Shown here: piece by piece, positions 1 to 64,000 of the stretch | How the letters are laid out: the number at the start of each line of letters is the position of its first letter | How positions within the stretch are numbered: the first letter of the stretch is position 1 | Notes under the pieces: model-generated | Seen by the model: the letters and a program-made list of their open reading frames with translations, nothing else | What the model was told of the DNA's origin: nothing | The model's database searches: none | Translations under genes and position numbers: made by a program | From: Chloroflexota bacterium | GTDB taxonomy: Bacteria > Chloroflexota > UBA11872 > VXOZ01 | Direction: 5' to 3' | Assembly: GCA_012270555.1 (NCBI GenBank) | Contig: JAAXIC010000008.1 | Span: 2,426 to 66,425 of the forward strand | DNA length: 64,000 bases

Positions 1-268
1 CGCAAGTTTGCCACCTGTGGGCGCAGTGCACGATCAAGGACAGTACCAGCAAACCCCTCAATCCGCTGCGGCGATGCAGTTTCGCAAGCCGCATGATGCC
101 AAGAGGCGGGGGACAAGCCCCCGCGCTACTTTATGCGACAGCATTAGGGCTAGAGCCTGCCCCGTACGCCGATACACAGTATCGGATGATACGGGGGTGA
201 GGGTGAATTCTCGCTGACTAACTCATTCCCACCAGTTGGGCGCTGGTACGCAAGAGTCTCCTCACGGG
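1..268. other. gene-free stretch downstream of tatC with two palindromic repeats
   Basis: I see no credible gene here. The stretch holds two GC-rich palindromes: a hairpin-forming GCGGGGG/CCCCCGC around 106-124, and a nested palindrome at 154-197 whose core CCCGTA...TACGGG recurs at 4820 and 9047. Both look like dispersed extragenic repeats rather than a classical terminator, since no T-run follows. Confidence 0.5.
154..197. repeat. CCCGTAC/GTACGGG palindromic repeat, copy 1
   Basis: A nested inverted repeat: CCCCGTA pairs with TACGGGG, and inside it GATAC pairs with GTATC. The same motif preceded by AGCCT occurs at 4820-4845 (short form lacking the inner arm) and at 9047-9090 (long form). 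Three copies in one 64 kb window, all intergenic, indicate a dispersed palindromic element. Confidence 0.6.
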
Positions 269-1090
269 TCAGCTTCCCCTGCGCGAGCGCCGTCGCATCA
301 CAGGACCGGTGATGCGCGACAGGAGGATGCCAACCTCATAGAGAAGATACATGGGGATGGCAACCAATGCTTGATTGAAGGGATCCGGTGTCGGGGTGAT
401 GACGGCGGCAACGATCGCGCAGATGACGATCACAAAGGGCCGCCACCGGGAAAGCCGCTGCGTGTCGACGAGACCGATCGCCGAGAGAAAATAGATGAAT
501 ATGGGCGTTTGAAAGACCAGACCGAGCGCGAGCATCATGCGGGTGATGAAGTTGATGTAGAACTTGACTGATATGAGACTACCCACCTGATTGGAGACGA
601 ACGCTTCTGCGCCAATGAGAAAGTTCAGCGCAAACCGCAGTACGATGTAGTAGCAAAAGGCCATTCCCACCAAGAACGCAAACGACGACGTAGGCACCAG
701 CATATAGAGATAGCGCCGCTCGCGCCGCGTCAGGCCGGGCAGCACGTACGCGCCAATTTGGTAGACGAGCACGGGCATCGCTCCGGCGATGCCCGCCATG
801 AGCGCTACCCGCATGTATGTGAATAGACCCTCAGTTGGGGAAAACTGGTAGAGTCGGATTTCCTCCGGCGAAGGCTGCCTGAGAAACGTCATGATAGGAT
901 CGATGAAAATGAAGCCAATTATGGTAAAGAAAAGCACCGAGAGCGCGGCAATCAGCAGGCGACGCCGCAACTCGGAGATGTGCTCTCCCAGCGTCATCTC
1001 CATATCGAGGTCGGCTACGTCATCCGGATGCCTCCCGTCCGGCAGCACTTCTTGCGACTCGTCGGAGACTGCTTGTTCTTCTGTTGCCAT
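269..1090 (-). CDS. tatC: Sec-independent protein translocase TatC
   Basis: Core subunit of the twin-arginine translocase, the inner-membrane receptor for folded Tat substrates. The 273-residue product starts with an acidic cytoplasmic tail of about 30 residues, followed by the family signature MTLGEHISELRRRLL and six predicted membrane segments, including the FxxPIMTFL and PVLVYQIGAYVLPGLTRRER regions typical of TatC. Length is close to the usual 240-270 plus the extended N-terminus. An AGGGAAG sequence about 12 bases upstream may serve as ribosome binding site. No tatA/tatB lies next to it. At least one putative Tat substrate, the lipoprotein at 2982-4361, is encoded nearby. Confidence 0.95.
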   Translation of the reverse strand: MATEEQAVSDESQEVLPDGRHPDDVADLDMEMTLGEHISELRRRLLIAALSVLFFTIIGFIFIDPIMTFLRQPSPEEIRLYQFSPTEGLFTYMRVALMAGIAGAMPVLVYQIGAYVLPGLTRRERRYLYMLVPTSSFAFLVGMAFCYYIVLRFALNFLIGAEAFVSNQVGSLISVKFYINFITRMMLALGLVFQTPIFIYFLSAIGLVDTQRLSRWRPFVIVICAIVAAVITPTPDPFNQALVAIPMYLLYEVGILLSRITGPVMRRRSRRGS

Positions 1091-1512
1091 GCGCTCGTTC
1101 GCTTCCCTAGTGAAAAGGCTTCATTGATTAAGCTACACTGCCCGCGCGGGGACTTCAAGTGAGCGACACCACGACACGCGCACCGCTGAGGAAGTAGCAC
1201 ATCACTACGTAGTACCTTTTCGTGACCTGCTGACGTGAACGGGTAGACGTGCGCCTAGACAATTGCTCGCGTTAAGCGCATACATCGCTCTCGGAGAACC
1301 CAGAGCGATGTATACAAGGATTGTCACGCGTCACTTGCAATTCCGCGCCAGCGGCTCAATTACCCTGCGCGGTTCCTGCCACGTCGAGCGGCGTTGCCCT
1401 CTTTTTCTGATTCCTACCGCGCTGGAGAAAGCGCTACCTCGCTCCACCACGAGCACTCAAACTGGCAAGGGCACTGATGCGCCTCTAACCTTCCCAGGTG
1501 TGCCTAAGTTCT
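1091..1512. other. gene-free stretch between the aminotransferase gene and tatC
   Basis: About 420 bases without a believable reading frame; small open frames here have no recognisable motif. The only clear structure is the long perfect hairpin at 1280-1313. The stretch lies between two minus-strand genes, so it probably carries the tatC promoter and the end of the upstream transcript. Confidence 0.45.
1280..1313. other. perfect 12-bp inverted repeat (hairpin)
   Basis: Twelve bases (1280-1291, ATACATCGCTCT) pair perfectly with 1302-1313 across a 10-base loop. No T-run flanks it on either strand, so it is not a textbook terminator. It lies 190 bases upstream of tatC on the minus strand and 200 bases past the end of the aminotransferase gene. 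It could be an mRNA-stabilising hairpin, a bidirectional terminator or a protein-binding site. Confidence 0.6.
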
Positions 1513-2808
1513 TTACCCGGCCTTTGCGATGGCTTCCGCGAGCCGCGGGCCATGTTCAACCACTTTGCGGAAGGCCGCAGCGTTTTGTTCCAGCCATTCC
1601 TCGCTGGGGTCAACCGGCGTCGAGAGCCAGAAGCACGTGTCGTGAACGCGCTCGCTCACCGGCAACGAGCCGCGCTGGAGCGGTCGGCGGGCGTCAGCCG
1701 ACAGGTCGCCCCACGGGCCGCCGAGACCTTCAAAATCAAAATCGTTGAAGAGCGGTTCCAAGTGCATCACGCCGTAACCGAACGGTGTGATAGCCGGTGT
1801 TGTGCTGACACCCTCGGCAACCAGCGCTTGCAGGATGGCATTCACCGGCGCGCCGATGGCTACGGGATCGATGACACCCGCGTAGAGGAGTAACCCGCCG
1901 CGCACAGCCGCCGAGTATGTCTTCTGGGGATGGATGCCTGGAATCTCTTCCAGGTGATCGTCGAGTCTGCTGAACCACGCCAGACGTTTCTCGTTCAGTT
2001 CCGGCAGACGCTCGAGCTGCGCGCGCGCCATGGCCATCGCCAGCGGGTTGGCGCGGTACTTGACGCCGAGGCCCATGTTACGCAGCGGCGTGAAGCGGTC
2101 GGTCTGAAACAACTGCTCCGTGCGGCCGTAGTGTCCCAATGCCACCATGCGGTCGTAGAGGTCGGGGCAATTCGTGGTGGCAACACCCGCCTCGATGCCC
2201 GTCACCGCTTTGCTCCCCTGCAGGCTGAAGCAGCCGATGTCGCCAATCGAACCGACTTGCTGCCCGTCCCAGGTGCCGCCGTGGGCGTGGGAAGCATCCT
2301 CGATCAGCGTGATGTCTGTGCCGTCCACGATTTCGCGGAAAGCGTCCATGTCCGCCGGGTTGCCGTAGACGTGGGTGACGATTATGGCGCACGTGTTCGG
2401 CGTAATCTTCCGGCGCACGTCTTCAGGATCCGCGCAAAACGTCTCCGGATCGATGTCGCAAAAGACCGGCGTGGCGTTGCAGTGCAGGATCGGGGTTATG
2501 CTCGCGTGCCAGGTCACCGACGGCACGATGACTTCCTTGCCCAAACGCGCGCCGGAAGCAAAAACCGCCGCGTGAATGGTGGACGTGCCATTGCAATGCG
2601 CCAAGGCATAACGCGTGCCGACGAAGTCCCGGAACTGCTCCTCGAATTTCTCGATTTCGTTGTAGGCGCTGCCGTAGTCGTCGAGCACGGCATTCACGTA
2701 CTGCTTTTCCAGCGGACTGACACGATCCCACGTATCGTTGCTCGACACGGTAACGGTCTTAGGGCCGCCCTCGAGCGCCAGCGCTTCTCTGCTTACCACC
2801 TTCGCCAT
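1513..2808 (-). CDS. DegT/DnrJ/EryC1/StrS-family PLP aminotransferase
   Basis: A PLP-dependent sugar or cyclitol aminotransferase of 431 residues. Visible family motifs are the cofactor phosphate-binding loop NGTST (about residue 73), the EDASHAHG segment (170-177) that contacts the PLP ring, and the Schiff-base lysine in SLQGSKAVTGIEAG (K200). The N-terminus (GGPKTV...) resembles the subgroup that includes aminocyclitol and AHBA-synthase-like enzymes more than LPS sugar enzymes. A strong AAGGAG precedes the ATG. It lies 173 bases downstream of an orphan sugar-type solute-binding protein on the same strand, and a myo-inositol gene (iolB) lies 3.3 kb away, so a keto-cyclitol substrate is possible but only inferred. 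Confidence 0.88.
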   Translation of the reverse strand: MAKVVSREALALEGGPKTVTVSSNDTWDRVSPLEKQYVNAVLDDYGSAYNEIEKFEEQFRDFVGTRYALAHCNGTSTIHAAVFASGARLGKEVIVPSVTWHASITPILHCNATPVFCDIDPETFCADPEDVRRKITPNTCAIIVTHVYGNPADMDAFREIVDGTDITLIEDASHAHGGTWDGQQVGSIGDIGCFSLQGSKAVTGIEAGVATTNCPDLYDRMVALGHYGRTEQLFQTDRFTPLRNMGLGVKYRANPLAMAMARAQLERLPELNEKRLAWFSRLDDHLEEIPGIHPQKTYSAAVRGGLLLYAGVIDPVAIGAPVNAILQALVAEGVSTTPAITPFGYGVMHLEPLFNDFDFEGLGGPWGDLSADARRPLQRGSLPVSERVHDTCFWLSTPVDPSEEWLEQNAAAFRKVVEHGPRLAEAIAKAG

Positions 2809-2981
2809 CGCACACTCCTTGAATGACGTAAAGCAACCAAATCCACATGTGACTAACGCTTTTCGCTGTTGGTTTCAACAAGTGTAACACGCTTCACCAC
2901 GTAAGAACAGGAGGCAGCAGAATTGCTGCCTCCTGTCTCGGTCGACTATCGCAGAGTGTGCCTTCAGTCAGGCAAACTCTC

Positions 2982-4361
2982 TTACATCTGCATCTTCCAC
3001 TCTTCGGGCCGCTGGCTGAACAGCACGTTCATCTCTTCGGCAGAGGAGCGGAACGCTTCAGGCACGGTGACCTCACCGGAGATCGCCTTCCGCGTCCAAT
3101 TGATGTCGATGGACCACGCCTCGGAACCCTCAGGCACGATCATGGCATCGTGTCCGCCGGAAATCCACACGTCAACCACATCCGTTACGCGGGTGCCCTT
3201 GAAAGGCTCCAGCCATGTCGGATGCGTGGCGTACTCGATGACGGGCGGCCAAGCGATGGAACCAAAGTGCGGGGTCTCCAGCATGCTCTCGTCGGAGTGG
3301 AACCACATGAGGAAGTCCCATGCCAGGTCCTTGGCCTCGGAGAGACTTAGGATGGAGTACGCGTTACCCAGCACGGTTACGCGTTGATCCAGACCCTTAG
3401 GCGGGGGCAGGAAGTCGAGCGCCTCACCCAGGTGCGGGCGAATACCGTTGTGGCGGTAGATACCGTTGTTCTCCATCGCCGCAAACTGGTTCTCAATGTG
3501 ATAGGTGCCCGATGCAAACTCGACGCCAATTTCACTGGCGCCCGGCGCGATCACGCCATGCACCAGCGCCAGGTCGATATTGAACTGGGCGCCTTCCAGA
3601 GACAACGGATCGGTGCCATAGACCGCTCTGTCCTTCGTCTCATTGAGAATCTGACCGCCGAAGTTATACATCCACGTGCCCATCATGTAGAAGACGTAGT
3701 TCTGATAGATCACCAGGGCCCACTTCTTCTCATCCGCATTGGTGAGCTTGCGGGACATCTCCAGCAGGTCGTCGTAGCTCCAGTCCGGAGGCGGCATGTC
3801 AACGCCGGCCTGCGTGAGCAGGTCCTTATTGACGTGGAAGACCTCGCCGCCCGACTGGAAGGGCACGCCGTACAGGTTCGGGCCCCAACTCCAGTTCACC
3901 AGCTCGCCGGCAAAGTAATCTTCTTTGCTGCGCGGGCCTTTGGCGAAATAGGGGGTCAGTTCCTCGATGACACCGGTGAGACCCCACTTGAGCGCCCAGT
4001 TCACCTGGTTGTACGTGATGTCCACACCGGCTTCACCCGCGGCGAACTCGGTGTTGCGCTTGGCAAACACGCCGCCGTCAAACGTCCGGTCGGGCGTCGC
4101 CTCGATGGTGATGCCGAGAGACTCCTCACCAACCGCAAACGTCTCAGAGAGCGCCTTCCAGCGCGGATCCTCCTGGGCGTGGTAGTTGGAGATCTTCAGG
4201 ACCGGCTTCTCCATCATCTCGGTCTTTTCCTCGGCCTTGGGCGCCTCGGCCATATCCTCCTGGGGCGCACCCGTCGTCGCCGCTGTCCCGCACGCGGCGA
4301 GCAACGCAACACCACCGGCTGCAGCGCCAGCACCGAGCACTGATCGTCTCGTCAATCTCAT
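2982..4361 (-). CDS. extracellular solute-binding lipoprotein, family 1 (sugar-type), Tat-exported
   Basis: Periplasmic-type binding protein of an ABC importer. The N-terminus carries a twin-arginine signal (LTRRSVLGAG), a hydrophobic stretch and the lipobox LLAAC, so it should be exported folded and lipid-anchored. The mature part has typical family 1 features such as the KWALKWGLTGVIEELTPYF and LYGVPFQSGGEV segments. I place the start at the ATG at 4361, which has AAAGGAG at good distance; the frame extends 10 codons further upstream without such a site. Length 459 residues is normal. No permease or ATPase genes are adjacent, so the transporter partners must be elsewhere. Substrate unknown. 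Confidence 0.88.
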   Translation of the reverse strand: MRLTRRSVLGAGAAAGGVALLAACGTAATTGAPQEDMAEAPKAEEKTEMMEKPVLKISNYHAQEDPRWKALSETFAVGEESLGITIEATPDRTFDGGVFAKRNTEFAAGEAGVDITYNQVNWALKWGLTGVIEELTPYFAKGPRSKEDYFAGELVNWSWGPNLYGVPFQSGGEVFHVNKDLLTQAGVDMPPPDWSYDDLLEMSRKLTNADEKKWALVIYQNYVFYMMGTWMYNFGGQILNETKDRAVYGTDPLSLEGAQFNIDLALVHGVIAPGASEIGVEFASGTYHIENQFAAMENNGIYRHNGIRPHLGEALDFLPPPKGLDQRVTVLGNAYSILSLSEAKDLAWDFLMWFHSDESMLETPHFGSIAWPPVIEYATHPTWLEPFKGTRVTDVVDVWISGGHDAMIVPEGSEAWSIDINWTRKAISGEVTVPEAFRSSAEEMNVLFSQRPEEWKMQM

Positions 4362-4696
4362 GGGGAACACTCCTTTCTGGTTCTCCCCCATACGGAACCT
4401 GCGCTATGCATGACCACGCTCTATCTGCGATCACGGCCCAGCCACGCTGCAGATCCCATCACATACCCATAGTGAACCCAACGCACTATCTGGCTAGGCT
4501 TGAAAAGATTATAAACGTTCCGTCAAGGCGGGTCAAGGATTCTTTCCATCATCACTACAAGAGGCTGCGGTGCGCCACCTCGTGAATTGGGTCGTCATGA
4601 ACTCTAGCGACCGCCTGGGCCCCCGGCCCAACCGGCAGGTTCTTATGACAAAGGCTTGCGATTCAGATCAAAAGGATCTGCTAGAAAGACAAATCT

Positions 4697-4757
4697 CCGT
4701 TCGTACCGAGGGCTTCGCGCAGCCGGCTGCGCGAAGCCCCTGTCGCAGTATGAACGG
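4697..4757. repeat. dispersed palindromic repeat (CCGTTCGTAC...CTTCGCGCAGCC...)
   Basis: The two ends (CCGTTCGTACC and the reverse of AGTATGAACGG) face each other, and the centre is a strong inverted repeat, CTTCGCGCAGCC/GGCTGCGCGAAG. It is a version of the TTCG-xx-CTGAG-CTTGTCGAAG family that recurs around 8.5-8.7 kb, 29.6 kb and 37.4 kb. It is intergenic. Confidence 0.6.
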
Positions 4758-4819
4758 AGAGATGAGAATGCGGAGTTGCCGCCCGCTACCTCCGCCGTTC
4801 ACCCTTCGACGATGCTCAG

Positions 4820-4845
4820 AGCCTACCCCGTACTCGATACGGGGG
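4820..4845. repeat. CCCGTAC/GTACGGG palindromic repeat, copy 2 (short form)
   Basis: AGCCTACCCCGTACTCGATA is followed by CGGGGG; CCCCGTA and TACGGGG pair around a short loop. It matches the flanks of copies 1 and 3 but lacks their inner GATAC/GTATC arm. Confidence 0.55.
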
Positions 4846-5012
4846 CGAACGGCTGGTCACGCTGTTTTCTAAAGAAATGACGAGCCGGGTTGCTGTCTGC
4901 TTTGGAGCGATGATGAACTGGTTCTTGGAAAGCCAACACAACCTAGCTGCGCAACTAGAGCGTCTCTGATCAGAGCGCTGCGCTCAATCTTCACGCGCCC
5001 GTTTTAGGCAGA

Positions 5013-5750
5013 CTACTCTTCCACCTCAATCGTGAAGAACTGCCACTTGGGCGTGCAGCGGTCGCGGAGCGTCTCGTCTTCCAGCACTAACTGATAGCAA
5101 GGCCAGATTTCCCACTCTCCCGCTGCATCAAGTGGAATGACCACCCCAGTCTTGAACTTCTGGTACCGCACAACTTCCACCCCCTCATGAACCAACCCAA
5201 AGTCTTTCTCTTCGCCTGTGGGATGATTCACGGCAACAAACGTGCGCCTTAGCTCGATCGGCGGCACGCGGAGGTTCTGGACGGTAAACTCAATGTAGAT
5301 TTCTTGGCCCACCTTAAAGGGAGACGTATCGCCTCCAATGCCATGCCCCGCTGGGCCGTAGGCCGTCATATCCATCAGTCTAAAGGCATCGAAATTTGCG
5401 ACCGACGTGCCAGCTTCATAAAAAAGCTCCAAATCGTCAAAGTTCTCTGGCCTGGCCGCCGATTCGATGAGCGGCAGGTCAGCCGCGTCGGCCGCCGACT
5501 GTAATTCCGCATCAGTTTTCGTCACCGCAGTTGCCGTGCTGGTCACATCTATGGTGGCGCCTGCGGCCTCCGGCGACGCCGTATCTGATGTGCCGGATAC
5601 CATATAGACCACGGCGACACCGAGCACTACAACGCCCACACCCATGAAACCCATGGATACTGTAGGCCGCTGGCCTGCGCGTCTGCCAATCAGCCCAACG
5701 CCCAAGAGAATGATGCCGACAACACCTAAGACGATTGTAAGGAGAGGCAT
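5013..5750 (-). CDS. membrane-anchored protein of unknown function
   Basis: I do not recognise the family. The 245-residue product (start at 5750, GAGG upstream; the frame is open nine codons further) begins with two hydrophobic segments (about residues 2-19 and 31-52) forming a membrane hairpin, then a Ser/Thr/Ala-rich linker and a roughly 170-residue domain ending in acidic residues. The globular part has an alternating pattern (IYIEFTVQNLRVPPIELRRT, VVIPLDAAGEWEIWPCYQL) suggesting a beta-sandwich, with three Cys near the C-terminus (WPCYQL, DRCTPKW). It stands alone, divergent from iolB. An extracytoplasmic beta-rich domain is inferred. Confidence 0.6.
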   Translation of the reverse strand: MPLLTIVLGVVGIILLGVGLIGRRAGQRPTVSMGFMGVGVVVLGVAVVYMVSGTSDTASPEAAGATIDVTSTATAVTKTDAELQSAADAADLPLIESAARPENFDDLELFYEAGTSVANFDAFRLMDMTAYGPAGHGIGGDTSPFKVGQEIYIEFTVQNLRVPPIELRRTFVAVNHPTGEEKDFGLVHEGVEVVRYQKFKTGVVIPLDAAGEWEIWPCYQLVLEDETLRDRCTPKWQFFTIEVEE

Positions 5751-6076
5751 GCTACTAACCTCGAATTCTTGATGCACAACAACGGCTCATACGCATCGAA
5801 CCGCCACAGACTTGAACTGGTTGATGGCAGAGAGATCGGGAACCCAACTCCTCCGCAAGCCTCAGCCAATTACCAGAGCGCAACTGCCTAATCGAGAAGA
5901 TTATAGTAACGGGTAGTCCACAAAGTCAAGGGATTTGGCAAAACACGGCAATTGCAGCGCGGCGGCGCATTAGGTACCGTATAGCAAACCGAATGATCTT
6001 GTATTTGAATGGCGCCTCTTTGGCCGCGACTGCCGTTAAGCGCAGTTGCTCCGCTGGTGCGAGAAAGGCTTAGTCA
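5751..6076. other. divergent intergenic region upstream of iolB
   Basis: About 325 bases between two divergently transcribed genes, so it should carry both promoters. I see no repeat, RNA gene or convincing -35/-10 pair. AT-rich tracts near 5900 and 5985-6005 are candidate promoter positions. Confidence 0.4.
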
Positions 6077-6904
6077 ATGAATCTCCTCCACAAAGCTCCT
6101 TCAGGCCTAGGCCACCACACGATTGTCACAGACGGACACCCCTCGCTGGATCGTATACGCATTGCGGTCTTGCGGCTGTCTCCCGGCGAAAGCTACGCGG
6201 GCGAAACGGGCCCCTGGGAATCTGCCCTGGTACTGCAGGCCGGTGAAGGGGTGATCGCCGTGGAATCTCACGGCATTGCGCACCACTGCCAGCGCTCGAA
6301 CGTCTTCGCCGGTCCGTCTTCGACGGTTTTCGTCGCGCCTGAGCAGCAATGGGAAGTCCGCGCGCAGGGCACCGCGCCGCTGGAACTGGTGGTCTGCAGC
6401 ACGCCCGGCAAGCCGGGTGCGGCTTCCCAGGTTATTACGGCGGACCAACTGAAGATCCGCCACGTTGGCCAAGGGAACTGGTATCGCAAGATTTACGACA
6501 TCATGGATGCATCATTTCCGGCGCACACGATGGTGCTCGGCGAGACCTACAACCCGCCGGGCTTCTGGAGTAGCGCACCGCCGCACAAGCACGAGGTTGA
6601 CGACCCGCCCCACGAGTCGGACCACGAGGAAGCCTATCTCTTCCGTCTCAATCCGGCGCGAGGCTTTGGCTTGCAGCGCGTGTATACAGACGACCGCTCA
6701 ATCGATGAAGCCTACGCCGTGGAAGACGGCGACGTGGTGGCAATTCCGCGCGGCTACCATCCCGTGGCGGCAGCGCCGGGCTACCAACTCTATTACCTCT
6801 GGGTGCTGGCGGGCAACCAGCGGGTGCTGGCGCCGCGCGATGATCCCGACCATGCCTGGCTGAAGGATAGCGAGGCGGTGATTACGGCATTAGGCAATCT
6901 CTGA
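6077..6904 (+). CDS. iolB: 5-deoxy-glucuronate isomerase (IolB)
   Basis: Cupin-fold isomerase of myo-inositol catabolism that converts 5-deoxy-glucuronate to 2-deoxy-5-keto-gluconate. The 275-residue length fits the KduI/IolB family. The second half contains the family signature: VGQGNWYRKIYDIM, then LGETYNPPGFWSS, then the metal-binding segment PPHKHEVDDPPHESDHEEAY, which supplies the His/His/Glu ligands, and IPRGYHPVAAAPGYQLYYLW near the end. The other iol genes are not in this window. The closest metabolic neighbour is a flavoprotein 111 bases downstream on the same strand. AAAGG about 10 bases before the ATG is a plausible ribosome binding site. Confidence 0.9.
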   Translation: MNLLHKAPSGLGHHTIVTDGHPSLDRIRIAVLRLSPGESYAGETGPWESALVLQAGEGVIAVESHGIAHHCQRSNVFAGPSSTVFVAPEQQWEVRAQGTAPLELVVCSTPGKPGAASQVITADQLKIRHVGQGNWYRKIYDIMDASFPAHTMVLGETYNPPGFWSSAPPHKHEVDDPPHESDHEEAYLFRLNPARGFGLQRVYTDDRSIDEAYAVEDGDVVAIPRGYHPVAAAPGYQLYYLWVLAGNQRVLAPRDDPDHAWLKDSEAVITALGNL

Positions 6905-7015
6905 ATGGCCGGCACGGATCACTCGCTTTAGAGCATTATGTAGACTTGCTTATAAACTCTTAGCTATGTGTTGATTCAGTGACTTGAGCCTCAGAAGCAG
7001 AGGAGCGGCATAGTC

Positions 7016-8404
7016 GTGGCAGAACGCTTCAACCTGATCGTACTTGGCGGCGGCAGCGCCGGTTACGCTGCGGCGCGCACCGCGGCGGAATTGGGGGCCA
7101 GCGTAGCGGTGGCGGAGCAAGGGCCGCTGGGTGGCTTGTGCATTTTGCGCGGCTGCATGCCCAGCAAGGCCATCCTTGCCTCCTCCAATCGCCTCTATCA
7201 TGCGCAGCACGCAGCGGAAATGGGCATTGAGGTTGGTACGCTCACTCCCGATTTGCCCGCCATCATTGCCCGCAAGCGCCGCTTGGTGCAGGAGTTTGCC
7301 GACTACCGCATCGGGCAGCTCAACGCGCCGGAAATGACATTGGTTGAAGGCGCGGCGCAATTCCTCTCCCCGGAGCGTGTGCAGGTGGGAGACCGCGTCC
7401 TTGCCGCGCCCAAGTTCGTCATCGCCACCGGCTCCGTGCCCTTTGTGCCGAAAACCCCGGGTCTGGAAGAAGCGGGATACATCACCAGCGATGAGGCGCT
7501 TGAATTGGAAGAATTGCCGGAGTCTGTCTGTGTCCTCGGCGGCGGTCCCATTGGCTTGGAATTGGGGCAGTTCTACTCGCGGCTCGGCGCGGATGTTACT
7601 CTCCTGCAGCGCAGTAGCTGCGTGCTTAGCAGCGAGGACGAGGCCGTGGGCACGGCGCTGGCGGAGTACCTGCGGGAAGACGGCATGGACGTGCGCTGCG
7701 CCACCCGGCTTACCGCTGTGGAGCAACGCAACGGCAAGAAGTTGCTCCACCTGCTGCAGGACGACATCGAGAGTGTCATCGAGGTAGACCACATCCTGGT
7801 CGCCACGGGGCGCAGTCCGGCGCTGGACGGCCTAAACCTCGCCGCCGCCGGTGTGGAGAGCACCTCCCGCGGCATTGCCACCGATACCGCCATGCGCACG
7901 TCCAATCCCAACATCTTTGCCGTCGGCGACGTGACCGCCTCGTTCGACATCGTGCACGTGGCGATCCAGCAGGGCGAGATCGCGGCCCACAACGCCCTCG
8001 CATCCGGCGCGCCGCAGTACATGGACTACCGCATCGTGCCCATCGTCATCTTCACCGAGCCGCAGTATGGGCGCGTGGGCATGACCGAGAAGGAAGCCCG
8101 CGCCAAGGGACTGCCCATCGTCACGGCCTCCTATCCCTTCAACGACCATGGCAAAGCGCTCTGCCTCGGCGAGACGCGTGGCTTCGTGAAGATGGTCGGC
8201 CACGCACAGACCGGCGAAATTCTGGGCTACCAGGTCTTGGGGCCGGAAGGCGGCGAATTGATCCACGAGTGCATCGTCGCCCTCCACTACCGCGCCACTG
8301 CCCAGGACTTCATGCGCATTCCCCACTACCATCCCACCTTGGCAGAAATCCTCACCTACCCCGCCGAGGAGATTGCGGAACAGGTCGCGGGCGCAACTCC
8401 ATAA
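7016..8404 (+). CDS. dihydrolipoamide dehydrogenase-like FAD/NAD disulfide oxidoreductase
   Basis: Class I pyridine-nucleotide disulfide oxidoreductase, 462 residues. The order of motifs is typical: FAD-binding GGGSAGYAAA near residue 11, redox-active cysteines C42 and C47 in GGLCILRGCMPSKA, the NAD-binding loop LGGGPIGLELGQF near 178, the second FAD motif IFAVGDVTASF, and the C-terminal dimer motif HYHPTLAEIL carrying the active-site His and Glu. Start is GTG with AGGAG ten bases upstream. No 2-oxoacid dehydrogenase E1/E2 or glycine-cleavage genes are adjacent, so it may be a stand-alone lipoamide, mercuric-reductase-like or soluble transhydrogenase-type enzyme. The usual N-terminal HMA domain of MerA is absent. 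Confidence 0.85.
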   Translation: MAERFNLIVLGGGSAGYAAARTAAELGASVAVAEQGPLGGLCILRGCMPSKAILASSNRLYHAQHAAEMGIEVGTLTPDLPAIIARKRRLVQEFADYRIGQLNAPEMTLVEGAAQFLSPERVQVGDRVLAAPKFVIATGSVPFVPKTPGLEEAGYITSDEALELEELPESVCVLGGGPIGLELGQFYSRLGADVTLLQRSSCVLSSEDEAVGTALAEYLREDGMDVRCATRLTAVEQRNGKKLLHLLQDDIESVIEVDHILVATGRSPALDGLNLAAAGVESTSRGIATDTAMRTSNPNIFAVGDVTASFDIVHVAIQQGEIAAHNALASGAPQYMDYRIVPIVIFTEPQYGRVGMTEKEARAKGLPIVTASYPFNDHGKALCLGETRGFVKMVGHAQTGEILGYQVLGPEGGELIHECIVALHYRATAQDFMRIPHYHPTLAEILTYPAEEIAEQVAGATP

Positions 8405-8466
8405 GCGGCGTCAGATCGATTAGGCCACCACGGCTTAGATTTCCCACTTTCAAACATGAAGGGCTG

Positions 8467-8503
8467 ACCCCCTTTCCCAGTGGGAGAGGGTTGGGGTGAG
8501 GGG
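8467..8503. repeat. CCCTCTCCC/GGGAGAGGG palindromic repeat, copy 1
   Basis: A palindrome of the form CCCTTTCCCAGTGGGAGAGGG followed by TTGGGGTGAGGG. Related copies are at 8981-9017, 15791-15828 (reverse, inside a gene), 45322-45357 and 61266-61302. The tail GGGTGAGGG is conserved in all five. Confidence 0.65.
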
Positions 8504-8559
8504 TCTGACTTATCGCTCGCACTGAGCTTTTCGAATTGTGCACAGAACCCGCTTCAAAC

Positions 8560-8708
8560 CGTTCGTGCTGAGGGCTGCGCGAAGCCTGGGCTTTACGAAA
8601 GCCCCTGTCGAAGCATGCACGCGGAGCCCCTTTGCCGTTCGCACTGAGCTTGTCGAAGTGTGAAGCAAATGGCCCTAACGCCGTTCGTGCTGAGCTTGTC
8701 GAAGTGCT
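8560..8708. repeat. cluster of three TTCGTGCTGAGCTTGTCGAAG-type repeats
   Basis: Three units: 8560-8616 (long form with an internal GGGCTTTACGAAAGCCC hairpin), 8634-8662 (GCCGTTCGCACTGAGCTTGT then CGAAGTG) and 8680-8708 (same with TTCGTG). Each unit can fold since TTCG and CGAA lie at its ends. A divergent fourth unit is at 8512-8536. Confidence 0.65.
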
Positions 8709-8778
8709 ATGGCGCGATTGACTTACCCTGCGAGGCCGCCTAGTCGCACCCGCGTCCCACTGCTAAAATAGAATTCAC

Positions 8779-8863
8779 GGGGACGTGTCGGAACTGGAAG
8801 ACGAGCATGACTTAGGATCATGTGCCGCAAGGCGTGCGGGTTCGAGTCCCGCCGTCCCCACCA
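8779..8863 (+). tRNA. tRNA-Leu (anticodon UAG)
   Basis: The acceptor stem GGGGACG pairs with CGTCCCC, followed by discriminator A and an encoded CCA. The anticodon stem CATGA/TCATG closes the loop CTTAGGA, giving anticodon TAG, which reads CUA/CUN leucine codons. The long variable arm (GCC-GCAA-GGC) and T-arm GCGGG-TTCGAGT-CCCGC are typical of a class II tRNA-Leu. All stems are perfectly paired, so the gene looks functional. Confidence 0.95.
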
Positions 8864-8898
8864 ACAGCCGTGCACTCCAAGAGCGGATGCTGCCTCCC

Positions 8899-8933
8899 CA
8901 ACCCTCTCTGGCCTGGCGGGGTGGGGTTGTTTT
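8899..8933 (+). terminator. possible intrinsic terminator of tRNA-Leu
   Basis: CAACCC (8899-8904) pairs with GGGTTG (8924-8929), and TTTT follows directly. The inner part pairs only weakly with wobble pairs, so this is a modest candidate. Its position 36 bases after the tRNA suits a terminator. Confidence 0.35.
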
Positions 8934-8980
8934 CCAATGCTGTCGCATAAGACCAAGAGATACGCTCATTGGGCGCGCTC

Positions 8981-9017
8981 TGCCCCCTCGCCCTGGGGAG
9001 AGGGCCGGGGTGAGGGG
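8981..9017. repeat. CCCTCTCCC/GGGAGAGGG palindromic repeat, copy 2
   Basis: CCCCCTCGCCCTGGGGAGAG then GGCCGGGGTGAGGGG: same layout as the copies at 8467, 45322 and 61266. Confidence 0.6.
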
Positions 9018-9046
9018 AAATGCCAGGCGCCGACAGGCGGGCGCAG

Positions 9047-9090
9047 AGCCTGCCCCGTACTTGATACAGCGTATCGACACGATACGGGGT
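9047..9090. repeat. CCCGTAC/GTACGGG palindromic repeat, copy 3
   Basis: Long form: AGCCTGCCCCGTACTTGATA then CAGCGTATCGACACGATACGGG. Outer arms CCCCGT/ACGGGG and inner arms GATAC/GTATC pair, as in copy 1. Confidence 0.6.
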
Positions 9091-9192
9091 TGCAAACCTA
9101 CGCTACCGGGTACGCGAGGCGTGGTATTCGTTGCCACTTTGTGTAATGCGACAACATTGGGATTGTCTCCCCGCCCGTGCAGAGGCTTCCGG

Positions 9193-9636
9193 CTAACCCT
9201 GGGCGGCAGGATCTCCCACCCAACGGACACGCCGGACAACCGGACTTGCCGCCCGGTAGAATTTTTCATCGGCGGTCCACAGTTCGCAGCCGAGCGCCTC
9301 TGCGAGATCCAGGTAGTGGGCGTCATAGGCTGCGTCCTGTCTAAGCTGGCTTGCCAGTTCCAAGGCCCTGCCGTAAAGGCGCGGCGGCTGATATAATTCA
9401 AGGCCCGCTGACAACAGGCTCTCCAGACGCTGTGTCGCCGCCGGCAACGTCAACTCGCCCCGCCGCACCCTTTGGTGGAGGGCATTGGTCACTTCCACCG
9501 GCATCAGGTACGGCGCAGCGATGCGGGTTCCCTGGTTGTTCCACAAGCGGCCAAGCGCGTTGGCCTCGGCGGTGTGTTTCTCCTTTACCAGCCACTTGCA
9601 CGCCAGGCTCGCATCTACGACAACATAACCGTTCAA
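9193..9636 (-). CDS. vapC: PIN-domain ribonuclease toxin, VapC type
   Basis: Toxin of a type II toxin-antitoxin pair; PIN-domain RNases cleave tRNA or rRNA sites in a metal-dependent way. The 147-residue protein has the expected acidic residues: D8 in VVVDASLACKW, E48 in MPVEVTNAL, D105 in AAYDAHYLDLAE and D123 in WTADEKF. The gene starts with TTG that overlaps the antitoxin stop codon (TTGA), so the two are translationally coupled with the antitoxin first, the usual order. Its position next to other accessory genes fits a mobile defence or stabilisation module. Confidence 0.9.
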   Translation of the reverse strand: MNGYVVVDASLACKWLVKEKHTAEANALGRLWNNQGTRIAAPYLMPVEVTNALHQRVRRGELTLPAATQRLESLLSAGLELYQPPRLYGRALELASQLRQDAAYDAHYLDLAEALGCELWTADEKFYRAASPVVRRVRWVGDPAAQG

Positions 9637-9911
9637 GAACTGCTCCTGGACTCGCGCGCCTCCCGTATCAACTCAGCCCCGTCTGCCGGCAGAACCTTGT
9701 CGCCAAACGCCTCCTCTTGCAGGGCTACGAGCCGCTCGATGTTGAAGCTGCCGGCGAACGCGCCGTTGGCCTCGTCTCGCGCGAGTTCCTTGTCGATGGC
9801 GGCCTGGCAATACTGTCTCATGCTGATGCCCTTGAGCGCGGCCACGGCCTTTAGGCGCCGCTGCACCGGCGGGTCGAGGTCCAGTGTGAGTCTCTTCTTC
9901 TTGGTTTGCAT
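9633..9911 (-). CDS. vapB: ribbon-helix-helix-type antitoxin of the VapC toxin
   Basis: The 92-residue product begins MQTKKKRLTLDLDPPVQRRL, a short basic beta-strand followed by helices (KAVAALKGISMRQYCQAAID), as in ribbon-helix-helix DNA-binding antitoxins. The C-terminal part (FNIERLVALQEEAFGD) would bind and block the toxin. I chose the ATG at 9911 because GAGAAGGG precedes it and the upstream frame has no family-like sequence. It overlaps vapC by four bases and should autoregulate the pair. Confidence 0.78.
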   Translation of the reverse strand: MQTKKKRLTLDLDPPVQRRLKAVAALKGISMRQYCQAAIDKELARDEANGAFAGSFNIERLVALQEEAFGDKVLPADGAELIREARESRSSS

Positions 9912-10076
9912 AGCCCTTCTCTCCGCAAAATGGTGGTCCAGGCTGAGAATAGCGTAAATACTGAAATGCGTCAATTCCGGAGGGAAAAGGAGCAACAGGC
10001 GTGGTTCTATTGCCGGTAGCCGCCGCGAAGCAGTAAAATGTGAATTGTGTAAGCAATGCCTAAAGAAGTGCTGCCA

Positions 10077-10394
10077 ATGAGAGACACAGAAAACTCCGCG
10101 CAGACACATGGAGAGGCAGTCGTGGCGAGCCCACGCCGCCCACGCGAAGAGACGGCCCGCCTTGGCAAGGAGTTATACGAGCGGGATATCCGCCGGCAGG
10201 TCGAAGCCGACCACCACGGGGAAGTCGTCGCCATCGATGTGGACAGCGAAAGCTGGGCAGTCGCCGACGGCGAGATTGCTGCGGTGGACCGTCTGAGGGA
10301 GACGCATCCCGGCGCTGTCAATATCCTGTGTGAGCGGGTAGGGTACCGCGCGCTGCGCAGCTTCGGGGCAGGTTCTCTGCGGAGGATGGGGTGA
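10077..10394 (+). CDS. small protein paired with a retropepsin-like protease
   Basis: About 105 residues of unnamed function. The middle (GEVVAIDVDSESWAVADGEI then AAVDRLRETHPGAVNILCERVGY) resembles the small proteins that precede clan AA aspartic protease genes in cyanobacteria and other bacteria; that comparison is from memory. The N-terminal third is polar and probably disordered. Start is uncertain: 10077 (weak AAGAAG upstream) or 10056. Its stop codon overlaps the protease GTG start (GTGA), so the two are coupled. The arrangement resembles a toxin-antitoxin or substrate-protease pair, but no function is proven. Confidence 0.6.
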   Translation: MRDTENSAQTHGEAVVASPRRPREETARLGKELYERDIRRQVEADHHGEVVAIDVDSESWAVADGEIAAVDRLRETHPGAVNILCERVGYRALRSFGAGSLRRMG

Positions 10395-10762
10395 TCGAGG
10401 GGGTCGTGAACTCCGCCTATGAGGCGGTAGTGTCACTTTCATTGCAAGGCCCCGCAGGGCAATCCAAAGACATTGAAGCCGTCATCGACACCGGCTACAG
10501 CGGCTTCTTGACCTTGCCGACCGCGTTGGTGACGGAGTTAGGGCTACCCTTCGCTTACATAGGCCGGGCACTCCTGGCCAACGATGCTGAAGTGACCTTC
10601 GACGTCCACGACGTCACGGTCCTGTGGGACGGCCTACCGAGGGATATCAAGGCCGACGCGACAGGCAGCACCCCGCTCGTGGGCATGTTGCTGCTGGATA
10701 GGCACAGCTTGAACATCGAAGTCGAGCGTGGCGGTCGCGTCGTCATACAGGCCAGGGCATAG
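10391..10762 (+). CDS. clan AA retropepsin-like aspartic protease
   Basis: A 123-residue single-domain aspartyl protease of the retropepsin fold, which would act as a homodimer. The active-site motif is VIDTGYSGFLTLP (D33-T34-G35), followed by the conserved hydrophobic flap region and the second signature LVGMLLLDRHSL near residue 97, corresponding to the G-hydrophobic-L-L motif. The start codon is GTG, overlapping the stop of the preceding gene. Prokaryotic homologues often occur in two-gene modules scattered through genomes, as here between a VapBC pair and a defence run. Confidence 0.82.
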   Translation: MIEGVVNSAYEAVVSLSLQGPAGQSKDIEAVIDTGYSGFLTLPTALVTELGLPFAYIGRALLANDAEVTFDVHDVTVLWDGLPRDIKADATGSTPLVGMLLLDRHSLNIEVERGGRVVIQARA

Positions 10763-11067
10763 CTGGCGGAGATGCGTACATTCTGGGGGGCGGAGGGTCA
10801 AGTCACGCTGTGCGAACGCCAGCCGCACGACGCGGGTCGGTTGTCGCAACTCTGTCGCAAGTTGTGGCGCAAGGTTGTTGCAAGTTCAGTCAGCGCTGTT
10901 CGCCAGCACGTACTCCAGCCGGTTCGTGTCTGCCCGACGCTGGAGCAACCCTCTTTTTACCAGAACCCTCAACTCTCGCTGCAGCGTCCGCCGCGAGAGT
11001 TCCGGAAAGACCGCTTGGCATTATCCCTATGCTGGCCCGCATTGTTCCAGTAATGAATCTAATTGCT
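10763..11067. other. stretch with a gene remnant between protease module and CBASS
   Basis: No intact gene. The minus strand holds a broken winged-helix fragment (10885-11022, listed separately). The plus strand holds short phase-less frames. Confidence 0.45.
10885..11022 (-). pseudogene. remnant of a winged-helix C-terminal domain
   Basis: Read on the minus strand, this piece encodes about 43 codons ending in TGA: PELSRRTLQRELRVLVKRGL followed by LQRRADTNRLEYVL. That is a winged-helix pattern like the C-terminal domains found after Fic or AlbA_2 domains. A TAA stop lies directly upstream in frame and no partner domain is found beside it, so it is probably the decayed 3' end of a lost gene. 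Sequence after the stop codon shows no further homology. Confidence 0.45.
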
Positions 11068-11658
11068 CTAAGCAGTATCGCTGTTCCGGCGCAGCTTCAT
11101 CGTTCCGAAATTGCTTCTTCCCCTCCCGGTATAGTAATCGCCCTCAAGACCTGCGTCCTTAAACTCAAGAATTGCCGTCCCTCTGTGGGTATTCATAGAG
11201 TCTTGGGCATTTGACTTGGGTTCGTTGACGTACAAGTGCACAAATTCAGGATACGGAAGGTCGTCGGTTTTCAGCGTAGCCGCAAAACTGTGGGAGCGAG
11301 AGTGCTCCGTTTCAAGTCTTAAGATCATTTTCGACCAGCGCTGCCTTATGACCACCGACACAGGCGTTTGAGTAGTCCCTTGGGTATACGACGAGTTGAC
11401 CCAACCCGACCACTCTCCATTTAGGTCAGGTGCTTTAACCAGCCCGAGGAGGTTGAAAATTCTTAATCTCCAAAGATGGTGGTCAAACGTCCAGCAGACA
11501 AGTGAGTAGAATCCTGCGAATGATGGCACACTCAACCACCACTGGGGTTCATATTTGATAGCACCCAACACAATATCTAATATCCATACGAGGAAGACAC
11601 TGACGGTGGCCAAGAATATCGCCACCTTTTGTCTTCCCTCTGTCTCATAAGGATGCAT
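11068..11658 (-). CDS. cap15: Cap15-like CBASS effector (two-TM beta-barrel protein)
   Basis: Predicted membrane effector of a CBASS antiphage system. The 196-residue product (start at 11658, ten bases after the CD-NTase stop) begins with two hydrophobic segments (about residues 11-31 and 40-60), then a beta-rich domain opening with PDLNGEWSGWVNSSY and continuing through VSVVIRQRWSKMILRLETEH and GLEGDYYTGRGRSNFGTMKL. This layout matches the described Cap15 family, where a cyclic nucleotide binds the barrel and membrane oligomers disrupt the inner membrane. The frame is open upstream to 11721, overlapping the CD-NTase, but the shorter start fits family length. The call rests on architecture and remembered motif pattern. 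Confidence 0.78.
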   Translation of the reverse strand: MHPYETEGRQKVAIFLATVSVFLVWILDIVLGAIKYEPQWWLSVPSFAGFYSLVCWTFDHHLWRLRIFNLLGLVKAPDLNGEWSGWVNSSYTQGTTQTPVSVVIRQRWSKMILRLETEHSRSHSFAATLKTDDLPYPEFVHLYVNEPKSNAQDSMNTHRGTAILEFKDAGLEGDYYTGRGRSNFGTMKLRRNSDTA

Positions 11659-11668
11659 TCGCGCCAAC

Positions 11669-12547
11669 TCAACTCCAATTGTCCCACAACGCTGCCAGCC
11701 AGTTTGCAAATGCCTGAGCATTCTCTACCGACCACTGTTCAGGAGACGATCCGAATAAGTATTGCTGACAATTCTGACAAACAAGCCCACTGAGGTTGGT
11801 TGAGGCCATCCATTTGACGATTGAGTAGTAAGTGTCCTGAAATCCAGGTTGAAATGCCGCATCAGGCGCATTGTAGATAAGCGATTCAATAAAATAGGAC
11901 GGTGCAAGCTCAGCATTGATTATGCCATTGGACTCCATGAAATTGCGGGCATTCTTGAACATCCTTACAGTTCTCTTGTACCGGTCAAAAGTGCAGACGC
12001 TCTTGGCTGCGCCGTTCTTGTAGTGTCGTCTAGGGTAATTGATCACCTGGTAATTGTCTCGAAGAGCCCAGAACGTGATGCCTTGCACATATTCCCAGGG
12101 ACTCGTGTATCTTCGATGCTCAGCACAGACGACAACATCTGCTGCCAATCTGGGTGGATTTTCCTTTAGCTTGAGTGCTTTGTTGCCTTGAACTACTGAT
12201 CCCCAGGGAAAACCATCCTGAAGGGCTCTAAGTGCTTCACATCTGAAGTCATTCCAGCTATGAGTGGCTGGCGGAATCGACGCTCTAAGAACACCTCGAT
12301 CGAATTCTGGTAGGGATGTTGCATCGTAGTAAAATGTCGACTTCAGTTCCAATACTACGTCAACGTCGCTGTCGCCCCGCGTATTGGTGTCATTACGATA
12401 AGAGCCTTGAAGAAAAACGTTGTATGTCATTCCCTGGGGCCAAGTGTAATCCTCCAGCGCCGATCTTATCGTTTGGTGTGTGCGAATTGAAGCTTCTTGG
12501 GGTCCGTGGTGAGACCATCTGCTTAGTTGCGATTCGGGAATTGCCAT
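11669..12547 (-). CDS. CD-NTase (CBASS cyclic oligonucleotide synthase)
   Basis: A 292-residue nucleotidyltransferase of the cGAS/DncV-like family that would make a cyclic oligonucleotide on phage infection. The catalytic loop is FLQGSYRNDTNTRGDSDVDV: GSY at 48-50, then D61 and D63; the third acidic residue is D137 in RLAADVVV. The C-terminal half is helical (FKNARNFMESNGI, APSYFIESLIYNAP), as in CD-NTases with the OAS1-C-like helical domain. A Cap15-like effector follows directly, giving a minimal two-gene (type I) CBASS without Cap2/Cap3 accessory genes. An AlbA_2 gene and a restriction-methylation gene lie upstream on the same strand. Product nucleotide cannot be told from sequence. Confidence 0.9.
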   Translation of the reverse strand: MAIPESQLSRWSHHGPQEASIRTHQTIRSALEDYTWPQGMTYNVFLQGSYRNDTNTRGDSDVDVVLELKSTFYYDATSLPEFDRGVLRASIPPATHSWNDFRCEALRALQDGFPWGSVVQGNKALKLKENPPRLAADVVVCAEHRRYTSPWEYVQGITFWALRDNYQVINYPRRHYKNGAAKSVCTFDRYKRTVRMFKNARNFMESNGIINAELAPSYFIESLIYNAPDAAFQPGFQDTYYSIVKWMASTNLSGLVCQNCQQYLFGSSPEQWSVENAQAFANWLAALWDNWS

Positions 12548-12660
12548 TAGGGTTTCTTCTCCGTTGCCAACTACATGATTAGTTACGCTGTGCTTGATGC
12601 CTGAGAGGCAACGACGGGACTGTTAAGTCATCCATTTGTGAAATGGTTTACACAGCACCT

Positions 12661-13821
12661 CTATTGATCCAAGAGAGGTAGCGCGTCATCCATTGTCATC
12701 CCTCTTTGCTCTACCTCGAATTTGATTTCCAAAGAATAAGAGATTGGTTCAGGTAGATTGTCGGCAAATAGCTGACCATGTAGCTTCACCATCTTGCAGT
12801 GCGCTGAGCCGAACCAAAGCGGACTTGCCATCCACACCTTCTGTTGAGGCCGAATGTCGCCAAAATCCACAGCAATTTCCCATCTATTCTCATATTCTTG
12901 CAGGTCAACCTCTCCTGGAGTGCCATTGAGAGATACAAGGTCACGAGGCGTTACTGCGCCATAGATGCTCTTACTGGGTGTCTCTTCCACCTGGTCTTGC
13001 ACAAAGACGCCATCAGACTTTCTTAGAGTTCCTTCAAATCTAACGCGTTTCCCAACGACGCTACTATCATTGTGAATACATATGCCTAGGCTAGAGAAGA
13101 AAGCCCTCTCAAGAGTGCAGTAGATTACTTCCTGCGGATAATTGGAGTTCCTAGTATCCAAACTCTGATAGTTAGAACGCGTGAGTGCAAACGTAGATTC
13201 CGGGAGTTGTGGACTAAGAATCAGGGTGTTTAAGACACAAGGTGAAGGCAGTACGTTTCGCCTTTCGAGGTTGGCCCAATCAAGGACGAATTGTGGTGGC
13301 TTCTCCAGTACCCGCTGAACACCCATTCTAGCGATCTCATCGGGAGTTGCTACTCGGGTCGAACTTCCATCTCTTATGTAAACAGCATTTTCACGTAGAT
13401 TGCCATACTGCTTCTTCAGGTAGACAGGGCGTTCTTCCAACGGAATCTCAATCACGCCGATCTCGACTCCTTCAATCGGAACTATACGATAGCAAAACTC
13501 AATGGCACGCTGGGTCTTGGAATTTACGAACTGATGGAGTTTGGCATCGTCTAAATGCTTGTTTACTCCAACAATTTTGCTCCGCCCGCCCTTGACCTCT
13601 TCCACACCTATCAGGAGGTAGGCGGTTGTTCTGCGCCAAGAATTCGCAAAAGCCAGGACGTCCTTCAGCAATTCTGCCTTCTGCTCGGCAGGTGCGTTTT
13701 CAAATGGATACTGAGCGCCCTTAAAGTCGAGCGAAGTCCCTTCATCCTCATGAAGTAAGCCTTCAAGAAGGTCTAAGTCGAAAGCCAATGCCAACACTCC
13801 AAATGTAGATCGCCACATCAA
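12661..13821 (-). CDS. AlbA_2 (Schlafen-like) domain protein
   Basis: A 386-residue protein whose N-terminal half is an AlbA_2/Schlafen-type domain: LLEGLLHEDEGTSLDFKGAQ, then ELLKDVLAFANSWRRTTAYL and LLIGVEE, then VYLKKQYGNLRENAVYIRDG and SSTRVATPDEI. This domain binds nucleic acid and, in some relatives, is a nuclease. The C-terminal ~200 residues are beta-rich and unassigned; no winged-helix or ATPase is evident. Start is uncertain: ATG at 13821, or TTG at 13788, which has GGAG eight bases upstream and fits the family N-terminus better. It lies 63 bases after the methylase gene and 113 before the CD-NTase, all on one strand, so a defence role is likely by association. Confidence 0.75.
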   Translation of the reverse strand: MMWRSTFGVLALAFDLDLLEGLLHEDEGTSLDFKGAQYPFENAPAEQKAELLKDVLAFANSWRRTTAYLLIGVEEVKGGRSKIVGVNKHLDDAKLHQFVNSKTQRAIEFCYRIVPIEGVEIGVIEIPLEERPVYLKKQYGNLRENAVYIRDGSSTRVATPDEIARMGVQRVLEKPPQFVLDWANLERRNVLPSPCVLNTLILSPQLPESTFALTRSNYQSLDTRNSNYPQEVIYCTLERAFFSSLGICIHNDSSVVGKRVRFEGTLRKSDGVFVQDQVEETPSKSIYGAVTPRDLVSLNGTPGEVDLQEYENRWEIAVDFGDIRPQQKVWMASPLWFGSAHCKMVKLHGQLFADNLPEPISYSLEIKFEVEQRGMTMDDALPLLDQ

Positions 13822-13883
13822 CCAAGGCGCTCAGCGACCATCAAAGGGGACATGGAACTACCTACAATTGTCTCAAACTGTGA

Positions 13884-17579
<3,696 letters not shown>

Positions 17580-18251
17580 AGAAGCCGCTGGCGCGGGGGC
17601 GGGCGCGGAAATCGTAGAGCCGCCAGACGGCGCCGTTGGTCAGAATGCCCCAGCGGATGCGCCCATCGGAGGCCGTCTCCGCGGTTGACAGGTAGCGGAG
17701 AATCTGGCCGTGGGGCGTGCCGCTTTGTGTCCTGTCGTTTTGATCGCGATTGTCGAGGGGCAGTCCGTAGCGCTTGCTCTCTTGTATGACGAGCGCGTCC
17801 GGGTAGCGGTCTTCTGAGCTCTTGCGCGCATTCGCCCGGGCTTTAGCGTCCGAATCAGCAAAGAGGAGATGATCGGGAATGTCTTCATTGCGGCTCGACC
17901 CTTGTTGCGGCAGGTAGTCGCGCCAGCCCAAGAGGTCAAAAACTGGACGAATTATGTCTAGTTCGGTGGCGGCTTCATTGGGAGGGTTGGCGTGGTTGAT
18001 CCTGCTGAGTATGGTGCCAAGGGACTGTCGAAACTCGCTGAACCTCTGCGGGCTGCGCACGGACTCCTGCCAGGCCTCAGTGTCCTGAATGCCTTCAGTG
18101 AGGAAGTACTGCGTAAAGAGCTGGCCGGTCATGGCGCTGCTTTCAAACTCCCGTCAAGCCTTGCGGGCACAAGGCGGGAGAGACGGAAATCAGGTTTAGG
18201 GTTAAGGCTTGGTTCACTCATCTATATGAGGCCGGTGACCGTATGCCTGCG

Positions 18252-18440
18252 TCACTGCCTTTGCGGGCGTGTCCTATATATCCAGAACAGATTGCCGAGG
18301 ACGATGGCCGCGGCGAGGGCCCAGAGCGCGGTGCCGAGGTTGGGATCTCTCGTGAGGCCTATGCCGAGGCCCAAGTAGAAGACGATGAACGCCAACAAGA
18401 AGAGCACGACGTGGGCGACAGTCTTGAGCCTTTTCCGCAT
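18252..18440 (-). CDS. small two-TM membrane protein
   Basis: A 62-residue product starting MRKRLKTVAHVVLFLLAFIV, with two hydrophobic segments separated by a short polar loop (TRDPNLG) and a basic tail (YRTRPQRQ). I do not recognise the family. ATG at 18440 is preceded by GGGAG at suitable distance; the frame is open 21 codons upstream without family-like sequence. It follows the transglutaminase-like gene by about 140 bases on the same strand and might be the last gene of that operon. Confidence 0.5.
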   Translation of the reverse strand: MRKRLKTVAHVVLFLLAFIVFYLGLGIGLTRDPNLGTALWALAAAIVLGNLFWIYRTRPQRQ

Positions 18441-18577
18441 GGTGTATCTCCCATCGTCTTTACGAGAAATAGCGAAACGAACGCACTTGGCTGTCAGCAA
18501 CACCTAGATGGTAACAGAGGGAAGGGAACGAGAGTGCGTGCTACTGTTTCTCCCGCCGCGCCCAGGACGCCACAAGG

Positions 18578-19636
18578 TCACGCCGTTTCGGCGTGCGTTG
18601 GCGCGAGCAGGCGCATGCGCACGTCCACTTCCAGCACGCTTCCCACGAAGCCGTGCAGGATGCCTTTGGAGGGCGGCACGTCCTGGTAGTCGCGTCCGAC
18701 GGCGATGGTGACGTGGTGGTCGTCGGCCAGGGTCTGGTTGGTGGGATCGAAGCCGACCCAGCCGAGGCCGGGCAGGCGGCACTCCACCCAGGCGTGGGTA
18801 GCGGTCTGCGGGGCCTGCGATGAAGCCTGCGTCTGCGACGAGGTCGGCGTTTGCAACGAAGTCTGCGTCTGTGACGAGGTCTGCGCCTGCGCGGACGTCT
18901 GTGTCTGTTCGCGGCCCTCGCCTGTCACGTGCACGTAACCGGAGACGTAACGAGCCGGCACCCCCCAGGAACGCGCAATGGCAATCATGACGTGGGCGTA
19001 GTCCTGGCAGACACCCCGTCCGGACTCCAGGATGTGGTCGATGGGGGAGGCCACCGACGTGCTGCCGGGCATGTAAGCGAAGACACTGTGCAGCTTCTCA
19101 GACAGCATGCCCACGGCCTGCAAGGGATCGTCGGCGGGCTCGATGCCCTCGCGCGCGATGAAGGCCGTAAGGGCGGGTGACGACCGGGCCAGCGGGCTGT
19201 CGTGGGTGAAGTCCCAGAGCGCGAATGAGTCCCGCCAAGCGCGAATTGTGTCCCACGCGCCGGCAGTCAAGGAGGTCGGTAGTTGGGCTGCGGGCCCGGT
19301 GTCGATCGTGGTATGCGCCGTGATCCTGAGGGATTCGTGCCACTGGTGCACGCTGAAAACGTGCCGGGTGTTGCCGTAGGGGTCCAAGCCCGCACTGTAG
19401 AGAGTGAAGGGCTCTGTGGCCAGAGCGAAGTGCAGGAGGTGCTGTTTCACACTGTTGCGCGGTTGCAGGCAGAGGGACATTATCGAGTGCCGCGCCGGTG
19501 AGGTGTAGTGATAGTGGGAAACGTGCTCGATCGCGAAGCGGTTCGAACCGGCAGCGCGGCTTGTAGATTCCTCGCTGCGCTCGGAATGACAGGAAGTGCC
19601 GCGCTCGGAATGACGGGAGGTCCTCGATCCGGCCAT
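18578..19636 (-). CDS. transglutaminase-like cysteine protease-fold protein with repeat insertions
   Basis: Last main member of the ATP-grasp/alpha-E operon, expected to act as an amidase, peptidase or transglutaminase on a peptide made by its partners. The N-terminal bacterial transglutaminase-like domain starts at FAIEHVSHYHYTSPARHSIM; the catalytic triad is visible as Cys in ESGRGVCQDYAHVMIAIARS, His in THAWVECRLPGLGWVGF and Asp in FDPTN. Two parts look foreign: the first ~33 residues (HSERGTSCHSERSEES) are translated dispersed repeat, and a ~33-residue stretch of six-residue units (consensus QTQTSS) separates the Cys and His segments. The ATG lies four bases after the alpha-E stop, so translation is coupled. 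Confidence 0.85.
   Translation of the reverse strand: MAGSRTSRHSERGTSCHSERSEESTSRAAGSNRFAIEHVSHYHYTSPARHSIMSLCLQPRNSVKQHLLHFALATEPFTLYSAGLDPYGNTRHVFSVHQWHESLRITAHTTIDTGPAAQLPTSLTAGAWDTIRAWRDSFALWDFTHDSPLARSSPALTAFIAREGIEPADDPLQAVGMLSEKLHSVFAYMPGSTSVASPIDHILESGRGVCQDYAHVMIAIARSWGVPARYVSGYVHVTGEGREQTQTSAQAQTSSQTQTSLQTPTSSQTQASSQAPQTATHAWVECRLPGLGWVGFDPTNQTLADDHHVTIAVGRDYQDVPPSKGILHGFVGSVLEVDVRMRLLAPTHAETA
18814..18903. repeat. 18-bp tandem repeat inside the transglutaminase gene (five units)
   Basis: Five consecutive 18-base units near the consensus TCTGCGACGAAGTCTGCG, in frame, encode the Gln/Thr/Ser-rich stretch on the minus strand. Two units of the same family, keeping the 18-base phase, occur between yebC and ruvC at 49288-49323. 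Confidence 0.8.
19564..19616. repeat. two HSERSEES-type dispersed repeat units at the 5' end of the transglutaminase gene
   Basis: On the minus strand two copies of TCATTCCGAGCGC follow each other, the first continuing as AGCGAGGAATCT. This resembles a short dispersed repeat that is widespread in bacterial genomes and, when translated in error or in fact, gives HSERSEES. Here it lies in frame just inside the start codon. Confidence 0.65.
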
Positions 19637-19640
19637 AACG

Positions 19641-20627
19641 TCACGAGACGGGAGATGCGTCGACCTGATAATCGAAATACGTCGTTGTGATGAGGGTGTG
19701 CAGGTCGCGACAGAAAGCGGCCAAATCCTGTAGCGCCTGCTCCCGGTCTTCCAGGTCGGGCCAATCGTAATAGATCAGTGACCCCAGGCGGCCGGCGAGC
19801 CGTCGGGTCGCGCCGCTGGATTCGGCATTCGGCCCTGGACCGATAGCGTCAAGCTGCGCACCCACAACGTCGAGTGATTGGCACAATGAATCGGGCAGGA
19901 GCGGATCCGTAGCCAAGAGGTCCAGAACCTGGTTCGGCTGCACGTCCACGCTATAGCTGCGGTTATAGACTTCCAACGCATGGTAGGCGCGCAAGAGGCT
20001 AGTCCAGTCGGCTTCAGACGACTCTTCAAAGTGGACTTCCGTGGCGAGTTGTGCCTGAAAAAGGGAGACTGCGAGTTGGGCGCGTTCGATGAAGCGACCC
20101 AACTGCAAGAAGTGCCACCCGGCGTCGCGGTACATCGTGGCCGCCGCGACACCTATGAGCGTGTTTATCTCATTGGTGGTCTGAGTGTAGAAGCTCTCTG
20201 GAGACGTGGCCCAAATGTCTTGAATGTCTCGTCCTTGCAGGCGCAAGTAAACCAGGTTCAAGTGCGACCACATCTCCGCGCTGACGCAGTTGCGCGTCTG
20301 GCGGGCGTTCTCCCGCGCCATGGCAAAGCAACTCCACACGGAACCGGGGTTCGAGCGCTCGAAGGTGAGGTCGTCGGCAAGGGTGTACGAGTCGGCCAGC
20401 GTGAAGTCTTCTTCAAAAGAGCCGTCATCACTAGCGGTGAGTCCGAGGCTGCCCCCAGGCGGGAGCCGGTTGACGCTTATGTAAATGCGACTCCAACCAA
20501 AGTAGATTTCCTGGACGGGGCGGTCCACCAAAGCCGCCGTCTGCAATTGCAGCAGGCGGCAGAGGTGTTGCGCCCTTTCGAGATACCGCCCCATCCAATA
20601 GAGGCCTTGTGCGCTGCGTGAGAGCAT
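19641..20627 (-). CDS. alpha-E domain protein (DUF403)
   Basis: All-helical alpha-E protein of 328 residues, starting MLSRSAQGLYWMGRYLERAQ, a strongly conserved N-terminus of the family. It normally occurs with a circularly permuted ATP-grasp enzyme and a transglutaminase-like protein, as it does here, and the set is thought to make and process a peptide or modify a substrate; the biochemical role of alpha-E itself is unknown. I use the ATG at 20627 because it fits the family and GAGGAA lies upstream. The gene follows amt by 26 bases and is four bases from the transglutaminase gene. Confidence 0.88.
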   Translation of the reverse strand: MLSRSAQGLYWMGRYLERAQHLCRLLQLQTAALVDRPVQEIYFGWSRIYISVNRLPPGGSLGLTASDDGSFEEDFTLADSYTLADDLTFERSNPGSVWSCFAMARENARQTRNCVSAEMWSHLNLVYLRLQGRDIQDIWATSPESFYTQTTNEINTLIGVAAATMYRDAGWHFLQLGRFIERAQLAVSLFQAQLATEVHFEESSEADWTSLLRAYHALEVYNRSYSVDVQPNQVLDLLATDPLLPDSLCQSLDVVGAQLDAIGPGPNAESSGATRRLAGRLGSLIYYDWPDLEDREQALQDLAAFCRDLHTLITTTYFDYQVDASPVS

Positions 20628-20653
20628 GCAGTGTGATTCCTCTACCACAACCT

Positions 20654-22051
20654 CTAGTCGTCGTCTTGCTCTTCAGGCATCAAGACGAATTCGGGATACG
20701 CTTCCAGACCCAACTCGGCGGTGTCTTGCCCCAGGCGCTCGACCTGGGCCGATACCCGCAGACTGAGTGCGATCTCTAGAATCTTCCAGAGAATCAGCGA
20801 GACTATGAAGACAAACGCGCCGATGGCAAGAATGCCAATGAGTTGCGTCACAATGTCGCCGCCGGCGGCAATGGCGACTGCCAGAGTGCCCCAAACTCCG
20901 GCGAACAAGTGGGCGGGGATTGCCCCCACAACGTCATCGAGCTTGACCTTCTCAAGCAGTTTGAGGCCGAGGGTGCAGATTATGCCGCCGATTGCGCCAA
21001 TGATGACGGCCCAAAAGTGCTGGGTGATGTCGGGTCCGGCCGTAATTGAAACCAGCCCCGCAATGGCGCCGTTCAAGCCGGCGAAGAGATCTGACCGCCC
21101 CAAGAGGGGTCGCGAGACAATGAGGGCCGCAATGACGCCGCCCGCTGCGGCGAGATTGGTGTTTACCAGCACGTGACCAATCGAGATTGCATCGACTGCG
21201 CTTCCCAGAGCTAACTGCGATCCGCCATTGAACCCGAACCAACCGAGCCACAAGATGAACACACCCAGCGTGACGAGGAGCACGTTGGACGGCGGCGTGG
21301 GTCTGGTCGTGCCATCCTTGCGGTACTTGCCAAGTCGGGGGCCGACGATGATGACACCGGCCAGCGCCGCCCAACCGCCGGTGCTGTGCACGATGGTCGA
21401 ACCGGCGAAGTCCTGGAAGCCCATGTCGGCCAGCCAGCCGCCACCCCACGTCCAAGCGCCGACTATGGGGTAGATGAGGGCGGTAAGGATCAGAATGAAG
21501 AGGAAGAACGACCACATGCGGACCCGCTCGGCCAGGGCGCCGGAAATGATGGAAGCGGTGGTCGCGACGAATACCATCTGGAAGAACCAGTCCGACATGA
21601 CCGAATAGCCGCTCTCGATCACGGCCGCCGCCGCGCTTTCGTCGCCATCGAGGAGCGCGAGTTCATCGGCGGAGGGACCGTAGAGGAGGTTGAACGAACC
21701 GATCAATCCTCCGAACCGATCCATACTCACATCGACATACATCAGGTTGTAGCCGATGAAGAAGTACGCGAGACCGGCGATTGAATAGAGACCGATATTC
21801 TTCAAGCAAATCATGGAGGCGTTCTTGGTGCGTACCGCGCCGGCCTCGAGCATCGTGAAGCCCGCGGCCATCCACATCACCAGTACGCCCCAAAGGAGGA
21901 ACGCAAATGTATTGAGGACAAACGTGGTCTCGCCGTCAGTCGCCGCGTGGGCGACCGCCGGCCGGACCAAGAAATAGAGAAACGTCAGCAGAATTACCGC
22001 CGCAATGACGGCGATACGACGATGACGCGCCAGAACGTCCGTGAATACCAT
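20654..22051 (-). CDS. amt: ammonium transporter, Amt family
   Basis: Inner-membrane ammonium/ammonia channel, 465 residues with about eleven membrane segments plus an N-terminal hydrophobic leader (residues ~13-35 ending AHA). Family motifs are VMWMAAGFTMLEAGAVRTKN, DFAGSTIVHSTGGWAALAGV with the pore histidine, FILWLGWFGFNGGS, and AIPAHLFAGVWGTLAVAIAA carrying the second pore histidine. The start at 22051 has AGGAGAGAGGG upstream. Unusually, it sits inside the ATP-grasp/alpha-E/transglutaminase operon (28 and 26 base gaps). No glnK/glnB gene is adjacent. A link between ammonia supply and the amide-forming enzymes is an inference. Confidence 0.95.
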   Translation of the reverse strand: MVFTDVLARHRRIAVIAAVILLTFLYFLVRPAVAHAATDGETTFVLNTFAFLLWGVLVMWMAAGFTMLEAGAVRTKNASMICLKNIGLYSIAGLAYFFIGYNLMYVDVSMDRFGGLIGSFNLLYGPSADELALLDGDESAAAAVIESGYSVMSDWFFQMVFVATTASIISGALAERVRMWSFFLFILILTALIYPIVGAWTWGGGWLADMGFQDFAGSTIVHSTGGWAALAGVIIVGPRLGKYRKDGTTRPTPPSNVLLVTLGVFILWLGWFGFNGGSQLALGSAVDAISIGHVLVNTNLAAAGGVIAALIVSRPLLGRSDLFAGLNGAIAGLVSITAGPDITQHFWAVIIGAIGGIICTLGLKLLEKVKLDDVVGAIPAHLFAGVWGTLAVAIAAGGDIVTQLIGILAIGAFVFIVSLILWKILEIALSLRVSAQVERLGQDTAELGLEAYPEFVLMPEEQDDD

Positions 22052-22079
22052 GTACCCTCTCTCCTGAATACTACGATCC

Positions 22080-23594
22080 TCAGTCTTCAACTACCCAGAA
22101 GTCTTTCCCGCCTCCTCCTTGACTAGAATTGACGACCAAGCTGCCCCGTCGCAAGGCAACGCGGCAGAACGCCCCGGGAACAATGCGAGTCTCGCGGCCG
22201 TGCAGCACAAACGGGCGCAGGTCTACGTGACGGGGCTCGAAGCGACCGTCAATGAAGCAGGGCGCGCGAGAGAGCGCAAGTACTGGCTGTGAAATGAATC
22301 CAGCCGGGTCCGCACGCAACTGTTCCGCGTATTCCTCCCGCTCCTGGGGTGATGCGTGAGGGCCAACCAGCATGCCGTAGCCACCGGATTCACCGACCCG
22401 TTTTACCACCATATCTTGTAAATTGTCAAGCGTATATTCCAAGTCCTCGCGTCTTCTGCAGAGATAGGTCTCGACATTCGCGAGGATCGGCTCTTCACTA
22501 AGGTAGTAGCGGATCATGTCAGGCACATAGGCATACATGCTCTTGTCGTCCGCAACGCCGGTGCCCGGCGCGTTCACGAGCGCCACGTTGCCCAGCTTGT
22601 AGGCATGGAGCAGGCCAGGCACGCCAAGCAGAGAATCCGGACGGAAAACGAGCGGATCCAAGAAGTCGTCGTCCACCCGCCGGTACACGACGTCAACGCG
22701 CCGCAATCCGGTGGTGGTGCGCATATAGACAAAACCGTTATTGACCAGCAGGTCGCGGCCTTCCACGAGTTCCGCGCCGATTTCACGGGCCAGGAAGATG
22801 TGCTCGTAAAAGGCGGAGTTGTATACGCCTGGCGTCAGTAAGACGATGGTGGGGTCGGATTGTCCACCCGGCGCAAGTTCCCGCAACGTAGTCTGGAGCA
22901 CCTGACCGTAGTGCTCGATTTCGCGTACGCGGGACCTTCGATACAGACGGCGGTAGCTCTTCTTTACCGCCTCACGGTTCGCGAGCATGTAAGAGACGCC
23001 GGAGGGAACACGCAAGTTATCCTCGAGCACACGGAAACCATCATTGGTGCGCACGATGTCAGTACCGCAAATCGCAACCCAGGTGCCATGAGGCGCGGAA
23101 AAGCCGCGCATCTCGACCCGGTACTGCGGGCACCCACGCACCATGTCCACGGGGATGACGCCATCGTGGACGATCCTCGGCTCGCCGTAAGGGTCATTGG
23201 AGCCGACTCTTCCGTATACATCCTCCAGGAAACTATTCAGCGCACTGATACGCTGTGTGAGGCCGGCTTCGATTTCCTGCCACTCGGTATTGGAAAGGAC
23301 CCGCGGCAGAGAATCGATGGGAATTATGCGCTCTTCAGCTTCCTCATCGCCGTAGACCGTGAAGGTAATGCCTTCGTTGGAAAATGACCGGGTAACCCGG
23401 TCTTGGATGTTCGCTAGTTCTTCAGAAGATAGTTGACAAAGAAGCTCGTAAAGGTCTTGACTGTGTTCTCGCGGCGTACCGTCTGGGAGAAACATCTCGT
23501 CGTAGACATCATCGTCTAGCTGATATTCGTCAAAATTCACGGCAAGTCTCGCATACGGCGCATCTTTGGATTTCCGCCAGGGTACAGGCAGCAC
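22080..23594 (-). CDS. circularly permuted ATP-grasp protein (DUF404/DUF407 family)
   Basis: Predicted peptide-forming or amide-forming ligase, about 500 residues. Recognisable segments are YDEMFLPDGTPREHSQDLYE near the N-terminus, VHDGVIPVDMVRGCPQYRVE, RVLEDNLRVPSGVSYMLANR (nucleotide-binding part), VVLLTPG-like IVLLTPGVYNSAFYEHIFLA, GNVALVNAPGTGVADDKSMY and the closing RVALRRGSLVVNSSQGGGGK. The listed start is a GTG without a good ribosome binding site; another GTG at 23540 (VNFDEYQLDD) agrees better with the family N-terminus. First gene of an operon continuing with amt, alpha-E and a transglutaminase-like gene. Confidence 0.9.
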   Translation of the reverse strand: MLPVPWRKSKDAPYARLAVNFDEYQLDDDVYDEMFLPDGTPREHSQDLYELLCQLSSEELANIQDRVTRSFSNEGITFTVYGDEEAEERIIPIDSLPRVLSNTEWQEIEAGLTQRISALNSFLEDVYGRVGSNDPYGEPRIVHDGVIPVDMVRGCPQYRVEMRGFSAPHGTWVAICGTDIVRTNDGFRVLEDNLRVPSGVSYMLANREAVKKSYRRLYRRSRVREIEHYGQVLQTTLRELAPGGQSDPTIVLLTPGVYNSAFYEHIFLAREIGAELVEGRDLLVNNGFVYMRTTTGLRRVDVVYRRVDDDFLDPLVFRPDSLLGVPGLLHAYKLGNVALVNAPGTGVADDKSMYAYVPDMIRYYLSEEPILANVETYLCRRREDLEYTLDNLQDMVVKRVGESGGYGMLVGPHASPQEREEYAEQLRADPAGFISQPVLALSRAPCFIDGRFEPRHVDLRPFVLHGRETRIVPGAFCRVALRRGSLVVNSSQGGGGKDFWVVED

Positions 23595-23898
23595 TCTACT
23601 ATCGACTCAGGCGCTAAAGTGGGAAACGCCGCAGTCGAGCGGAATAACGACACATGTCCCGCCAGAACAGTATCAAAACACGCAGGCAATTTCAAGCCAC
23701 GCTCCGAGTCCAAGTAGGTAACGCTGCTTCACGGATGCCTCGCGTGCCTCGCAAAGCCAAAGACGCATCCCTTACGACCGCTGAGGGTTGTCCGCAATGA
23801 CTCCGCAACGCCCAGAGGGGATGATTAGGAACCCGGCAAGCAAGAGCGCAGCCTACAGCCTAACTTCATTGTTCTACTGCCAGGACTCTTTAGCGTTA
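23595..23898. other. intergenic region between the ATP-grasp operon and the histidine kinase gene
   Basis: About 300 bases, no gene seen. Both neighbours are on the minus strand, so it should carry the end of the kinase operon and the ATP-grasp operon promoter. I find no clear hairpin with T-run and no confident promoter. Confidence 0.4.
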
Positions 23899-26085
23899 CT
23901 ATGCCTGAACCGCCGCTTCGTCAGCCTCTTCTGCAGCGTCTTCTGCAACCTCTTCTTCGATGGCTACCGGCTCAAGGGGGATTTCTATGGTCATCTCGGT
24001 GAATTCACCGGGCTCGGACTCTACGCGGATGCTGCCACCGCGACGGCGCACGATGTCGCTGGACATTGCCAGGCCGAGACCGGTGCCCTTGTCGGTAGGC
24101 TTGGTGGTGAAGAAGGGGTTGAAGATCTTCTCAATAACGTCAGGCGGGATGCCCGCGCCATTGTCTCTGATGCGAATTTCGGCGACTTCCTCGCCGCGCT
24201 TCGTGAAAAGCCATACCGTGGGACTGTAGTCGTTACTACCCGCCTGCTCGGCAGCGCGTCGTCTCTCGTCGGTCGCGTCGCAGGCGTTACTCACCATATT
24301 CAAGAAGACACGCCCCATGTCTTGCGGGATGACCTCGACCTCTCCCATCTCGGGATCTAAGTCTTGCTTCAAGTCCAATTGAAACTCCGTATCGGCAGCG
24401 CGCTTGCTATGGTAAGCGAGCCGGGCGTGTTCATCGAGGAGATTGTTGAGATTCGTGGGCTCCATACCCCCGGCGCCGCGACCCATGGAAAGCATGTCTT
24501 GCACGATGCGGTTGGCGCGTTCGCCGTGTGTGCGAATGCGTTCGAGGTTGCCGGTGAGATCGTCGGAAATCTCCTCAATGAGATCGTGGTCTTCCGCGCT
24601 GACTTCGCCGCCATTCTCACCCAAGACCTCTCGCAATTCTTCCAAGAGATCTTCTGAAGCTTCGGCGAAGTTCTTGACGAAGTTGAGCGGATTCTTGATC
24701 TCATGCGCCACACCCGCCGTAAGTTCACCGAGCGCCGCGAGTTTCTCGCGCATGACGATTTGATCCTGCGCTTTGCGTAGGTCGGCCAGCACGCTCTCGA
24801 GCTCATCATTCTTACCCTGAAGTTCGTCCGCGAGCTTTTCCACCAGATTAAGGCGCTGCACCTCCAAGGCGTGGCGGCGGAACACTTCAAGCGCGGCAGC
24901 CATATCGGCGACCTCATCGCGCCCGCCAATGTCGACCTGGGACTCCAGATCCCCGCCCGCCATGCTGCGCATCCAGTTGGAGAGCATTTCAATGCGGCGC
25001 ACTACGACACGGCCAACAAAGAGCCAGACGATGACGAGTGCGCCGACAATACTGATGAGGCCGATTGCCAGCAGGAGCAAACGGCCGGTAAAGATTGCCT
25101 GGGTAGAAGCCTGGGTGGCTTCATCAACACTGGCTGAAGCCGCGCTCACGAGACCCTCTACCTCGCTCAAGAGTTCATTGGCCAGATCATTGTTGCTTGC
25201 TAGCAATCCCTCTTGGTGCTGAACTAGCCGCAACTGCTGAGCGCGCAAGGCAAACACGCTTTCCAGCGCGAACAACTCTTCAAAAATAGGGACAAGCTCG
25301 GCGTAGAAGGGAGCATCCGATAGGGCAAAGAGGCTGCGCTCAATGCGACTCTGGGCAGACTCGAAACGCTCCCGCAAGGGCTCGACGAAAGTTGCATCGG
25401 AGACTACATATGAGTTTGCCAGGAGCTCAGTGGCGACGTTTGCTTCTCTACTCAGGATTTCCAGGTGGCGATATCGACTGAATTCTTCTTCGGAGAAGTG
25501 GATTTCCCGCGCCACCGCGGTCCCTCCAATTACCCTATAGCCTGTGATGAGATAGAAAATCTGATCGTCGATCAGGGGAGTTAGTATGTCTTCCAAACTG
25601 CCGCGCGTGGCGATTAGTTGAGCCCGCAACTGTTCACTCTGATCATTGAGAGCGAATGACTCCGACATACCGTCTTGAACCGCGCTGATGTTTGAAATGA
25701 GGGCATCGGCTCGAGCGCGCACACGCGCAAAACGTTCATCCGCCGCGTCGGCTTGCTCTAGTACTGCTAACTGCTCCTCCAGAGCGGCATGGGCATCGTC
25801 TATGCTAGCGGCCACACGGTTAAAGTCCTCGGTGGATGCAGCGCTCGTGAGGCGCGGCGCGGCAGCCTCCAATGAGTTGCTGTGCTGCGCCACCCTAAAG
25901 GCGGCTTCCATTTCGGGGACACTGCCCTCATTGACACGCCGTTGAACGTCCCCAACTTGGTTGAAAGAGAACCAACCGACAAGGCTGGCCGCGATGACGA
26001 GCGCCACCGCGCCGCCAATGCCCAGATAGAGTTGGGTGGAAATGCGGTATCTGGTCTCCAGTAGACCCTTTATCTGGTCGATCAC
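23899..26085 (-). CDS. membrane sensor histidine kinase with periplasmic helical domain and HAMP
   Basis: A 728-residue kinase: TM1 about 20-42, a ~290-residue helical extracytoplasmic domain, TM2 about 334-357, HAMP 358-410, a coiled coil, the HisKA box GELTAGVAHEIKNPLNFVKN with phospho-acceptor H461, and a HATPase domain with NMVSNACDATDE, DNGAGIPPDVIEKIFNPFFT and KGTGLGLAMS. The C-terminus is an acidic Ala/Glu tail. The GTG start overlaps the stop of the solute-binding lipoprotein gene (GTGA), so sensor and binding protein are co-translated; by analogy with TorT/TorS or LuxP/LuxQ the lipoprotein may present the ligand. The likely phospho-target is the REC-PP2C protein at 27784-28944, since no other response regulator is near. 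Confidence 0.92.
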   Translation of the reverse strand: MIDQIKGLLETRYRISTQLYLGIGGAVALVIAASLVGWFSFNQVGDVQRRVNEGSVPEMEAAFRVAQHSNSLEAAAPRLTSAASTEDFNRVAASIDDAHAALEEQLAVLEQADAADERFARVRARADALISNISAVQDGMSESFALNDQSEQLRAQLIATRGSLEDILTPLIDDQIFYLITGYRVIGGTAVAREIHFSEEEFSRYRHLEILSREANVATELLANSYVVSDATFVEPLRERFESAQSRIERSLFALSDAPFYAELVPIFEELFALESVFALRAQQLRLVQHQEGLLASNNDLANELLSEVEGLVSAASASVDEATQASTQAIFTGRLLLLAIGLISIVGALVIVWLFVGRVVVRRIEMLSNWMRSMAGGDLESQVDIGGRDEVADMAAALEVFRRHALEVQRLNLVEKLADELQGKNDELESVLADLRKAQDQIVMREKLAALGELTAGVAHEIKNPLNFVKNFAEASEDLLEELREVLGENGGEVSAEDHDLIEEISDDLTGNLERIRTHGERANRIVQDMLSMGRGAGGMEPTNLNNLLDEHARLAYHSKRAADTEFQLDLKQDLDPEMGEVEVIPQDMGRVFLNMVSNACDATDERRRAAEQAGSNDYSPTVWLFTKRGEEVAEIRIRDNGAGIPPDVIEKIFNPFFTTKPTDKGTGLGLAMSSDIVRRRGGSIRVESEPGEFTEMTIEIPLEPVAIEEEVAEDAAEEADEAAVQA

Positions 26086-27365
26086 GGTTGTACGTCTCGC
26101 AGTGTGCTGACTGATTGATAGTTGCCGTCGGAGTCAATCATAGTCAGGAAGACCTCGTCAGATCCTTGATTGTCATTCATTCCCTCATAGTTGAGCCTAA
26201 AGCCACCGAGGTCAATCAAACCGATGTTTCGTACGCTTTCCAGAAAGCACTGCCGGGTAGGCTCTGAGCCACAGTGCTGGAGCGCGGCGATAGCCAAGCG
26301 CCCAGCGAGGTAGCCCTCAAGGGAGACAAAGCTAGGATCGTGCCACGAAGACAATTCGCGCGTAGCGTCAAGGTACTCCTTGACGATAGGAAGAGTGCGG
26401 TCTGTGGGAAAGGGCACCACCTGTGTCACGAATACGCCTTCACCTTCTGGCCCAAGCTCCTCCGCCAAGGCGTTGCTGCCGACGAACGACACCGTCATAA
26501 ATATCGCATCCATGTCAATCTGCCGTGCCCATTTGATCAGCGCAGCCACCGGATTGTAGGCGCCGATCATGATGACCGCTTCCGGCTCGCCGCGCCGCAA
26601 GTCGAGCAAAGCCGCTTTGACGGCGGTGGTGTTGCGCGTGTATACGCCGATGGAAACCATCTCCATATCACGCTTCTCCAAGGCCAATCGCACACCGTTG
26701 TAACCGGCGCGTCCGTAGGAGTCATCCTGATAGAGCACGCCGATACGCGTGATGCCCAAGTCGGCGGTCAAGCGTTCAACCATCTCCTCGGTCTCTTGAT
26801 AGTACGAGGCACGCAGGTTTATTACATTGACCAAATCGGGATTGCGCAGGATTTCGGCGCCGGTGAAGGGGGCAATGTAAGGGACGCCTGCTTCAAAGGC
26901 TACCGGGACTGCGGAACGAGAGGTTGGTGTGCCAACAGCGCCAATGAGGGCGAACACGCCGTGTTCTTCAATGAGCTTTCTGGTGTTGGCAATGGCGAGC
27001 TCCGGCTCGTATTTGTCGTCGAAAGAAAGAAGAATCAACTCACGGCCATGCACGCCGCCCTGCTGGTTTATTTCGTGAAAGGCGGCCCTAATGCCAAACT
27101 CCATGTTCTGGCCAAGTTCTCCAGCAGGGCCGGTAGAGGCTGCGGATTGGCCGAAGAGGATTTGGCCAGCGGTGACGCCGGGAGCGGAAGTTTGGGGGTC
27201 TTCAGCTACGGATTCCGGCGTAGGAGTAGGCTCAACGACGGCAGATTCGCCATCTTGGGTTGTTGCCGAACAGCCAACGAGATTGGCGACCAAGACAAAC
27301 CCAACGAGCACCCTGATCCCAATGCGGGCCAGTGAGGTCGCCGCAAGGCAGGAGACCGTTTTCAT
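26082..27365 (-). CDS. periplasmic ligand-binding lipoprotein (branched-chain amino acid/amide type)
   Basis: Type I periplasmic binding protein of 427 residues with a signal peptide and lipobox (ANLVGC, lipidated Cys at about 32). The mature part begins ITAGQILFGQSAASTGPAGE like LivJ/UrtA-type proteins and keeps the GRELILLSFDDKYEPELAIA and GVLYQDDSYGRAGYNGVRLA segments. Its ATG overlaps the stop of the RsbW-like gene and its own stop overlaps the kinase start. No transporter permease or ATPase genes accompany it. I therefore infer a sensory rather than uptake role: binding an extracellular small molecule and passing the state to the coupled kinase. Ligand unknown. Confidence 0.88.
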   Translation of the reverse strand: MKTVSCLAATSLARIGIRVLVGFVLVANLVGCSATTQDGESAVVEPTPTPESVAEDPQTSAPGVTAGQILFGQSAASTGPAGELGQNMEFGIRAAFHEINQQGGVHGRELILLSFDDKYEPELAIANTRKLIEEHGVFALIGAVGTPTSRSAVPVAFEAGVPYIAPFTGAEILRNPDLVNVINLRASYYQETEEMVERLTADLGITRIGVLYQDDSYGRAGYNGVRLALEKRDMEMVSIGVYTRNTTAVKAALLDLRRGEPEAVIMIGAYNPVAALIKWARQIDMDAIFMTVSFVGSNALAEELGPEGEGVFVTQVVPFPTDRTLPIVKEYLDATRELSSWHDPSFVSLEGYLAGRLAIAALQHCGSEPTRQCFLESVRNIGLIDLGGFRLNYEGMNDNQGSDEVFLTMIDSDGNYQSVSTLRDVQP

Positions 27366-27781
27366 TTTGCTAAGCTCGTAACCAGGGTGAGACGGTTCTT
27401 GCCCTCTTCCCGCCGGTACTGCACGTCATCCATCATCTTGCGCACGAGATGGATGCCGAGGCCGCCAATATTCCTCTCTTCGAGTTCCGCGTTCACATCG
27501 GGTATTGGCGCGTCATGCAGCGGATCAAAAGGCCGACCGTCGTCTACGATCTCAATAGTGAGGGAGTCTTCTTCAGTGGTTAGGATAATGTCAATCTCAT
27601 GCAGACCGTCGTCGTGACCGTAGTTCATGACATTGATCACAACTTCCTCAAGGGCCAGATTCACCTTGAATGCAAGGTCTAACGGCCAATCGGCCTCTAG
27701 CGCAAAGTCTTCAATTGCGGCTGAGACCCGATCGAGTTCATCGTGTCTGGTCTCGACTTTTAGGCGCAACTCTGTACTCAA
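27362..27781 (-). CDS. RsbW/SpoIIAB-like anti-sigma factor serine kinase
   Basis: A 139-residue GHKL-fold ATP-binding protein. The N box (LALEEVVINVMNYGHDDG), the D-x-G region (EIVDDGRPFDP) and the lid/G box (NIGGLGIHLVRKMMDD) are intact, so it should bind ATP. In partner-switching, such a protein holds a sigma factor (or another target) until its STAS partner is dephosphorylated and displaces it. Start is TTG two bases after the phosphatase stop; no better start is visible. No sigma factor gene is adjacent, so the target must be encoded elsewhere or be a different protein. Confidence 0.9.
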   Translation of the reverse strand: MSTELRLKVETRHDELDRVSAAIEDFALEADWPLDLAFKVNLALEEVVINVMNYGHDDGLHEIDIILTTEEDSLTIEIVDDGRPFDPLHDAPIPDVNAELEERNIGGLGIHLVRKMMDDVQYRREEGKNRLTLVTSLAK

Positions 27782-27783
27782 CG

Positions 27784-28944
27784 TTACGACTCGCTACGAC
27801 TCAATGCTAGGCAGGTAATGTCGTCGGACTGCGGGGTTTCGCCTGCAAACTCCCGTACGGCGGCAAAGACCGCCTCGTTCGCTGCTTGTGGGTCTTGGGG
27901 AGAAACGGTTGCGAATACTTGTTGGAGACGCTCCTCTCCAAACTCTTCACCTTCGGTGTTCATCGCCTCCGTCACACCATCGGTATAGAGGAACACGGTA
28001 TCGCCGGGCGCCAGCGTTATAGACTGCTCCTTGTAGGGAAGGCCGGGCATTACGCCCAGCGCAATCCCTTTGGTCAATGGAAGAAAGGTAGAACTACCAT
28101 CGGTATGGACGATGAGCGGACTGTTGTGCCCGCCATTTGCGAAGGCAAGCTCTCCGTTCAACGGATTGTACACGGCGTAGAAGACGGTGACGAACATGCC
28201 GGCGTCGTTGTCCTCTTCCAGCAATTCATTGACTTCGCCAAGTACTTTACCGGGGTCGCCAATGCCAATAGCGGAACCCTTGAGAAGCGTGCGAGTGGAC
28301 ATCATGAAGAGTGCTGCCGGCACACCTTTATCCGAAACGTCTGCGATAGCCAGGCCGACGAAACCGTCTTCCATGTGCACGACGTCGAAGAAGTCCCCGC
28401 CGACATTGCGCGCGGGATCCATGCTGCCGTAGATCCGGTAATTATCACCTTGGGCAAACTCGGTGGGGAGAATCGATTGCTGGATCTGACTGGCCACGTT
28501 GAGTTCGTTCTGCAGTGCGACCAGCTTGTCGCGCGAGGAGAGGGCCTCGCGCCACTCAGTCATGTGGCTTAGCGTCCTGTCTATGGTGATCTTCAGATCC
28601 GCAAAGTCCAGCGGCTTGGTGACGAAGTCGAATGCGCCTCGATTCATCGCCGTGCGGATATTCTTCATGTCACCGTATGCCGAGACGATAACAGAGCGGA
28701 TGTTGGGGTCCACCTTGGGGATCTGTTCAAGCAGCGTCAGACCGTCCATGCGAGGCATATTGATATCGGAGAGAACCATATCGATATCGTCTTGCTCGTT
28801 CAAACGCTCCAGCGCTTCTATTCCGTTCTGAGCAAAAACGAAGGTATAGCGCCCGGCACGAATATGGCGCCGCATACGCTGCAGCATGAGCGGCTCGAGA
28901 TCCGGTTCATCGTCGACTACGAGGATCTTGTAGGGTGGTTCCAT
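27784..28944 (-). CDS. response regulator with PP2C/SpoIIE phosphatase output (RsbU-like)
   Basis: A 386-residue two-domain protein. The receiver domain (1-125) has the acidic pair D11/D12, phospho-acceptor D60 in LSDINMPRMDGLTLL and the conserved Lys in VTKPLDFADL. A short coiled linker leads to the SpoIIE/PP2C domain, with VASQIQQSILPTEF, ARNVGGDFFDVVHMEDGFVG and IADVSDKGVPAALFMMSTRT, the metal-binding Asp residues being in GGDFFD and ADVSDKG, and QSDDITCLALSR at the end. It would dephosphorylate the STAS protein when phosphorylated by the kinase at 23899-26085. It lies 92 bases after the STAS gene. Confidence 0.93.
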   Translation of the reverse strand: MEPPYKILVVDDEPDLEPLMLQRMRRHIRAGRYTFVFAQNGIEALERLNEQDDIDMVLSDINMPRMDGLTLLEQIPKVDPNIRSVIVSAYGDMKNIRTAMNRGAFDFVTKPLDFADLKITIDRTLSHMTEWREALSSRDKLVALQNELNVASQIQQSILPTEFAQGDNYRIYGSMDPARNVGGDFFDVVHMEDGFVGLAIADVSDKGVPAALFMMSTRTLLKGSAIGIGDPGKVLGEVNELLEEDNDAGMFVTVFYAVYNPLNGELAFANGGHNSPLIVHTDGSSTFLPLTKGIALGVMPGLPYKEQSITLAPGDTVFLYTDGVTEAMNTEGEEFGEERLQQVFATVSPQDPQAANEAVFAAVREFAGETPQSDDITCLALSRSES

Positions 28945-29036
28945 TATTCCCTTTCCTCAAGAACTACGGTATCAAGCCCATGTGACGTTTCCCATGAGCC
29001 AGCACGAGTTCTCGACGCCGCGAAACAATGGGCGGT

Positions 29037-29375
29037 CTAATTCTTGAGTGCGTCTACTGCCTCATTCCGAGAGTCATGGACGGCAATGATCTGATCAAAG
29101 CCGCTGATCTCGAAGATTTCGCGGATTGATTCAGAAAGCGAGCACACTGCGAATTTGGCGTCCTGCTTTTGCAGGGACTTTGCCGTTAGGAGGATTACGC
29201 GTAAGCCAGCACTACTTATGTAAGATACTTCTTCCAGATCCAACACTACGGCCCGCTCACTTGAGTCGATTGCGGCGTCCAATGCATCCTGAAACTCGCG
29301 GGCATTAGCGCCATCAATTCGACCCTCCGTCTTAGCGATAAGCGTGTTATCTTGCCTTTCGGTGGAAACTCCCAT
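29037..29375 (-). CDS. STAS-domain anti-sigma factor antagonist (RsbV/SpoIIAA-like)
   Basis: A 112-residue single STAS domain. The phosphorylatable serine lies in the conserved YISSAGLRVILLTAKS segment; GRIDGANAREFQDALDAAI is the typical N-terminal half. Unphosphorylated, it would bind the RsbW-like kinase and free its target. I chose the ATG at 29375 since AAGGAG lies nine bases upstream; the ATG at 29384 would leave no spacing to that site. First gene of the minus-strand signalling operon. Confidence 0.92.
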   Translation of the reverse strand: MGVSTERQDNTLIAKTEGRIDGANAREFQDALDAAIDSSERAVVLDLEEVSYISSAGLRVILLTAKSLQKQDAKFAVCSLSESIREIFEISGFDQIIAVHDSRNEAVDALKN

Positions 29376-29918
29376 TGGGCGCATCTCCTTCGCGTTGCAA
29401 CTTTGCCTTGCTGAACACCATACCTGAACTTGAATTCGTTCTCAACTTAGTTTTATTGCCTCTCACTTCGTTGTCGCCGTGATATGCATCGAACACGCTA
29501 CGTGGACGAGAAATGTCACCCCCGGCACTTGGAATTCTCATGTGACGCACTGGACAAAACCACCACAGCATGCTACGGCTGAGGGCTCTTGCTCCTTTCT
29601 CATCTCAGGCTTGCGCTGAGTTTCGCGAAGCCCGACCACTTCCCGCGCCGCCTTTCTTCAATCCAAGCAACCCTCGTCTCTTTTAGCAGATGTAGGCGCC
29701 GCACTCTAGATGATTAGCTGTAAATCATCTGAATTGTGGCTCTTATGTAGTTCTTTCTGCGCTGGATTCCTTGCCCGCAAACATACTACGAAAAAGAGGA
29801 AACACCTGCGGCAAGACAAGCCAAGAACAGCAAACTATCATTAGAATTACTGGGCATTACCCTACCAACTACTGCAATTCTTGTCAAGCAAGCCTGTACT
29901 ATAACGGAGTAAGGAGAA
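29376..29918. other. divergent intergenic region
   Basis: About 540 bases between the signalling operon (minus) and a membrane protein gene (plus); both promoters should lie here. It contains a weak relative of the TTCG..CTGAG repeat (around 29605-29640) and an 8-bp inverted repeat AGATGATT/AATCATCT at 29708-29730. I see no gene or RNA. Confidence 0.4.
29708..29730. promoter_or_regulatory. 8-bp inverted repeat, possible operator
   Basis: AGATGATT and AATCATCT face each other across seven bases in an AT-rich stretch within a divergent promoter region. It may be a regulator binding site, but there is only one copy and no known consensus is matched. Confidence 0.3.
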
Positions 29919-30479
29919 ATGGCGGAGACACCCACTCAGTACCCTATTTCCAAGCCTGCACATTCTCATATTCGGCGCATTGTGTCCTACATCGAGTTCT
30001 CATCCCTATTCCGTCCGGCTATTAGCCAACGCAGCCGTGCCAAAACAAGGAAACCACACGTGACGTTCGTGCCCACACTCCTGCTTCTCTGCACGGTTCT
30101 TTTTGCTTTGCGTGTATGCGGGCAGGCAATCGTGGCGCTCTGGGCGCCGCGCTGGTTGCCGGCTATGGAGCACTGGTATTCGGGCCTTATGCCCTACCGT
30201 TATCTTCTCCCGGCGCAATTAGCCTTGCTCGCGCTCATGGCCGTCATCGTAGCCGACGTATACCGCGGCGAAGGGCTATTCGCCATGGTTTGGTGGGAAA
30301 GCCTGGCAACGCCACTGAGGCTGACAGCCGGTGTTTATTTCCTGGCAATGGTCCTGCGCTACGTACTTACCATGGTCTTCAAACCCGAGCGGAGATGGTT
30401 CAAGCGGACTATCCCCATCTGGTTTCACATGGTATTGGCTACGGCTCTGTGGTCCTTGGGCACGTATCACAGCCTCTGA
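29919..30479 (+). CDS. integral membrane protein of unknown function
   Basis: A 186-residue protein with a ~45-residue polar, basic N-terminal tail and four hydrophobic segments (about 48-70, 95-113, 130-150, 167-183). An ideal AAGGAG lies just upstream of the ATG. I do not recognise the family. Its 3' end overlaps the 3' end of the convergent monooxygenase gene by 13 bases, an arrangement that may allow antisense interference but has no obvious functional meaning. Confidence 0.6.
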   Translation: MAETPTQYPISKPAHSHIRRIVSYIEFSSLFRPAISQRSRAKTRKPHVTFVPTLLLLCTVLFALRVCGQAIVALWAPRWLPAMEHWYSGLMPYRYLLPAQLALLALMAVIVADVYRGEGLFAMVWWESLATPLRLTAGVYFLAMVLRYVLTMVFKPERRWFKRTIPIWFHMVLATALWSLGTYHSL

Positions 30480-31624
30480 CGCTGGCTGACGATCCGCGCT
30501 ATGCGTCTTGCATCCACGGCAATGTTATATAAGCCACCTCTGCCATCATAATTGTGCCCGATAAAGTAGAGATTAGAGAACTCCTGGCTCTGCACGCGGT
30601 CCCGCCGCTTGGCGAAGCCGCAGACGTCTCTGGCACCGTAGGCGCCCATCCATTCAAGCGCAGCCCTGTAGCCGGTCGCCAGGATGACGGAATCGAATGT
30701 GCGCCCGGTCCCCTCCGCAAACTTCGCGCCGCTCGGTCCAAAGCGTTCAATGCTCGGTAAGAGCTCGATACGACCTGACTTTACGGCGTTTGCCAGCTTC
30801 ATGCCAATGAGAGGCACGTCCGGGCAGTCGCTGAAACCCTTCTTTCGCGGAAGCGGGTTGCCACCCCGCAAAAGAGAGCCAACGTTCCCAACCATCCGGG
30901 TTAAACGTTGCTGCATTGCGCGGGGCAGCCAGGAGATCGCCCAGCCCAGGTATTGGCTCGGAATGCCAGCAATACTGAGCGGTACGTTGTTTACTCCGGA
31001 GCGGACGGATACGGCCACGCTGGCGCCGGCGTCAGCGAGCTCCGTTGCGATCTCTGCGCCCGAATTCCCGATGCCGACGACCAATACGCGCTGGCGGGTA
31101 AAACCGGACGGGTGTCTATACGCCGAACTGTGGATCAAGCCTCCCTGGTACGCATCTAAGCCCGCAAAGCATGGCACTACGGGAGACGACATGATGCCGG
31201 TTGCCACCACAACGGCGCGCGCCACAATCCAATCCTCACCAGTCTTGATGCGCCACGTATTCTCCTCCCGCTCAAGGGCGCGCGCCTCCACGCCAACGCG
31301 CAGGGGAATCGTGAACCGCTCCGTATAGCTCTTGAGATAGCTTGTGAAAGCGGCACGGGAAGGGAAGAGGTCTGTTCCGCTTGGGAACGGCATGCCGGGC
31401 AGCGCGCTGAGGTGCTTTCCGGTGTGCAAGCGAAGGCTGTCGTACGTCTGGCCCCACTGCCAGCCGGGGCAGTCCCCCTTCTCGATGACGATATGCGCGA
31501 TACTCCGTTCGCCCAACTGCTGAGAAACGGCGAGCCCACCCGGCCCGCCGCCCACGATTACGACGTCAAGCGTGGGTCCGCCACGATACGCTACCGAAGT
31601 GTCTGCGCGTGAAGTTCCTTGCAA
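30467..31624 (-). CDS. flavin-containing NAD(P)H monooxygenase (YUCCA/BVMO-like)
   Basis: A 385-residue class B flavoprotein monooxygenase. The FAD-binding Rossmann motif is VVIVGGGPGGLAVSQQL (about residue 21), the NADPH-binding motif is VLVVGIGNSGAEIATELADA (about 175), and the ATG-containing hinge VVVATGIMSSP and the C-terminal VILATGYRAALEWMG are typical. This pattern fits enzymes that oxygenate small organic substrates, such as YUCCA-type or Baeyer-Villiger-like enzymes; the substrate is unknown. The start is a TTG without a clear ribosome binding site, so the exact N-terminus is uncertain. Confidence 0.85.
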   Translation of the reverse strand: MQGTSRADTSVAYRGGPTLDVVIVGGGPGGLAVSQQLGERSIAHIVIEKGDCPGWQWGQTYDSLRLHTGKHLSALPGMPFPSGTDLFPSRAAFTSYLKSYTERFTIPLRVGVEARALEREENTWRIKTGEDWIVARAVVVATGIMSSPVVPCFAGLDAYQGGLIHSSAYRHPSGFTRQRVLVVGIGNSGAEIATELADAGASVAVSVRSGVNNVPLSIAGIPSQYLGWAISWLPRAMQQRLTRMVGNVGSLLRGGNPLPRKKGFSDCPDVPLIGMKLANAVKSGRIELLPSIERFGPSGAKFAEGTGRTFDSVILATGYRAALEWMGAYGARDVCGFAKRRDRVQSQEFSNLYFIGHNYDGRGGLYNIAVDARRIARIVSQRQRL

Positions 31625-31843
31625 CTAAAGTTCCCTGTGACTAATGAGACCTCGCAACGAGAAGTCTGTGAAACAGCGCGCTGCTCTTCTGCTTTGCCGG
31701 GAAGGCTCAATCCTTCTCCCCCGAGCGCACGTGCAGCAGTGACTAAGGGTTTACGACCACCATCTACACCTGCAAAGGAGTACACTGCTTAAGCACGCCG
31801 AGCGACAGTGCACAGCGGCGAGAAAGGTCTCTACGACGGCGCT

Positions 31844-32701
31844 ATGCGGATTCTCATCACAGGCGGAAACGGGCAGCTTGCGTTCGACTTGAAGCGGACG
31901 CTGACGCACCATGAGGTACGCGCGCTTTCGCGTCAAGAATTAGACATCTGCAACGCTGTGCAAACGGCAGAGGCAATGCGGTCGTTCAGGCCGGACGTGC
32001 TCATCAACACAGCTGCTTTTCACCGCGTTGACGACTGCGAAAAACAGCTAGAACCTGCCTTTACCACTAACGCCTTTGCCGTACGGCACCTTGCCCAACT
32101 CTGCGAGGAGCAAGACACATTGCTCGTACACTTTAGTACAGACTACGTGTTTGGCGGTCAGGCGAAACGCTCCCCTTTGACCGAAGACGATCCTCCGGCG
32201 CCGCTTTCAGTATACGGAACCTCCAAGCTGGCCGGCGAATACCTTGCACAGGTGACATGGCGCAGAGCGTTGATCGTACGTACGTGCGGGCTCTATGGTG
32301 CGGCAGGAGCGACTGGCAAGGGCGGCAATTTCGTCCAAACGATGTTGCGTCTGGCTCGTGAAGGGGCCGCACTGCGCGTCGTGGACGACCAAGAATGCAC
32401 ACCCACTGCGACCAAAGACCTAGCACAAAAGGTAGCGTGGCTGATTACGCAAGACATTTCTGGCATCGTGCACGTCACGAACGCCGGTTCGTGCACGTGG
32501 TATGAGTTCGCCAAAGCAATCTTCGCATTCGCAGGCATTGAAGCAGACCTCTCCCCCACCACGTCCCAAGAGTACGTCACGCCAGCAGTCCGGCCGCCCT
32601 ACTCGGTTTTGGCCCACAAGCGGCTGGCCGCACTCGGTCAAGACGATTTGCGCCCGTGGCAAGCCGCGCTTGCCAGCTACCTGGAAGAGGCGACCAGGTA
32701 A
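31844..32701 (+). CDS. rfbD: dTDP-4-dehydrorhamnose reductase
   Basis: Last enzyme of dTDP-L-rhamnose synthesis, reducing dTDP-4-keto-rhamnose with NAD(P)H. The 285-residue SDR begins MRILITGGNGQLAFDLKRTL and has VLINTAAFHRVDDCE, the serine segment VHFSTDYVFGG and the catalytic YGTSKLAGEYLAQ. The start at 31844 matches the family; the frame extends 12 codons upstream to a GTG. A related gene, rfbB, lies 24.5 kb away on the other strand, and rfbA and rfbC are not in the window. Confidence 0.92.
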   Translation: MRILITGGNGQLAFDLKRTLTHHEVRALSRQELDICNAVQTAEAMRSFRPDVLINTAAFHRVDDCEKQLEPAFTTNAFAVRHLAQLCEEQDTLLVHFSTDYVFGGQAKRSPLTEDDPPAPLSVYGTSKLAGEYLAQVTWRRALIVRTCGLYGAAGATGKGGNFVQTMLRLAREGAALRVVDDQECTPTATKDLAQKVAWLITQDISGIVHVTNAGSCTWYEFAKAIFAFAGIEADLSPTTSQEYVTPAVRPPYSVLAHKRLAALGQDDLRPWQAALASYLEEATR

Positions 32702-32799
32702 GGTCTCTGGCTTGGAGGCTATGCCCCTTGACAGTAAGCTGATGCTTTGGTGAGCGTGCAGGTCTCGAAAACGCCCATGGGCGAAGAGCTGCGACGCTC

Positions 32800-33513
32800 C
32801 TAGCCTGAAGACTCCGTCGTCTCAGAAGCTGGACTGGACACGCGCACGCATTGGGCCCATCGAGCCGGCATCTCAACATGAAGTTCCTCCACGCGCAGCA
32901 TTAAGTGGCCGGCTCTTAAGTCGATCTCTTCAACCACTGCTGAAGTACCCGGCAGGAGGCCGTGATCGTGGGCGAAGCGAAGCAGGTCGCCTTCATCTTC
33001 GCCTTCTTCGGTAATGCGCAAGATCTCCACGCTCTCTCCTGCCTTTGTTTCTGTCAATTTACGGGCGCCAAGCAGACGTTCCTCATCCGGTGAGCCTGGG
33101 AAAGGGTTGCCATGGGGGCACGTGGTTGGCTGCCCAAGACTCTCAAACAGATAGGTCTCCAATTTGGGTGAGAGAGAGTGCTCGAGGCGTTCCGCCTCAT
33201 CATCGGCATCTGCCCAGTCAAAACCCAGGGTATCGACCAGCAGCCTTTCGATAAGGTAGTGCCGGCGAATAATCGACTCGGCGATGCTGCGTCCCTCAGG
33301 AGTCAGTTGCACGCCCCATTCGTGATCGATCACAGCCAGCCCCTGGCGTTCCATGCGTTGGAAAGCCTGTGTGACCGCGGAGGCAGAGACTCCTAATCGC
33401 TCCGCCAAACGCGACCCCACGACTCTGGAGCCTTCACGGAGCATGGTGTACACGCGAATGAGGTATTCGCCCTGTACCGAACTCATCTCGGTATTTGGTG
33501 TTTTCTGCGCCAT
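32800..33513 (-). CDS. DtxR/MntR-family metal-dependent transcriptional regulator
   Basis: A 237-residue iron/manganese-responsive repressor. The N-terminal winged helix (EYLIRVYTMLREGSRVVGSR, then LAERLGVSASAVTQAFQRME) is followed by the dimerisation/metal domain (RHYLIERLLVDTLGFDWADA, ERLEHSLSPKLE) containing the usual His and Glu ligands, and by an SH3/FeoA-like C-terminal domain. PTTCPHGNPFPG is a well-conserved family segment. No metal transporter gene is adjacent, so targets lie elsewhere. An AT-rich stretch just upstream of the start (TTAACTGCTAAGATA) may hold an operator, but no palindrome is clear. Confidence 0.92.
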   Translation of the reverse strand: MAQKTPNTEMSSVQGEYLIRVYTMLREGSRVVGSRLAERLGVSASAVTQAFQRMERQGLAVIDHEWGVQLTPEGRSIAESIIRRHYLIERLLVDTLGFDWADADDEAERLEHSLSPKLETYLFESLGQPTTCPHGNPFPGSPDEERLLGARKLTETKAGESVEILRITEEGEDEGDLLRFAHDHGLLPGTSAVVEEIDLRAGHLMLRVEELHVEMPARWAQCVRVSSPASETTESSG

Positions 33514-33742
33514 ATTCCCTATCTTAGCAGTTAACGCATTCCAGGCGGATCATCTCTTGGGACTACAAATCTTGTATGCAGGCAAGCAATTGTGGGCAAA
33601 GGTCATCGCGCGGCGTCGAGCGGCTACACCCTGAATCATCCGCGCAGGATTGCAGCGCTGTTTACCGTCAATTGCTGCTATCCACGCACTAGTGTATAGG
33701 ATAGACGACATCCAGAATCACAACCGTACGATGTCTTTAGGA

Positions 33743-34213
33743 TCAGAGACGTGGCAGCCTTCCCAAAGACTCGGTAAATGCCTGAAACACCATGATCGGA
33801 ATTGAGAAGAGGCCCAGCATCCAGCCAAGAAAGAGGCCATTGCGCAGGCTAAACGTGTGCACTTCTTCCTTTAATGTAAGGGCAAGAGCAATGGGAAGGC
33901 AGGAAAAGAATAGCCCTCCGATAAATATGAACAAGGCATAGTCACCAGCGGGACTGCCGATGAGGCGATCCAAGTTGAGGAGCGGCCGCGTGGGTTGCGT
34001 AAACCCTTCGAGTTGGGGCACCAGATTCAACAGCAGCACGCCAAGCGACCACAGCCACGTGGTTGAGCCGACTGCGCTGCACATTGCTCCCGCCACAAAG
34101 CCGCCGAGAAAACCCAGAGGGTCGCTCTCTTCGACGTGTTGCTCCGGACGATGCTCGGGCAGTCTTTGCGGACCCTCCTCCGTATCTTCCGTTGCAAATG
34201 ACGGCATCCGCAT
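33743..34213 (-). CDS. small integral membrane protein of unknown function
   Basis: A 156-residue protein with an acidic N-terminal tail (TEDTEEGPQRLPEHRPEQHV) and three to four hydrophobic segments. I chose the ATG at 34213 because GGGAGG lies seven bases upstream; the frame is open 19 codons further. It diverges from the WecA-like gene. No family recognised. Confidence 0.55.
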   Translation of the reverse strand: MRMPSFATEDTEEGPQRLPEHRPEQHVEESDPLGFLGGFVAGAMCSAVGSTTWLWSLGVLLLNLVPQLEGFTQPTRPLLNLDRLIGSPAGDYALFIFIGGLFFSCLPIALALTLKEEVHTFSLRNGLFLGWMLGLFSIPIMVFQAFTESLGRLPRL

Positions 34214-34289
34214 GACGGTATCCTCCCTTACCATCATTGTAGCGCCGTGAGAGCACACGCGTCTAAACATGAAGCGGGGATATGGGTAG

Positions 34290-34298
34290 TGGTATACT
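34290..34298 (+). promoter_or_regulatory. extended -10 promoter element upstream of the WecA-like gene
   Basis: TGGTATACT matches the extended -10 form TGnTATAAT. No good -35 lies upstream, as is common for extended -10 promoters. It lies about 50 bases before the GTG start at 34349, supporting that start. Confidence 0.45.
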
Positions 34299-34348
34299 GT
34301 CTGGCGGACATAGTCCCACCTTCGCAGCGCTCATTCTGGGTTAGAACT

Positions 34349-35431
34349 GTGCAACCTGCGACTAGTACCCTTCTGCTCGTCCTCTTCTCTGCTGCCATCC
34401 TTGCTTTGCTTCTCACCGCTGCCGTGCGACGCCTTGCCCTGCGTCTGCAGTGGCTGGATCAGCCTGGGGTAGGCAGAGTACATAAGAAACCAGTTCCCCG
34501 CATCGGCGGACTCGCTATCTTCGCGGCTTTCGCCGGCATATTGTTCGCGACGATATGGCTGCGCGAGGACCTGGAATTCGACACGAAGATTCTCGGACTG
34601 CTGTTGGGCGCCGGGCTCATCACGCTCGTGATGCTCATAGATGACGTCCGCGGGCTGCCTCCGCTGCCCAAGTTCCTCGCGCAAATTGCTGCGGCTGCGG
34701 TTGCCATTTGGTTCGACATCGTCATCGAGTTCGTCCGCGACCCCTTTGGCGGCGGCATTTCTTTCCCTGAGTGGCTTGCCACGCCCCTGGACAATCACAT
34801 CTTCTTTGCCGGCTGGCTTTCCATTCTCATCACGTTGTTCTGGATCGTCGGCATGATGAATGCCATCAATTTCGTAGACGGCTATGACGGACTAGCGGGC
34901 GGGCTTTCGTTTATTGGCGCGGGTCTACTCTTCTTCCTTAGCCTGTCGTTGCAGCAGTTCAGCATTGCTTTTCTCCCACTGATTCTTGCGGGCGCGGTCC
35001 TGGGTTTTCTTCCCCTAAACGTATACCGCGCGCGCATCATCATGGGCGACAGCGGGGCACACTTTCTGGGGTTTGCGCTGGGCACGATTGCCATCGTCGG
35101 CGGCGCAAAGCTGGCCACGACGCTACTCATCTTTGGGGTGCCGGCCATTGACGTTGCCTGGTCTATCATCCGTCGCACGTTGCAGGGCGGCAGGTTCTAC
35201 CAACGCGACACCGGCCACCTCCACCACCGTCTCTCGGAACTTGGGCTCCCCCCGCTTGCCATAGCGATAGTCTATTGGTCGTTTTCCGCAATCTTTGGCG
35301 CTATCGCGCTGCTGTTGCCAACACCCCTTCAGAAGATCTACGCTCTGGGCATTCTCGGTGTCATCGTTGCCGCACTGCTTGTCGTCCTCGCACACAGTGG
35401 CAAAGGGAAACTGCCGTCTGAACTTCGCTGA
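34349..35431 (+). CDS. WecA/MraY-type undecaprenyl-phosphate sugar-1-phosphate transferase
   Basis: Polytopic membrane enzyme that transfers a sugar-phosphate (usually GlcNAc-1-P) from UDP-sugar to undecaprenyl phosphate, starting a cell-surface glycan. Motifs in order: VHKKPVPRIGGLAIFAAFAG, the metal-binding MLIDDVRGLPPLPKFLAQ, MNAINFVDGYDGLAGGLSFI, VYRARIIMGDSGAHFLGFAL and the late cytoplasmic loop FYQRDTGHLHHRLSELGL, which is diagnostic of WecA/TagO rather than MraY. The GTG at 34349 fits the family N-terminus and a promoter 50 bases upstream; the frame is open to 34247. Followed 12 bases later by a dehydrogenase gene. Confidence 0.9.
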   Translation: MQPATSTLLLVLFSAAILALLLTAAVRRLALRLQWLDQPGVGRVHKKPVPRIGGLAIFAAFAGILFATIWLREDLEFDTKILGLLLGAGLITLVMLIDDVRGLPPLPKFLAQIAAAAVAIWFDIVIEFVRDPFGGGISFPEWLATPLDNHIFFAGWLSILITLFWIVGMMNAINFVDGYDGLAGGLSFIGAGLLFFLSLSLQQFSIAFLPLILAGAVLGFLPLNVYRARIIMGDSGAHFLGFALGTIAIVGGAKLATTLLIFGVPAIDVAWSIIRRTLQGGRFYQRDTGHLHHRLSELGLPPLAIAIVYWSFSAIFGAIALLLPTPLQKIYALGILGVIVAALLVVLAHSGKGKLPSELR

Positions 35432-35443
35432 TGAGGAAAGCGT

Positions 35444-36433
35444 ATGCGTTATCGCGTGCTCGTCACTGACTACGTTTGGCCGACCTTGGATAGAGAGCAG
35501 GCTGTCCTCGAGCCGGCCGGCGTAGAGCTGGTCCCTGCGCCGAGTGGCGATGAGGAGACGCTCGCCCGCCTGGCTGCTGATGTTGACGGCATCATGACGT
35601 GCTTTGCCAGCGTGACGCCCGCAGTGGTGCGCGCTTCATCGAAACTCAAGGTCATTGCCCGTTACGGCATCGGCGTGGACAACATCGCCGTGGATGTGGC
35701 TACCGGCCGCGACGTTGTGGTGACGAACGTGCCGGACTACTGTGTTGAGGAAGTAGCCGAGCACGCCCTGGCTCTCCTCTTTGCCTGCGCGCGGCGCCTC
35801 GCGCTCTACGATCGCGCCGTGCGGGACGAGAACTGGAACAGCAAAGTCGGCATGCCGCTCTACCGCATAAACGGCAAGACACTAGGGATTGTGGGCTTTG
35901 GGCAAATCGGACGGCGGGTGGCGGCAAAAGCGCAAGCCCTAGACCTGCGCGTTCTCGCTTACAGCCCTCACTTGACACCCAAAGAGGCCCAACAAGCCGG
36001 CTGCCGCGCGGTGAGCTTGGCCGAACTTCTGGAAGAGTCCGATTTCGTCAGCCTGCATCTTCCGCTCACACCCCAATCGGCACAGATGTTCGACCGTGAA
36101 CGCTTCAACCAGATGAAGCCCGGCGCCATCTTCATCAACACCTCCCGCGGCGGTCTGGTTGAGAGTGCCGCCCTGGCTGATGCTCTAGAGTCCGGCCATC
36201 TTGCGGCGGCAGGCATCGACGTACTCCCGCAAGAGCCTCCTGACACTGGCGAAGCACTTCTGCAACAGGAAAATCTTGTTGTTACGCCCCATATCGCGTT
36301 CTACAGCGAGGAGTCGCTGGCCGAACTGCAAACGCGCACCGCCCACTCGGTTGCTCTCGTCCTGCAAGGACGAATGCCGGAGAGCGTTGTAAATCCAGAA
36401 ATTTTGGAACGGATCCATCTGCAAGAAGGTTGA
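35444..36433 (+). CDS. D-2-hydroxyacid dehydrogenase (phosphoglycerate dehydrogenase/CtBP-like)
   Basis: NAD-dependent dehydrogenase of 329 residues. The NAD-binding loop is LGIVGFGQIGRRVAAKAQAL, and the catalytic residues are Arg in FINTSRGGLVE, Glu in DVLPQEPPD and His in VVTPHIAFYSEESL. There is no ACT domain, so it is a short form, nearer to CtBP-like and other 2-hydroxyacid dehydrogenases than to full SerA. GAGGAAAG precedes the ATG. It follows the WecA-like gene by 12 bases and precedes an SDR gene by 34, so the three may be one transcript. Substrate unknown. Confidence 0.9.
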   Translation: MRYRVLVTDYVWPTLDREQAVLEPAGVELVPAPSGDEETLARLAADVDGIMTCFASVTPAVVRASSKLKVIARYGIGVDNIAVDVATGRDVVVTNVPDYCVEEVAEHALALLFACARRLALYDRAVRDENWNSKVGMPLYRINGKTLGIVGFGQIGRRVAAKAQALDLRVLAYSPHLTPKEAQQAGCRAVSLAELLEESDFVSLHLPLTPQSAQMFDRERFNQMKPGAIFINTSRGGLVESAALADALESGHLAAAGIDVLPQEPPDTGEALLQQENLVVTPHIAFYSEESLAELQTRTAHSVALVLQGRMPESVVNPEILERIHLQEG

Positions 36434-36467
36434 TAAGTTTCACCTACGAAAAATCTGAGGAAGTGCT

Positions 36468-37304
36468 ATGTATGACTTATCCGGACACGTGGCCATCGTA
36501 ACCGGTGGCGCAGGCGGCATCGGCGGTGCTACCGCCCGGCGGCTGGCAGCGGACGGTGCGAAGGTCCTGATCGCAGACATCAATGAGGTTGCCGCCCAGG
36601 AAAACGCTGCTCGCATCACTGAGGCAGGCGGCGAAGCTGAGGTGATGGTCGCAGACATGGGCACGTCCACCGACATCGTTGCGATGATCGAGGACGCGGT
36701 AGAGCGTTGGGAGCGGCTCGACATTCTCGTAAACAACGCCTATTCGCCGACCGCGGCTCACGATACTGACATTCCGGACACTACGGAAGAGGCCTGGGAT
36801 TCCGGTCTGGCTGTAATGGCAAAGGCACTCTTCCTCGCCACAAAGCATGCTATTCCGCACATGGAGCGGAACGGCGGCGGCAACATCGTGAACATATCCT
36901 CCGTCCATGGTCTGCTCCAATCGCCTGGCTTCCTAGTCTACGAAGCCAGCAAGAGCGCCGTCATAGGCATGACCCGCCAAATGGCCGCCGAACTCGGTCC
37001 GCGCGGCATACGAGTCAATGCCATCTGTCCGGGGCACATCGTGACCGAAAATATCCACAAGCACATGTGGCAAGAGAATCCCAGCGGCTACGCGTTCTTT
37101 GAAGAGCAGTACCCGCTCCGGCGTTGTGGCAAGACTGAGGAGATTGCCAGTGCCATTGCTTTCCTCTGCTCAAGCGAGGCGAGTTTCATCACCGGCCACG
37201 CCTTGGTAGTGGACGGCGGCCTGAGCCTTCAATTGCAAGAGAATCTCGGTGTACGCCTGGCTCACTACATACAAGAAAACCCCGAGACCGAGTTGCCGTA
37301 TTAG
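36468..37304 (+). CDS. short-chain dehydrogenase/reductase
   Basis: Classical SDR of 278 residues: cofactor loop VTGGAGGIGGATARRLAADG, NNAYSP where NNAG is usual, the serine in VNISSVHGLLQ and the catalytic YEASKSAVIGMTRQMAAELG. The C-terminal GHALVVDGGLSLQ is the normal end, followed by about 20 extra residues. GAGGAAG is well placed before the ATG. Neighbours are other oxidoreductases acting on hydroxy acids or sugars, which suggests a small catabolic cluster; the substrate is not evident. Confidence 0.9.
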   Translation: MYDLSGHVAIVTGGAGGIGGATARRLAADGAKVLIADINEVAAQENAARITEAGGEAEVMVADMGTSTDIVAMIEDAVERWERLDILVNNAYSPTAAHDTDIPDTTEEAWDSGLAVMAKALFLATKHAIPHMERNGGGNIVNISSVHGLLQSPGFLVYEASKSAVIGMTRQMAAELGPRGIRVNAICPGHIVTENIHKHMWQENPSGYAFFEEQYPLRRCGKTEEIASAIAFLCSSEASFITGHALVVDGGLSLQLQENLGVRLAHYIQENPETELPY

Positions 37305-37620
37305 TCGTCTCCAAGTAGCGCGGGAGCTAGAAACTATCTCATTAATCGACTCGATAGCCGAATCGTGCTTCGACAAGGGCTTCGCGAAGCCCACACAGCA
37401 CGAACGGGTATTTTATCTTTTCCGTTCGCCCTGAGCCTGTCGAAGGGCAGATCTGCACAGAGTAATGTATTTATGAGACGAGTTCTAGTACAGATATATT
37501 GCATTGGCTTGCTGTGAGCGGCCTTGTGTGGTCACTCGCACCTAAAGCGCTCGGGAGTGTTTACAGCAAGCAACTTCAACAACGGGGTGGCACGGTGCGC
37601 TGGATTGGAGTATTTAAAGG
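37305..37620. other. intergenic region with TTCG/CGAA repeats
   Basis: No gene seen. The stretch holds a GCTTCGACAAGGGCTTCGCG-type palindrome and an adjacent CCGTTCGCCCTGAGCCTGTC unit (together about 37366-37448), the same family as at 8.6 kb. The oxidoreductase promoter should lie after about 37450. Confidence 0.5.
37366..37448. repeat. paired TTCG..CTGAG..TCGAAG repeats facing each other
   Basis: GTGCTTCGACAAGGGCTTCG then CGAAGCCCACACAGCACGAACGG faces CCGTTCGCCCTGAGCCTGTC then GAAGGGC across an AT-rich spacer. Together they form a large inverted repeat. Confidence 0.55.
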
Positions 37621-38748
37621 ATGAATTCACCACCACGGATCGGCATGCTTGGCATCGGTCAGCGCGGCTTGCAACACTTGGCGGCGCTTTGGCGTCTGCA
37701 AGAAGCAGGGTTGGTGCGCATCGTAGCGCTCGGAGACATGCACGGGCCGAACCTGGAAGAAGAAAAGATACGCCGCTTTGTGCCGGAATATCGGCAAGAG
37801 AAGATACGGCGCTACACCGATTTCGACGCGTTGCTGGCTGAAGATGAACTCGACGCGCTCTACGTTTGCATTCCGCCTAACCGACACGCTGGCGAGGTCA
37901 TCCGCGTCGCGGAACGGGGCATCCCTCTTTTCGTGGAGAAACCCATGAGCCTCGATCTCGGTGAAGCGCTGGCCATGGAGGCGGCCATCGCACGCAGTGG
38001 CGTGATCGCCGCCGTAGGTTTCCAACAACGGTACGATGCGTGGCATACGGCAATGCGCGAGTACCTGCAAGGCAAGCGACTCGTCATGGCTACCATGGTT
38101 CACACGAGCAACATAGAGAATCACAGTGTCAAGCACACGCCGACCGAGGCGCTCGGCGGGCCCGCCAGCCGGATTTGGACCGCCTACCAAGAGTGGTCCG
38201 GCAATACTGTGGTAGAGGCCGGCATTCACCAGACCGACCTCATGCGCTACTGGTGCGGCGAGATCGAAGCGGTGCAGGCAAGCTACGTGCCCCGCGACCC
38301 CGGCCTGATAGAGAGCGAAGGCGACAATCCGATGGCCTATAGCGTGACGTACACATTCGCAAACGGGGCAGTAGGACACCTCATTATGTCGCGTTTGGCG
38401 CGTGTACTCTATCAGGAGAGCTACATGCACATTCTGTGGGATCACGGCCATTTGAGCCTGGAACCGGAGGGCCCGGCGGCCTACTACTACGACGGGCCGT
38501 ATCCACCAACGTCGCGTCCACCCCTTGAGGCGCTGCGTCATCCGCTGCAGGTGGGAGAACGTGGCGACTCGACCTACGAAATCAACAGAGCTTTTGTAAC
38601 TGCAATTGCACAACAGGATCCGACGCACATTCGCAGTCCGTTCCGAGACGCCATGCGCAGTCTTGCGTCGGTGCTGGGCGCCAATCTATCCGCCACGCAT
38701 GGTGGAGCATTGGTGTCCACAGATGAGCTCATGGGTACCCGCAATTAA
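37621..38748 (+). CDS. Gfo/Idh/MocA-family oxidoreductase
   Basis: NAD(P)-dependent sugar or cyclitol dehydrogenase of 375 residues. The N-terminal Rossmann motif is IGMLGIGQRGLQHLAAL, the EKP signature is in PLFVEKPMSLDLGEA, and the substrate-domain motif is VVEAGIHQTDLMRYWCGEIE with the usual His-Asp pair. Start ATG at 37621 has AAAGG directly upstream. It stands alone before the ATP synthase operon. Substrate is unknown; the family covers inositol, hexose and UDP-sugar oxidation. Confidence 0.88.
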   Translation: MNSPPRIGMLGIGQRGLQHLAALWRLQEAGLVRIVALGDMHGPNLEEEKIRRFVPEYRQEKIRRYTDFDALLAEDELDALYVCIPPNRHAGEVIRVAERGIPLFVEKPMSLDLGEALAMEAAIARSGVIAAVGFQQRYDAWHTAMREYLQGKRLVMATMVHTSNIENHSVKHTPTEALGGPASRIWTAYQEWSGNTVVEAGIHQTDLMRYWCGEIEAVQASYVPRDPGLIESEGDNPMAYSVTYTFANGAVGHLIMSRLARVLYQESYMHILWDHGHLSLEPEGPAAYYYDGPYPPTSRPPLEALRHPLQVGERGDSTYEINRAFVTAIAQQDPTHIRSPFRDAMRSLASVLGANLSATHGGALVSTDELMGTRN

Positions 38749-38851
38749 GTTGGAAAATCGGCGCAAGAATTTCCCACATTTGTAGACAAGTCAGATAGTT
38801 TGTGAAATAATGCACATGCGCGAAAGACGCATGCTCATGCGCGTGGATGCT

Positions 38852-38880
38852 TTGAGGCGAGCAGAGGCGTATGCTATACT
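38852..38880 (+). promoter_or_regulatory. sigma-70-type promoter of the ATP synthase operon
   Basis: TTGAGG (38852-38857) and TATACT (38875-38880) are separated by 17 bases, with TG placed to form an extended -10 (TGCTATACT). It lies 24 bases before the atpZ-like start codon and is the best promoter match in the window. Confidence 0.6.
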
Positions 38881-38903
38881 TGCTTGACGCAAGAGGGAAG
38901 ACG

Positions 38904-39131
38904 ATGCCGCCGCAGCCCAAGAAGCGCATTGAAATCCGGCCGTTGCGGGCCGGGATGTTTGCCTTGCAGTTTGGCTTTGTCGTCGGTACGTTTGTGCTTG
39001 GCGGCGTCTGGGCAGGCAACTACCTCGATGAGCGGTTCGGCACTGGGCCGTTGCTGGTCATTGTAGGCATGCTCCTTGGTTTGTTGCTGAGCTTCGGCAC
39101 GCTCTATCAGCTCTTTCGATTGCAGATATAG
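38904..39131 (+). CDS. atpZ: AtpZ/AtpI-like small membrane protein of the ATP synthase operon
   Basis: A 75-residue protein with two membrane segments (FALQFGFVVGTFVLGGVWAG and PLLVIVGMLLGLLLSFGTLY) and the loop NYLDERFGTGP, typical of AtpZ-like proteins that precede atpB. Family members are implicated in magnesium or calcium handling or in c-ring assembly; the role is still debated. The ATG at 38904 has GAGGGAAG upstream; the frame is open 11 codons further. First gene of the operon. Confidence 0.85.
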   Translation: MPPQPKKRIEIRPLRAGMFALQFGFVVGTFVLGGVWAGNYLDERFGTGPLLVIVGMLLGLLLSFGTLYQLFRLQI

Positions 39132-39139
39132 GGAGTGTT

Positions 39140-39907
39140 ATGGATTTCCTGGAAGTCATTGGCTTCAAAGGGCTGCACATTTCACTGGCGGCGGAGCCGC
39201 TCTTCCACATAGGTCCGATCACGATCACGAACACCATCTTTACCGCTTGGATTGTCATGGTGCTCCTCGTGGTCGTTTCCTTTTTTGCGACCCGCAACAT
39301 GCAGTTGGTACCGAGCGGCCTCCAGAATTTCGCGGAAGCCATTGTCGGCATGCTCTATGACATTGTGGAAGACGTTGTCGGCCACCGGGCCCGCGTCGTG
39401 TTTCCTATCATTGCGACGTTCTTCATCTACATCGTCGTCGCGAATTGGATGGGACTGCTGCCGGGCTTCAACAGCATTGGCGTGTGGGGAGACGACGGCA
39501 AGGGTCACGAAATCTTCATTCCCATCTTCCGGGCCGCCAACAGCGATCTCAATATGACCCTGGGGATGGCGCTTATTGCCTTCATCCTTATCCACGCCGG
39601 GGGCGTTATCGTCCACAAGCCGCTGGGCTACCTAAAGCATCTGGCAGGCCCCCTGCCGGTGTTGATCCTCATCAACGTCGTGATCGAAGCCTTTGTGCCC
39701 GTGTCGCTTTCCGTGCGGCTCTTTGGCAACATCTTTGCCGGTGAAGTCTTGTTGCTGGTCATGCGCGCGCCGGTAGTCGGCGCCGCATTCATGGTATTGG
39801 AGGTGCTTTTCGGTCTCATCCAAGCGCTCATCTTCACCATGCTCTCGTTGATCTTCCTTGGCATAGCCATGAGCGGCGAGCATGAACACGAGGAAGCGCA
39901 CACCTAG
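39140..39907 (+). CDS. atpB: ATP synthase F0 subunit a
   Basis: Membrane subunit that forms the proton half-channels beside the c-ring. The 255-residue protein has the essential arginine in VPVSLSVRLFGNIFAGEVLL and the preceding PLPVLILINVVIEAF helix; NWMGLLPGF and a long periplasmic loop rich in charged residues (GDDGKGHEIFIPIF) are as usual. GGGAGTG lies before the ATG, eight bases after atpZ. Confidence 0.96.
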   Translation: MDFLEVIGFKGLHISLAAEPLFHIGPITITNTIFTAWIVMVLLVVVSFFATRNMQLVPSGLQNFAEAIVGMLYDIVEDVVGHRARVVFPIIATFFIYIVVANWMGLLPGFNSIGVWGDDGKGHEIFIPIFRAANSDLNMTLGMALIAFILIHAGGVIVHKPLGYLKHLAGPLPVLILINVVIEAFVPVSLSVRLFGNIFAGEVLLLVMRAPVVGAAFMVLEVLFGLIQALIFTMLSLIFLGIAMSGEHEHEEAHT

Positions 39908-39982
39908 GGTATTGTTTTGGTAAGAGCAGTTAGGGTTTTCGTACCGACCCAGTAGTGGTCAGAGTAAGGAGAAGAGGAATCC

Positions 39983-40213
39983 ATGGATCCGGAAACTGCT
40001 GCAAAGTTGGCTGCGGGTATCGCGATGGGTGTCGGCGCCATCGGCCCTGGTATAGGTATCGGCATCGCGGTGCGCGGCGCGATGGAGTCCATCGGACGCA
40101 ATCCGGAGGCCGCGAATGATGTCCGTAACACGATGATCATCGGCGCCGGCCTTATCGAGGCCATCGCCATCTACTCGTTGCTTACCGCGATCCTGCTTAT
40201 TTTCCTGGGGTAA
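39983..40213 (+). CDS. atpE: ATP synthase F0 subunit c
   Basis: Rotor ring subunit, 76 residues, two transmembrane helices. The glycine-rich first helix is GIAMGVGAIGPGIGIGIAVR, the polar loop is RNPEAANDV, and the ion-binding carboxylate is the Glu in GAGLIEAIAIYSLL. The residues around it (EAIA rather than ESTGIY) and the lack of the paired Gln argue for proton rather than sodium coupling. AAGGAG precedes the ATG. Confidence 0.96.
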   Translation: MDPETAAKLAAGIAMGVGAIGPGIGIGIAVRGAMESIGRNPEAANDVRNTMIIGAGLIEAIAIYSLLTAILLIFLG

Positions 40214-40285
40214 CGCACGCGAGAAACGGACCGCCAATACCAGGTAGATACGAGATACGTCAGGCAAAAGGGAGAAGGTATCGCT

Positions 40286-40780
40286 ATGGGCGAGCTGGGG
40301 ATCAACCCGTTCTATCTCGCCTTCCAGATCGTCAACTTTCTGCTTCTCGTCTTTCTGCTGCACCGTTTGCTCTACCGTCCCGTGCTCAACATGCTCGACC
40401 AGCGGAAGGAGCGCATTCGGGAAGGACAAGAGGCGGCACAGCAGGCTCGCACCGAGGCAGAGCAACTGCGCGCAGAGTACGAGCGCCAGCTTGAAGAGTC
40501 GCGCGCTCATGCACGAAAGATCATCGAGGACGCAACGGCTGCGGCCGAGCGCTTGCGTGAAGAGAGTGTGGCTAACGCGCAGCAAGAAGCGCAACGGATT
40601 CTCGAGAGGGGACAGGAAGAGCTTCGCGCTGAAGTCGCCCATGCCCGGCGCGAGTTGCGTCAGGAAGTAGCCACTCTATCTGTCGCCGTGGCAGGGAAGC
40701 TCATCCAAGAGAGTCTCGACTCTGAGAAGAACCGCGGGCTGGCGGCACGTCTCGTGTCAGACTTGGATGATTCATCGTGA
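40286..40780 (+). CDS. atpF: ATP synthase F0 subunit b
   Basis: Peripheral stalk subunit, 164 residues: one N-terminal membrane helix (FYLAFQIVNFLLLVFLLHRL) followed by a long charged coiled coil rich in Glu, Arg, Ala and Gln. GGGAGAAGG lies upstream. The last bases overlap the atpH GTG start by four. Confidence 0.95.
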   Translation: MGELGINPFYLAFQIVNFLLLVFLLHRLLYRPVLNMLDQRKERIREGQEAAQQARTEAEQLRAEYERQLEESRAHARKIIEDATAAAERLREESVANAQQEAQRILERGQEELRAEVAHARRELRQEVATLSVAVAGKLIQESLDSEKNRGLAARLVSDLDDSS

Positions 40781-41310
40781 GCAGCTCCATCAACGTACGT
40801 CGCTACACGCGCGGCGTGCTGGACTATGCGCAGCAGACGAATTCGCTTGACCGTTGGCGAGATGACATGACAGTCCTCCAAGCCATTGGCGGGGACCGCG
40901 CTATTCGGCACTTCTTAGAAGACCCTCGACTCTCAGTTGCGGAGCGAATAGAGACGGTTGATCGTTCTGTCGGCGACCGACTCTCTGATGCGGGGCGGGA
41001 ACTCTTGGGTATTCTCATAGAAGACCGTGCGGTGCGGATCCTACCCCAACTCACCCGACAGGTATTGCGTGAAGCGGACAGGATTGAAGGAATTGCCCGC
41101 ATTCAAGTAACGAGCGCGGAACCGTTGACCGATGAGCTGCGACAGCAGTTGCAGAATTCTCTGGGAAAAGACGGTCGCACAGTGCATTTGGAAGAAGTAG
41201 TAGATCCTACGATCATCGGTGGTTTGATTTTACGAGAAGAAGACCGACTATTGGACCTCAGTGTCCACGCGTCGCTTAGGGCGATGGAAGAGCAGTTGGC
41301 GCGCGTATAA
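40777..41310 (+). CDS. atpH: ATP synthase F1 subunit delta
   Basis: Stalk subunit linking F1 to subunit b. The 177-residue product starts INVRRYTRGVLDYAQQTNSL and has the conserved C-terminal region with VDPTIIGGLILREEDRLLDL and SVHASL, like VDPSLIGGxxxxxGDxxxDxS in the family. GTG start overlaps atpF (GTGA). Confidence 0.94.
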   Translation: MSSSINVRRYTRGVLDYAQQTNSLDRWRDDMTVLQAIGGDRAIRHFLEDPRLSVAERIETVDRSVGDRLSDAGRELLGILIEDRAVRILPQLTRQVLREADRIEGIARIQVTSAEPLTDELRQQLQNSLGKDGRTVHLEEVVDPTIIGGLILREEDRLLDLSVHASLRAMEEQLARV

Positions 41311-41378
41311 TGCAGAGCCGCTGACTGTGAGCACAGTCGACTACTGCGCGCGTGCCCTTGGAAAGGAGAGAGGGCCTC

Positions 41379-42911
41379 TTGAGCATCAAGTCTGAAGATA
41401 TAACCTCGGCACTACGTCAGCAGATTGAAGCGTTTGATCGCCCCAGCGAGGCGGTGGACGTGGGCACCGTAGTTGAAGCGGGAGACGGCATCGCGCGCAT
41501 CTTCGGCCTCTCCGGCGTGATGAGCAGCGAAATCCTGGAGTTCTCCAACGGTGTGTATGGCTTGGCCCTTAACCTCGAGGAAGACACCGTCGGCGCGGTC
41601 ATCATGGGTCCCTACGAGGACATCAAGGAAGGGGACGAGGTCCAAGGCACCGGACGCGTTATGTCGGTCCCCATTGGGCCTGAACTTACCGGCCGCGTGG
41701 TCAATTCGCTCGGACAGCCCGTAGACGGTAAAGGGCCGATCAACACGTCGGAAACGAGTGTTATCGAGAAAGTGGCCCCGGGCGTCGTCACGCGTGAGAG
41801 CGTGAATGTTCCCCTGCAAACCGGCATCAAGGCCATCGACTCCATGATCCCCATCGGTCGCGGCCAGCGCGAGCTTATCATTGGCGACCGCCAGACCGGC
41901 AAGACGGCGATTGCCCTCGACACAATCATCAACCAGAAGGGCAAAGGCGTCATCTGCATTTATGTCGCCATCGGCCAAAAGGAATCCGACATCGCCAACG
42001 TGATGACGATTCTCGACCGCCACGGCGCGATGGACCACACCATCATTGTTGCCGCTGGCGCTTCCGATCCGGCGGCATTGCTCTATCTCGCGCCATTTGC
42101 CGGTTGCACGATGGGTGAGTACTTCCGGGATAAGGGCCAAGATGCGCTGGTCATCTACGACGACCTGAGCAAGCATGCGTGGGCATACCGCCAGGTCTCC
42201 CTGTTGCTGCGCCGCCCACCTGGCCGTGAAGCCTATCCTGGCGACGTCTTTTACTTGCACTCGCGCCTACTCGAACGGGCTTCCTGTCTCAACGACAACT
42301 TTGGCGGCGGCACGCTGACGGCGCTTCCCATCATCGAGACCCAGGCCGGTGACGTGTCCGCATACATCCCCACCAACGTGATTTCGATTACGGACGGACA
42401 GATATACCTTGAGCCGGACCTCTTCTATGCAGGTCAAAGACCGGCGGTGAACGCCGGTATCTCGGTGTCTCGGGTCGGCGGCGACGCGCAAATCAGGGCG
42501 ATGAAGCAAGTTGCCGGTCGCTTGAGACTGGACATGGCGCAGTACCGCGAACTTGCCGCCTTTGCGCAGATCGGCTCGGACCTGGACCGCGTCACACGGC
42601 AGCAGCTTGAGCGCGGTCAACGCGCGATGGAGATTCTCAAGCAGCCCCAGTACGTCCCGCTCCCTGTCGAAAACCAGGTCATCAGTATCTTTGCTTTGAA
42701 TGGCGGTGAGTTGGACGACGTAGCCGTGGGCGATATTGGCCGCTTTGAGACCGAACTGCTGCAGTATATCTCCTCCAGCCACCCGGAACTGGCAAATGAG
42801 ATAAGGGAATCCCAGGAACTGACCGACGAGGGGGAAGAGAAGCTAGGGGCGGCAATACAGCAATTCAAGCAGGATGTCTTCCAGCCTTCCGTGCAAACAG
42901 GAGCAGCGTAA
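41379..42911 (+). CDS. atpA: ATP synthase F1 subunit alpha
   Basis: Non-catalytic nucleotide-binding subunit, 510 residues from a TTG start. TTG-AGC-ATC-AAG gives the usual (M)[18 protein letters not shown], and AAAGGAG lies about ten bases upstream; the GTG nine codons earlier would put the ribosome binding site inside the gene. The P-loop is [13 protein letters not shown], and the arginine-finger region [20 protein letters not shown] is present. Its stop codon touches the atpG start. Confidence 0.97.
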
Positions 42912-43793
42912 GTGCCGAGCATCCGTCAACTGCGGCGGCGTATTCGCGGTGTTCAGAACACCCGGCAGATCACGCGCGCCATGGAACTCGTGGCGTCGAG
43001 CCGCCTGCGGCGCGCGCAGGAGCGGGTGTTGGCCTCGCGGCCCTACGCGGAACGGATTCGCGCGGTCATCAGCAACCTGGCGGCGGTGAGTGGTGCGCAG
43101 GAACTGCATCCCTTGCTGCAGGTGCGCCCCGTTTCTCATGCCGCTCTGATCCTTTTCACCACCAGCCGCGGCCTCTGCGGCAGTCTAAATTCCAACATGG
43201 TCCGCGCGGTGGTGCGCTTCATTCTCGATCGCGGCGTATCCGTTGACATTATTGCTGTAGGCACCAAGGGTCCGGCCCTGTTACGGTCTGTCGGCCTTAG
43301 CGGCTCGGTTTCCGCCCAATACCAGGACTTAGGCAACTATCCCAACGTAGCGGACATCTTGCCGATTGCGCGCAGCACGGTAGACGGTTTTACCACGGCG
43401 GAATACGATGAAGTCTACGTTGGCTTTTCGCAGTTTGTAAACCTGATGCGGCAGGAGCCAACCTTGACCCGCATTCTTCCCATCGTTCCCGATGCGCTGG
43501 ATCCTGCTGAGGTCAGCGCATTCCACCGGGTGGATTACATCTACGAGCCTGGCCCCGACGCCGTGCTTTCTACCCTCTTGCCGCGGTTCATTGAGGCCCA
43601 GGTGTATCGGGCCTTGCTGGAGAGCATTGCCAGCGAGCACAGCGCGCGTATGATCGCGATGCGGAATGCCACAGAGAATGCGGAAGAAATCCTGCAGGAC
43701 CTGACGCTCACCTACAACAAGGTACGCCAGACCGCGATCACGAACGAGGTCATAGAAATTGCGACGGCAGCGAAAGCCATTGCCGGCGCATAG
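42912..43793 (+). CDS. atpG: ATP synthase F1 subunit gamma
   Basis: Central rotor shaft, 293 residues. N-terminal coiled-coil strand PSIRQLRRRIRGVQNTRQIT with RAMELVASSRLRRAQ, the TTSRGLCGSLNSNM segment and the C-terminal helix RMIAMRNATENAEEILQDLT all match the family. The start codon is GTG immediately after the atpA stop; translation is probably coupled. Confidence 0.96.
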   Translation: MPSIRQLRRRIRGVQNTRQITRAMELVASSRLRRAQERVLASRPYAERIRAVISNLAAVSGAQELHPLLQVRPVSHAALILFTTSRGLCGSLNSNMVRAVVRFILDRGVSVDIIAVGTKGPALLRSVGLSGSVSAQYQDLGNYPNVADILPIARSTVDGFTTAEYDEVYVGFSQFVNLMRQEPTLTRILPIVPDALDPAEVSAFHRVDYIYEPGPDAVLSTLLPRFIEAQVYRALLESIASEHSARMIAMRNATENAEEILQDLTLTYNKVRQTAITNEVIEIATAAKAIAGA

Positions 43794-43836
43794 CGTTGAT
43801 TATAGTGGCAGCAGCGAGCCAGAGAGCCAGAGTTAG

Positions 43837-45270
<1,434 letters not shown>

Positions 45271-45278
45271 CCATCACT

Positions 45279-45390
45279 GTTTCCAGGTGGATTTGGCAGA
45301 TAGCTAGGCCCCGAGTTTGTTTCCTCTCCCTCAGGGAGAGGACTAGGGTGAGGGTGAAACATCCGAGCAGAGTCAAGCTAAAAGGATACT
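45279..45390. repeat. MITE-like ~111 bp repeat, copy A, between atpD and atpC
   Basis: Begins GTTTCCAGGTGGATTTGG, has the central CCTCTCCC-TCA-GGGAGAGG palindrome, the conserved AGGGTGAGGGTGAAACATC and ends AGTCAAGCTAAAAGGATACT directly before the atpC ATG. Copy B at 61226-61336 aligns over the whole length (roughly three quarters identical by eye). The ends GTTTCC and GGATAC are near-inverted repeats. Its AAAAGG end acts as the atpC ribosome binding site. Confidence 0.75.
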
Positions 45391-45825
45391 ATGGCATCGC
45401 TCCGCCTTGAAATCATAACTGCCGAACGCATCGTCCTTACCGCAGAGGCGGTTGGTTCCGTGCGCGTGCCGGCGTCGGAAGGTATAGTAGGCATACTGCC
45501 GCGCCACGCGCCGCTGATGACGACGTTGGCACCGGGCGAACTCATCATGCGCAAGGGTGAGGAAGAGGAGTCTTTTTTTGTTACCGGAGGCTTCTTGGAG
45601 GTCCGGGACAATCACGTAGCAGTCTTGGCCGATGCTTCTGAACGGGCTGAGGAGATCGATGTTGACCGTGCGGAAGAAGCGCGTCGCCGCGCTGAAGAAG
45701 CACTGAAAGAAAAACGGGAAGGTGCGGAACTTGCAGCCGCAGAGGCAGCGATGCGACGTGCATTGATACGGTTGCGTTTGGCGCAGCGAGCGCGAGGCAG
45801 GCGAGGCGCTTCCCGGGCGCAGTAG
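45391..45825 (+). CDS. atpC: ATP synthase F1 subunit epsilon
   Basis: Small F1 rotor subunit that can inhibit ATP hydrolysis. The 144-residue product has the N-terminal beta-sandwich (ASLRLEIITAERIVLTAEAV, EGIVGILPRHAPLMTTLAPG, FFVTGGFLEVRDNHVAVLAD) and a C-terminal helical region with ERAEEIDVDRAEEARRRAEE. The only visible ribosome binding site, AAAAGG, lies in the repeat element that fills the atpD-atpC gap. Confidence 0.95.
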   Translation: MASLRLEIITAERIVLTAEAVGSVRVPASEGIVGILPRHAPLMTTLAPGELIMRKGEEEESFFVTGGFLEVRDNHVAVLADASERAEEIDVDRAEEARRRAEEALKEKREGAELAAAEAAMRRALIRLRLAQRARGRRGASRAQ

Positions 45826-46005
45826 ACAAGGCAGAAGCAAAACCAATTGCCGTATCGTATACTGTGAGTGGTGCGGACAACGATACGGCAAGACCCCCAT
45901 ACAACTTACCGCTATATCCGAACTCCAACCACCTCATTGCCAACCGATAGCCGAGAGCGGCTGTACGAACATCGGTGCACGCCCTTCTTCAGGGAGCAGC
46001 CCCGC

Positions 46006-47286
46006 ATGACAGCATTGCAGCAACGAACGCAAGCCAATACCGCCGTCGTTCAGGGCGGCGTGCGCTTGTCCGGCGAGGTGCGCGCGCGCGGATCGAAGAA
46101 CTGCGCGCTCCCCTTGATGGCCGCAGCGCTGCTCACGCAAGAAACGTGCGTGCTCCATAACCCACCGTTCATTCGCGACATTGAGGCCATGGCCAATCTG
46201 CTCACGAGCTTGGGTGTTCGTGTTGAGCTGGACCCCAACCAGCGCACTATCGCAATTACCGCCGACGCAATCTCCTCAACACGCACGCCAACAGAGATTG
46301 CCACCAGTTTCCGCGCCTCTTTTCTCGTAACCGGTCCGCTGCTGACACGCGTCGGCGAAGCGTCCTCGGTGCACCCGGGTGGCTGCAAAATTGGCGAAAG
46401 ACCCGTTAACGTCGATTTGCTTGGCTTCGCGGCCATGGGCGCCACCGTGGAGAGCCAAGAGCAGGACTATCGCTTATCTGCCAACCGGCTGAACGGCGCG
46501 CGGCTCTACTTGGACTATCCCAGTCATACCGGCACAGAGAATCTCATGCTCGCCGCTACGTTAGCCAAAGGCACGAGTGTCATACGTCATGCGTCCTCCG
46601 AGCCGGAGGTCGTCGCCTTGGCGAACTGTCTGAATCAAATGGGAGCGCGCATCCACGGCGCCGGCACCAATACTATTGAGATTGAAGGCGTAGACAGACT
46701 CCACGGCGCAGAATGGGACGTGATTCCGGACCGCCATGAGGCCGGTACGTTCGCGTTAGCGAGCGCCATTACCGGTGGTGACGTGACTATTCACAATACC
46801 AATTACGACCACCTGGAGCCCTTGCTGTACAAACTTGCGCAGAGTGGTGTTACCATACGAGGGACGCACGATCCGATAAGAGTGTCTGCGGACTATCCTC
46901 TAAAAGCCGTGGAAGTGCAAGCCATTCACTTTCCCGGCTTTCCCACCGACTTGCAGCCGCAGATTTGCGCGCTGCTTACGCAGGCTACCGGTGAGAGCGT
47001 CATCCACGAGCGTGTTTTCGAAGCGCGCTTTACGTACGTTGAAGAGTTGCGCAAAATGGGAGCCGCTATTCAGGTATCCGGTGAGAAAGCGTACATTCGC
47101 GGTCCCACCCCCTTGCACGCGGCCGCGGTACGCGCATTGGACATCCGTTCCGGCGTTGCCCTCTTGCTTGCGGCCCTCGCTGCTGAAGGTTCCACACGAG
47201 TGACGGACATGCAACACGTCTTTCGCGGCTACGAGTCTCTGCCGGAGGATTTGAAAGCGCTTGGCGCGCAGATTGAAATGGAATAG
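46006..47286 (+). CDS. murA: UDP-N-acetylglucosamine 1-carboxyvinyltransferase
   Basis: First committed enzyme of peptidoglycan synthesis, adding enolpyruvate from PEP to UDP-GlcNAc. The 426-residue product starts near [20 protein letters not shown] (lysine of GSKN binds substrate) and carries the catalytic cysteine in [30 protein letters not shown] and the [19 protein letters not shown] end are standard. I use the ATG at 46006 (AGGGAG nine bases upstream); the frame is open 46 codons further. The active cysteine is the fosfomycin target in the family, so sensitivity is expected in principle. Confidence 0.96.
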
Positions 47287-47294
47287 TTAGGGAA

Positions 47295-48305
47295 ATGTTC
47301 GGAACGCAGCAGATCGGCATCGATCTGGGAACAGCTAACGTGCTGGTATACGTACCGGGACGAGGCATCACCATCAATGGTCCTTCGGTCGTCGCCGTTT
47401 CCACCGACGACAACCGAGTCGAGACCATTGGCGATGAAGCGCGCCAGATGATTGGGCGAGCACCCAACAACATAGCCGTGGTGCGACCCATGCGCGAAGG
47501 TGTGATCGCGGACTATGTGGTCACCCAGGAAATGATCCGCCACCTCATCCGACGTGTTTGCGGTCGTGTGCGCTTCTTCAAGCCTGACGTCATGGTCTCC
47601 GTGCCAACCGGTATCACCAGCGTTGAACGGCGTGCCGTGCACGACGCCGTCATCTCAGCCGGCGCCGGCAATGCGTACCTCATCGAAGAACCGCTTGCCG
47701 CCGCCCTGGGCGCAAACGTGCCCATATCCTCAGCTAGTGGCAGCATGGTCGTGAACATTGGCGGCGGCACAACCGAAGTCGCCGTTCTCTCGCTCAATGC
47801 AATTGTGGAGCGTCAGTCGGTACGCGTCGGCGGCAACCGCATTGACACGACAATCTTCAATTATGTGAAGAGACACTATAATCTCTTGATCGGCGAAGGC
47901 ACCGCCGAGGAGGTCAAGATTGCAATCGGCAGCGCCCTGCCTTTGGAGCAGCCGATGTCGATGGAAGTACGCGGCAGAGACCAGGTAGCAGGCTTGCCAA
48001 GAACCATCACAATCTCGTCCGACGAGATCACGGAGGCAATTCAAGAGACCATCGCCATCATCGTCAAGTGTGTCAGGGACGTACTGGAAAGAACGCCGCC
48101 GGAGCTCGCTTCAGACATCATCGACCGCGGCATCGTGATGACCGGCGGCGGCTCCCTTCTGCGCAATCTTGACGGACTGCTTACACAGGAAACCGGAATC
48201 GCCTGCTATGTTGCCGACAGTCCCCTTATCTGCGTTGCGCTGGGAACCGGCGTGGCTATGCAGTACTTTGACACGTTGAAGCGCAGCCTGGTGAGTTTTC
48301 GCTAG
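47295..48305 (+). CDS. mreB: rod shape-determining protein MreB
   Basis: Actin-like cytoskeletal ATPase that guides lateral wall synthesis, 336 residues. Motifs: [20 protein letters not shown] (phosphate 1), [20 protein letters not shown] (phosphate 2), and [18 protein letters not shown] (adenosine). GGGAA lies before the ATG and only eight bases separate it from murA, so the two wall genes are probably co-transcribed. No mreC/mreD follows. Confidence 0.95.
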
Positions 48306-48411
48306 CGCCACGCGGAACAATTGCCCATCATTCGTCAGTGCCTAACCCATAGTTAACACGCCTTTCTCAGAATGCTAACTGCCCGCCGCTCCCGGCCGAG
48401 AGCGGCAGAAG

Positions 48412-48420
48412 TGCTATAAT
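48412..48420 (+). promoter_or_regulatory. extended -10 promoter of yebC
   Basis: TGCTATAAT is a perfect extended -10, with no convincing -35. A GC-rich hairpin (CCGCTC/GAGCGG, 48386-48405) lies immediately upstream. It leaves a leader of about 100 bases before the yebC start codon. Confidence 0.55.
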
Positions 48421-48528
48421 GGCAGTGGTTGTCTGACAGCGGATTTAGGCAAAAAGAACGCACTCTCAACGCTCTTGAAGGCCGAAAAACTGTCGGTGTC
48501 GGGTTGCGCGTTGACGAGGAGAGACAGC

Positions 48529-49281
48529 ATGGCAGGACACTCAAAATGGGCGCAAATCAAGCGCCAGAAAGCGGCCAACGACGCGAAACGCGGGCAGCTC
48601 TACACCAAGCTCGGGCGGGAAATCACCGTGGCCGCCCGGGATGGCGGCGGCGATCCTGAAACGAACTTTCGCTTGCGCCTGGCCGTGCAACGAGCGAAAG
48701 ACGCCAATATGCCCGCCGACACCATCGAGCGCGCCGTCAAACGCGGCAGCGGCGAGTTGGAAGATGCGGCCCGCCTGGAGGATATCAACTACGAAGGGTA
48801 CGGGCCCGGGGGCGCGGCGCTCTTCATCGAAGCGCTGACGGACAATCGCAATCGCACTGTCGCGGAACTCCGCAACGTTCTTACACGCGGGGGCGGCAAC
48901 TTGGGTGAAGCCGGCAGCGTAGCATGGATGTTCGACACGCGGGGGCAGATCATCATCGAACTCAGTGACGGCGACCCCGACGAGGCGATGCTGGAGGCTA
49001 TCGAGTTCGGCGCGGAAGACGTACAAGAAGAGGATGGGACGCTCGTCGTCATCACCCTCATCGAGCAACTTGAAGCCGTGCGCCGCGGCATGGAAGAGAG
49101 CGGCTACCCGGTGGAGAGCGCAGAACTGACCCGGGTGCCGAAGACCATGTCGGAGCCCGAGACCGCAAAGGCGGCCCAAGCGATGCGCCTCATCGAAAGC
49201 GTAGAAGACTTGGATGACGTCCAGAAAGTCTACACAAACCTCGAACTCACCGACGAAATGATGGTTGCGTACTCATCGTAG
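48529..49281 (+). CDS. yebC: YebC/PmpR-family translation/transcription factor
   Basis: A 250-residue YebC protein starting MAGHSKWAQIKRQKAANDAK, the hallmark N-terminus. Further segments are PADTIERAVKRGSGELEDAA, YEGYGPGGAALFIEALTDNR and a C-terminal part ending near DLDDVQKVYTNLEL. Family members act in ribosome rescue at difficult peptide motifs or as DNA-binding regulators. ATG at 48529 has GAGGAG upstream. It sits before ruvCAB, a common gene order. Confidence 0.96.
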   Translation: MAGHSKWAQIKRQKAANDAKRGQLYTKLGREITVAARDGGGDPETNFRLRLAVQRAKDANMPADTIERAVKRGSGELEDAARLEDINYEGYGPGGAALFIEALTDNRNRTVAELRNVLTRGGGNLGEAGSVAWMFDTRGQIIIELSDGDPDEAMLEAIEFGAEDVQEEDGTLVVITLIEQLEAVRRGMEESGYPVESAELTRVPKTMSEPETAKAAQAMRLIESVEDLDDVQKVYTNLELTDEMMVAYSS

Positions 49282-49287
49282 TCGGGA

Positions 49288-49323
49288 TTTGCGACAAAGC
49301 CGACGTCTGCGACGAAGTCGGAG
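49288..49323. repeat. two 18-bp repeat units between yebC and ruvC
   Basis: TTTGCGACAAAGCCGACG and TCTGCGACGAAGTCGGAG, phase-identical to the five-unit array inside the transglutaminase gene at 18814-18903. The core TCTGCGACGA-GTCGG is almost identical at both sites. Confidence 0.75.
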
Positions 49324-49344
49324 CGCACAGGCGAGGACGACCCC

Positions 49345-49836
49345 ATGCGCATCCTTGGCATTGACCCCGGCACTGCTCGACTCGGTTACGGCGTTATCGA
49401 AGATACGCCACAGCTATCCGTTGTTACTTATGGTTGCCTAACTACCCCGGCCAAAGACAGCCAACCCGATCGTCTCCTTTCAATCTATCGTCAGTTGGGA
49501 GAGATCTTTGAGACTGCCGCACCTGATGAGGTTGCCGTGGAGCAACTCTTCTTCAATCAAAACATAACCACCGCGTTTGCCGTAGGTGAAGCGCGGGGAG
49601 TCGTGCTTTTGCGGGCGGCCGAGGCCGGCTGTCCCGTGAGTGACTACTCGCCGCTTCAGATCAAGCAGGCGCTCGTGGGGTATGGAAGGGCTGACAAGCG
49701 ACAGGTACAGACCATGGTGTCCATGGCGCTTGCGCTTGAAAAGCCGCCGAGGCCCGATGACGCAGCCGACGCTCTCGCCGTAGCTATCTGCCACGCCCAC
49801 ATGCGCACCGCCCAGCAGCTTCTCGCGCAGACATGA
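49345..49836 (+). CDS. ruvC: Holliday junction resolvase RuvC
   Basis: Endonuclease that cuts Holliday junctions as part of RuvABC. The 163-residue RNase H-fold protein has catalytic acids in ILGIDPGTARLGYG, VAVEQLFFNQN and PDDAADALAVAICHAH. The end overlaps ruvA by four bases. Confidence 0.97.
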   Translation: MRILGIDPGTARLGYGVIEDTPQLSVVTYGCLTTPAKDSQPDRLLSIYRQLGEIFETAAPDEVAVEQLFFNQNITTAFAVGEARGVVLLRAAEAGCPVSDYSPLQIKQALVGYGRADKRQVQTMVSMALALEKPPRPDDAADALAVAICHAHMRTAQQLLAQT

Positions 49837-50396
49837 TTGCTTTTGTCCAAGGTGAACTGGTCAGCAGCGACCTGGAGTCCGTCACGATTCAGGTCGGCGG
49901 CATCGGCTTGCGCGTTGTCGTGCCGAGCAACGTCGTCCAGGAAATCGGCGCGGTGGGCACTAGCGTGAAGCTCGCAACAAGGCTCTTGGTGCGCGACGAC
50001 CGGCTCGAGCTTTTCGGTTTTGCTAGTGAGCGGCAAGCAGCGCTCTTCGATCAGGTACAGACCGTCAGCGGTGTTGGGCCCAGGCTCGCGCTTGCCATTC
50101 TCTCTACGTTTGCGCCCGACCAGTTTGCCTCAGTGCTTGAGCAAGAGGATCTGCGGCAACTCACGCTCGTGAGCGGTCTGGGCAAGCGGACCGCGAGCCG
50201 TATCATCCTCGAACTCCGCGGCAAGCTGGCCGCCTCGGATGAGGCAACAGGCGCCCCTGATGAAACCGCGGACGCGTTGGCGGCGCTCGGGTACTCAACG
50301 GCAGAGATTGCGCATGCGCTTGCTCACCCGGAGGTACAAGCCGCCACGACGGTTGAAGAGCGTGTGGGAGCCGCGCTGCGACACCTGGGGACATAG
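49833..50396 (+). CDS. ruvA: Holliday junction DNA helicase subunit RuvA
   Basis: Junction-binding subunit, 187 residues. OB-fold N-terminus (MIAFVQGELVSSDLESVTIQ), helix-hairpin-helix motifs (FDQVQTVSGVGPRLALAILS and LTLVSGLGKRTASRIILEL) and a C-terminal domain (ALAALGYSTAEIAHAL) that contacts RuvB. Translationally coupled to ruvC through ATGA. Confidence 0.96.
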   Translation: MIAFVQGELVSSDLESVTIQVGGIGLRVVVPSNVVQEIGAVGTSVKLATRLLVRDDRLELFGFASERQAALFDQVQTVSGVGPRLALAILSTFAPDQFASVLEQEDLRQLTLVSGLGKRTASRIILELRGKLAASDEATGAPDETADALAALGYSTAEIAHALAHPEVQAATTVEERVGAALRHLGT

Positions 50397-50525
50397 CAAG
50401 GGTTGGCAAAGGTGTTGAGACGCACCGCTATGGGATCGCACTCAGGCTGTCCAATGACCGTGAAGCGATAAATTAGTCCGTGAAATGCAGATAGCGCGTA
50501 AAGTGCAGCGGTAGGGAATGAATAT

Positions 50526-51560
50526 ATGACCGATACCCGTCTGGTTGCGCCGCAAGAGGAGCCGGAGGACGCGCAGGTCGCCCAATCTTTGCGTCCACGT
50601 TCTTTGGACGAGTGCATCGGTCAGGACAAGGTGCGGGAGCACTTGCGCATTGCGATTACTGCCGCCAAGCAACGGCAGGAGCCGCTCGACCACACCCTTT
50701 TCCATGGCCCGCCGGGGCTAGGCAAGACAACCTTCGCGAACGTGCTGGCCACGGAAATGGGCGTCAACATCCGGGTGACCGCCGGACCTGCCATCGAGCG
50801 TCCAGGCGACCTGGCCGCCATTCTGTCGAATATCCGTGCTCACGACATTCTTTTCATTGATGAAGTGCACCGCCTCCATCGCGCCGTGGAAGAGATTCTC
50901 TATCCGGCGATGGAAGACTTTGCCTTGGACATCGTCATGGGCAAGGGCATGGCGGCGCGCAGCATCCGCCTCTCGTTGCCGCATTTCACGCTGTTAGGGG
51001 CAACAACGCGACTGGCACTGGTGAGTTCTCCCCTGCGGGACCGCTTCGGCGCGCACTTTCATATGGAGTACTACGACATAGACGCGATGCGCATGATCGT
51101 CGAGCGATCAGCAGGCATCTTGGGTGTAGTGATCGATGAAGCTGGCATTAACGAGATCGCGGCGCGCTCCCGCGGCACGCCGCGCATCACCAATCGCCTG
51201 TTGCGCCGCATCCGCGACTGGGCGCAGGTGAAAGGCGACGGGCGTATCACAGCCTCCCTGGCCGAAGACTGCTTGGAGAGCCTGGAGATCGACGGGCTCG
51301 GACTTGACGCCGTGGATCGGACAATTCTCTCAACGATCATCGAGAAATTCGGCGGCGGCCCGGTGGGCATCGACACGCTGGCTGCGGCCATTGGCGACGA
51401 GGCGCAGACCTTAGAGGATGTCTACGAGCCGTTCCTCATGCAGCTAGGTTTCTTGGCAAAGACGCCCCGGGGACGAGTAGCACTCACTGCGGCGTATGAG
51501 CACTTGGGGTTGCAGAGCAGTGAGGCCGCTGACAACGAGCAGCCAAGCCTTTTTGCATAG
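50526..51560 (+). CDS. ruvB: Holliday junction branch migration ATPase RuvB
   Basis: Hexameric AAA+ motor, 344 residues. Begins with the conserved [20 protein letters not shown], Walker [17 protein letters not shown], Walker [17 protein letters not shown], sensor 1 [20 protein letters not shown] and a C-terminal winged helix ending in the usual RxG-like segment ([20 protein letters not shown]). A 129-base gap follows ruvA. Confidence 0.97.
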
Positions 51561-51578
51561 CTGTCAACGTGAAGCCAC

Positions 51579-52211
51579 ATGAACCGGACACCTGCTCTTC
51601 CGCTACACACGGCGCACGACTCGCTGCGCTGGATCGGCAAAGATGTCCTGGTCCGGCTTCTTCCGTTCGCAATCGTCGCCTTCATTTGGGCCTATGCCCT
51701 TGCGGGCGGAGCTGAGACTCTCAAGCTTTCCTGGCGCTTGACCGGCATGGACGTTGCGCTCATCCTGGGCACAGGTATCCCGGCATTCGCGGCGTGCACG
51801 CTCTTTCGTGCCCGCTATTGGCCCATCCACAGCTTGGCGTCCCGGCGCGCTCACCTCGTCGAAGATGGGTATTTCCTCTTCTTCAATGCGCCTGCGGAAG
51901 AACTCTTCTTTCGGGGCATGCTCCAATCGTGGGCGATGAGCATAGGATTCGTGCCTCCGGCAGTGGGTTTCGTCTGCGTTGCCTTGGTCTTTGGCTTCTA
52001 TCACCGCTTAGCCGGATTCCCGTTACCTTTTCTGCTGCTTGCGACGGCAGGGGGCTTCTTATTCGGTATCCTGTTCTTGCTGTCAGGCACAATCCTCACG
52101 CCCATCATCGTCCACTTCATTGCCGACCTCGCGCTCTTCAACCTCGGACCCACCGTGCTCACCCGCCTTGGCAAGATTCCCTACCGTGTGATCAGGGCAC
52201 GCTCCGGTTGA
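51579..52211 (+). CDS. CPBP-family intramembrane protease
   Basis: A 210-residue membrane protein with about six hydrophobic segments. The CPBP/Abi motifs are present: APAEELFFRGML (Glu-Glu-x3-Arg), the FGFYHRLAGF histidine, and the late HFIADLALF (His-x3-Asp). Bacterial members cleave or process membrane-associated peptides; the substrate is unknown. It starts 18 bases after ruvB, without a strong ribosome binding site, so may be read through from ruvB. Confidence 0.85.
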   Translation: MNRTPALPLHTAHDSLRWIGKDVLVRLLPFAIVAFIWAYALAGGAETLKLSWRLTGMDVALILGTGIPAFAACTLFRARYWPIHSLASRRAHLVEDGYFLFFNAPAEELFFRGMLQSWAMSIGFVPPAVGFVCVALVFGFYHRLAGFPLPFLLLATAGGFLFGILFLLSGTILTPIIVHFIADLALFNLGPTVLTRLGKIPYRVIRARSG

Positions 52212-52386
52212 CAGTGCTTTTCACCATTTCTACACTAATGGAGACGAGAGCGCGCAGTGAACTCCCGCATACCTAACCAAGGCTTTGCCGAAAGACGCTC
52301 CTTGCCGTTACACGAATTGCGAAAGTACTTGCCCGCATCACGGAGAACGCGTTGCGGACCATTCAAGAACCCGGAGATATAGTTCT

Positions 52387-52638
52387 ATGCCAATAAGCGA
52401 ACAACTCCTTGAAATCCTCCGCTGCCCCGCTACCAAAGCGCCGTTGCGACCGCTTTCAGACGATGAAGTCAGCGAACTCAATGCCCGTATTGGGAAGGAA
52501 GAGGTCAACTATCAGGACGGCAACCTCGTTGACACGCCGTTAGAAGAGGGACTGATTACGGAAGACGGCGCTACGATCTACCGGATCGATGAGAACATCC
52601 CGGTGATGCTGATTGAGATGGGCATTCCTACGGCGTAG
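52387..52638 (+). CDS. Trm112-like/UPF0434 small protein
   Basis: An 83-residue protein starting MPISEQLLEILRCPATKAPL, like bacterial Trm112/YcaR-type proteins, and ending with YRIDENIPVMLIEM, the family C-terminal strand. Of the usual zinc cysteines only the one in LRCPATK is visible, so it belongs to the metal-free type. In the middle there is an insertion (SELNARIGKEEVNYQDGN) not typical of the shortest members. Trm112 relatives activate methyltransferases; a partner is not evident here. GGAG lies 11 bases upstream. Confidence 0.8.
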   Translation: MPISEQLLEILRCPATKAPLRPLSDDEVSELNARIGKEEVNYQDGNLVDTPLEEGLITEDGATIYRIDENIPVMLIEMGIPTA

Positions 52639-52762
52639 GCTTTACAGGACTGCCCACACGTTTAGTGCACTGCCAGGAGCATGCGCGCGGCGCTAGCGTG
52701 CGACGATCAGTGAGAAGCGCTGACTTGCTTATCCCCGACGGCAAGGCGGCGCTTTGATGCGT

Positions 52763-53860
52763 CTATTGCAGTTTCCCGCGCCCGAGAATTGGCCACACGA
52801 CCTCCACGCGTCCGTCGCGAATGCCGTAGAAGTTGTCGTGCAGGAAAACCGTGGTATCGCCGTAGCCCACGATGAAGGTTATCTTGTCACCGACGCGGGG
52901 AGTATCGGATCCCTCTACCAACTGAATAGTCCCGTGCTCTGCCGAGCAACCAACAGAGGCAACTTCGGGCAGACCAATGGGCTTTGGGACGCTTGCGTCC
53001 GTACTCATAGTCTTTTTGCCGGCATCGCAAATGATGCGCTCGGGAGCAGGCCGGCTCGTGACCGTAGAGAGAATTGTGAGCGCATATTCGTGGCGCACGC
53101 CAAAGCTCTCCCGGTAGGTGATGTCGCAGAAAATGCCGCCGCCGCCTTGAATCTCCGTAACGCCCGGCTGAAACGCTGTGTGCCAGTACGTGCCGCTGCC
53201 GCCGCAACTTACAATCTCCACCGGTAGACCCGCGTCCCGGCAGAGGTCCGCACTGCCCGTAAGCCGACCGATTACTTCCTTTGCCATTCGCGCTTTTTCG
53301 GCGTCATCCTTGGCCCTAAGCACTTGGGCTTCCCATGCCATGACTCCGGCAAACTCCAGACTAGGGTAAGCGGCAATTTGCTTTGCCAGTGCTAAGACTG
53401 GCTCACCCGGAAGCACACCGGCCCGGTCTATGCCGACGTTTATCTCCACCACGACGCGTTGTCGCACGCCTATGCGTGCCGCCGCCTCGGCAATCTCGCG
53501 GATATTGTCCGCGTTGTCCACTGCGGGTATCACGTCGGCGTGCCTGCGGAGGTTGACGAGCCGCTCTACCTTTTGCGGTCCAACAATCTGGTTGGCAATG
53601 AGAATGCTGCGGATGCCACCCGCGGCCATCACCTCGGCTTCACCAAGTTTGGCACACGTCACGCCAATCGCGCCGGCCTCCAAAAGCAAGTGAGCAATTG
53701 CCGGCGACTTGATCCCCTTGCTGTGCGGACGCCAGTTGATACCGGCCTCGTCGATGATCACCCGCGCCATGTGCGCCACATTGCGCTCCAAGGCGTCGAG
53801 ATCGACCAAGAGCGCCGGCGTGTCGATGTCTTCCGCCGGACGGCCAATGATGTTCATCAT
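52763..53860 (-). CDS. DSD1-family PLP enzyme (D-threonine aldolase/D-serine dehydratase-like)
   Basis: Fold III PLP enzyme of 365 residues, alanine-racemase-type barrel plus beta domain. The N-terminal DTPALLVDLDALERNVAHMA and the PLP lysine segment INWRPHSKGIKSPAIAHLLL are clear, as is the CGGSGTYWHTA phosphate-binding part and SVGCSAEHGTIQLV near the C-terminus. The metal-ligand motif, His-x-Asp or His-x-Cys in characterised relatives, reads Tyr-x-Asp here (VGYGDTTVFLHD). The start at 53860 overlaps the stop of the upstream oxidoreductase gene (ATGA). Third gene of a csoR-like operon. Confidence 0.85.
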   Translation of the reverse strand: MMNIIGRPAEDIDTPALLVDLDALERNVAHMARVIIDEAGINWRPHSKGIKSPAIAHLLLEAGAIGVTCAKLGEAEVMAAGGIRSILIANQIVGPQKVERLVNLRRHADVIPAVDNADNIREIAEAAARIGVRQRVVVEINVGIDRAGVLPGEPVLALAKQIAAYPSLEFAGVMAWEAQVLRAKDDAEKARMAKEVIGRLTGSADLCRDAGLPVEIVSCGGSGTYWHTAFQPGVTEIQGGGGIFCDITYRESFGVRHEYALTILSTVTSRPAPERIICDAGKKTMSTDASVPKPIGLPEVASVGCSAEHGTIQLVEGSDTPRVGDKITFIVGYGDTTVFLHDNFYGIRDGRVEVVWPILGRGKLQ

Positions 53861-54852
53861 GCGATTGTTACCCACCTCTCCGCGCGGCTTGCCGCAAAAG
53901 ATGATTCAATAATGCGTGTGGTCTTGGCGCCGTCTTCACCGGTATAGAGCGGCGGTTCACCGGCCAGGACCCGCGCGCTAAAGTCCTCAACCAGCGGCGA
54001 GTGCCTATTCTCCGCGTGTGGGAGGTTGAACTCCTCTGTGCCCGCGGCAGTCTGCAATGTCAGGTGCGGCCCGTCCGTCGGCGTACTGAACAGGGCGCCT
54101 TCCGTCCCATACATCTCAATCGTGTCGTGCCCGACGCCGATGCTCCAGTGGAATGAGGCGGTCACCTGAACCCCGCTTGCCATCTTTATGAGCAGAATGT
54201 CCGAGTCATCGGCGGGATACGAATGTACAAGCGTCTCGTTGCGGGCGGCCACGGCAACCGGTTCGCCAAACCAATGGCAGAGAAGATCGAGGCGATGGGA
54301 GCCCACGTCCGCGATCGGCCCGCCGGCACTCTTGGCGGGATTGATGCGCCAGTATTTAGGATCGTCAGGCGTGGGATCATAATTGCCGGTGAGCACCATG
54401 CGCACCAGGACTGGGGTGCCAATTGCCCCGCTATCGAGTAACTCCTTAATCTTGATGTTCTTGGGGTAATAGCGGCGGTAGTAGGCAACTGCCAGGTTTA
54501 CGTCGGCGTCATCGCAGGCTCCGATCATCTCCGCGCACTCAGCCCCGGTAAGCGCCATCGGCTTCTCACAAAGCACGTGTTTACCTGCCGCGGCGGCCGC
54601 GCTCGTCTGCGGCAGGTGCTCATACACGCGGCTGGCGGCATAGACGACGTCTATATCGGGGTCGGCAAGAAAGGCATCGATGTCGCTGTAGGCACGTTGC
54701 GCGCCGTGCCGCGCAGTAAAGTCCTCCGCGCGCTCTTGGCTGCTGCTTGCGAAAGCTACGAGAGTGCTATTCGGGTCGTCGTTTACCGCAGGCGCCACGG
54801 CCTTGTTGGCAATGTCCCCGCAACCAATTATGCCCCACCCAACACGTGCCAT
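53857..54852 (-). CDS. Gfo/Idh/MocA-family oxidoreductase
   Basis: NAD(P)-dependent dehydrogenase of 331 residues. Rossmann motif VGWGIIGCGDIANKAVAPAV, EKP motif HVLCEKPMALTGAECAEMIG, and substrate-side PIADVGSHRLDLLCHWFGEP with the family His-Asp pair. It lies three bases after the CsoR-like regulator gene and overlaps the DSD1-like gene, so the three form one transcript. The substrate is unknown; the combination suggests catabolism of a sugar, cyclitol or hydroxy-amino-acid compound. Confidence 0.9.
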   Translation of the reverse strand: MARVGWGIIGCGDIANKAVAPAVNDDPNSTLVAFASSSQERAEDFTARHGAQRAYSDIDAFLADPDIDVVYAASRVYEHLPQTSAAAAAGKHVLCEKPMALTGAECAEMIGACDDADVNLAVAYYRRYYPKNIKIKELLDSGAIGTPVLVRMVLTGNYDPTPDDPKYWRINPAKSAGGPIADVGSHRLDLLCHWFGEPVAVAARNETLVHSYPADDSDILLIKMASGVQVTASFHWSIGVGHDTIEMYGTEGALFSTPTDGPHLTLQTAAGTEEFNLPHAENRHSPLVEDFSARVLAGEPPLYTGEDGAKTTRIIESSFAASRAERWVTIA

Positions 54853-54855
54853 AGT

Positions 54856-55269
54856 CTACTCCTCTGGTCGAACTATTCTTGATACCGGCTCTGCCGTACT
54901 CGCCGTGTGCGGGGGAACCACCCAGCGGCCGACACCGTTCCGAATCGCGTTCATCAACTCCTCGATGAGTTCTTCCTCTTCACCCGAACGAATTGCCTCC
55001 GATACGCACCCCTCGATGTGGCTCTGGAGCACTATCAGAGAAACTTCCTGCAGTCCGGCCGTAATCGCCGCCATTTGTTGGAGAACGTCTACACAGTAAC
55101 GGTCCTCAGCAACCATGCGTTGAATGCCCCGCACCTGGCCCTCAATGCGCCGCAGGCGATTGAGCAGGGCTTGCTGCTCGGCTTGATAGCGGTATCCGTG
55201 CGGCGCTTGAGACAACTCGGCCTCTTTGCTCTGACCCTTTGCTGCCAAAGACTCTTCAGATGGTCCCAT
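54856..55269 (-). CDS. CsoR/RcnR-family (DUF156) transcriptional repressor
   Basis: All-helical tetrameric repressor, 137 residues including a ~25-residue polar N-terminal and a long C-terminal extension. The core has LLNRLRRIEGQVRGIQRMVA and the inducer site residues Cys-His-Cys: DRYCVDVLQQ, LQSHIEGCV, the copper ligand pattern of CsoR. Related proteins sense nickel, formaldehyde or sulfur species. No copper exporter is adjacent; instead it heads an operon with an oxidoreductase and a DSD1-like enzyme, which leaves the signal open. An inverted repeat upstream may be its operator. Confidence 0.88.
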   Translation of the reverse strand: MGPSEESLAAKGQSKEAELSQAPHGYRYQAEQQALLNRLRRIEGQVRGIQRMVAEDRYCVDVLQQMAAITAGLQEVSLIVLQSHIEGCVSEAIRSGEEEELIEELMNAIRNGVGRWVVPPHTASTAEPVSRIVRPEE

Positions 55270-55325
55270 TGCGCGTACCTATGTGTAATCCGAGCCAGAT
55301 AACGGGCGTTTCGCTGGTTATTGTA

Positions 55326-55347
55326 CACCAACCTCACGCATTTGGTG
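55326..55347. promoter_or_regulatory. possible CsoR-type operator
   Basis: CACCAA and TTGGTG face each other across ten bases, and GTAC flanks lie outside (55323 and 55357). It lies 57 bases upstream of the regulator start codon. The position suits autoregulation; the sequence only loosely resembles known CsoR operators. Confidence 0.35.
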
Positions 55348-55387
55348 GGCGCGCATGTACATCTGGAATGAGCGCAGCAATTGCGGC

Positions 55388-55393
55388 TATAAT
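55388..55393 (+). promoter_or_regulatory. -10 element upstream of the MaoC pair
   Basis: A perfect TATAAT in the short spacer between the divergent csoR-like operon and the MaoC-type genes. No clear -35 is seen. The downstream leader would be about 130 bases if translation begins at 55534. Confidence 0.4.
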
Positions 55394-55533
55394 GGGCCGA
55401 AATGGGTTGCGTTCTCCAAGCGTGAATGAGGAATAGAATTGCAGCCGACCAAGTCGCTGTAGTAGTAACCAGTGCATGTATGTGGGCCGCGCAATCCCGG
55501 CACGCATACCAAGCGCTGAACGAGCAGAGAGAC

Positions 55534-55932
55534 ATGCCTCGGTTTTCCGTCGGTTATTGCTTTCCTGAACAAACCGTACACGTTTCCCCCGACAGAGTGC
55601 GGCAGTATCTTGCTGCGGTCGGCAGTGAGAGTCCGCTGTACCACGGCGAAAGCGACGTCGCGCCGCCGCTGGCGATTGCCGCCTGGGTCTTAGCGGGTCT
55701 CATAGAGGCCATTGGACTGCCGCCCGGTTCGGTGCATGCCACCCAGGAATTCACTTTCATGGATACTGCTTCGCTGGGCAGCACCCTCGATGCTGAGGCT
55801 GAAGTCGTCCAGGCTACGTCGCGCGCCGGCATGGACGTGATCGTCGTTGAGATTAAGGCCGCTCACGAGAACCGGCCTGTGTTGTCCGGCCGATCCATGC
55901 TGCTGATGCCCGCTGATGAGGAAGAAGAATGA
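55534..55932 (+). CDS. MaoC-like/FAS1-type dehydratase domain protein
   Basis: A 132-residue hot-dog fold protein, MPRFSVGYCFPEQTVHVSPD, with VAPPLAIAAWVLAGLIEAIG and HATQEFTFMDTASLGSTLDA, as in N-terminal FAS1-like dehydratase halves. It lacks the catalytic Asp-His motif present in the next gene, so it probably forms a heterodimer with it, like HadA with HadB. Start is uncertain: ATG at 55534 fits the family; the frame is open to an ATG at 55426. It overlaps the next gene by four bases (ATGA). Confidence 0.8.
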   Translation: MPRFSVGYCFPEQTVHVSPDRVRQYLAAVGSESPLYHGESDVAPPLAIAAWVLAGLIEAIGLPPGSVHATQEFTFMDTASLGSTLDAEAEVVQATSRAGMDVIVVEIKAAHENRPVLSGRSMLLMPADEEEE

Positions 55933-56351
55933 ACGCAACGAAGCGCTGGCCTGCAGGGGCTGAATTGCCAAGCAAATCGCGAACTGTGACGCTGGAGATG
56001 CTGCGCAGCTATGCGGCAGCCAGCGGCGACCACAACCCCATTCATACCGATCCGGATTTTGCCGCTACCACACAGTTCGAACGACCCATCGCGCACGGCA
56101 TGCTATTGCTTGCATACATCATGGAGATGCTGACAACCACTTTTGGCGCAGATTGGATCACATCGGGGCAACTCAAGGTCCGCTTCCGCAATCCGGCGTT
56201 CGTAGATGGCGCTGTTACCGCTTGGGGAACGGTAAAGAAGGTAGATGCCACATCCGGCAGCCTTCAGATTATGGTCGGCTGCCGTGACAAAGATGGTAAT
56301 GACCTAGTCACCGGCAGCGCGGAAGTAAAGCCTCGAACTAAAGTGTCGTAG
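55929..56351 (+). CDS. MaoC-like enoyl/3-hydroxyacyl dehydratase
   Basis: A 140-residue hot-dog dehydratase with the hydratase 2 motif: YAAASGDHNPIHTDPDFAAT, holding the catalytic Asp and His, then PIAHGMLLLAYIMEML. It would add water to, or remove it from, acyl-CoA or acyl-ACP intermediates, together with the preceding non-catalytic partner. The pair is coupled by an ATGA overlap. Confidence 0.88.
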   Translation: MNATKRWPAGAELPSKSRTVTLEMLRSYAAASGDHNPIHTDPDFAATTQFERPIAHGMLLLAYIMEMLTTTFGADWITSGQLKVRFRNPAFVDGAVTAWGTVKKVDATSGSLQIMVGCRDKDGNDLVTGSAEVKPRTKVS

Positions 56352-56369
56352 ACAAAGTCCTTGCGTGAT

Positions 56370-57398
56370 CTACCCTGCTGCCACAGGACGCGAGCGCGCG
56401 AGCCGTTCTGCATAGTTGCGCTCATAGTACTCGCCATAGCCGCCGGACTTAATTGCGCGCCACCAATCTTCATTCTCAACATACCAGTTCACCGTCTCCG
56501 CCAGCGCTTCTGGGAATGTATACTGCGGCTGCCAGCCGAGCGCTTCAAGGCGCGCGGAGTTCAGACTGTAGCGGTAGTCGTGGCCGGGACGGTCTTCTAT
56601 CAGCCGCATCAGTGAGCGCGGCTTGTCGAGCAAGTCTAGAATGCTTGTTGCGAGTGTTAAGGTGTTGACCTCGAACTCCACCCCAACGTTGTAAACCTCG
56701 CCGGGATTGCCCTTGTGCAAAACAAGGTCGATACCGGCACAGTGGTCGCAAACGTACATGTAGTTGCGCACCGCCTTGCCTTCACCATAAATGGGCAGTG
56801 GCTTATCCTCGATCGCATTGGTGACGAAGACGGGTATTGCTTTTTCAGGATATTGAAAAGGTCCAATTGTATTTGCGCCGCGAGTTACCATGACCGGCAA
56901 GTCAAAGCTAGTGAAGTAAGCCAGGGCGAGTAACTCGCCCCCAGCTTTGCTGGCGGAATACGGATTGCGAGGGGCAAGGCGCGCATCCTCGTCTGCAGAG
57001 CCCACCGGCACATGCCCGTAAACCTCGTCCGTGCTCACATGCACAACCCGTTGCAAGCCGTGTGCGCGCGCCGCTTCCATTAGGACACGAATTCCTTCAA
57101 CGTTCGTTCTCACAAACGCCGCAGGGTCGATGACCGAGCGATCAACATGACTCTCGCCGGCAAAATTTACGAGCGCGTCGCAGCCGGCTATCGCGTCACC
57201 GACGGCTTCAGTGTCACAAATGTCGGCGCGCACGAATTCAAAGCGAGGATCTTTCGCAAACTCAGCGAGATTGGCCAAATTGCCCGCATAGGTCAGCTTA
57301 TCCAACGCCACCACGTAGGCATTCGGATGCTCCGAAAGCACATAGCGCACATAATTACTTCCAATGAAGCCCGCCGCGCCCGTTACCAGAATTCGCAT
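56370..57398 (-). CDS. rfbB: dTDP-glucose 4,6-dehydratase
   Basis: Second enzyme of dTDP-rhamnose synthesis, 342 residues. Extended SDR with MRILVTGAAGFIGSNYVRYV, HVSTDEVYGHVPVG and catalytic YSASKAGGELLALAYFTSF; PRNPYSASKAG and VTRGANTIGPFQYPEKAIPV match RmlB. The ending segment LGWQPQYTFPEALAETVNWY is also typical. GAGGAA lies upstream. Its pathway partner rfbD is 24.5 kb away. Confidence 0.94.
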   Translation of the reverse strand: MRILVTGAAGFIGSNYVRYVLSEHPNAYVVALDKLTYAGNLANLAEFAKDPRFEFVRADICDTEAVGDAIAGCDALVNFAGESHVDRSVIDPAAFVRTNVEGIRVLMEAARAHGLQRVVHVSTDEVYGHVPVGSADEDARLAPRNPYSASKAGGELLALAYFTSFDLPVMVTRGANTIGPFQYPEKAIPVFVTNAIEDKPLPIYGEGKAVRNYMYVCDHCAGIDLVLHKGNPGEVYNVGVEFEVNTLTLATSILDLLDKPRSLMRLIEDRPGHDYRYSLNSARLEALGWQPQYTFPEALAETVNWYVENEDWWRAIKSGGYGEYYERNYAERLARSRPVAAG

Positions 57399-57425
57399 GT
57401 CGCTTATATTCCTCGGTTTCTTCAG

Positions 57426-57818
57426 CTATGTTCGTCGAGGCTCATCCTTGCCCTCGTCCTCTTTCACAACCCGATTGACGGCAAAACTAACCACACTGAT
57501 AATGAGGGCAACAAGCATGGCAGTCAGTAGGGTCGGTCGATCCGATTCTGCCAACTCGACTCCCGGCAAGAGCGCTGTACCCAGCCAAAAGAGCAGGCCG
57601 TTCAAGACGAGAATCCAGATGCCGAGGGTCAGTATTGTCACCGGAAACGAAATAATTTTGAGCACCGAGCCGATTACGGCATTGATCAACGCAACGCCAA
57701 CTGCGAAGACTATCAGCGAAAGCCAGTCGCCACTATCCGCTATATCAACCAGCGCAAAACGACTCGCGATGAGCACGGCGACCAGCACAGCCAAGCTGCG
57801 GAGGAATAAGACTCGCAT
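57426..57818 (-). CDS. phage-holin-like small membrane protein (PF04020 type)
   Basis: A 130-residue protein with four membrane segments; GVALINAVIGSVLKIISFPV then TILTLGIWILVLNGLLFWLG is the characteristic pattern of this widespread chromosomal family, which is named after a resemblance to phage holins but has no known lytic role. AAGGAGCG precedes the ATG. Confidence 0.82.
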   Translation of the reverse strand: MRVLFLRSLAVLVAVLIASRFALVDIADSGDWLSLIVFAVGVALINAVIGSVLKIISFPVTILTLGIWILVLNGLLFWLGTALLPGVELAESDRPTLLTAMLVALIISVVSFAVNRVVKEDEGKDEPRRT

Positions 57819-57907
57819 GGGATTCGCTCCTTACAAAGGCCTTGCGGGCACTCAAACTCCATTATACGGTTGCAGGCCGGATTGGGCACAATTCAGGCTA
57901 ACGACAC

Positions 57908-58603
57908 TCAGTTTCCGGTCGTGGCGGGCAGTGTTTTCCTGCGCCGGAGCAAGCCCACGCCAAGAGAAACGGTCCAGATTGCCCAGACGGAATAACAGAG
58001 CCGTGAAACTTGGATCATGCTGCTCAAGCGGGACGGGTCGCTGATTCCCATGATGAGACTCAGCAACGCAATTAAGGAAACGGCGGCGGCGATCCAGGCA
58101 CCTACCGGTCTGCAAGCGCCGGAACTCGCCAGACCCAGGCTGAAGAGCAGGAAGCCAAACGCAACCGCCAGACTCGCCAAGAGCGCTATGCTCGTCTCTG
58201 CCGTATAGACCGCGACGGCAGATTGCACGGATTCCGCGACCTCTATTTGCGTCGCGGCCATGCCAAAGTTCAGCGCCTGCACCACGAACCAGCCAAAGCC
58301 GCCAACCGCCAAGAACAGGAAGCCCAGCCGCGCAAGCGCCGCTCCGCCGGCCTTGCCGTGAACATTGCCCAAGAGTACGAACTGTCCGTAGAGAGACAAG
58401 ATGAGGCCCAGAGAAATGGCGATGACCGTAAGATTCGCGAGTGCGCGATATCTGGACAAGGCGTAGATAGTAGCATAGGCTTCATCCATCTCTGCGCTGT
58501 TGATGAGCACACCGCCGGGCTGGAGCACGAAGAAGACAATTGCCAAGAGCGGGCCGACGATGAGCGTCAGCCCACCTAGGCTGCTTTCCGAGATTGTTCG
58601 CAT
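57908..58603 (-). CDS. integral membrane protein, DUF4386-like
   Basis: A 231-residue protein with six hydrophobic segments. LTLIVGPLLAIVFFVLQPGG, ALARLGFLFLAVGGFGWFVV and SIALLASLAVAFGFLLFSLG resemble DUF4386-like proteins. Function unknown. It follows the convergent gene cluster on the minus strand and diverges from the gene at 58857. Confidence 0.6.
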   Translation of the reverse strand: MRTISESSLGGLTLIVGPLLAIVFFVLQPGGVLINSAEMDEAYATIYALSRYRALANLTVIAISLGLILSLYGQFVLLGNVHGKAGGAALARLGFLFLAVGGFGWFVVQALNFGMAATQIEVAESVQSAVAVYTAETSIALLASLAVAFGFLLFSLGLASSGACRPVGAWIAAAVSLIALLSLIMGISDPSRLSSMIQVSRLCYSVWAIWTVSLGVGLLRRRKTLPATTGN

Positions 58604-58776
58604 GCTATTCGCTCTCCGTTGCTTGTACTATATGGTCCCACTCGCCAACTAGGATTGAGGCTCTCGCATTTTGGCGGTTCACCAAAGAGCACCGCTCGTC
58701 GAGGATTATACAGAAACGCTCCATCGTCTCCGATCTTTACTTCGAAACATAGCCTGAATACTATGAAACACGACTA

Positions 58777-58805
58777 CTGTCAGCACAACCGGAATCTGCT
58801 ATACT
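58777..58805 (+). promoter_or_regulatory. sigma-70-type promoter with extended -10
   Basis: CTGTCA (58777-58782) and TATACT (58800-58805) with 17 bases between and TG in the extended position (TGCTATACT), the same -10 sequence as at the ATP synthase promoter. It lies about 50 bases before the gene at 58857. Confidence 0.55.
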
Positions 58806-58856
58806 AACGGTATACGCGTAGTTTTCGCAATTGTTCGCATACTCCAGGTAGCAATC

Positions 58857-59354
58857 ATGATTAAGGGAATAGACCGGTTTCTTGCCACCATCCTTGCGGT
58901 CATACTCCTCATTGTAGTGGTGGCAGTCGTGCTCGTTTGGCGCTCGCCAGCCGGGACAGAGTTGGAATACAGTGCCGACAGCGAACCCGACAATGTCGTG
59001 CACAACTACATTGTGGCCATCACAAAAGGGGATGAGGAGCGCGCAAAGTCGTACCTTTCGCCGGAAGTGCTTGCGGACATTGAGGAAAGAGAGGAAGACG
59101 GCTATGGGCTGATCAGCCCGCGCACGCGCCCGAACAGAACCGGTATTCGCGTTGTCGTCGATTTGCAAGGCATTGAAGAAGGTCTGGCAACCGTAAACGT
59201 CGACATCACATACTTTCACTCAGACCCCGCCCCAATTGGTCTTTTCGCGATCTTCGATAATAACCGGTGGACTTCAACCCACATTGTGCGGCTGCGCCAG
59301 ATGGACGGTGAATGGAAGATCGTTAATCCGTTCGACTATTACATGATTTCGTAG
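58857..59354 (+). CDS. membrane-anchored NTF2-like domain protein
   Basis: A 165-residue protein with one N-terminal membrane helix (FLATILAVILLIVVVAVVLV) and an extracytoplasmic domain opening with NVVHNYIVAITKGDEERAKS and closing with VRLRQMDGEWKIVNPFDYYM. That start and end are typical of NTF2-like/DUF4878-type domains. No function known. A good promoter lies upstream, and a large membrane protein gene follows 55 bases downstream. Confidence 0.65.
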   Translation: MIKGIDRFLATILAVILLIVVVAVVLVWRSPAGTELEYSADSEPDNVVHNYIVAITKGDEERAKSYLSPEVLADIEEREEDGYGLISPRTRPNRTGIRVVVDLQGIEEGLATVNVDITYFHSDPAPIGLFAIFDNNRWTSTHIVRLRQMDGEWKIVNPFDYYMIS

Positions 59355-59409
59355 CGCACGGCCGAGCGTCCGGCTGCTTCCAACATCCTTCCGCCTCGAG
59401 GAGACTGTA

Positions 59410-61110
59410 ATGCTCACGGTACGGCGTCTCTACATACTCGCTGCCGCCTTTGTCGGGCTGCTCCTCTTCATGCACGGCAGCAGTGAGCTGTTGCGGCTTG
59501 TTTTTCTGATATTCCCGCAAGAGCTTGAATTCGGATTGGGCAGCGACTGGTGGCGGGAGCAGTTAAGTCTCAACCTCGCCCTCATCGCTGTAGGCACGCC
59601 GCTCTGGCTTGGTCATTGGCTGTGGGCGCAGCGGCTGGCGCGTGAAAGTACGGAACAGACAAGCGCGCTGCGTTCCCTCTTCTTCCTTGGTGTGCTAGGC
59701 GTCACGCTCATCGAAAGCGCCGAGGCGGCAGGGGCGATTCTCCTCATACCGTTTTCGCGTCTTGCCGGGGGGCTCTTTTCGCTGCCATCCCTGCTTGACA
59801 GTCTCGCCGAGTTGATAATCTACGGACTCTTTTGGGTCTACCACATTCGCCAGCGACCGCCTGTCCACCTCCAGACCGGAGCGGCAGCAACCATTACGCG
59901 CTGGTACTGGTACGCCGCCTCCTTTGGCAGCGTCGGAATCGTGGTCACTTCGATTATCCCCCTGCTCACCACCATATTCCAGCGCATCCTTGGCATTGAA
60001 TCCGTAGATGCCACGTGGTGGGAACTGCCCGTCGCGAACAACATCGCGTGGGTCATCGTGGGCAGTATCGGCTGGGCGTATCATTGGGCCGCCATCCAGC
60101 AGCAGATGAGCGACGCCCATAGTCCTGAGCTTCGTTCGGCTTTGCGCAAAGTTTACCTCTATCTAATGGTGGGGTCTGCCGCAGCGGGCGCGCTCTTGGC
60201 AGTTGGCCGCATCCTCTACTTACTCCTCTTGAGTGCCTTAGGCGCTGTTGAAGATCGACTTGGCTTCGTCGATGACCTGGCCTGGGTGGTGCCCGTCGCG
60301 CTTGTCGCCGCAACCGGTTGGTACTACCACCGCTACAACCTGCACAAGGACGCGGCTCTCGTTTCGGAACTGCCGCGGCAAGCGGCAATCCGCCGTATCT
60401 ATGCCTACCTCTTGACCGCAATTGGGATTACGCTGCTGTCAGTCGGCGTGTTCGGCATCCTGCGTCTGGTGATTGGAATCCTGACCGGCCAGGCAGACGC
60501 ATTGGACCTGCCGGAGAACTTCCTAGAGCAACAGCTTAGCCTCTACGTGACGTTGCTGCTCGTGGGCCTTGTCGCATGGGTGTGGTATTGGCGTCAGATA
60601 CAGCAGCAACTGGAAGTGGACGACAGCGGCGAGGAGCGCGCCTCGCTCGTGCGCCGCATCTACCTCTACCTTGTATCGGCGGCCAGCGTGATTGCCGTTG
60701 TCATTGCGATTGGCACACTGCTCTACGAGGGGCTGCGTTCAGTCCTTGGCATTAGCACTGGCAACGACCTTATAGATGCCCTGAATATCCACGTGAGCGT
60801 TGCGCTCATAGCGGTGGCTCTGCTCCTGTATCACATCCGCTTCCTGCGGCAAGAGCACAGACCTTCTCCGGACACAAAGGCTGAAGAGGTCTCAGAAGAA
60901 CAAGCGCCACCGACCATAGATGCTACGGAATCCGATACCGGCCCTCAGAGTCTGGTGATAACGCTCACGGGTGGCGACTTGATGAGTGCTCGGACCTCAA
61001 TTGAGCAAGGTTCTCTACCCGAGGGTACACAGTTAGAAATCCTCGAGAGCACACTGTCGTCAGATGAGGTTCGCCAACGGTTGCGAACTGAGCCAAACCC
61101 AGGAGACTAG
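59410..61110 (+). CDS. membrane protein built of six DUF5671-like repeats
   Basis: A 566-residue membrane protein with about twelve transmembrane helices in six similar two-helix units. Each unit starts with an (R)RLYLYL-like helix followed by a hydrophobic stretch ending near ILRLVI or LLYEGL, and closes with a W-x-Y-H/W motif plus a charged turn: WLGHWLWAQR, FWVYHIRQRP, WAYHWAAIQQQ, WYYHRYNLHKD, WVWYWRQIQQQ, LLYHIRFLRQE. The last ~80 residues are a soluble acidic tail with a small domain (SLVITLTGGDLMSARTSIEQ). The role is unknown. GAGGAGA is well placed before the ATG. Confidence 0.8.
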   Translation: MLTVRRLYILAAAFVGLLLFMHGSSELLRLVFLIFPQELEFGLGSDWWREQLSLNLALIAVGTPLWLGHWLWAQRLARESTEQTSALRSLFFLGVLGVTLIESAEAAGAILLIPFSRLAGGLFSLPSLLDSLAELIIYGLFWVYHIRQRPPVHLQTGAAATITRWYWYAASFGSVGIVVTSIIPLLTTIFQRILGIESVDATWWELPVANNIAWVIVGSIGWAYHWAAIQQQMSDAHSPELRSALRKVYLYLMVGSAAAGALLAVGRILYLLLLSALGAVEDRLGFVDDLAWVVPVALVAATGWYYHRYNLHKDAALVSELPRQAAIRRIYAYLLTAIGITLLSVGVFGILRLVIGILTGQADALDLPENFLEQQLSLYVTLLLVGLVAWVWYWRQIQQQLEVDDSGEERASLVRRIYLYLVSAASVIAVVIAIGTLLYEGLRSVLGISTGNDLIDALNIHVSVALIAVALLLYHIRFLRQEHRPSPDTKAEEVSEEQAPPTIDATESDTGPQSLVITLTGGDLMSARTSIEQGSLPEGTQLEILESTLSSDEVRQRLRTEPNPGD

Positions 61111-61225
61111 GCGCTCCCAATCAGGGATGCGCTGCCCCTTGCCACCAGCCTATCCAGGCAGCGGCGTGGTCATTTACCTAGACAAATGCGATCCTAGCAG
61201 CTAGTTCCCCATGCCGCCTAGTACC

Positions 61226-61336
61226 GTTTCCAGATAGATTTGGCGATATCTCGATTCCGAGTTTGTCCCCTCGCCCTGAGGGAGAGGGCTAGGGTGAGGG
61301 TGAAACATCACAGCAGAATTAAGTTGAAAGGGAACT
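61226..61336. repeat. MITE-like ~111 bp repeat, copy B
   Basis: Aligns with copy A at 45279-45390 from GTTTCCAG through the palindrome CCCTCGCCC-TGA-GGGAGAGGG and GGTGAGGGTGAAACATC to GAAAGGGAACT. The last two bases fall within the stop codon of the threonine aldolase gene on the opposite strand, so the element ends exactly at that gene's 3' end. Confidence 0.75.
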
Positions 61337-62390
61337 AGACACCCGCCGGAACGCTCGTCATTGCTGCCACGGATTCCTGGGCGACTGAGATTGTCGTCTC
61401 AATGTCTTCGGACGTGATCTGATGGTACGTCACGAGGCGAATGCGGTCGGCTGAAACCGCGCTGCACTTCACGGATCGCGCCGCCAACTCATCCACAAGC
61501 TGCTGTGCCTCCCCCAAAGATGGGTCAACATCGATGTAGATCATGTTGGTCTCCACAGGATCGGCGGAAACGCCAGGAATCTCGCCAAGTCCTTCGCCGA
61601 GGCGGCGGGCGTTGGCATGATCTTGGGGAAGCTTCTGTGGGATCGTCTCCAGCGCCACGATGCCTGCCGCGGCCAACACACCCGATTGCCGCAAGCCGCC
61701 GCCCAACATCCGTCGGAACCGCCGGGCAGTCTCGATGAATTCCTTGGTGCCACAGACGATTGACCCAACCGGCGCACTTAACGCCTTGGATAGGCAAAAT
61801 GTCACCGAGTCTACGTATTGCACTACTTCAGATACCGGCACCTGCAACGCGGCCGCGGCATTGAAAACCCGCGCGCCGTCCATGTGGACATTTATGTCTA
61901 GCTCATCTGCCAGTTCACGAATACCGGCCAGGGTTTCCAGCGGATATACGGCCCCACCACCCCGGTTGTTGGTGTTTTCCAAGCAGATCAACCGCGTTGG
62001 CGAAAACGCGTCATAGGACCGGCGCAGTACGCTGCGAATGCTCTCGGCCGTCAAGATCCCCCGATCCGAGGGCGCGATACGCGGCGATGCGCCCGCCACG
62101 CAGGAGAAGTCTCCCGCCTCAGTTGTGACGATATGGGCCTCGTCTGCCACGATGAACTCATCGCCGTTGCGGCACTGGGTCACGAGACAGACAAGATTGC
62201 CCTGCGTGCCGCTGGTAACAAAGAGCGCCGCCTCTTTGCCCGTGATCTCAGCAGCCATCGCTTCTAGACGATTGATGGACGGGTCTTCCCGATAGCAGTC
62301 ATCGCCGACTTCCGCATTGGCCATGGCCTCGCGCATTTCCGCCGTCGGCATGCTCACGGTGTCGCTGCGCAGGTCGATTGTTCGAGACAT
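61335..62390 (-). CDS. ltaE: low-specificity L-threonine aldolase
   Basis: PLP enzyme that splits L-threonine to glycine and acetaldehyde, 351 residues. Start at 62390 gives RTIDLRSDTVSMPTAEMREA with GEVGDDCYREDPSINRLEAM-like sequence (AEVGDDCYREDPS); GAGGGAG is upstream. ALFVTSGTQGNLVCLVTQCR, VHMDGARVFNAAAALQVPV and the PLP lysine in VTFCLSKALSAPVGSIVCGT are all as expected. The stop codon abuts repeat copy B. Confidence 0.93.
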   Translation of the reverse strand: MSRTIDLRSDTVSMPTAEMREAMANAEVGDDCYREDPSINRLEAMAAEITGKEAALFVTSGTQGNLVCLVTQCRNGDEFIVADEAHIVTTEAGDFSCVAGASPRIAPSDRGILTAESIRSVLRRSYDAFSPTRLICLENTNNRGGGAVYPLETLAGIRELADELDINVHMDGARVFNAAAALQVPVSEVVQYVDSVTFCLSKALSAPVGSIVCGTKEFIETARRFRRMLGGGLRQSGVLAAAGIVALETIPQKLPQDHANARRLGEGLGEIPGVSADPVETNMIYIDVDPSLGEAQQLVDELAARSVKCSAVSADRIRLVTYHQITSEDIETTISVAQESVAAMTSVPAGV

Positions 62391-62625
62391 ACTCTCACTC
62401 CCTCGCTTTAGTAGATTCTCTAAGCAGTTCGGAAAAATGTCCGCACCCAATACTTCCCTTTCGCAAACGCACGCTCAGCGTAAGGCAAGGGATTTCTCAA
62501 GTCCGCGTGCGGATCAATTCGTGCCTCTTTCAAGTATAGAATCCTTGACCCCACAACGCACACTTTCGGTCTTTGAACAAGGGTATGAGCACGTGCCGTT
62601 TGTCTTCTTGCGAGATCCGGCTGTG
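62391..62625. other. intergenic region upstream of the threonine aldolase gene
   Basis: About 235 bases between two minus-strand genes. No hairpin with T-run and no repeat seen; probably the aldolase promoter. Confidence 0.35.
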
Positions 62626-63648
62626 CTAGCGATCGGCTTCAACGCCTTCCTCAAAGAACCGCGCCAATTCGTCGCGGGGAAACGACGGCACGTCGTGCCA
62701 GTCTCCGTCCACCAGCATGCGCAGGCCCTGTTCCTGTTCCGTCAGCCTACCGATGGCGGCGGCCGCGATGTTTCCTTCCTCAAGAGCTTTCAGTGCGGGC
62801 AGAACGTCCCTGGGAGCCACGACCGCAAGCAGCGACCCCGACGCAAGCAGACCGAGTGGGTCAAGGCCCAGCGCCTCACAGATCTCGGCAGTCTCCGGCA
62901 AGAATGGCACGGTATCCAGGTCTATAGCCAGGCCGCACGCCGCTCCTGTAGCCAGTTCAGCCAGTGCTGTAGCCAAACCGCCTTCCGTAGGATCGTGCAT
63001 CGCGCGCGGGCGCACGGCGCGGCACAACGCCTCCGCCGCGGGCACCACGCTGATGCCCGGATCATCGAGATAGGCTTGCGCGCGCCTGATGGTCGCATCC
63101 GAAAGGCCCTGCGCCGCCAGTTGCGCGCTGGCGTCCTGCGCGAGGATGGCGGTGCCTTCAATGGCAATGCCCTGCGTAAGGAGAACGACATCGCCGGGCC
63201 GCGCATTCGCGTTCACCACGAGCCGGTCTTTGGCGACCTCGCCCAAAAGCGTGCCGGCGAGAATCGGCCGTTCCACGCCATCTGTGACCTCGGTATGCCC
63301 ACCGACCAGGGTGACACCCAGGGACTGGCACGCTTGCTGAATGTCCGCAAAGATCTGCTGCACCTCTTCTTCGGAGCAGCGAGGCGGCAGCAAGAGCGTA
63401 CCCAAGAACCAGCGCGGCCGCGCGCCCATCGTGGCCACATCGTTCGCGTTTATTTGAAGCGCGTACCAGCCAATGCGGTGGGCCGTGAACGTAATGGGAT
63501 CACTCTTGGCGATCAGGTAGCGATCGCCGATGTCCAGCACGGCGGCATCTTCGCCAAAACGCGGTCCTACGATTACGTCGGGGTCGTTTATTGGAATAGC
63601 ATCAAGCAGGTCCTTCAAGAGGCCCGCCGGCAGTTTTCCCTGCAGCAT
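62626..63648 (-). CDS. HypE/SelD/AIR synthase-related protein
   Basis: A 340-residue member of the PurM/HypE/SelD ATP-binding fold. The N-terminal half has VIVGPRFGEDAAVLDIGDRY, where PurM/HypE relatives bind metal and phosphate, then LQINANDVATMGARPRWFLG and VTLVGGHTEVTDGVERPILA; the C-terminal half has HDPTEGGLATALAELATGAA and LLASGSLLAVV. This order fits the HypE-like group, but the C-terminal Cys that HypE modifies is missing (the protein ends EEGVEADR), and no hyp or hydrogenase genes are nearby. It starts four bases after the rtcB stop. Confidence 0.85.
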   Translation of the reverse strand: MLQGKLPAGLLKDLLDAIPINDPDVIVGPRFGEDAAVLDIGDRYLIAKSDPITFTAHRIGWYALQINANDVATMGARPRWFLGTLLLPPRCSEEEVQQIFADIQQACQSLGVTLVGGHTEVTDGVERPILAGTLLGEVAKDRLVVNANARPGDVVLLTQGIAIEGTAILAQDASAQLAAQGLSDATIRRAQAYLDDPGISVVPAAEALCRAVRPRAMHDPTEGGLATALAELATGAACGLAIDLDTVPFLPETAEICEALGLDPLGLLASGSLLAVVAPRDVLPALKALEEGNIAAAAIGRLTEQEQGLRMLVDGDWHDVPSFPRDELARFFEEGVEADR

Positions 63649-63652
63649 GGGT

Positions 63653-64000
63653 TCAACCCTTGATCACACCAAGTGGCCGCACCCGCGCCACCACGCGGGC
63701 GATGCCGGACTGCTCGACGACGTTCACGACCTCGCGCACGTCCTTGTAGGCGTCGCTCGCCTCCTCGGCCAGACCTGCTTTGCTCTGGGCGCGCACGACA
63801 ATGCCTTTGCTTGCTAGTGCCTGAACCAAGTCCACCCCTGCCAGTTTTTTCTTGGCCGCGCCCCGGCTCAACACACGTCCGGCGCCATGACACGTCGAGG
63901 CAAACGTCTCCCGTTGCGCACGCTCTTCACCAACCAGAATGTAGGAGTAGCGGCCCATATCGCCGGGAATCAGGACCGGCTGGCCTACTGAGCGGTACTT
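63653..64000 (-). CDS. rtcB: RNA-splicing ligase RtcB, C-terminal part (cut by the window edge)
   Basis: RNA ligase joining 2',3'-cyclic phosphate and 5'-OH ends in RNA repair, using GTP and manganese. Only the last 115 residues are in the window: SVGQPVLIPGDMGRYSYILV, then FASTCHGAGRVLSRGAAKKK with the guanylylated histidine (the His of HGAGR, His404 in Pyrococcus RtcB) and the final RVRPLGVIKG, whose last Lys contacts the guanine in the known enzyme. The 5' part runs off at 64000. The HypE-like gene follows four bases after the stop. Confidence 0.95.
   Translation of the reverse strand, partial: KYRSVGQPVLIPGDMGRYSYILVGEERAQRETFASTCHGAGRVLSRGAAKKKLAGVDLVQALASKGIVVRAQSKAGLAEEASDAYKDVREVVNVVEQSGIARVVARVRPLGVIKG

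Follow-up and report, generated by a model that had tools for sequence, protein, structure and literature searches.

Bacterial MITEs bring promoters, terminators and RNase sites with them. Among the described families, RUP, Correia/NEMIS and ERIC are elements of about 110 bp with terminal inverted repeats and no open reading frame, as set out in the accessible parts of two reviews (PMC2229807, PMC10969869). A different kind of repeat, the TM or TMECO intrastrand triplex motif, is intergenic and occurs in many copies per genome (Holder et al. 2015, PMC4666352); that study reports neither an association with mobile elements nor, for E. coli, a strand bias (PMC4666352). Here, we describe a spacer between the ATP synthase genes atpD and atpC of a Chloroflexota bacterium that shares these properties with both.

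The window analyzed, a stretch of 64,000 nucleotides, belongs to a draft genome of 3.18 Mb in 56 contigs (G000; the window is G000:C7:2426-66425). The F1 beta subunit gene atpD is located at 43849–45270 on the forward strand, with its TAG stop at 45268–45270 (NCBIfam TIGR01039, E 1.5e-246), and the F1 epsilon subunit gene atpC follows on the same strand at 45391–45825 (NCBIfam TIGR01216, E 2.7e-34, above the cut-off). The two are genuine F1 subunit genes. The nearest named relatives, by AtpC, are Chloroflexota MAGs, with the isolate RHO3_bin_22 at 96%.

Borders of the element and its family

An element between atpD and atpC had been predicted at 45279–45390. The element is real, and its borders are corrected here to 45275–45388 (114 bp, forward strand, 3′ end co-oriented with the operon), as the common ends of the family place the predicted borders slightly inside at the left and slightly outside at the right. 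The left terminal repeat is found at 45275–45283 (CACTGTTTC, family consensus TACCGTTTC) and the right one at 45380–45388 (AAAAGGATA, consensus GAAAGGGTA), the latter being the probable Shine–Dalgarno sequence of atpC. These repeats are flanked by the target duplication, which reads CCAT on the left (45271–45274; compare the empty sites TAG-CCAT-GG in G003 and TAG-TCAT-GG in G002) and CTAT on the right (45389–45392), where it ends in the first two letters (A and T) of the atpC start codon. The pair GTTTCC...GGATAC, previously proposed as near-inverted ends, does not delimit the element, since the true ends and the duplication were found outside it. At this copy the duplication is imperfect and the terminal repeats have decayed, with an inverted match in 5 of 13 positions. 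No open reading frame of its own lies within 45275–45388.

A search of G000 with the spacer yielded 40 scored matches, the majority to the central palindrome alone; other copies reach 83% identity (E 5e-27), and about ten have both ends recognizable. The full-length copy predicted at 61226–61336 was recovered with 81% identical positions in a 115-bp alignment (E = 2.8e-24). It occupies 61222–61334 (113 bp, forward strand) between CTAG at 61218–61221 and CTAG at 61335–61338, and inside the right duplication lies the TAG stop (61335–61337, reverse strand) of a PLP-dependent aldolase gene at 61335–62450. The family ends are CTAG-TACCGTTTC...GAAAGGGTA-CTAG, with inverted repeats matched in 12 of 13 positions, CTAG included; the common left end of the full copies can also be written CTAG-TACCGTTTCC, opposite the right end GAAAGGGTA-CTAG. 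Six copies in G000 bear CTAG on each side, and relatives have empty CTAG sites.

Regular copies measure about 113–119 bp without the duplication, and longer forms 164–185 bp. The family thus has the characters of a MITE: it is short (below about 500 bp) and non-coding, has terminal inverted repeats, a target duplication and dispersed copies, and is absent from empty orthologous sites. The original prediction of an inserted, MITE-like element is therefore borne out by copies, ends, duplications and empty sites; further copies do exist in the genome, and their collection gave the ends and a CTAG-type target duplication.

In the longer forms (L104/L217, L020/L218 and L422), about 165 bp in G000 and longer in G002, either a further CCCTCTC-like arm or an additional block, GCAGACCCTTGCATTGCGCAGCC, is present. 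Deletion between the arms may have given rise to the regular 113-bp form.

Empty and filled sites in related genomes

A comparison of the atpD–atpC junction among relatives, as suggested with the original prediction, found it empty in three of the four other genomes of the genus that have the junction (G001, G002 and G003). The fourth, the close sister G004, shares the insertion but has lost 24 nt from within it. The empty sites, all of matching length, read TAG-TC-ATGG in G002, TAG-CC-ATGG in G003 and, near the atpD end, TAA-CC-ATGG in G001. Read as a 4-bp duplication, the filled sites are CCAT-element-CTAT in G000 and CGAT-element-CTAT in G004, at the place where the empty genomes have CCAT or TCAT. 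The atpC ATG accounts for the T at the fourth base, and the first two letters of the start codon, A and T, thus come from the right copy of the duplication. As G000 and G004 are filled at the same place, the insertion is older than the split of the two species and has been kept since. Among the more distant atp junctions examined in the class, not one has the full spacer, and the element is thus not a sequence held in common by distantly related ATP operons, a finding that would have told against an insertion.

The joined flanks of eleven copies were also searched against the relatives. The copy on contig C42 is empty in G003 (GGGAGGT-CTAG-CCATGG). The junction of gatC and gatA, named from a reading of the flanking translations, is empty as ACTAG in G001 and G002 and as ATTAG in G003, and the trpD–trpC junction is empty in G003 (GCCTAGGAC) and filled in G000, G001 and G002. 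These empty sites identify the target as CTAG.

The CTAG target mostly coincides with stop codons

In 9 of the 11 independent insertions, the CTAG target holds the TAG stop of a neighboring gene (for gatC, as read in the empty relatives). As a control, 26 of 124 non-coding CTAGs outside elements (about 21%; 6 of 24 in the window and 20 of 100 at other loci) hold a TAG stop, and stop codons are accordingly enriched among the targets (binomial p about 3e-5). Gene calls for these counts were made with a simple purpose-made codon-usage finder, checked on the atp operon, and the stop assignments of the element copies were read individually. The window contains 79 CTAGs where 236 are expected, a roughly threefold deficit. 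The target duplication restores the stop on the gene side. This coincidence of a CTAG target with the neighboring TAG stop is new here; the literature searched gave no matching report on stop-codon or CTAG insertion or on MITE-borne ribosome binding sites.

The TM motif

The predicted central palindrome is present, accompanied by a third, purine tract, and is better described as the widespread intrastrand triplex motif (PMC4666352), which mostly occurs without the element. The motif spans 45322–45354 on the forward strand. Tract 1 at 45322–45330 (TCCTCTCCC) is followed by the loop TCA, tract 2 at 45334–45342 (GGGAGAGGA) by CTA, and the third strand at 45346–45354 (GGGTGAGGG) comes after the palindrome. 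Judged by its letters, this succession of pyrimidine tract, purine tract and purine third strand has the class II order. The same three tracts stand in the order CCCTCTCCC, GGGAGAGGG, GGGTGAGGG in the described motif (PMC4666352), and the arms and third strand of E. coli TM motif no. 17 equal the family consensus found here (PMC4666352). Relative to the sister copy in G004, the stem of the atp copy has a paired C-G to T-A change.

Exact copies of the core number 75 in G000, against 0 for the reversed control, and vary strongly within the genus (75, 22, 37, 1, 10 and 33 in G000 to G005). In a sample of the phylum the core is patchy, being present in 71 of 400 genomes and 38 of 224 genera. Lone TM motifs between tandem genes of G000 are co-oriented with them in a ratio of 32:8 (p 2e-4), or 17:2 near the downstream start codon. 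The ratio is 12:1 in G002, partly through orthologous copies, and the bias is absent in the distant G007 (7:7).

The atpD–atpC gap of a genus of another family (g3; G007, G013, G025, G028 and G029) also holds a TM motif, intact or decayed, in reversed orientation. One example has its core at contig positions 41497–41529 (L258, G007:C4 40000-43000; also L317-L320). The atpC gene of this genus has its own GAGGAGG where the start was read (G007, G013 and G028), and the motif there is an event separate from the insertion in the window.

At three loci of the family (L021, L077 and L102), a further hairpin insert, AGCCTGCCCCGTAC...GATACGGGG, is nested in the TM motif directly before the third strand. 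Inverted pairs of TM motifs, about 110–150 bp apart and with a shared spacer (e.g. TTGACCGTTTTGG...TATTGACTGTACATG), occur at L135, L197, L184, L195 and L179 of G000, and resemble another family of repeats, one with TM motifs as its arms.

Near the element, Rfam gave no match at the gathering score. A match to whalefall-1 was rejected as sub-threshold (20 bits, gathering score 37); at threshold, none of 18 other sources, most of them with TM motifs, was matched. An intrinsic terminator, defined as a GC-rich hairpin followed by a T run, does not occur in 45200–45460, and no promoter-like or terminator-like site was found near the atp junction.

A probable ribosome binding site for atpC

Pairing was predicted with the general bacterial anti-Shine–Dalgarno tail, because the 16S rRNA is absent from the G000 assembly. 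Upstream of atpC, the predicted pairing amounts to −2.4, −3.6 and −3.4 kcal/mol in the empty genomes G002, G003 and G001, and to −6.0 kcal/mol in G000 (AAAAGGAU) and −8.5 kcal/mol in G004 (UGAAAGGGU), the filled ones, at ordinary spacing. Random 17-mers attain −6.0 kcal/mol in 12% of cases and −8.5 kcal/mol in 3%. Since 39% of the called genes in the window have a Shine–Dalgarno sequence at least as strong as −6.0, that of atpC is moderate and ordinary, not exceptional.

An in-frame TAA four codons upstream of the ATG excludes an earlier start of atpC. Of the sequences preceding the ATG, AAAAGG, which had been put forward as the only ribosome binding site of atpC, pairs best with the anti-Shine–Dalgarno tail (−6.0 kcal/mol), and the absence of an earlier start agrees with that claim. 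This site is the terminal sequence of the element, which in the family is the Shine–Dalgarno-like GAAAGG, and predicted pairing is stronger in the filled than in the empty genomes. On sequence grounds, the right end of the element has thus probably become the ribosome binding site of atpC, and we infer that atpC, and with it an essential operon, has come to depend on a repeat.

Similar arrangements are seen at other copies. The element ends just upstream of the start codon of the C42 gene (GAAAGGGTACTAGCCATGG) and of an enolase-superfamily-like gene (GAAAGGGTACTCAATCATGG in G001, GAAAGGATAACTAAAGCATGG in G000), and GAAAGG lies upstream of a further gene (L037). At the enolase-superfamily-like gene the insertion is old and orthologous in G000 (L033) and G001 (L334); GAAAGG has been retained there and the remaining element has decayed. 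Between gatC and gatA the element is reversed, and its other end (UGGAAACGGUGGUA) gives a predicted −9.3, against −3.1 in the empty allele. At C42, the Shine–Dalgarno sequence predicted for the filled allele (−8.5) is weaker than that of the empty allele in G003 (−11.0); the element is thus not always an improvement, and at trpC the predicted gain is nil.

Candidate mobilizers

No autonomous partner, that is, no IS with matching ends (13-bp end, up to one mismatch), was found in the incomplete assemblies of G000, G001, G002, G004 and G005, and we therefore limit our claim to a MITE-like element. At two mismatches the scan fell below its reversed control, so only matches with zero or one mismatch were used. 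The PF01609 transposases examined have no matching ends, and G000 is without a PF01609 match. A RAYT/REP origin was rejected, as neither of the two Y1_Tnp matches in the genome has a TM motif close by (the nearest is about 3 kb away). A 6-bp NCTAGN duplication of the IS481 type was likewise rejected, as the sixth base differs between the sides in most copies with intact CTAG.

IS5-family elements target C(T/A)A(G/A), and the present element shares with them a 4-bp CTAG-type target. G001 contains a multi-copy IS5-like IS (PF01609; L429, L433, L435 and L437) with 4-bp CTAG/CTAA duplications. In one of the four aligned copies, the IS starts immediately behind the TAG stop of the upstream gene. 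However, the terminal repeats of this IS (GAAAACTCTGAACAA) are unlike those of the element, which leaves it a candidate mobilizer at most.

Discussion

A dispersed element with defined ends and a CTAG-type duplication fills the atpD–atpC junction in two genomes of this genus, where the duplication overlaps the atpC start codon, and the same junction is empty in three others. The explanation that we favor for the whole, and consider likely, is a MITE-like insertion with a CTAG-type duplication and a TM motif, whose end now acts as the Shine–Dalgarno sequence of atpC. The spacer would be a short, non-autonomous transposable element of the MITE type with the TM triplex motif inside. Its insertion, in an ancestor shared by the G000 species and the sister G004, would have hit the final base of the atpD–atpC gap together with the A and T of the atpC ATG, duplicating CCAT (or CTAT). 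As the target was duplicated, both the atpD stop and the atpC ATG survive, as the comparison shows. The move of atpC to about 120 bases from the atpD stop should have abolished termination–reinitiation coupling, and the right end, AAAAGGA or GAAAGGG, a few bases before the ATG, would now serve as Shine–Dalgarno sequence, to judge from predicted pairing and spacing.

CTAG in G000 is often a TAG stop codon after C, so that a preference for it would bring the family to gene ends, where it rebuilds the stop. If another gene begins immediately downstream, the end of the element could provide a new ribosome binding site, and the insertion would be tolerated. The inverted ends of the family read GAAAGGGTACTAG and, in the opposite direction, GGAAACGGTACTAG. 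A more tentative idea, which we put forward with considerable reserve, is that the family is shaped for operon junctions: a stop-rebuilding CTAG target and outward-facing Shine–Dalgarno ends would keep the next gene translated, making insertions nearly harmless; some could then turn into permanent ribosome binding sites for essential genes (atpC, gatA).

Intergenic MITE insertions are commonly neutral, and the element could be a passenger with an incidental Shine–Dalgarno-like end, atpC being translated by weak reinitiation or an unrelated signal. The empty relatives cope with weak predicted Shine–Dalgarno sequences, and trpC tolerates an insertion without predicted gain. We nevertheless regard this as unlikely, given that the nearest upstream stop after the insertion is about 120 bases away and the sole good match is the element end, which is retained in the deleted G004 copy, just as GAAAGG is in the decayed L033/L334 pair. 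Quite improbable, in our judgement, is a functional TM hairpin or triplex that processes, stabilizes or attenuates the atp mRNA and sets the epsilon to beta ratio, the ribosome binding site being secondary. The independent motifs in the g3 junction, the paired change in the atp stem and the co-orientation of lone motifs in tandem gene pairs of this genus point towards it. Yet the g3 copies are oppositely oriented, next to an atpC with its own GAGGAGG, a single paired change is weak evidence, and the search for a terminator-like or promoter-like site was negative. The tuning of the epsilon to beta ratio by an mRNA hairpin, a speculation of the original prediction, is not supported.

The mode of mobility allows another reading, in which an IS630/Tc1-mariner-type enzyme duplicates TA within CTAG in place of an IS5-type enzyme duplicating all 4 bp. 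At CTAG targets the two duplications look alike, giving identical sequence, and TA duplication is usual for bacterial MITEs, according to the accessible part of one review (PMC2229807). At the atp junction, however, the fourth base of the left flank is T in G000 as well as in G004, as an ATG target predicts, and TA duplication would require mutation of the first base of the element; moreover, the IS5-like IS of the genus makes 4-bp duplications, although its ends differ. We consider the TA reading possible but doubtful.

On the favored reading, the operon for ATP synthase uses a MITE end as its resident Shine–Dalgarno sequence for atpC, next to a duplication that overlaps the start codon. Such a case would illustrate how tight junctions with translational coupling can be rewired with neither gene lost. 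The preference for CTAG stop codons would offer a simple reason for spread in compact genomes. In addition, some copies of the widespread, unexplained TM triplex motif are now placed within a datable mobile element.

Such a ribosome-binding or stop-codon role is not mentioned in the accessible parts of the MITE reviews (PMC2229807, PMC10969869). According to these, RUP, Correia/NEMIS and ERIC share with the element a target duplication, an intergenic position and a hairpin-forming transcript, whereas the present element targets a stop-coincident CTAG, has a Shine–Dalgarno-like end probably used by the downstream gene and is not A+T-rich. Compared with the TM motifs of E. coli (PMC4666352), some copies here form part of an element whose ends are defined and for which empty sites exist, and the lone copies are mostly co-oriented with tandem genes (32:8).
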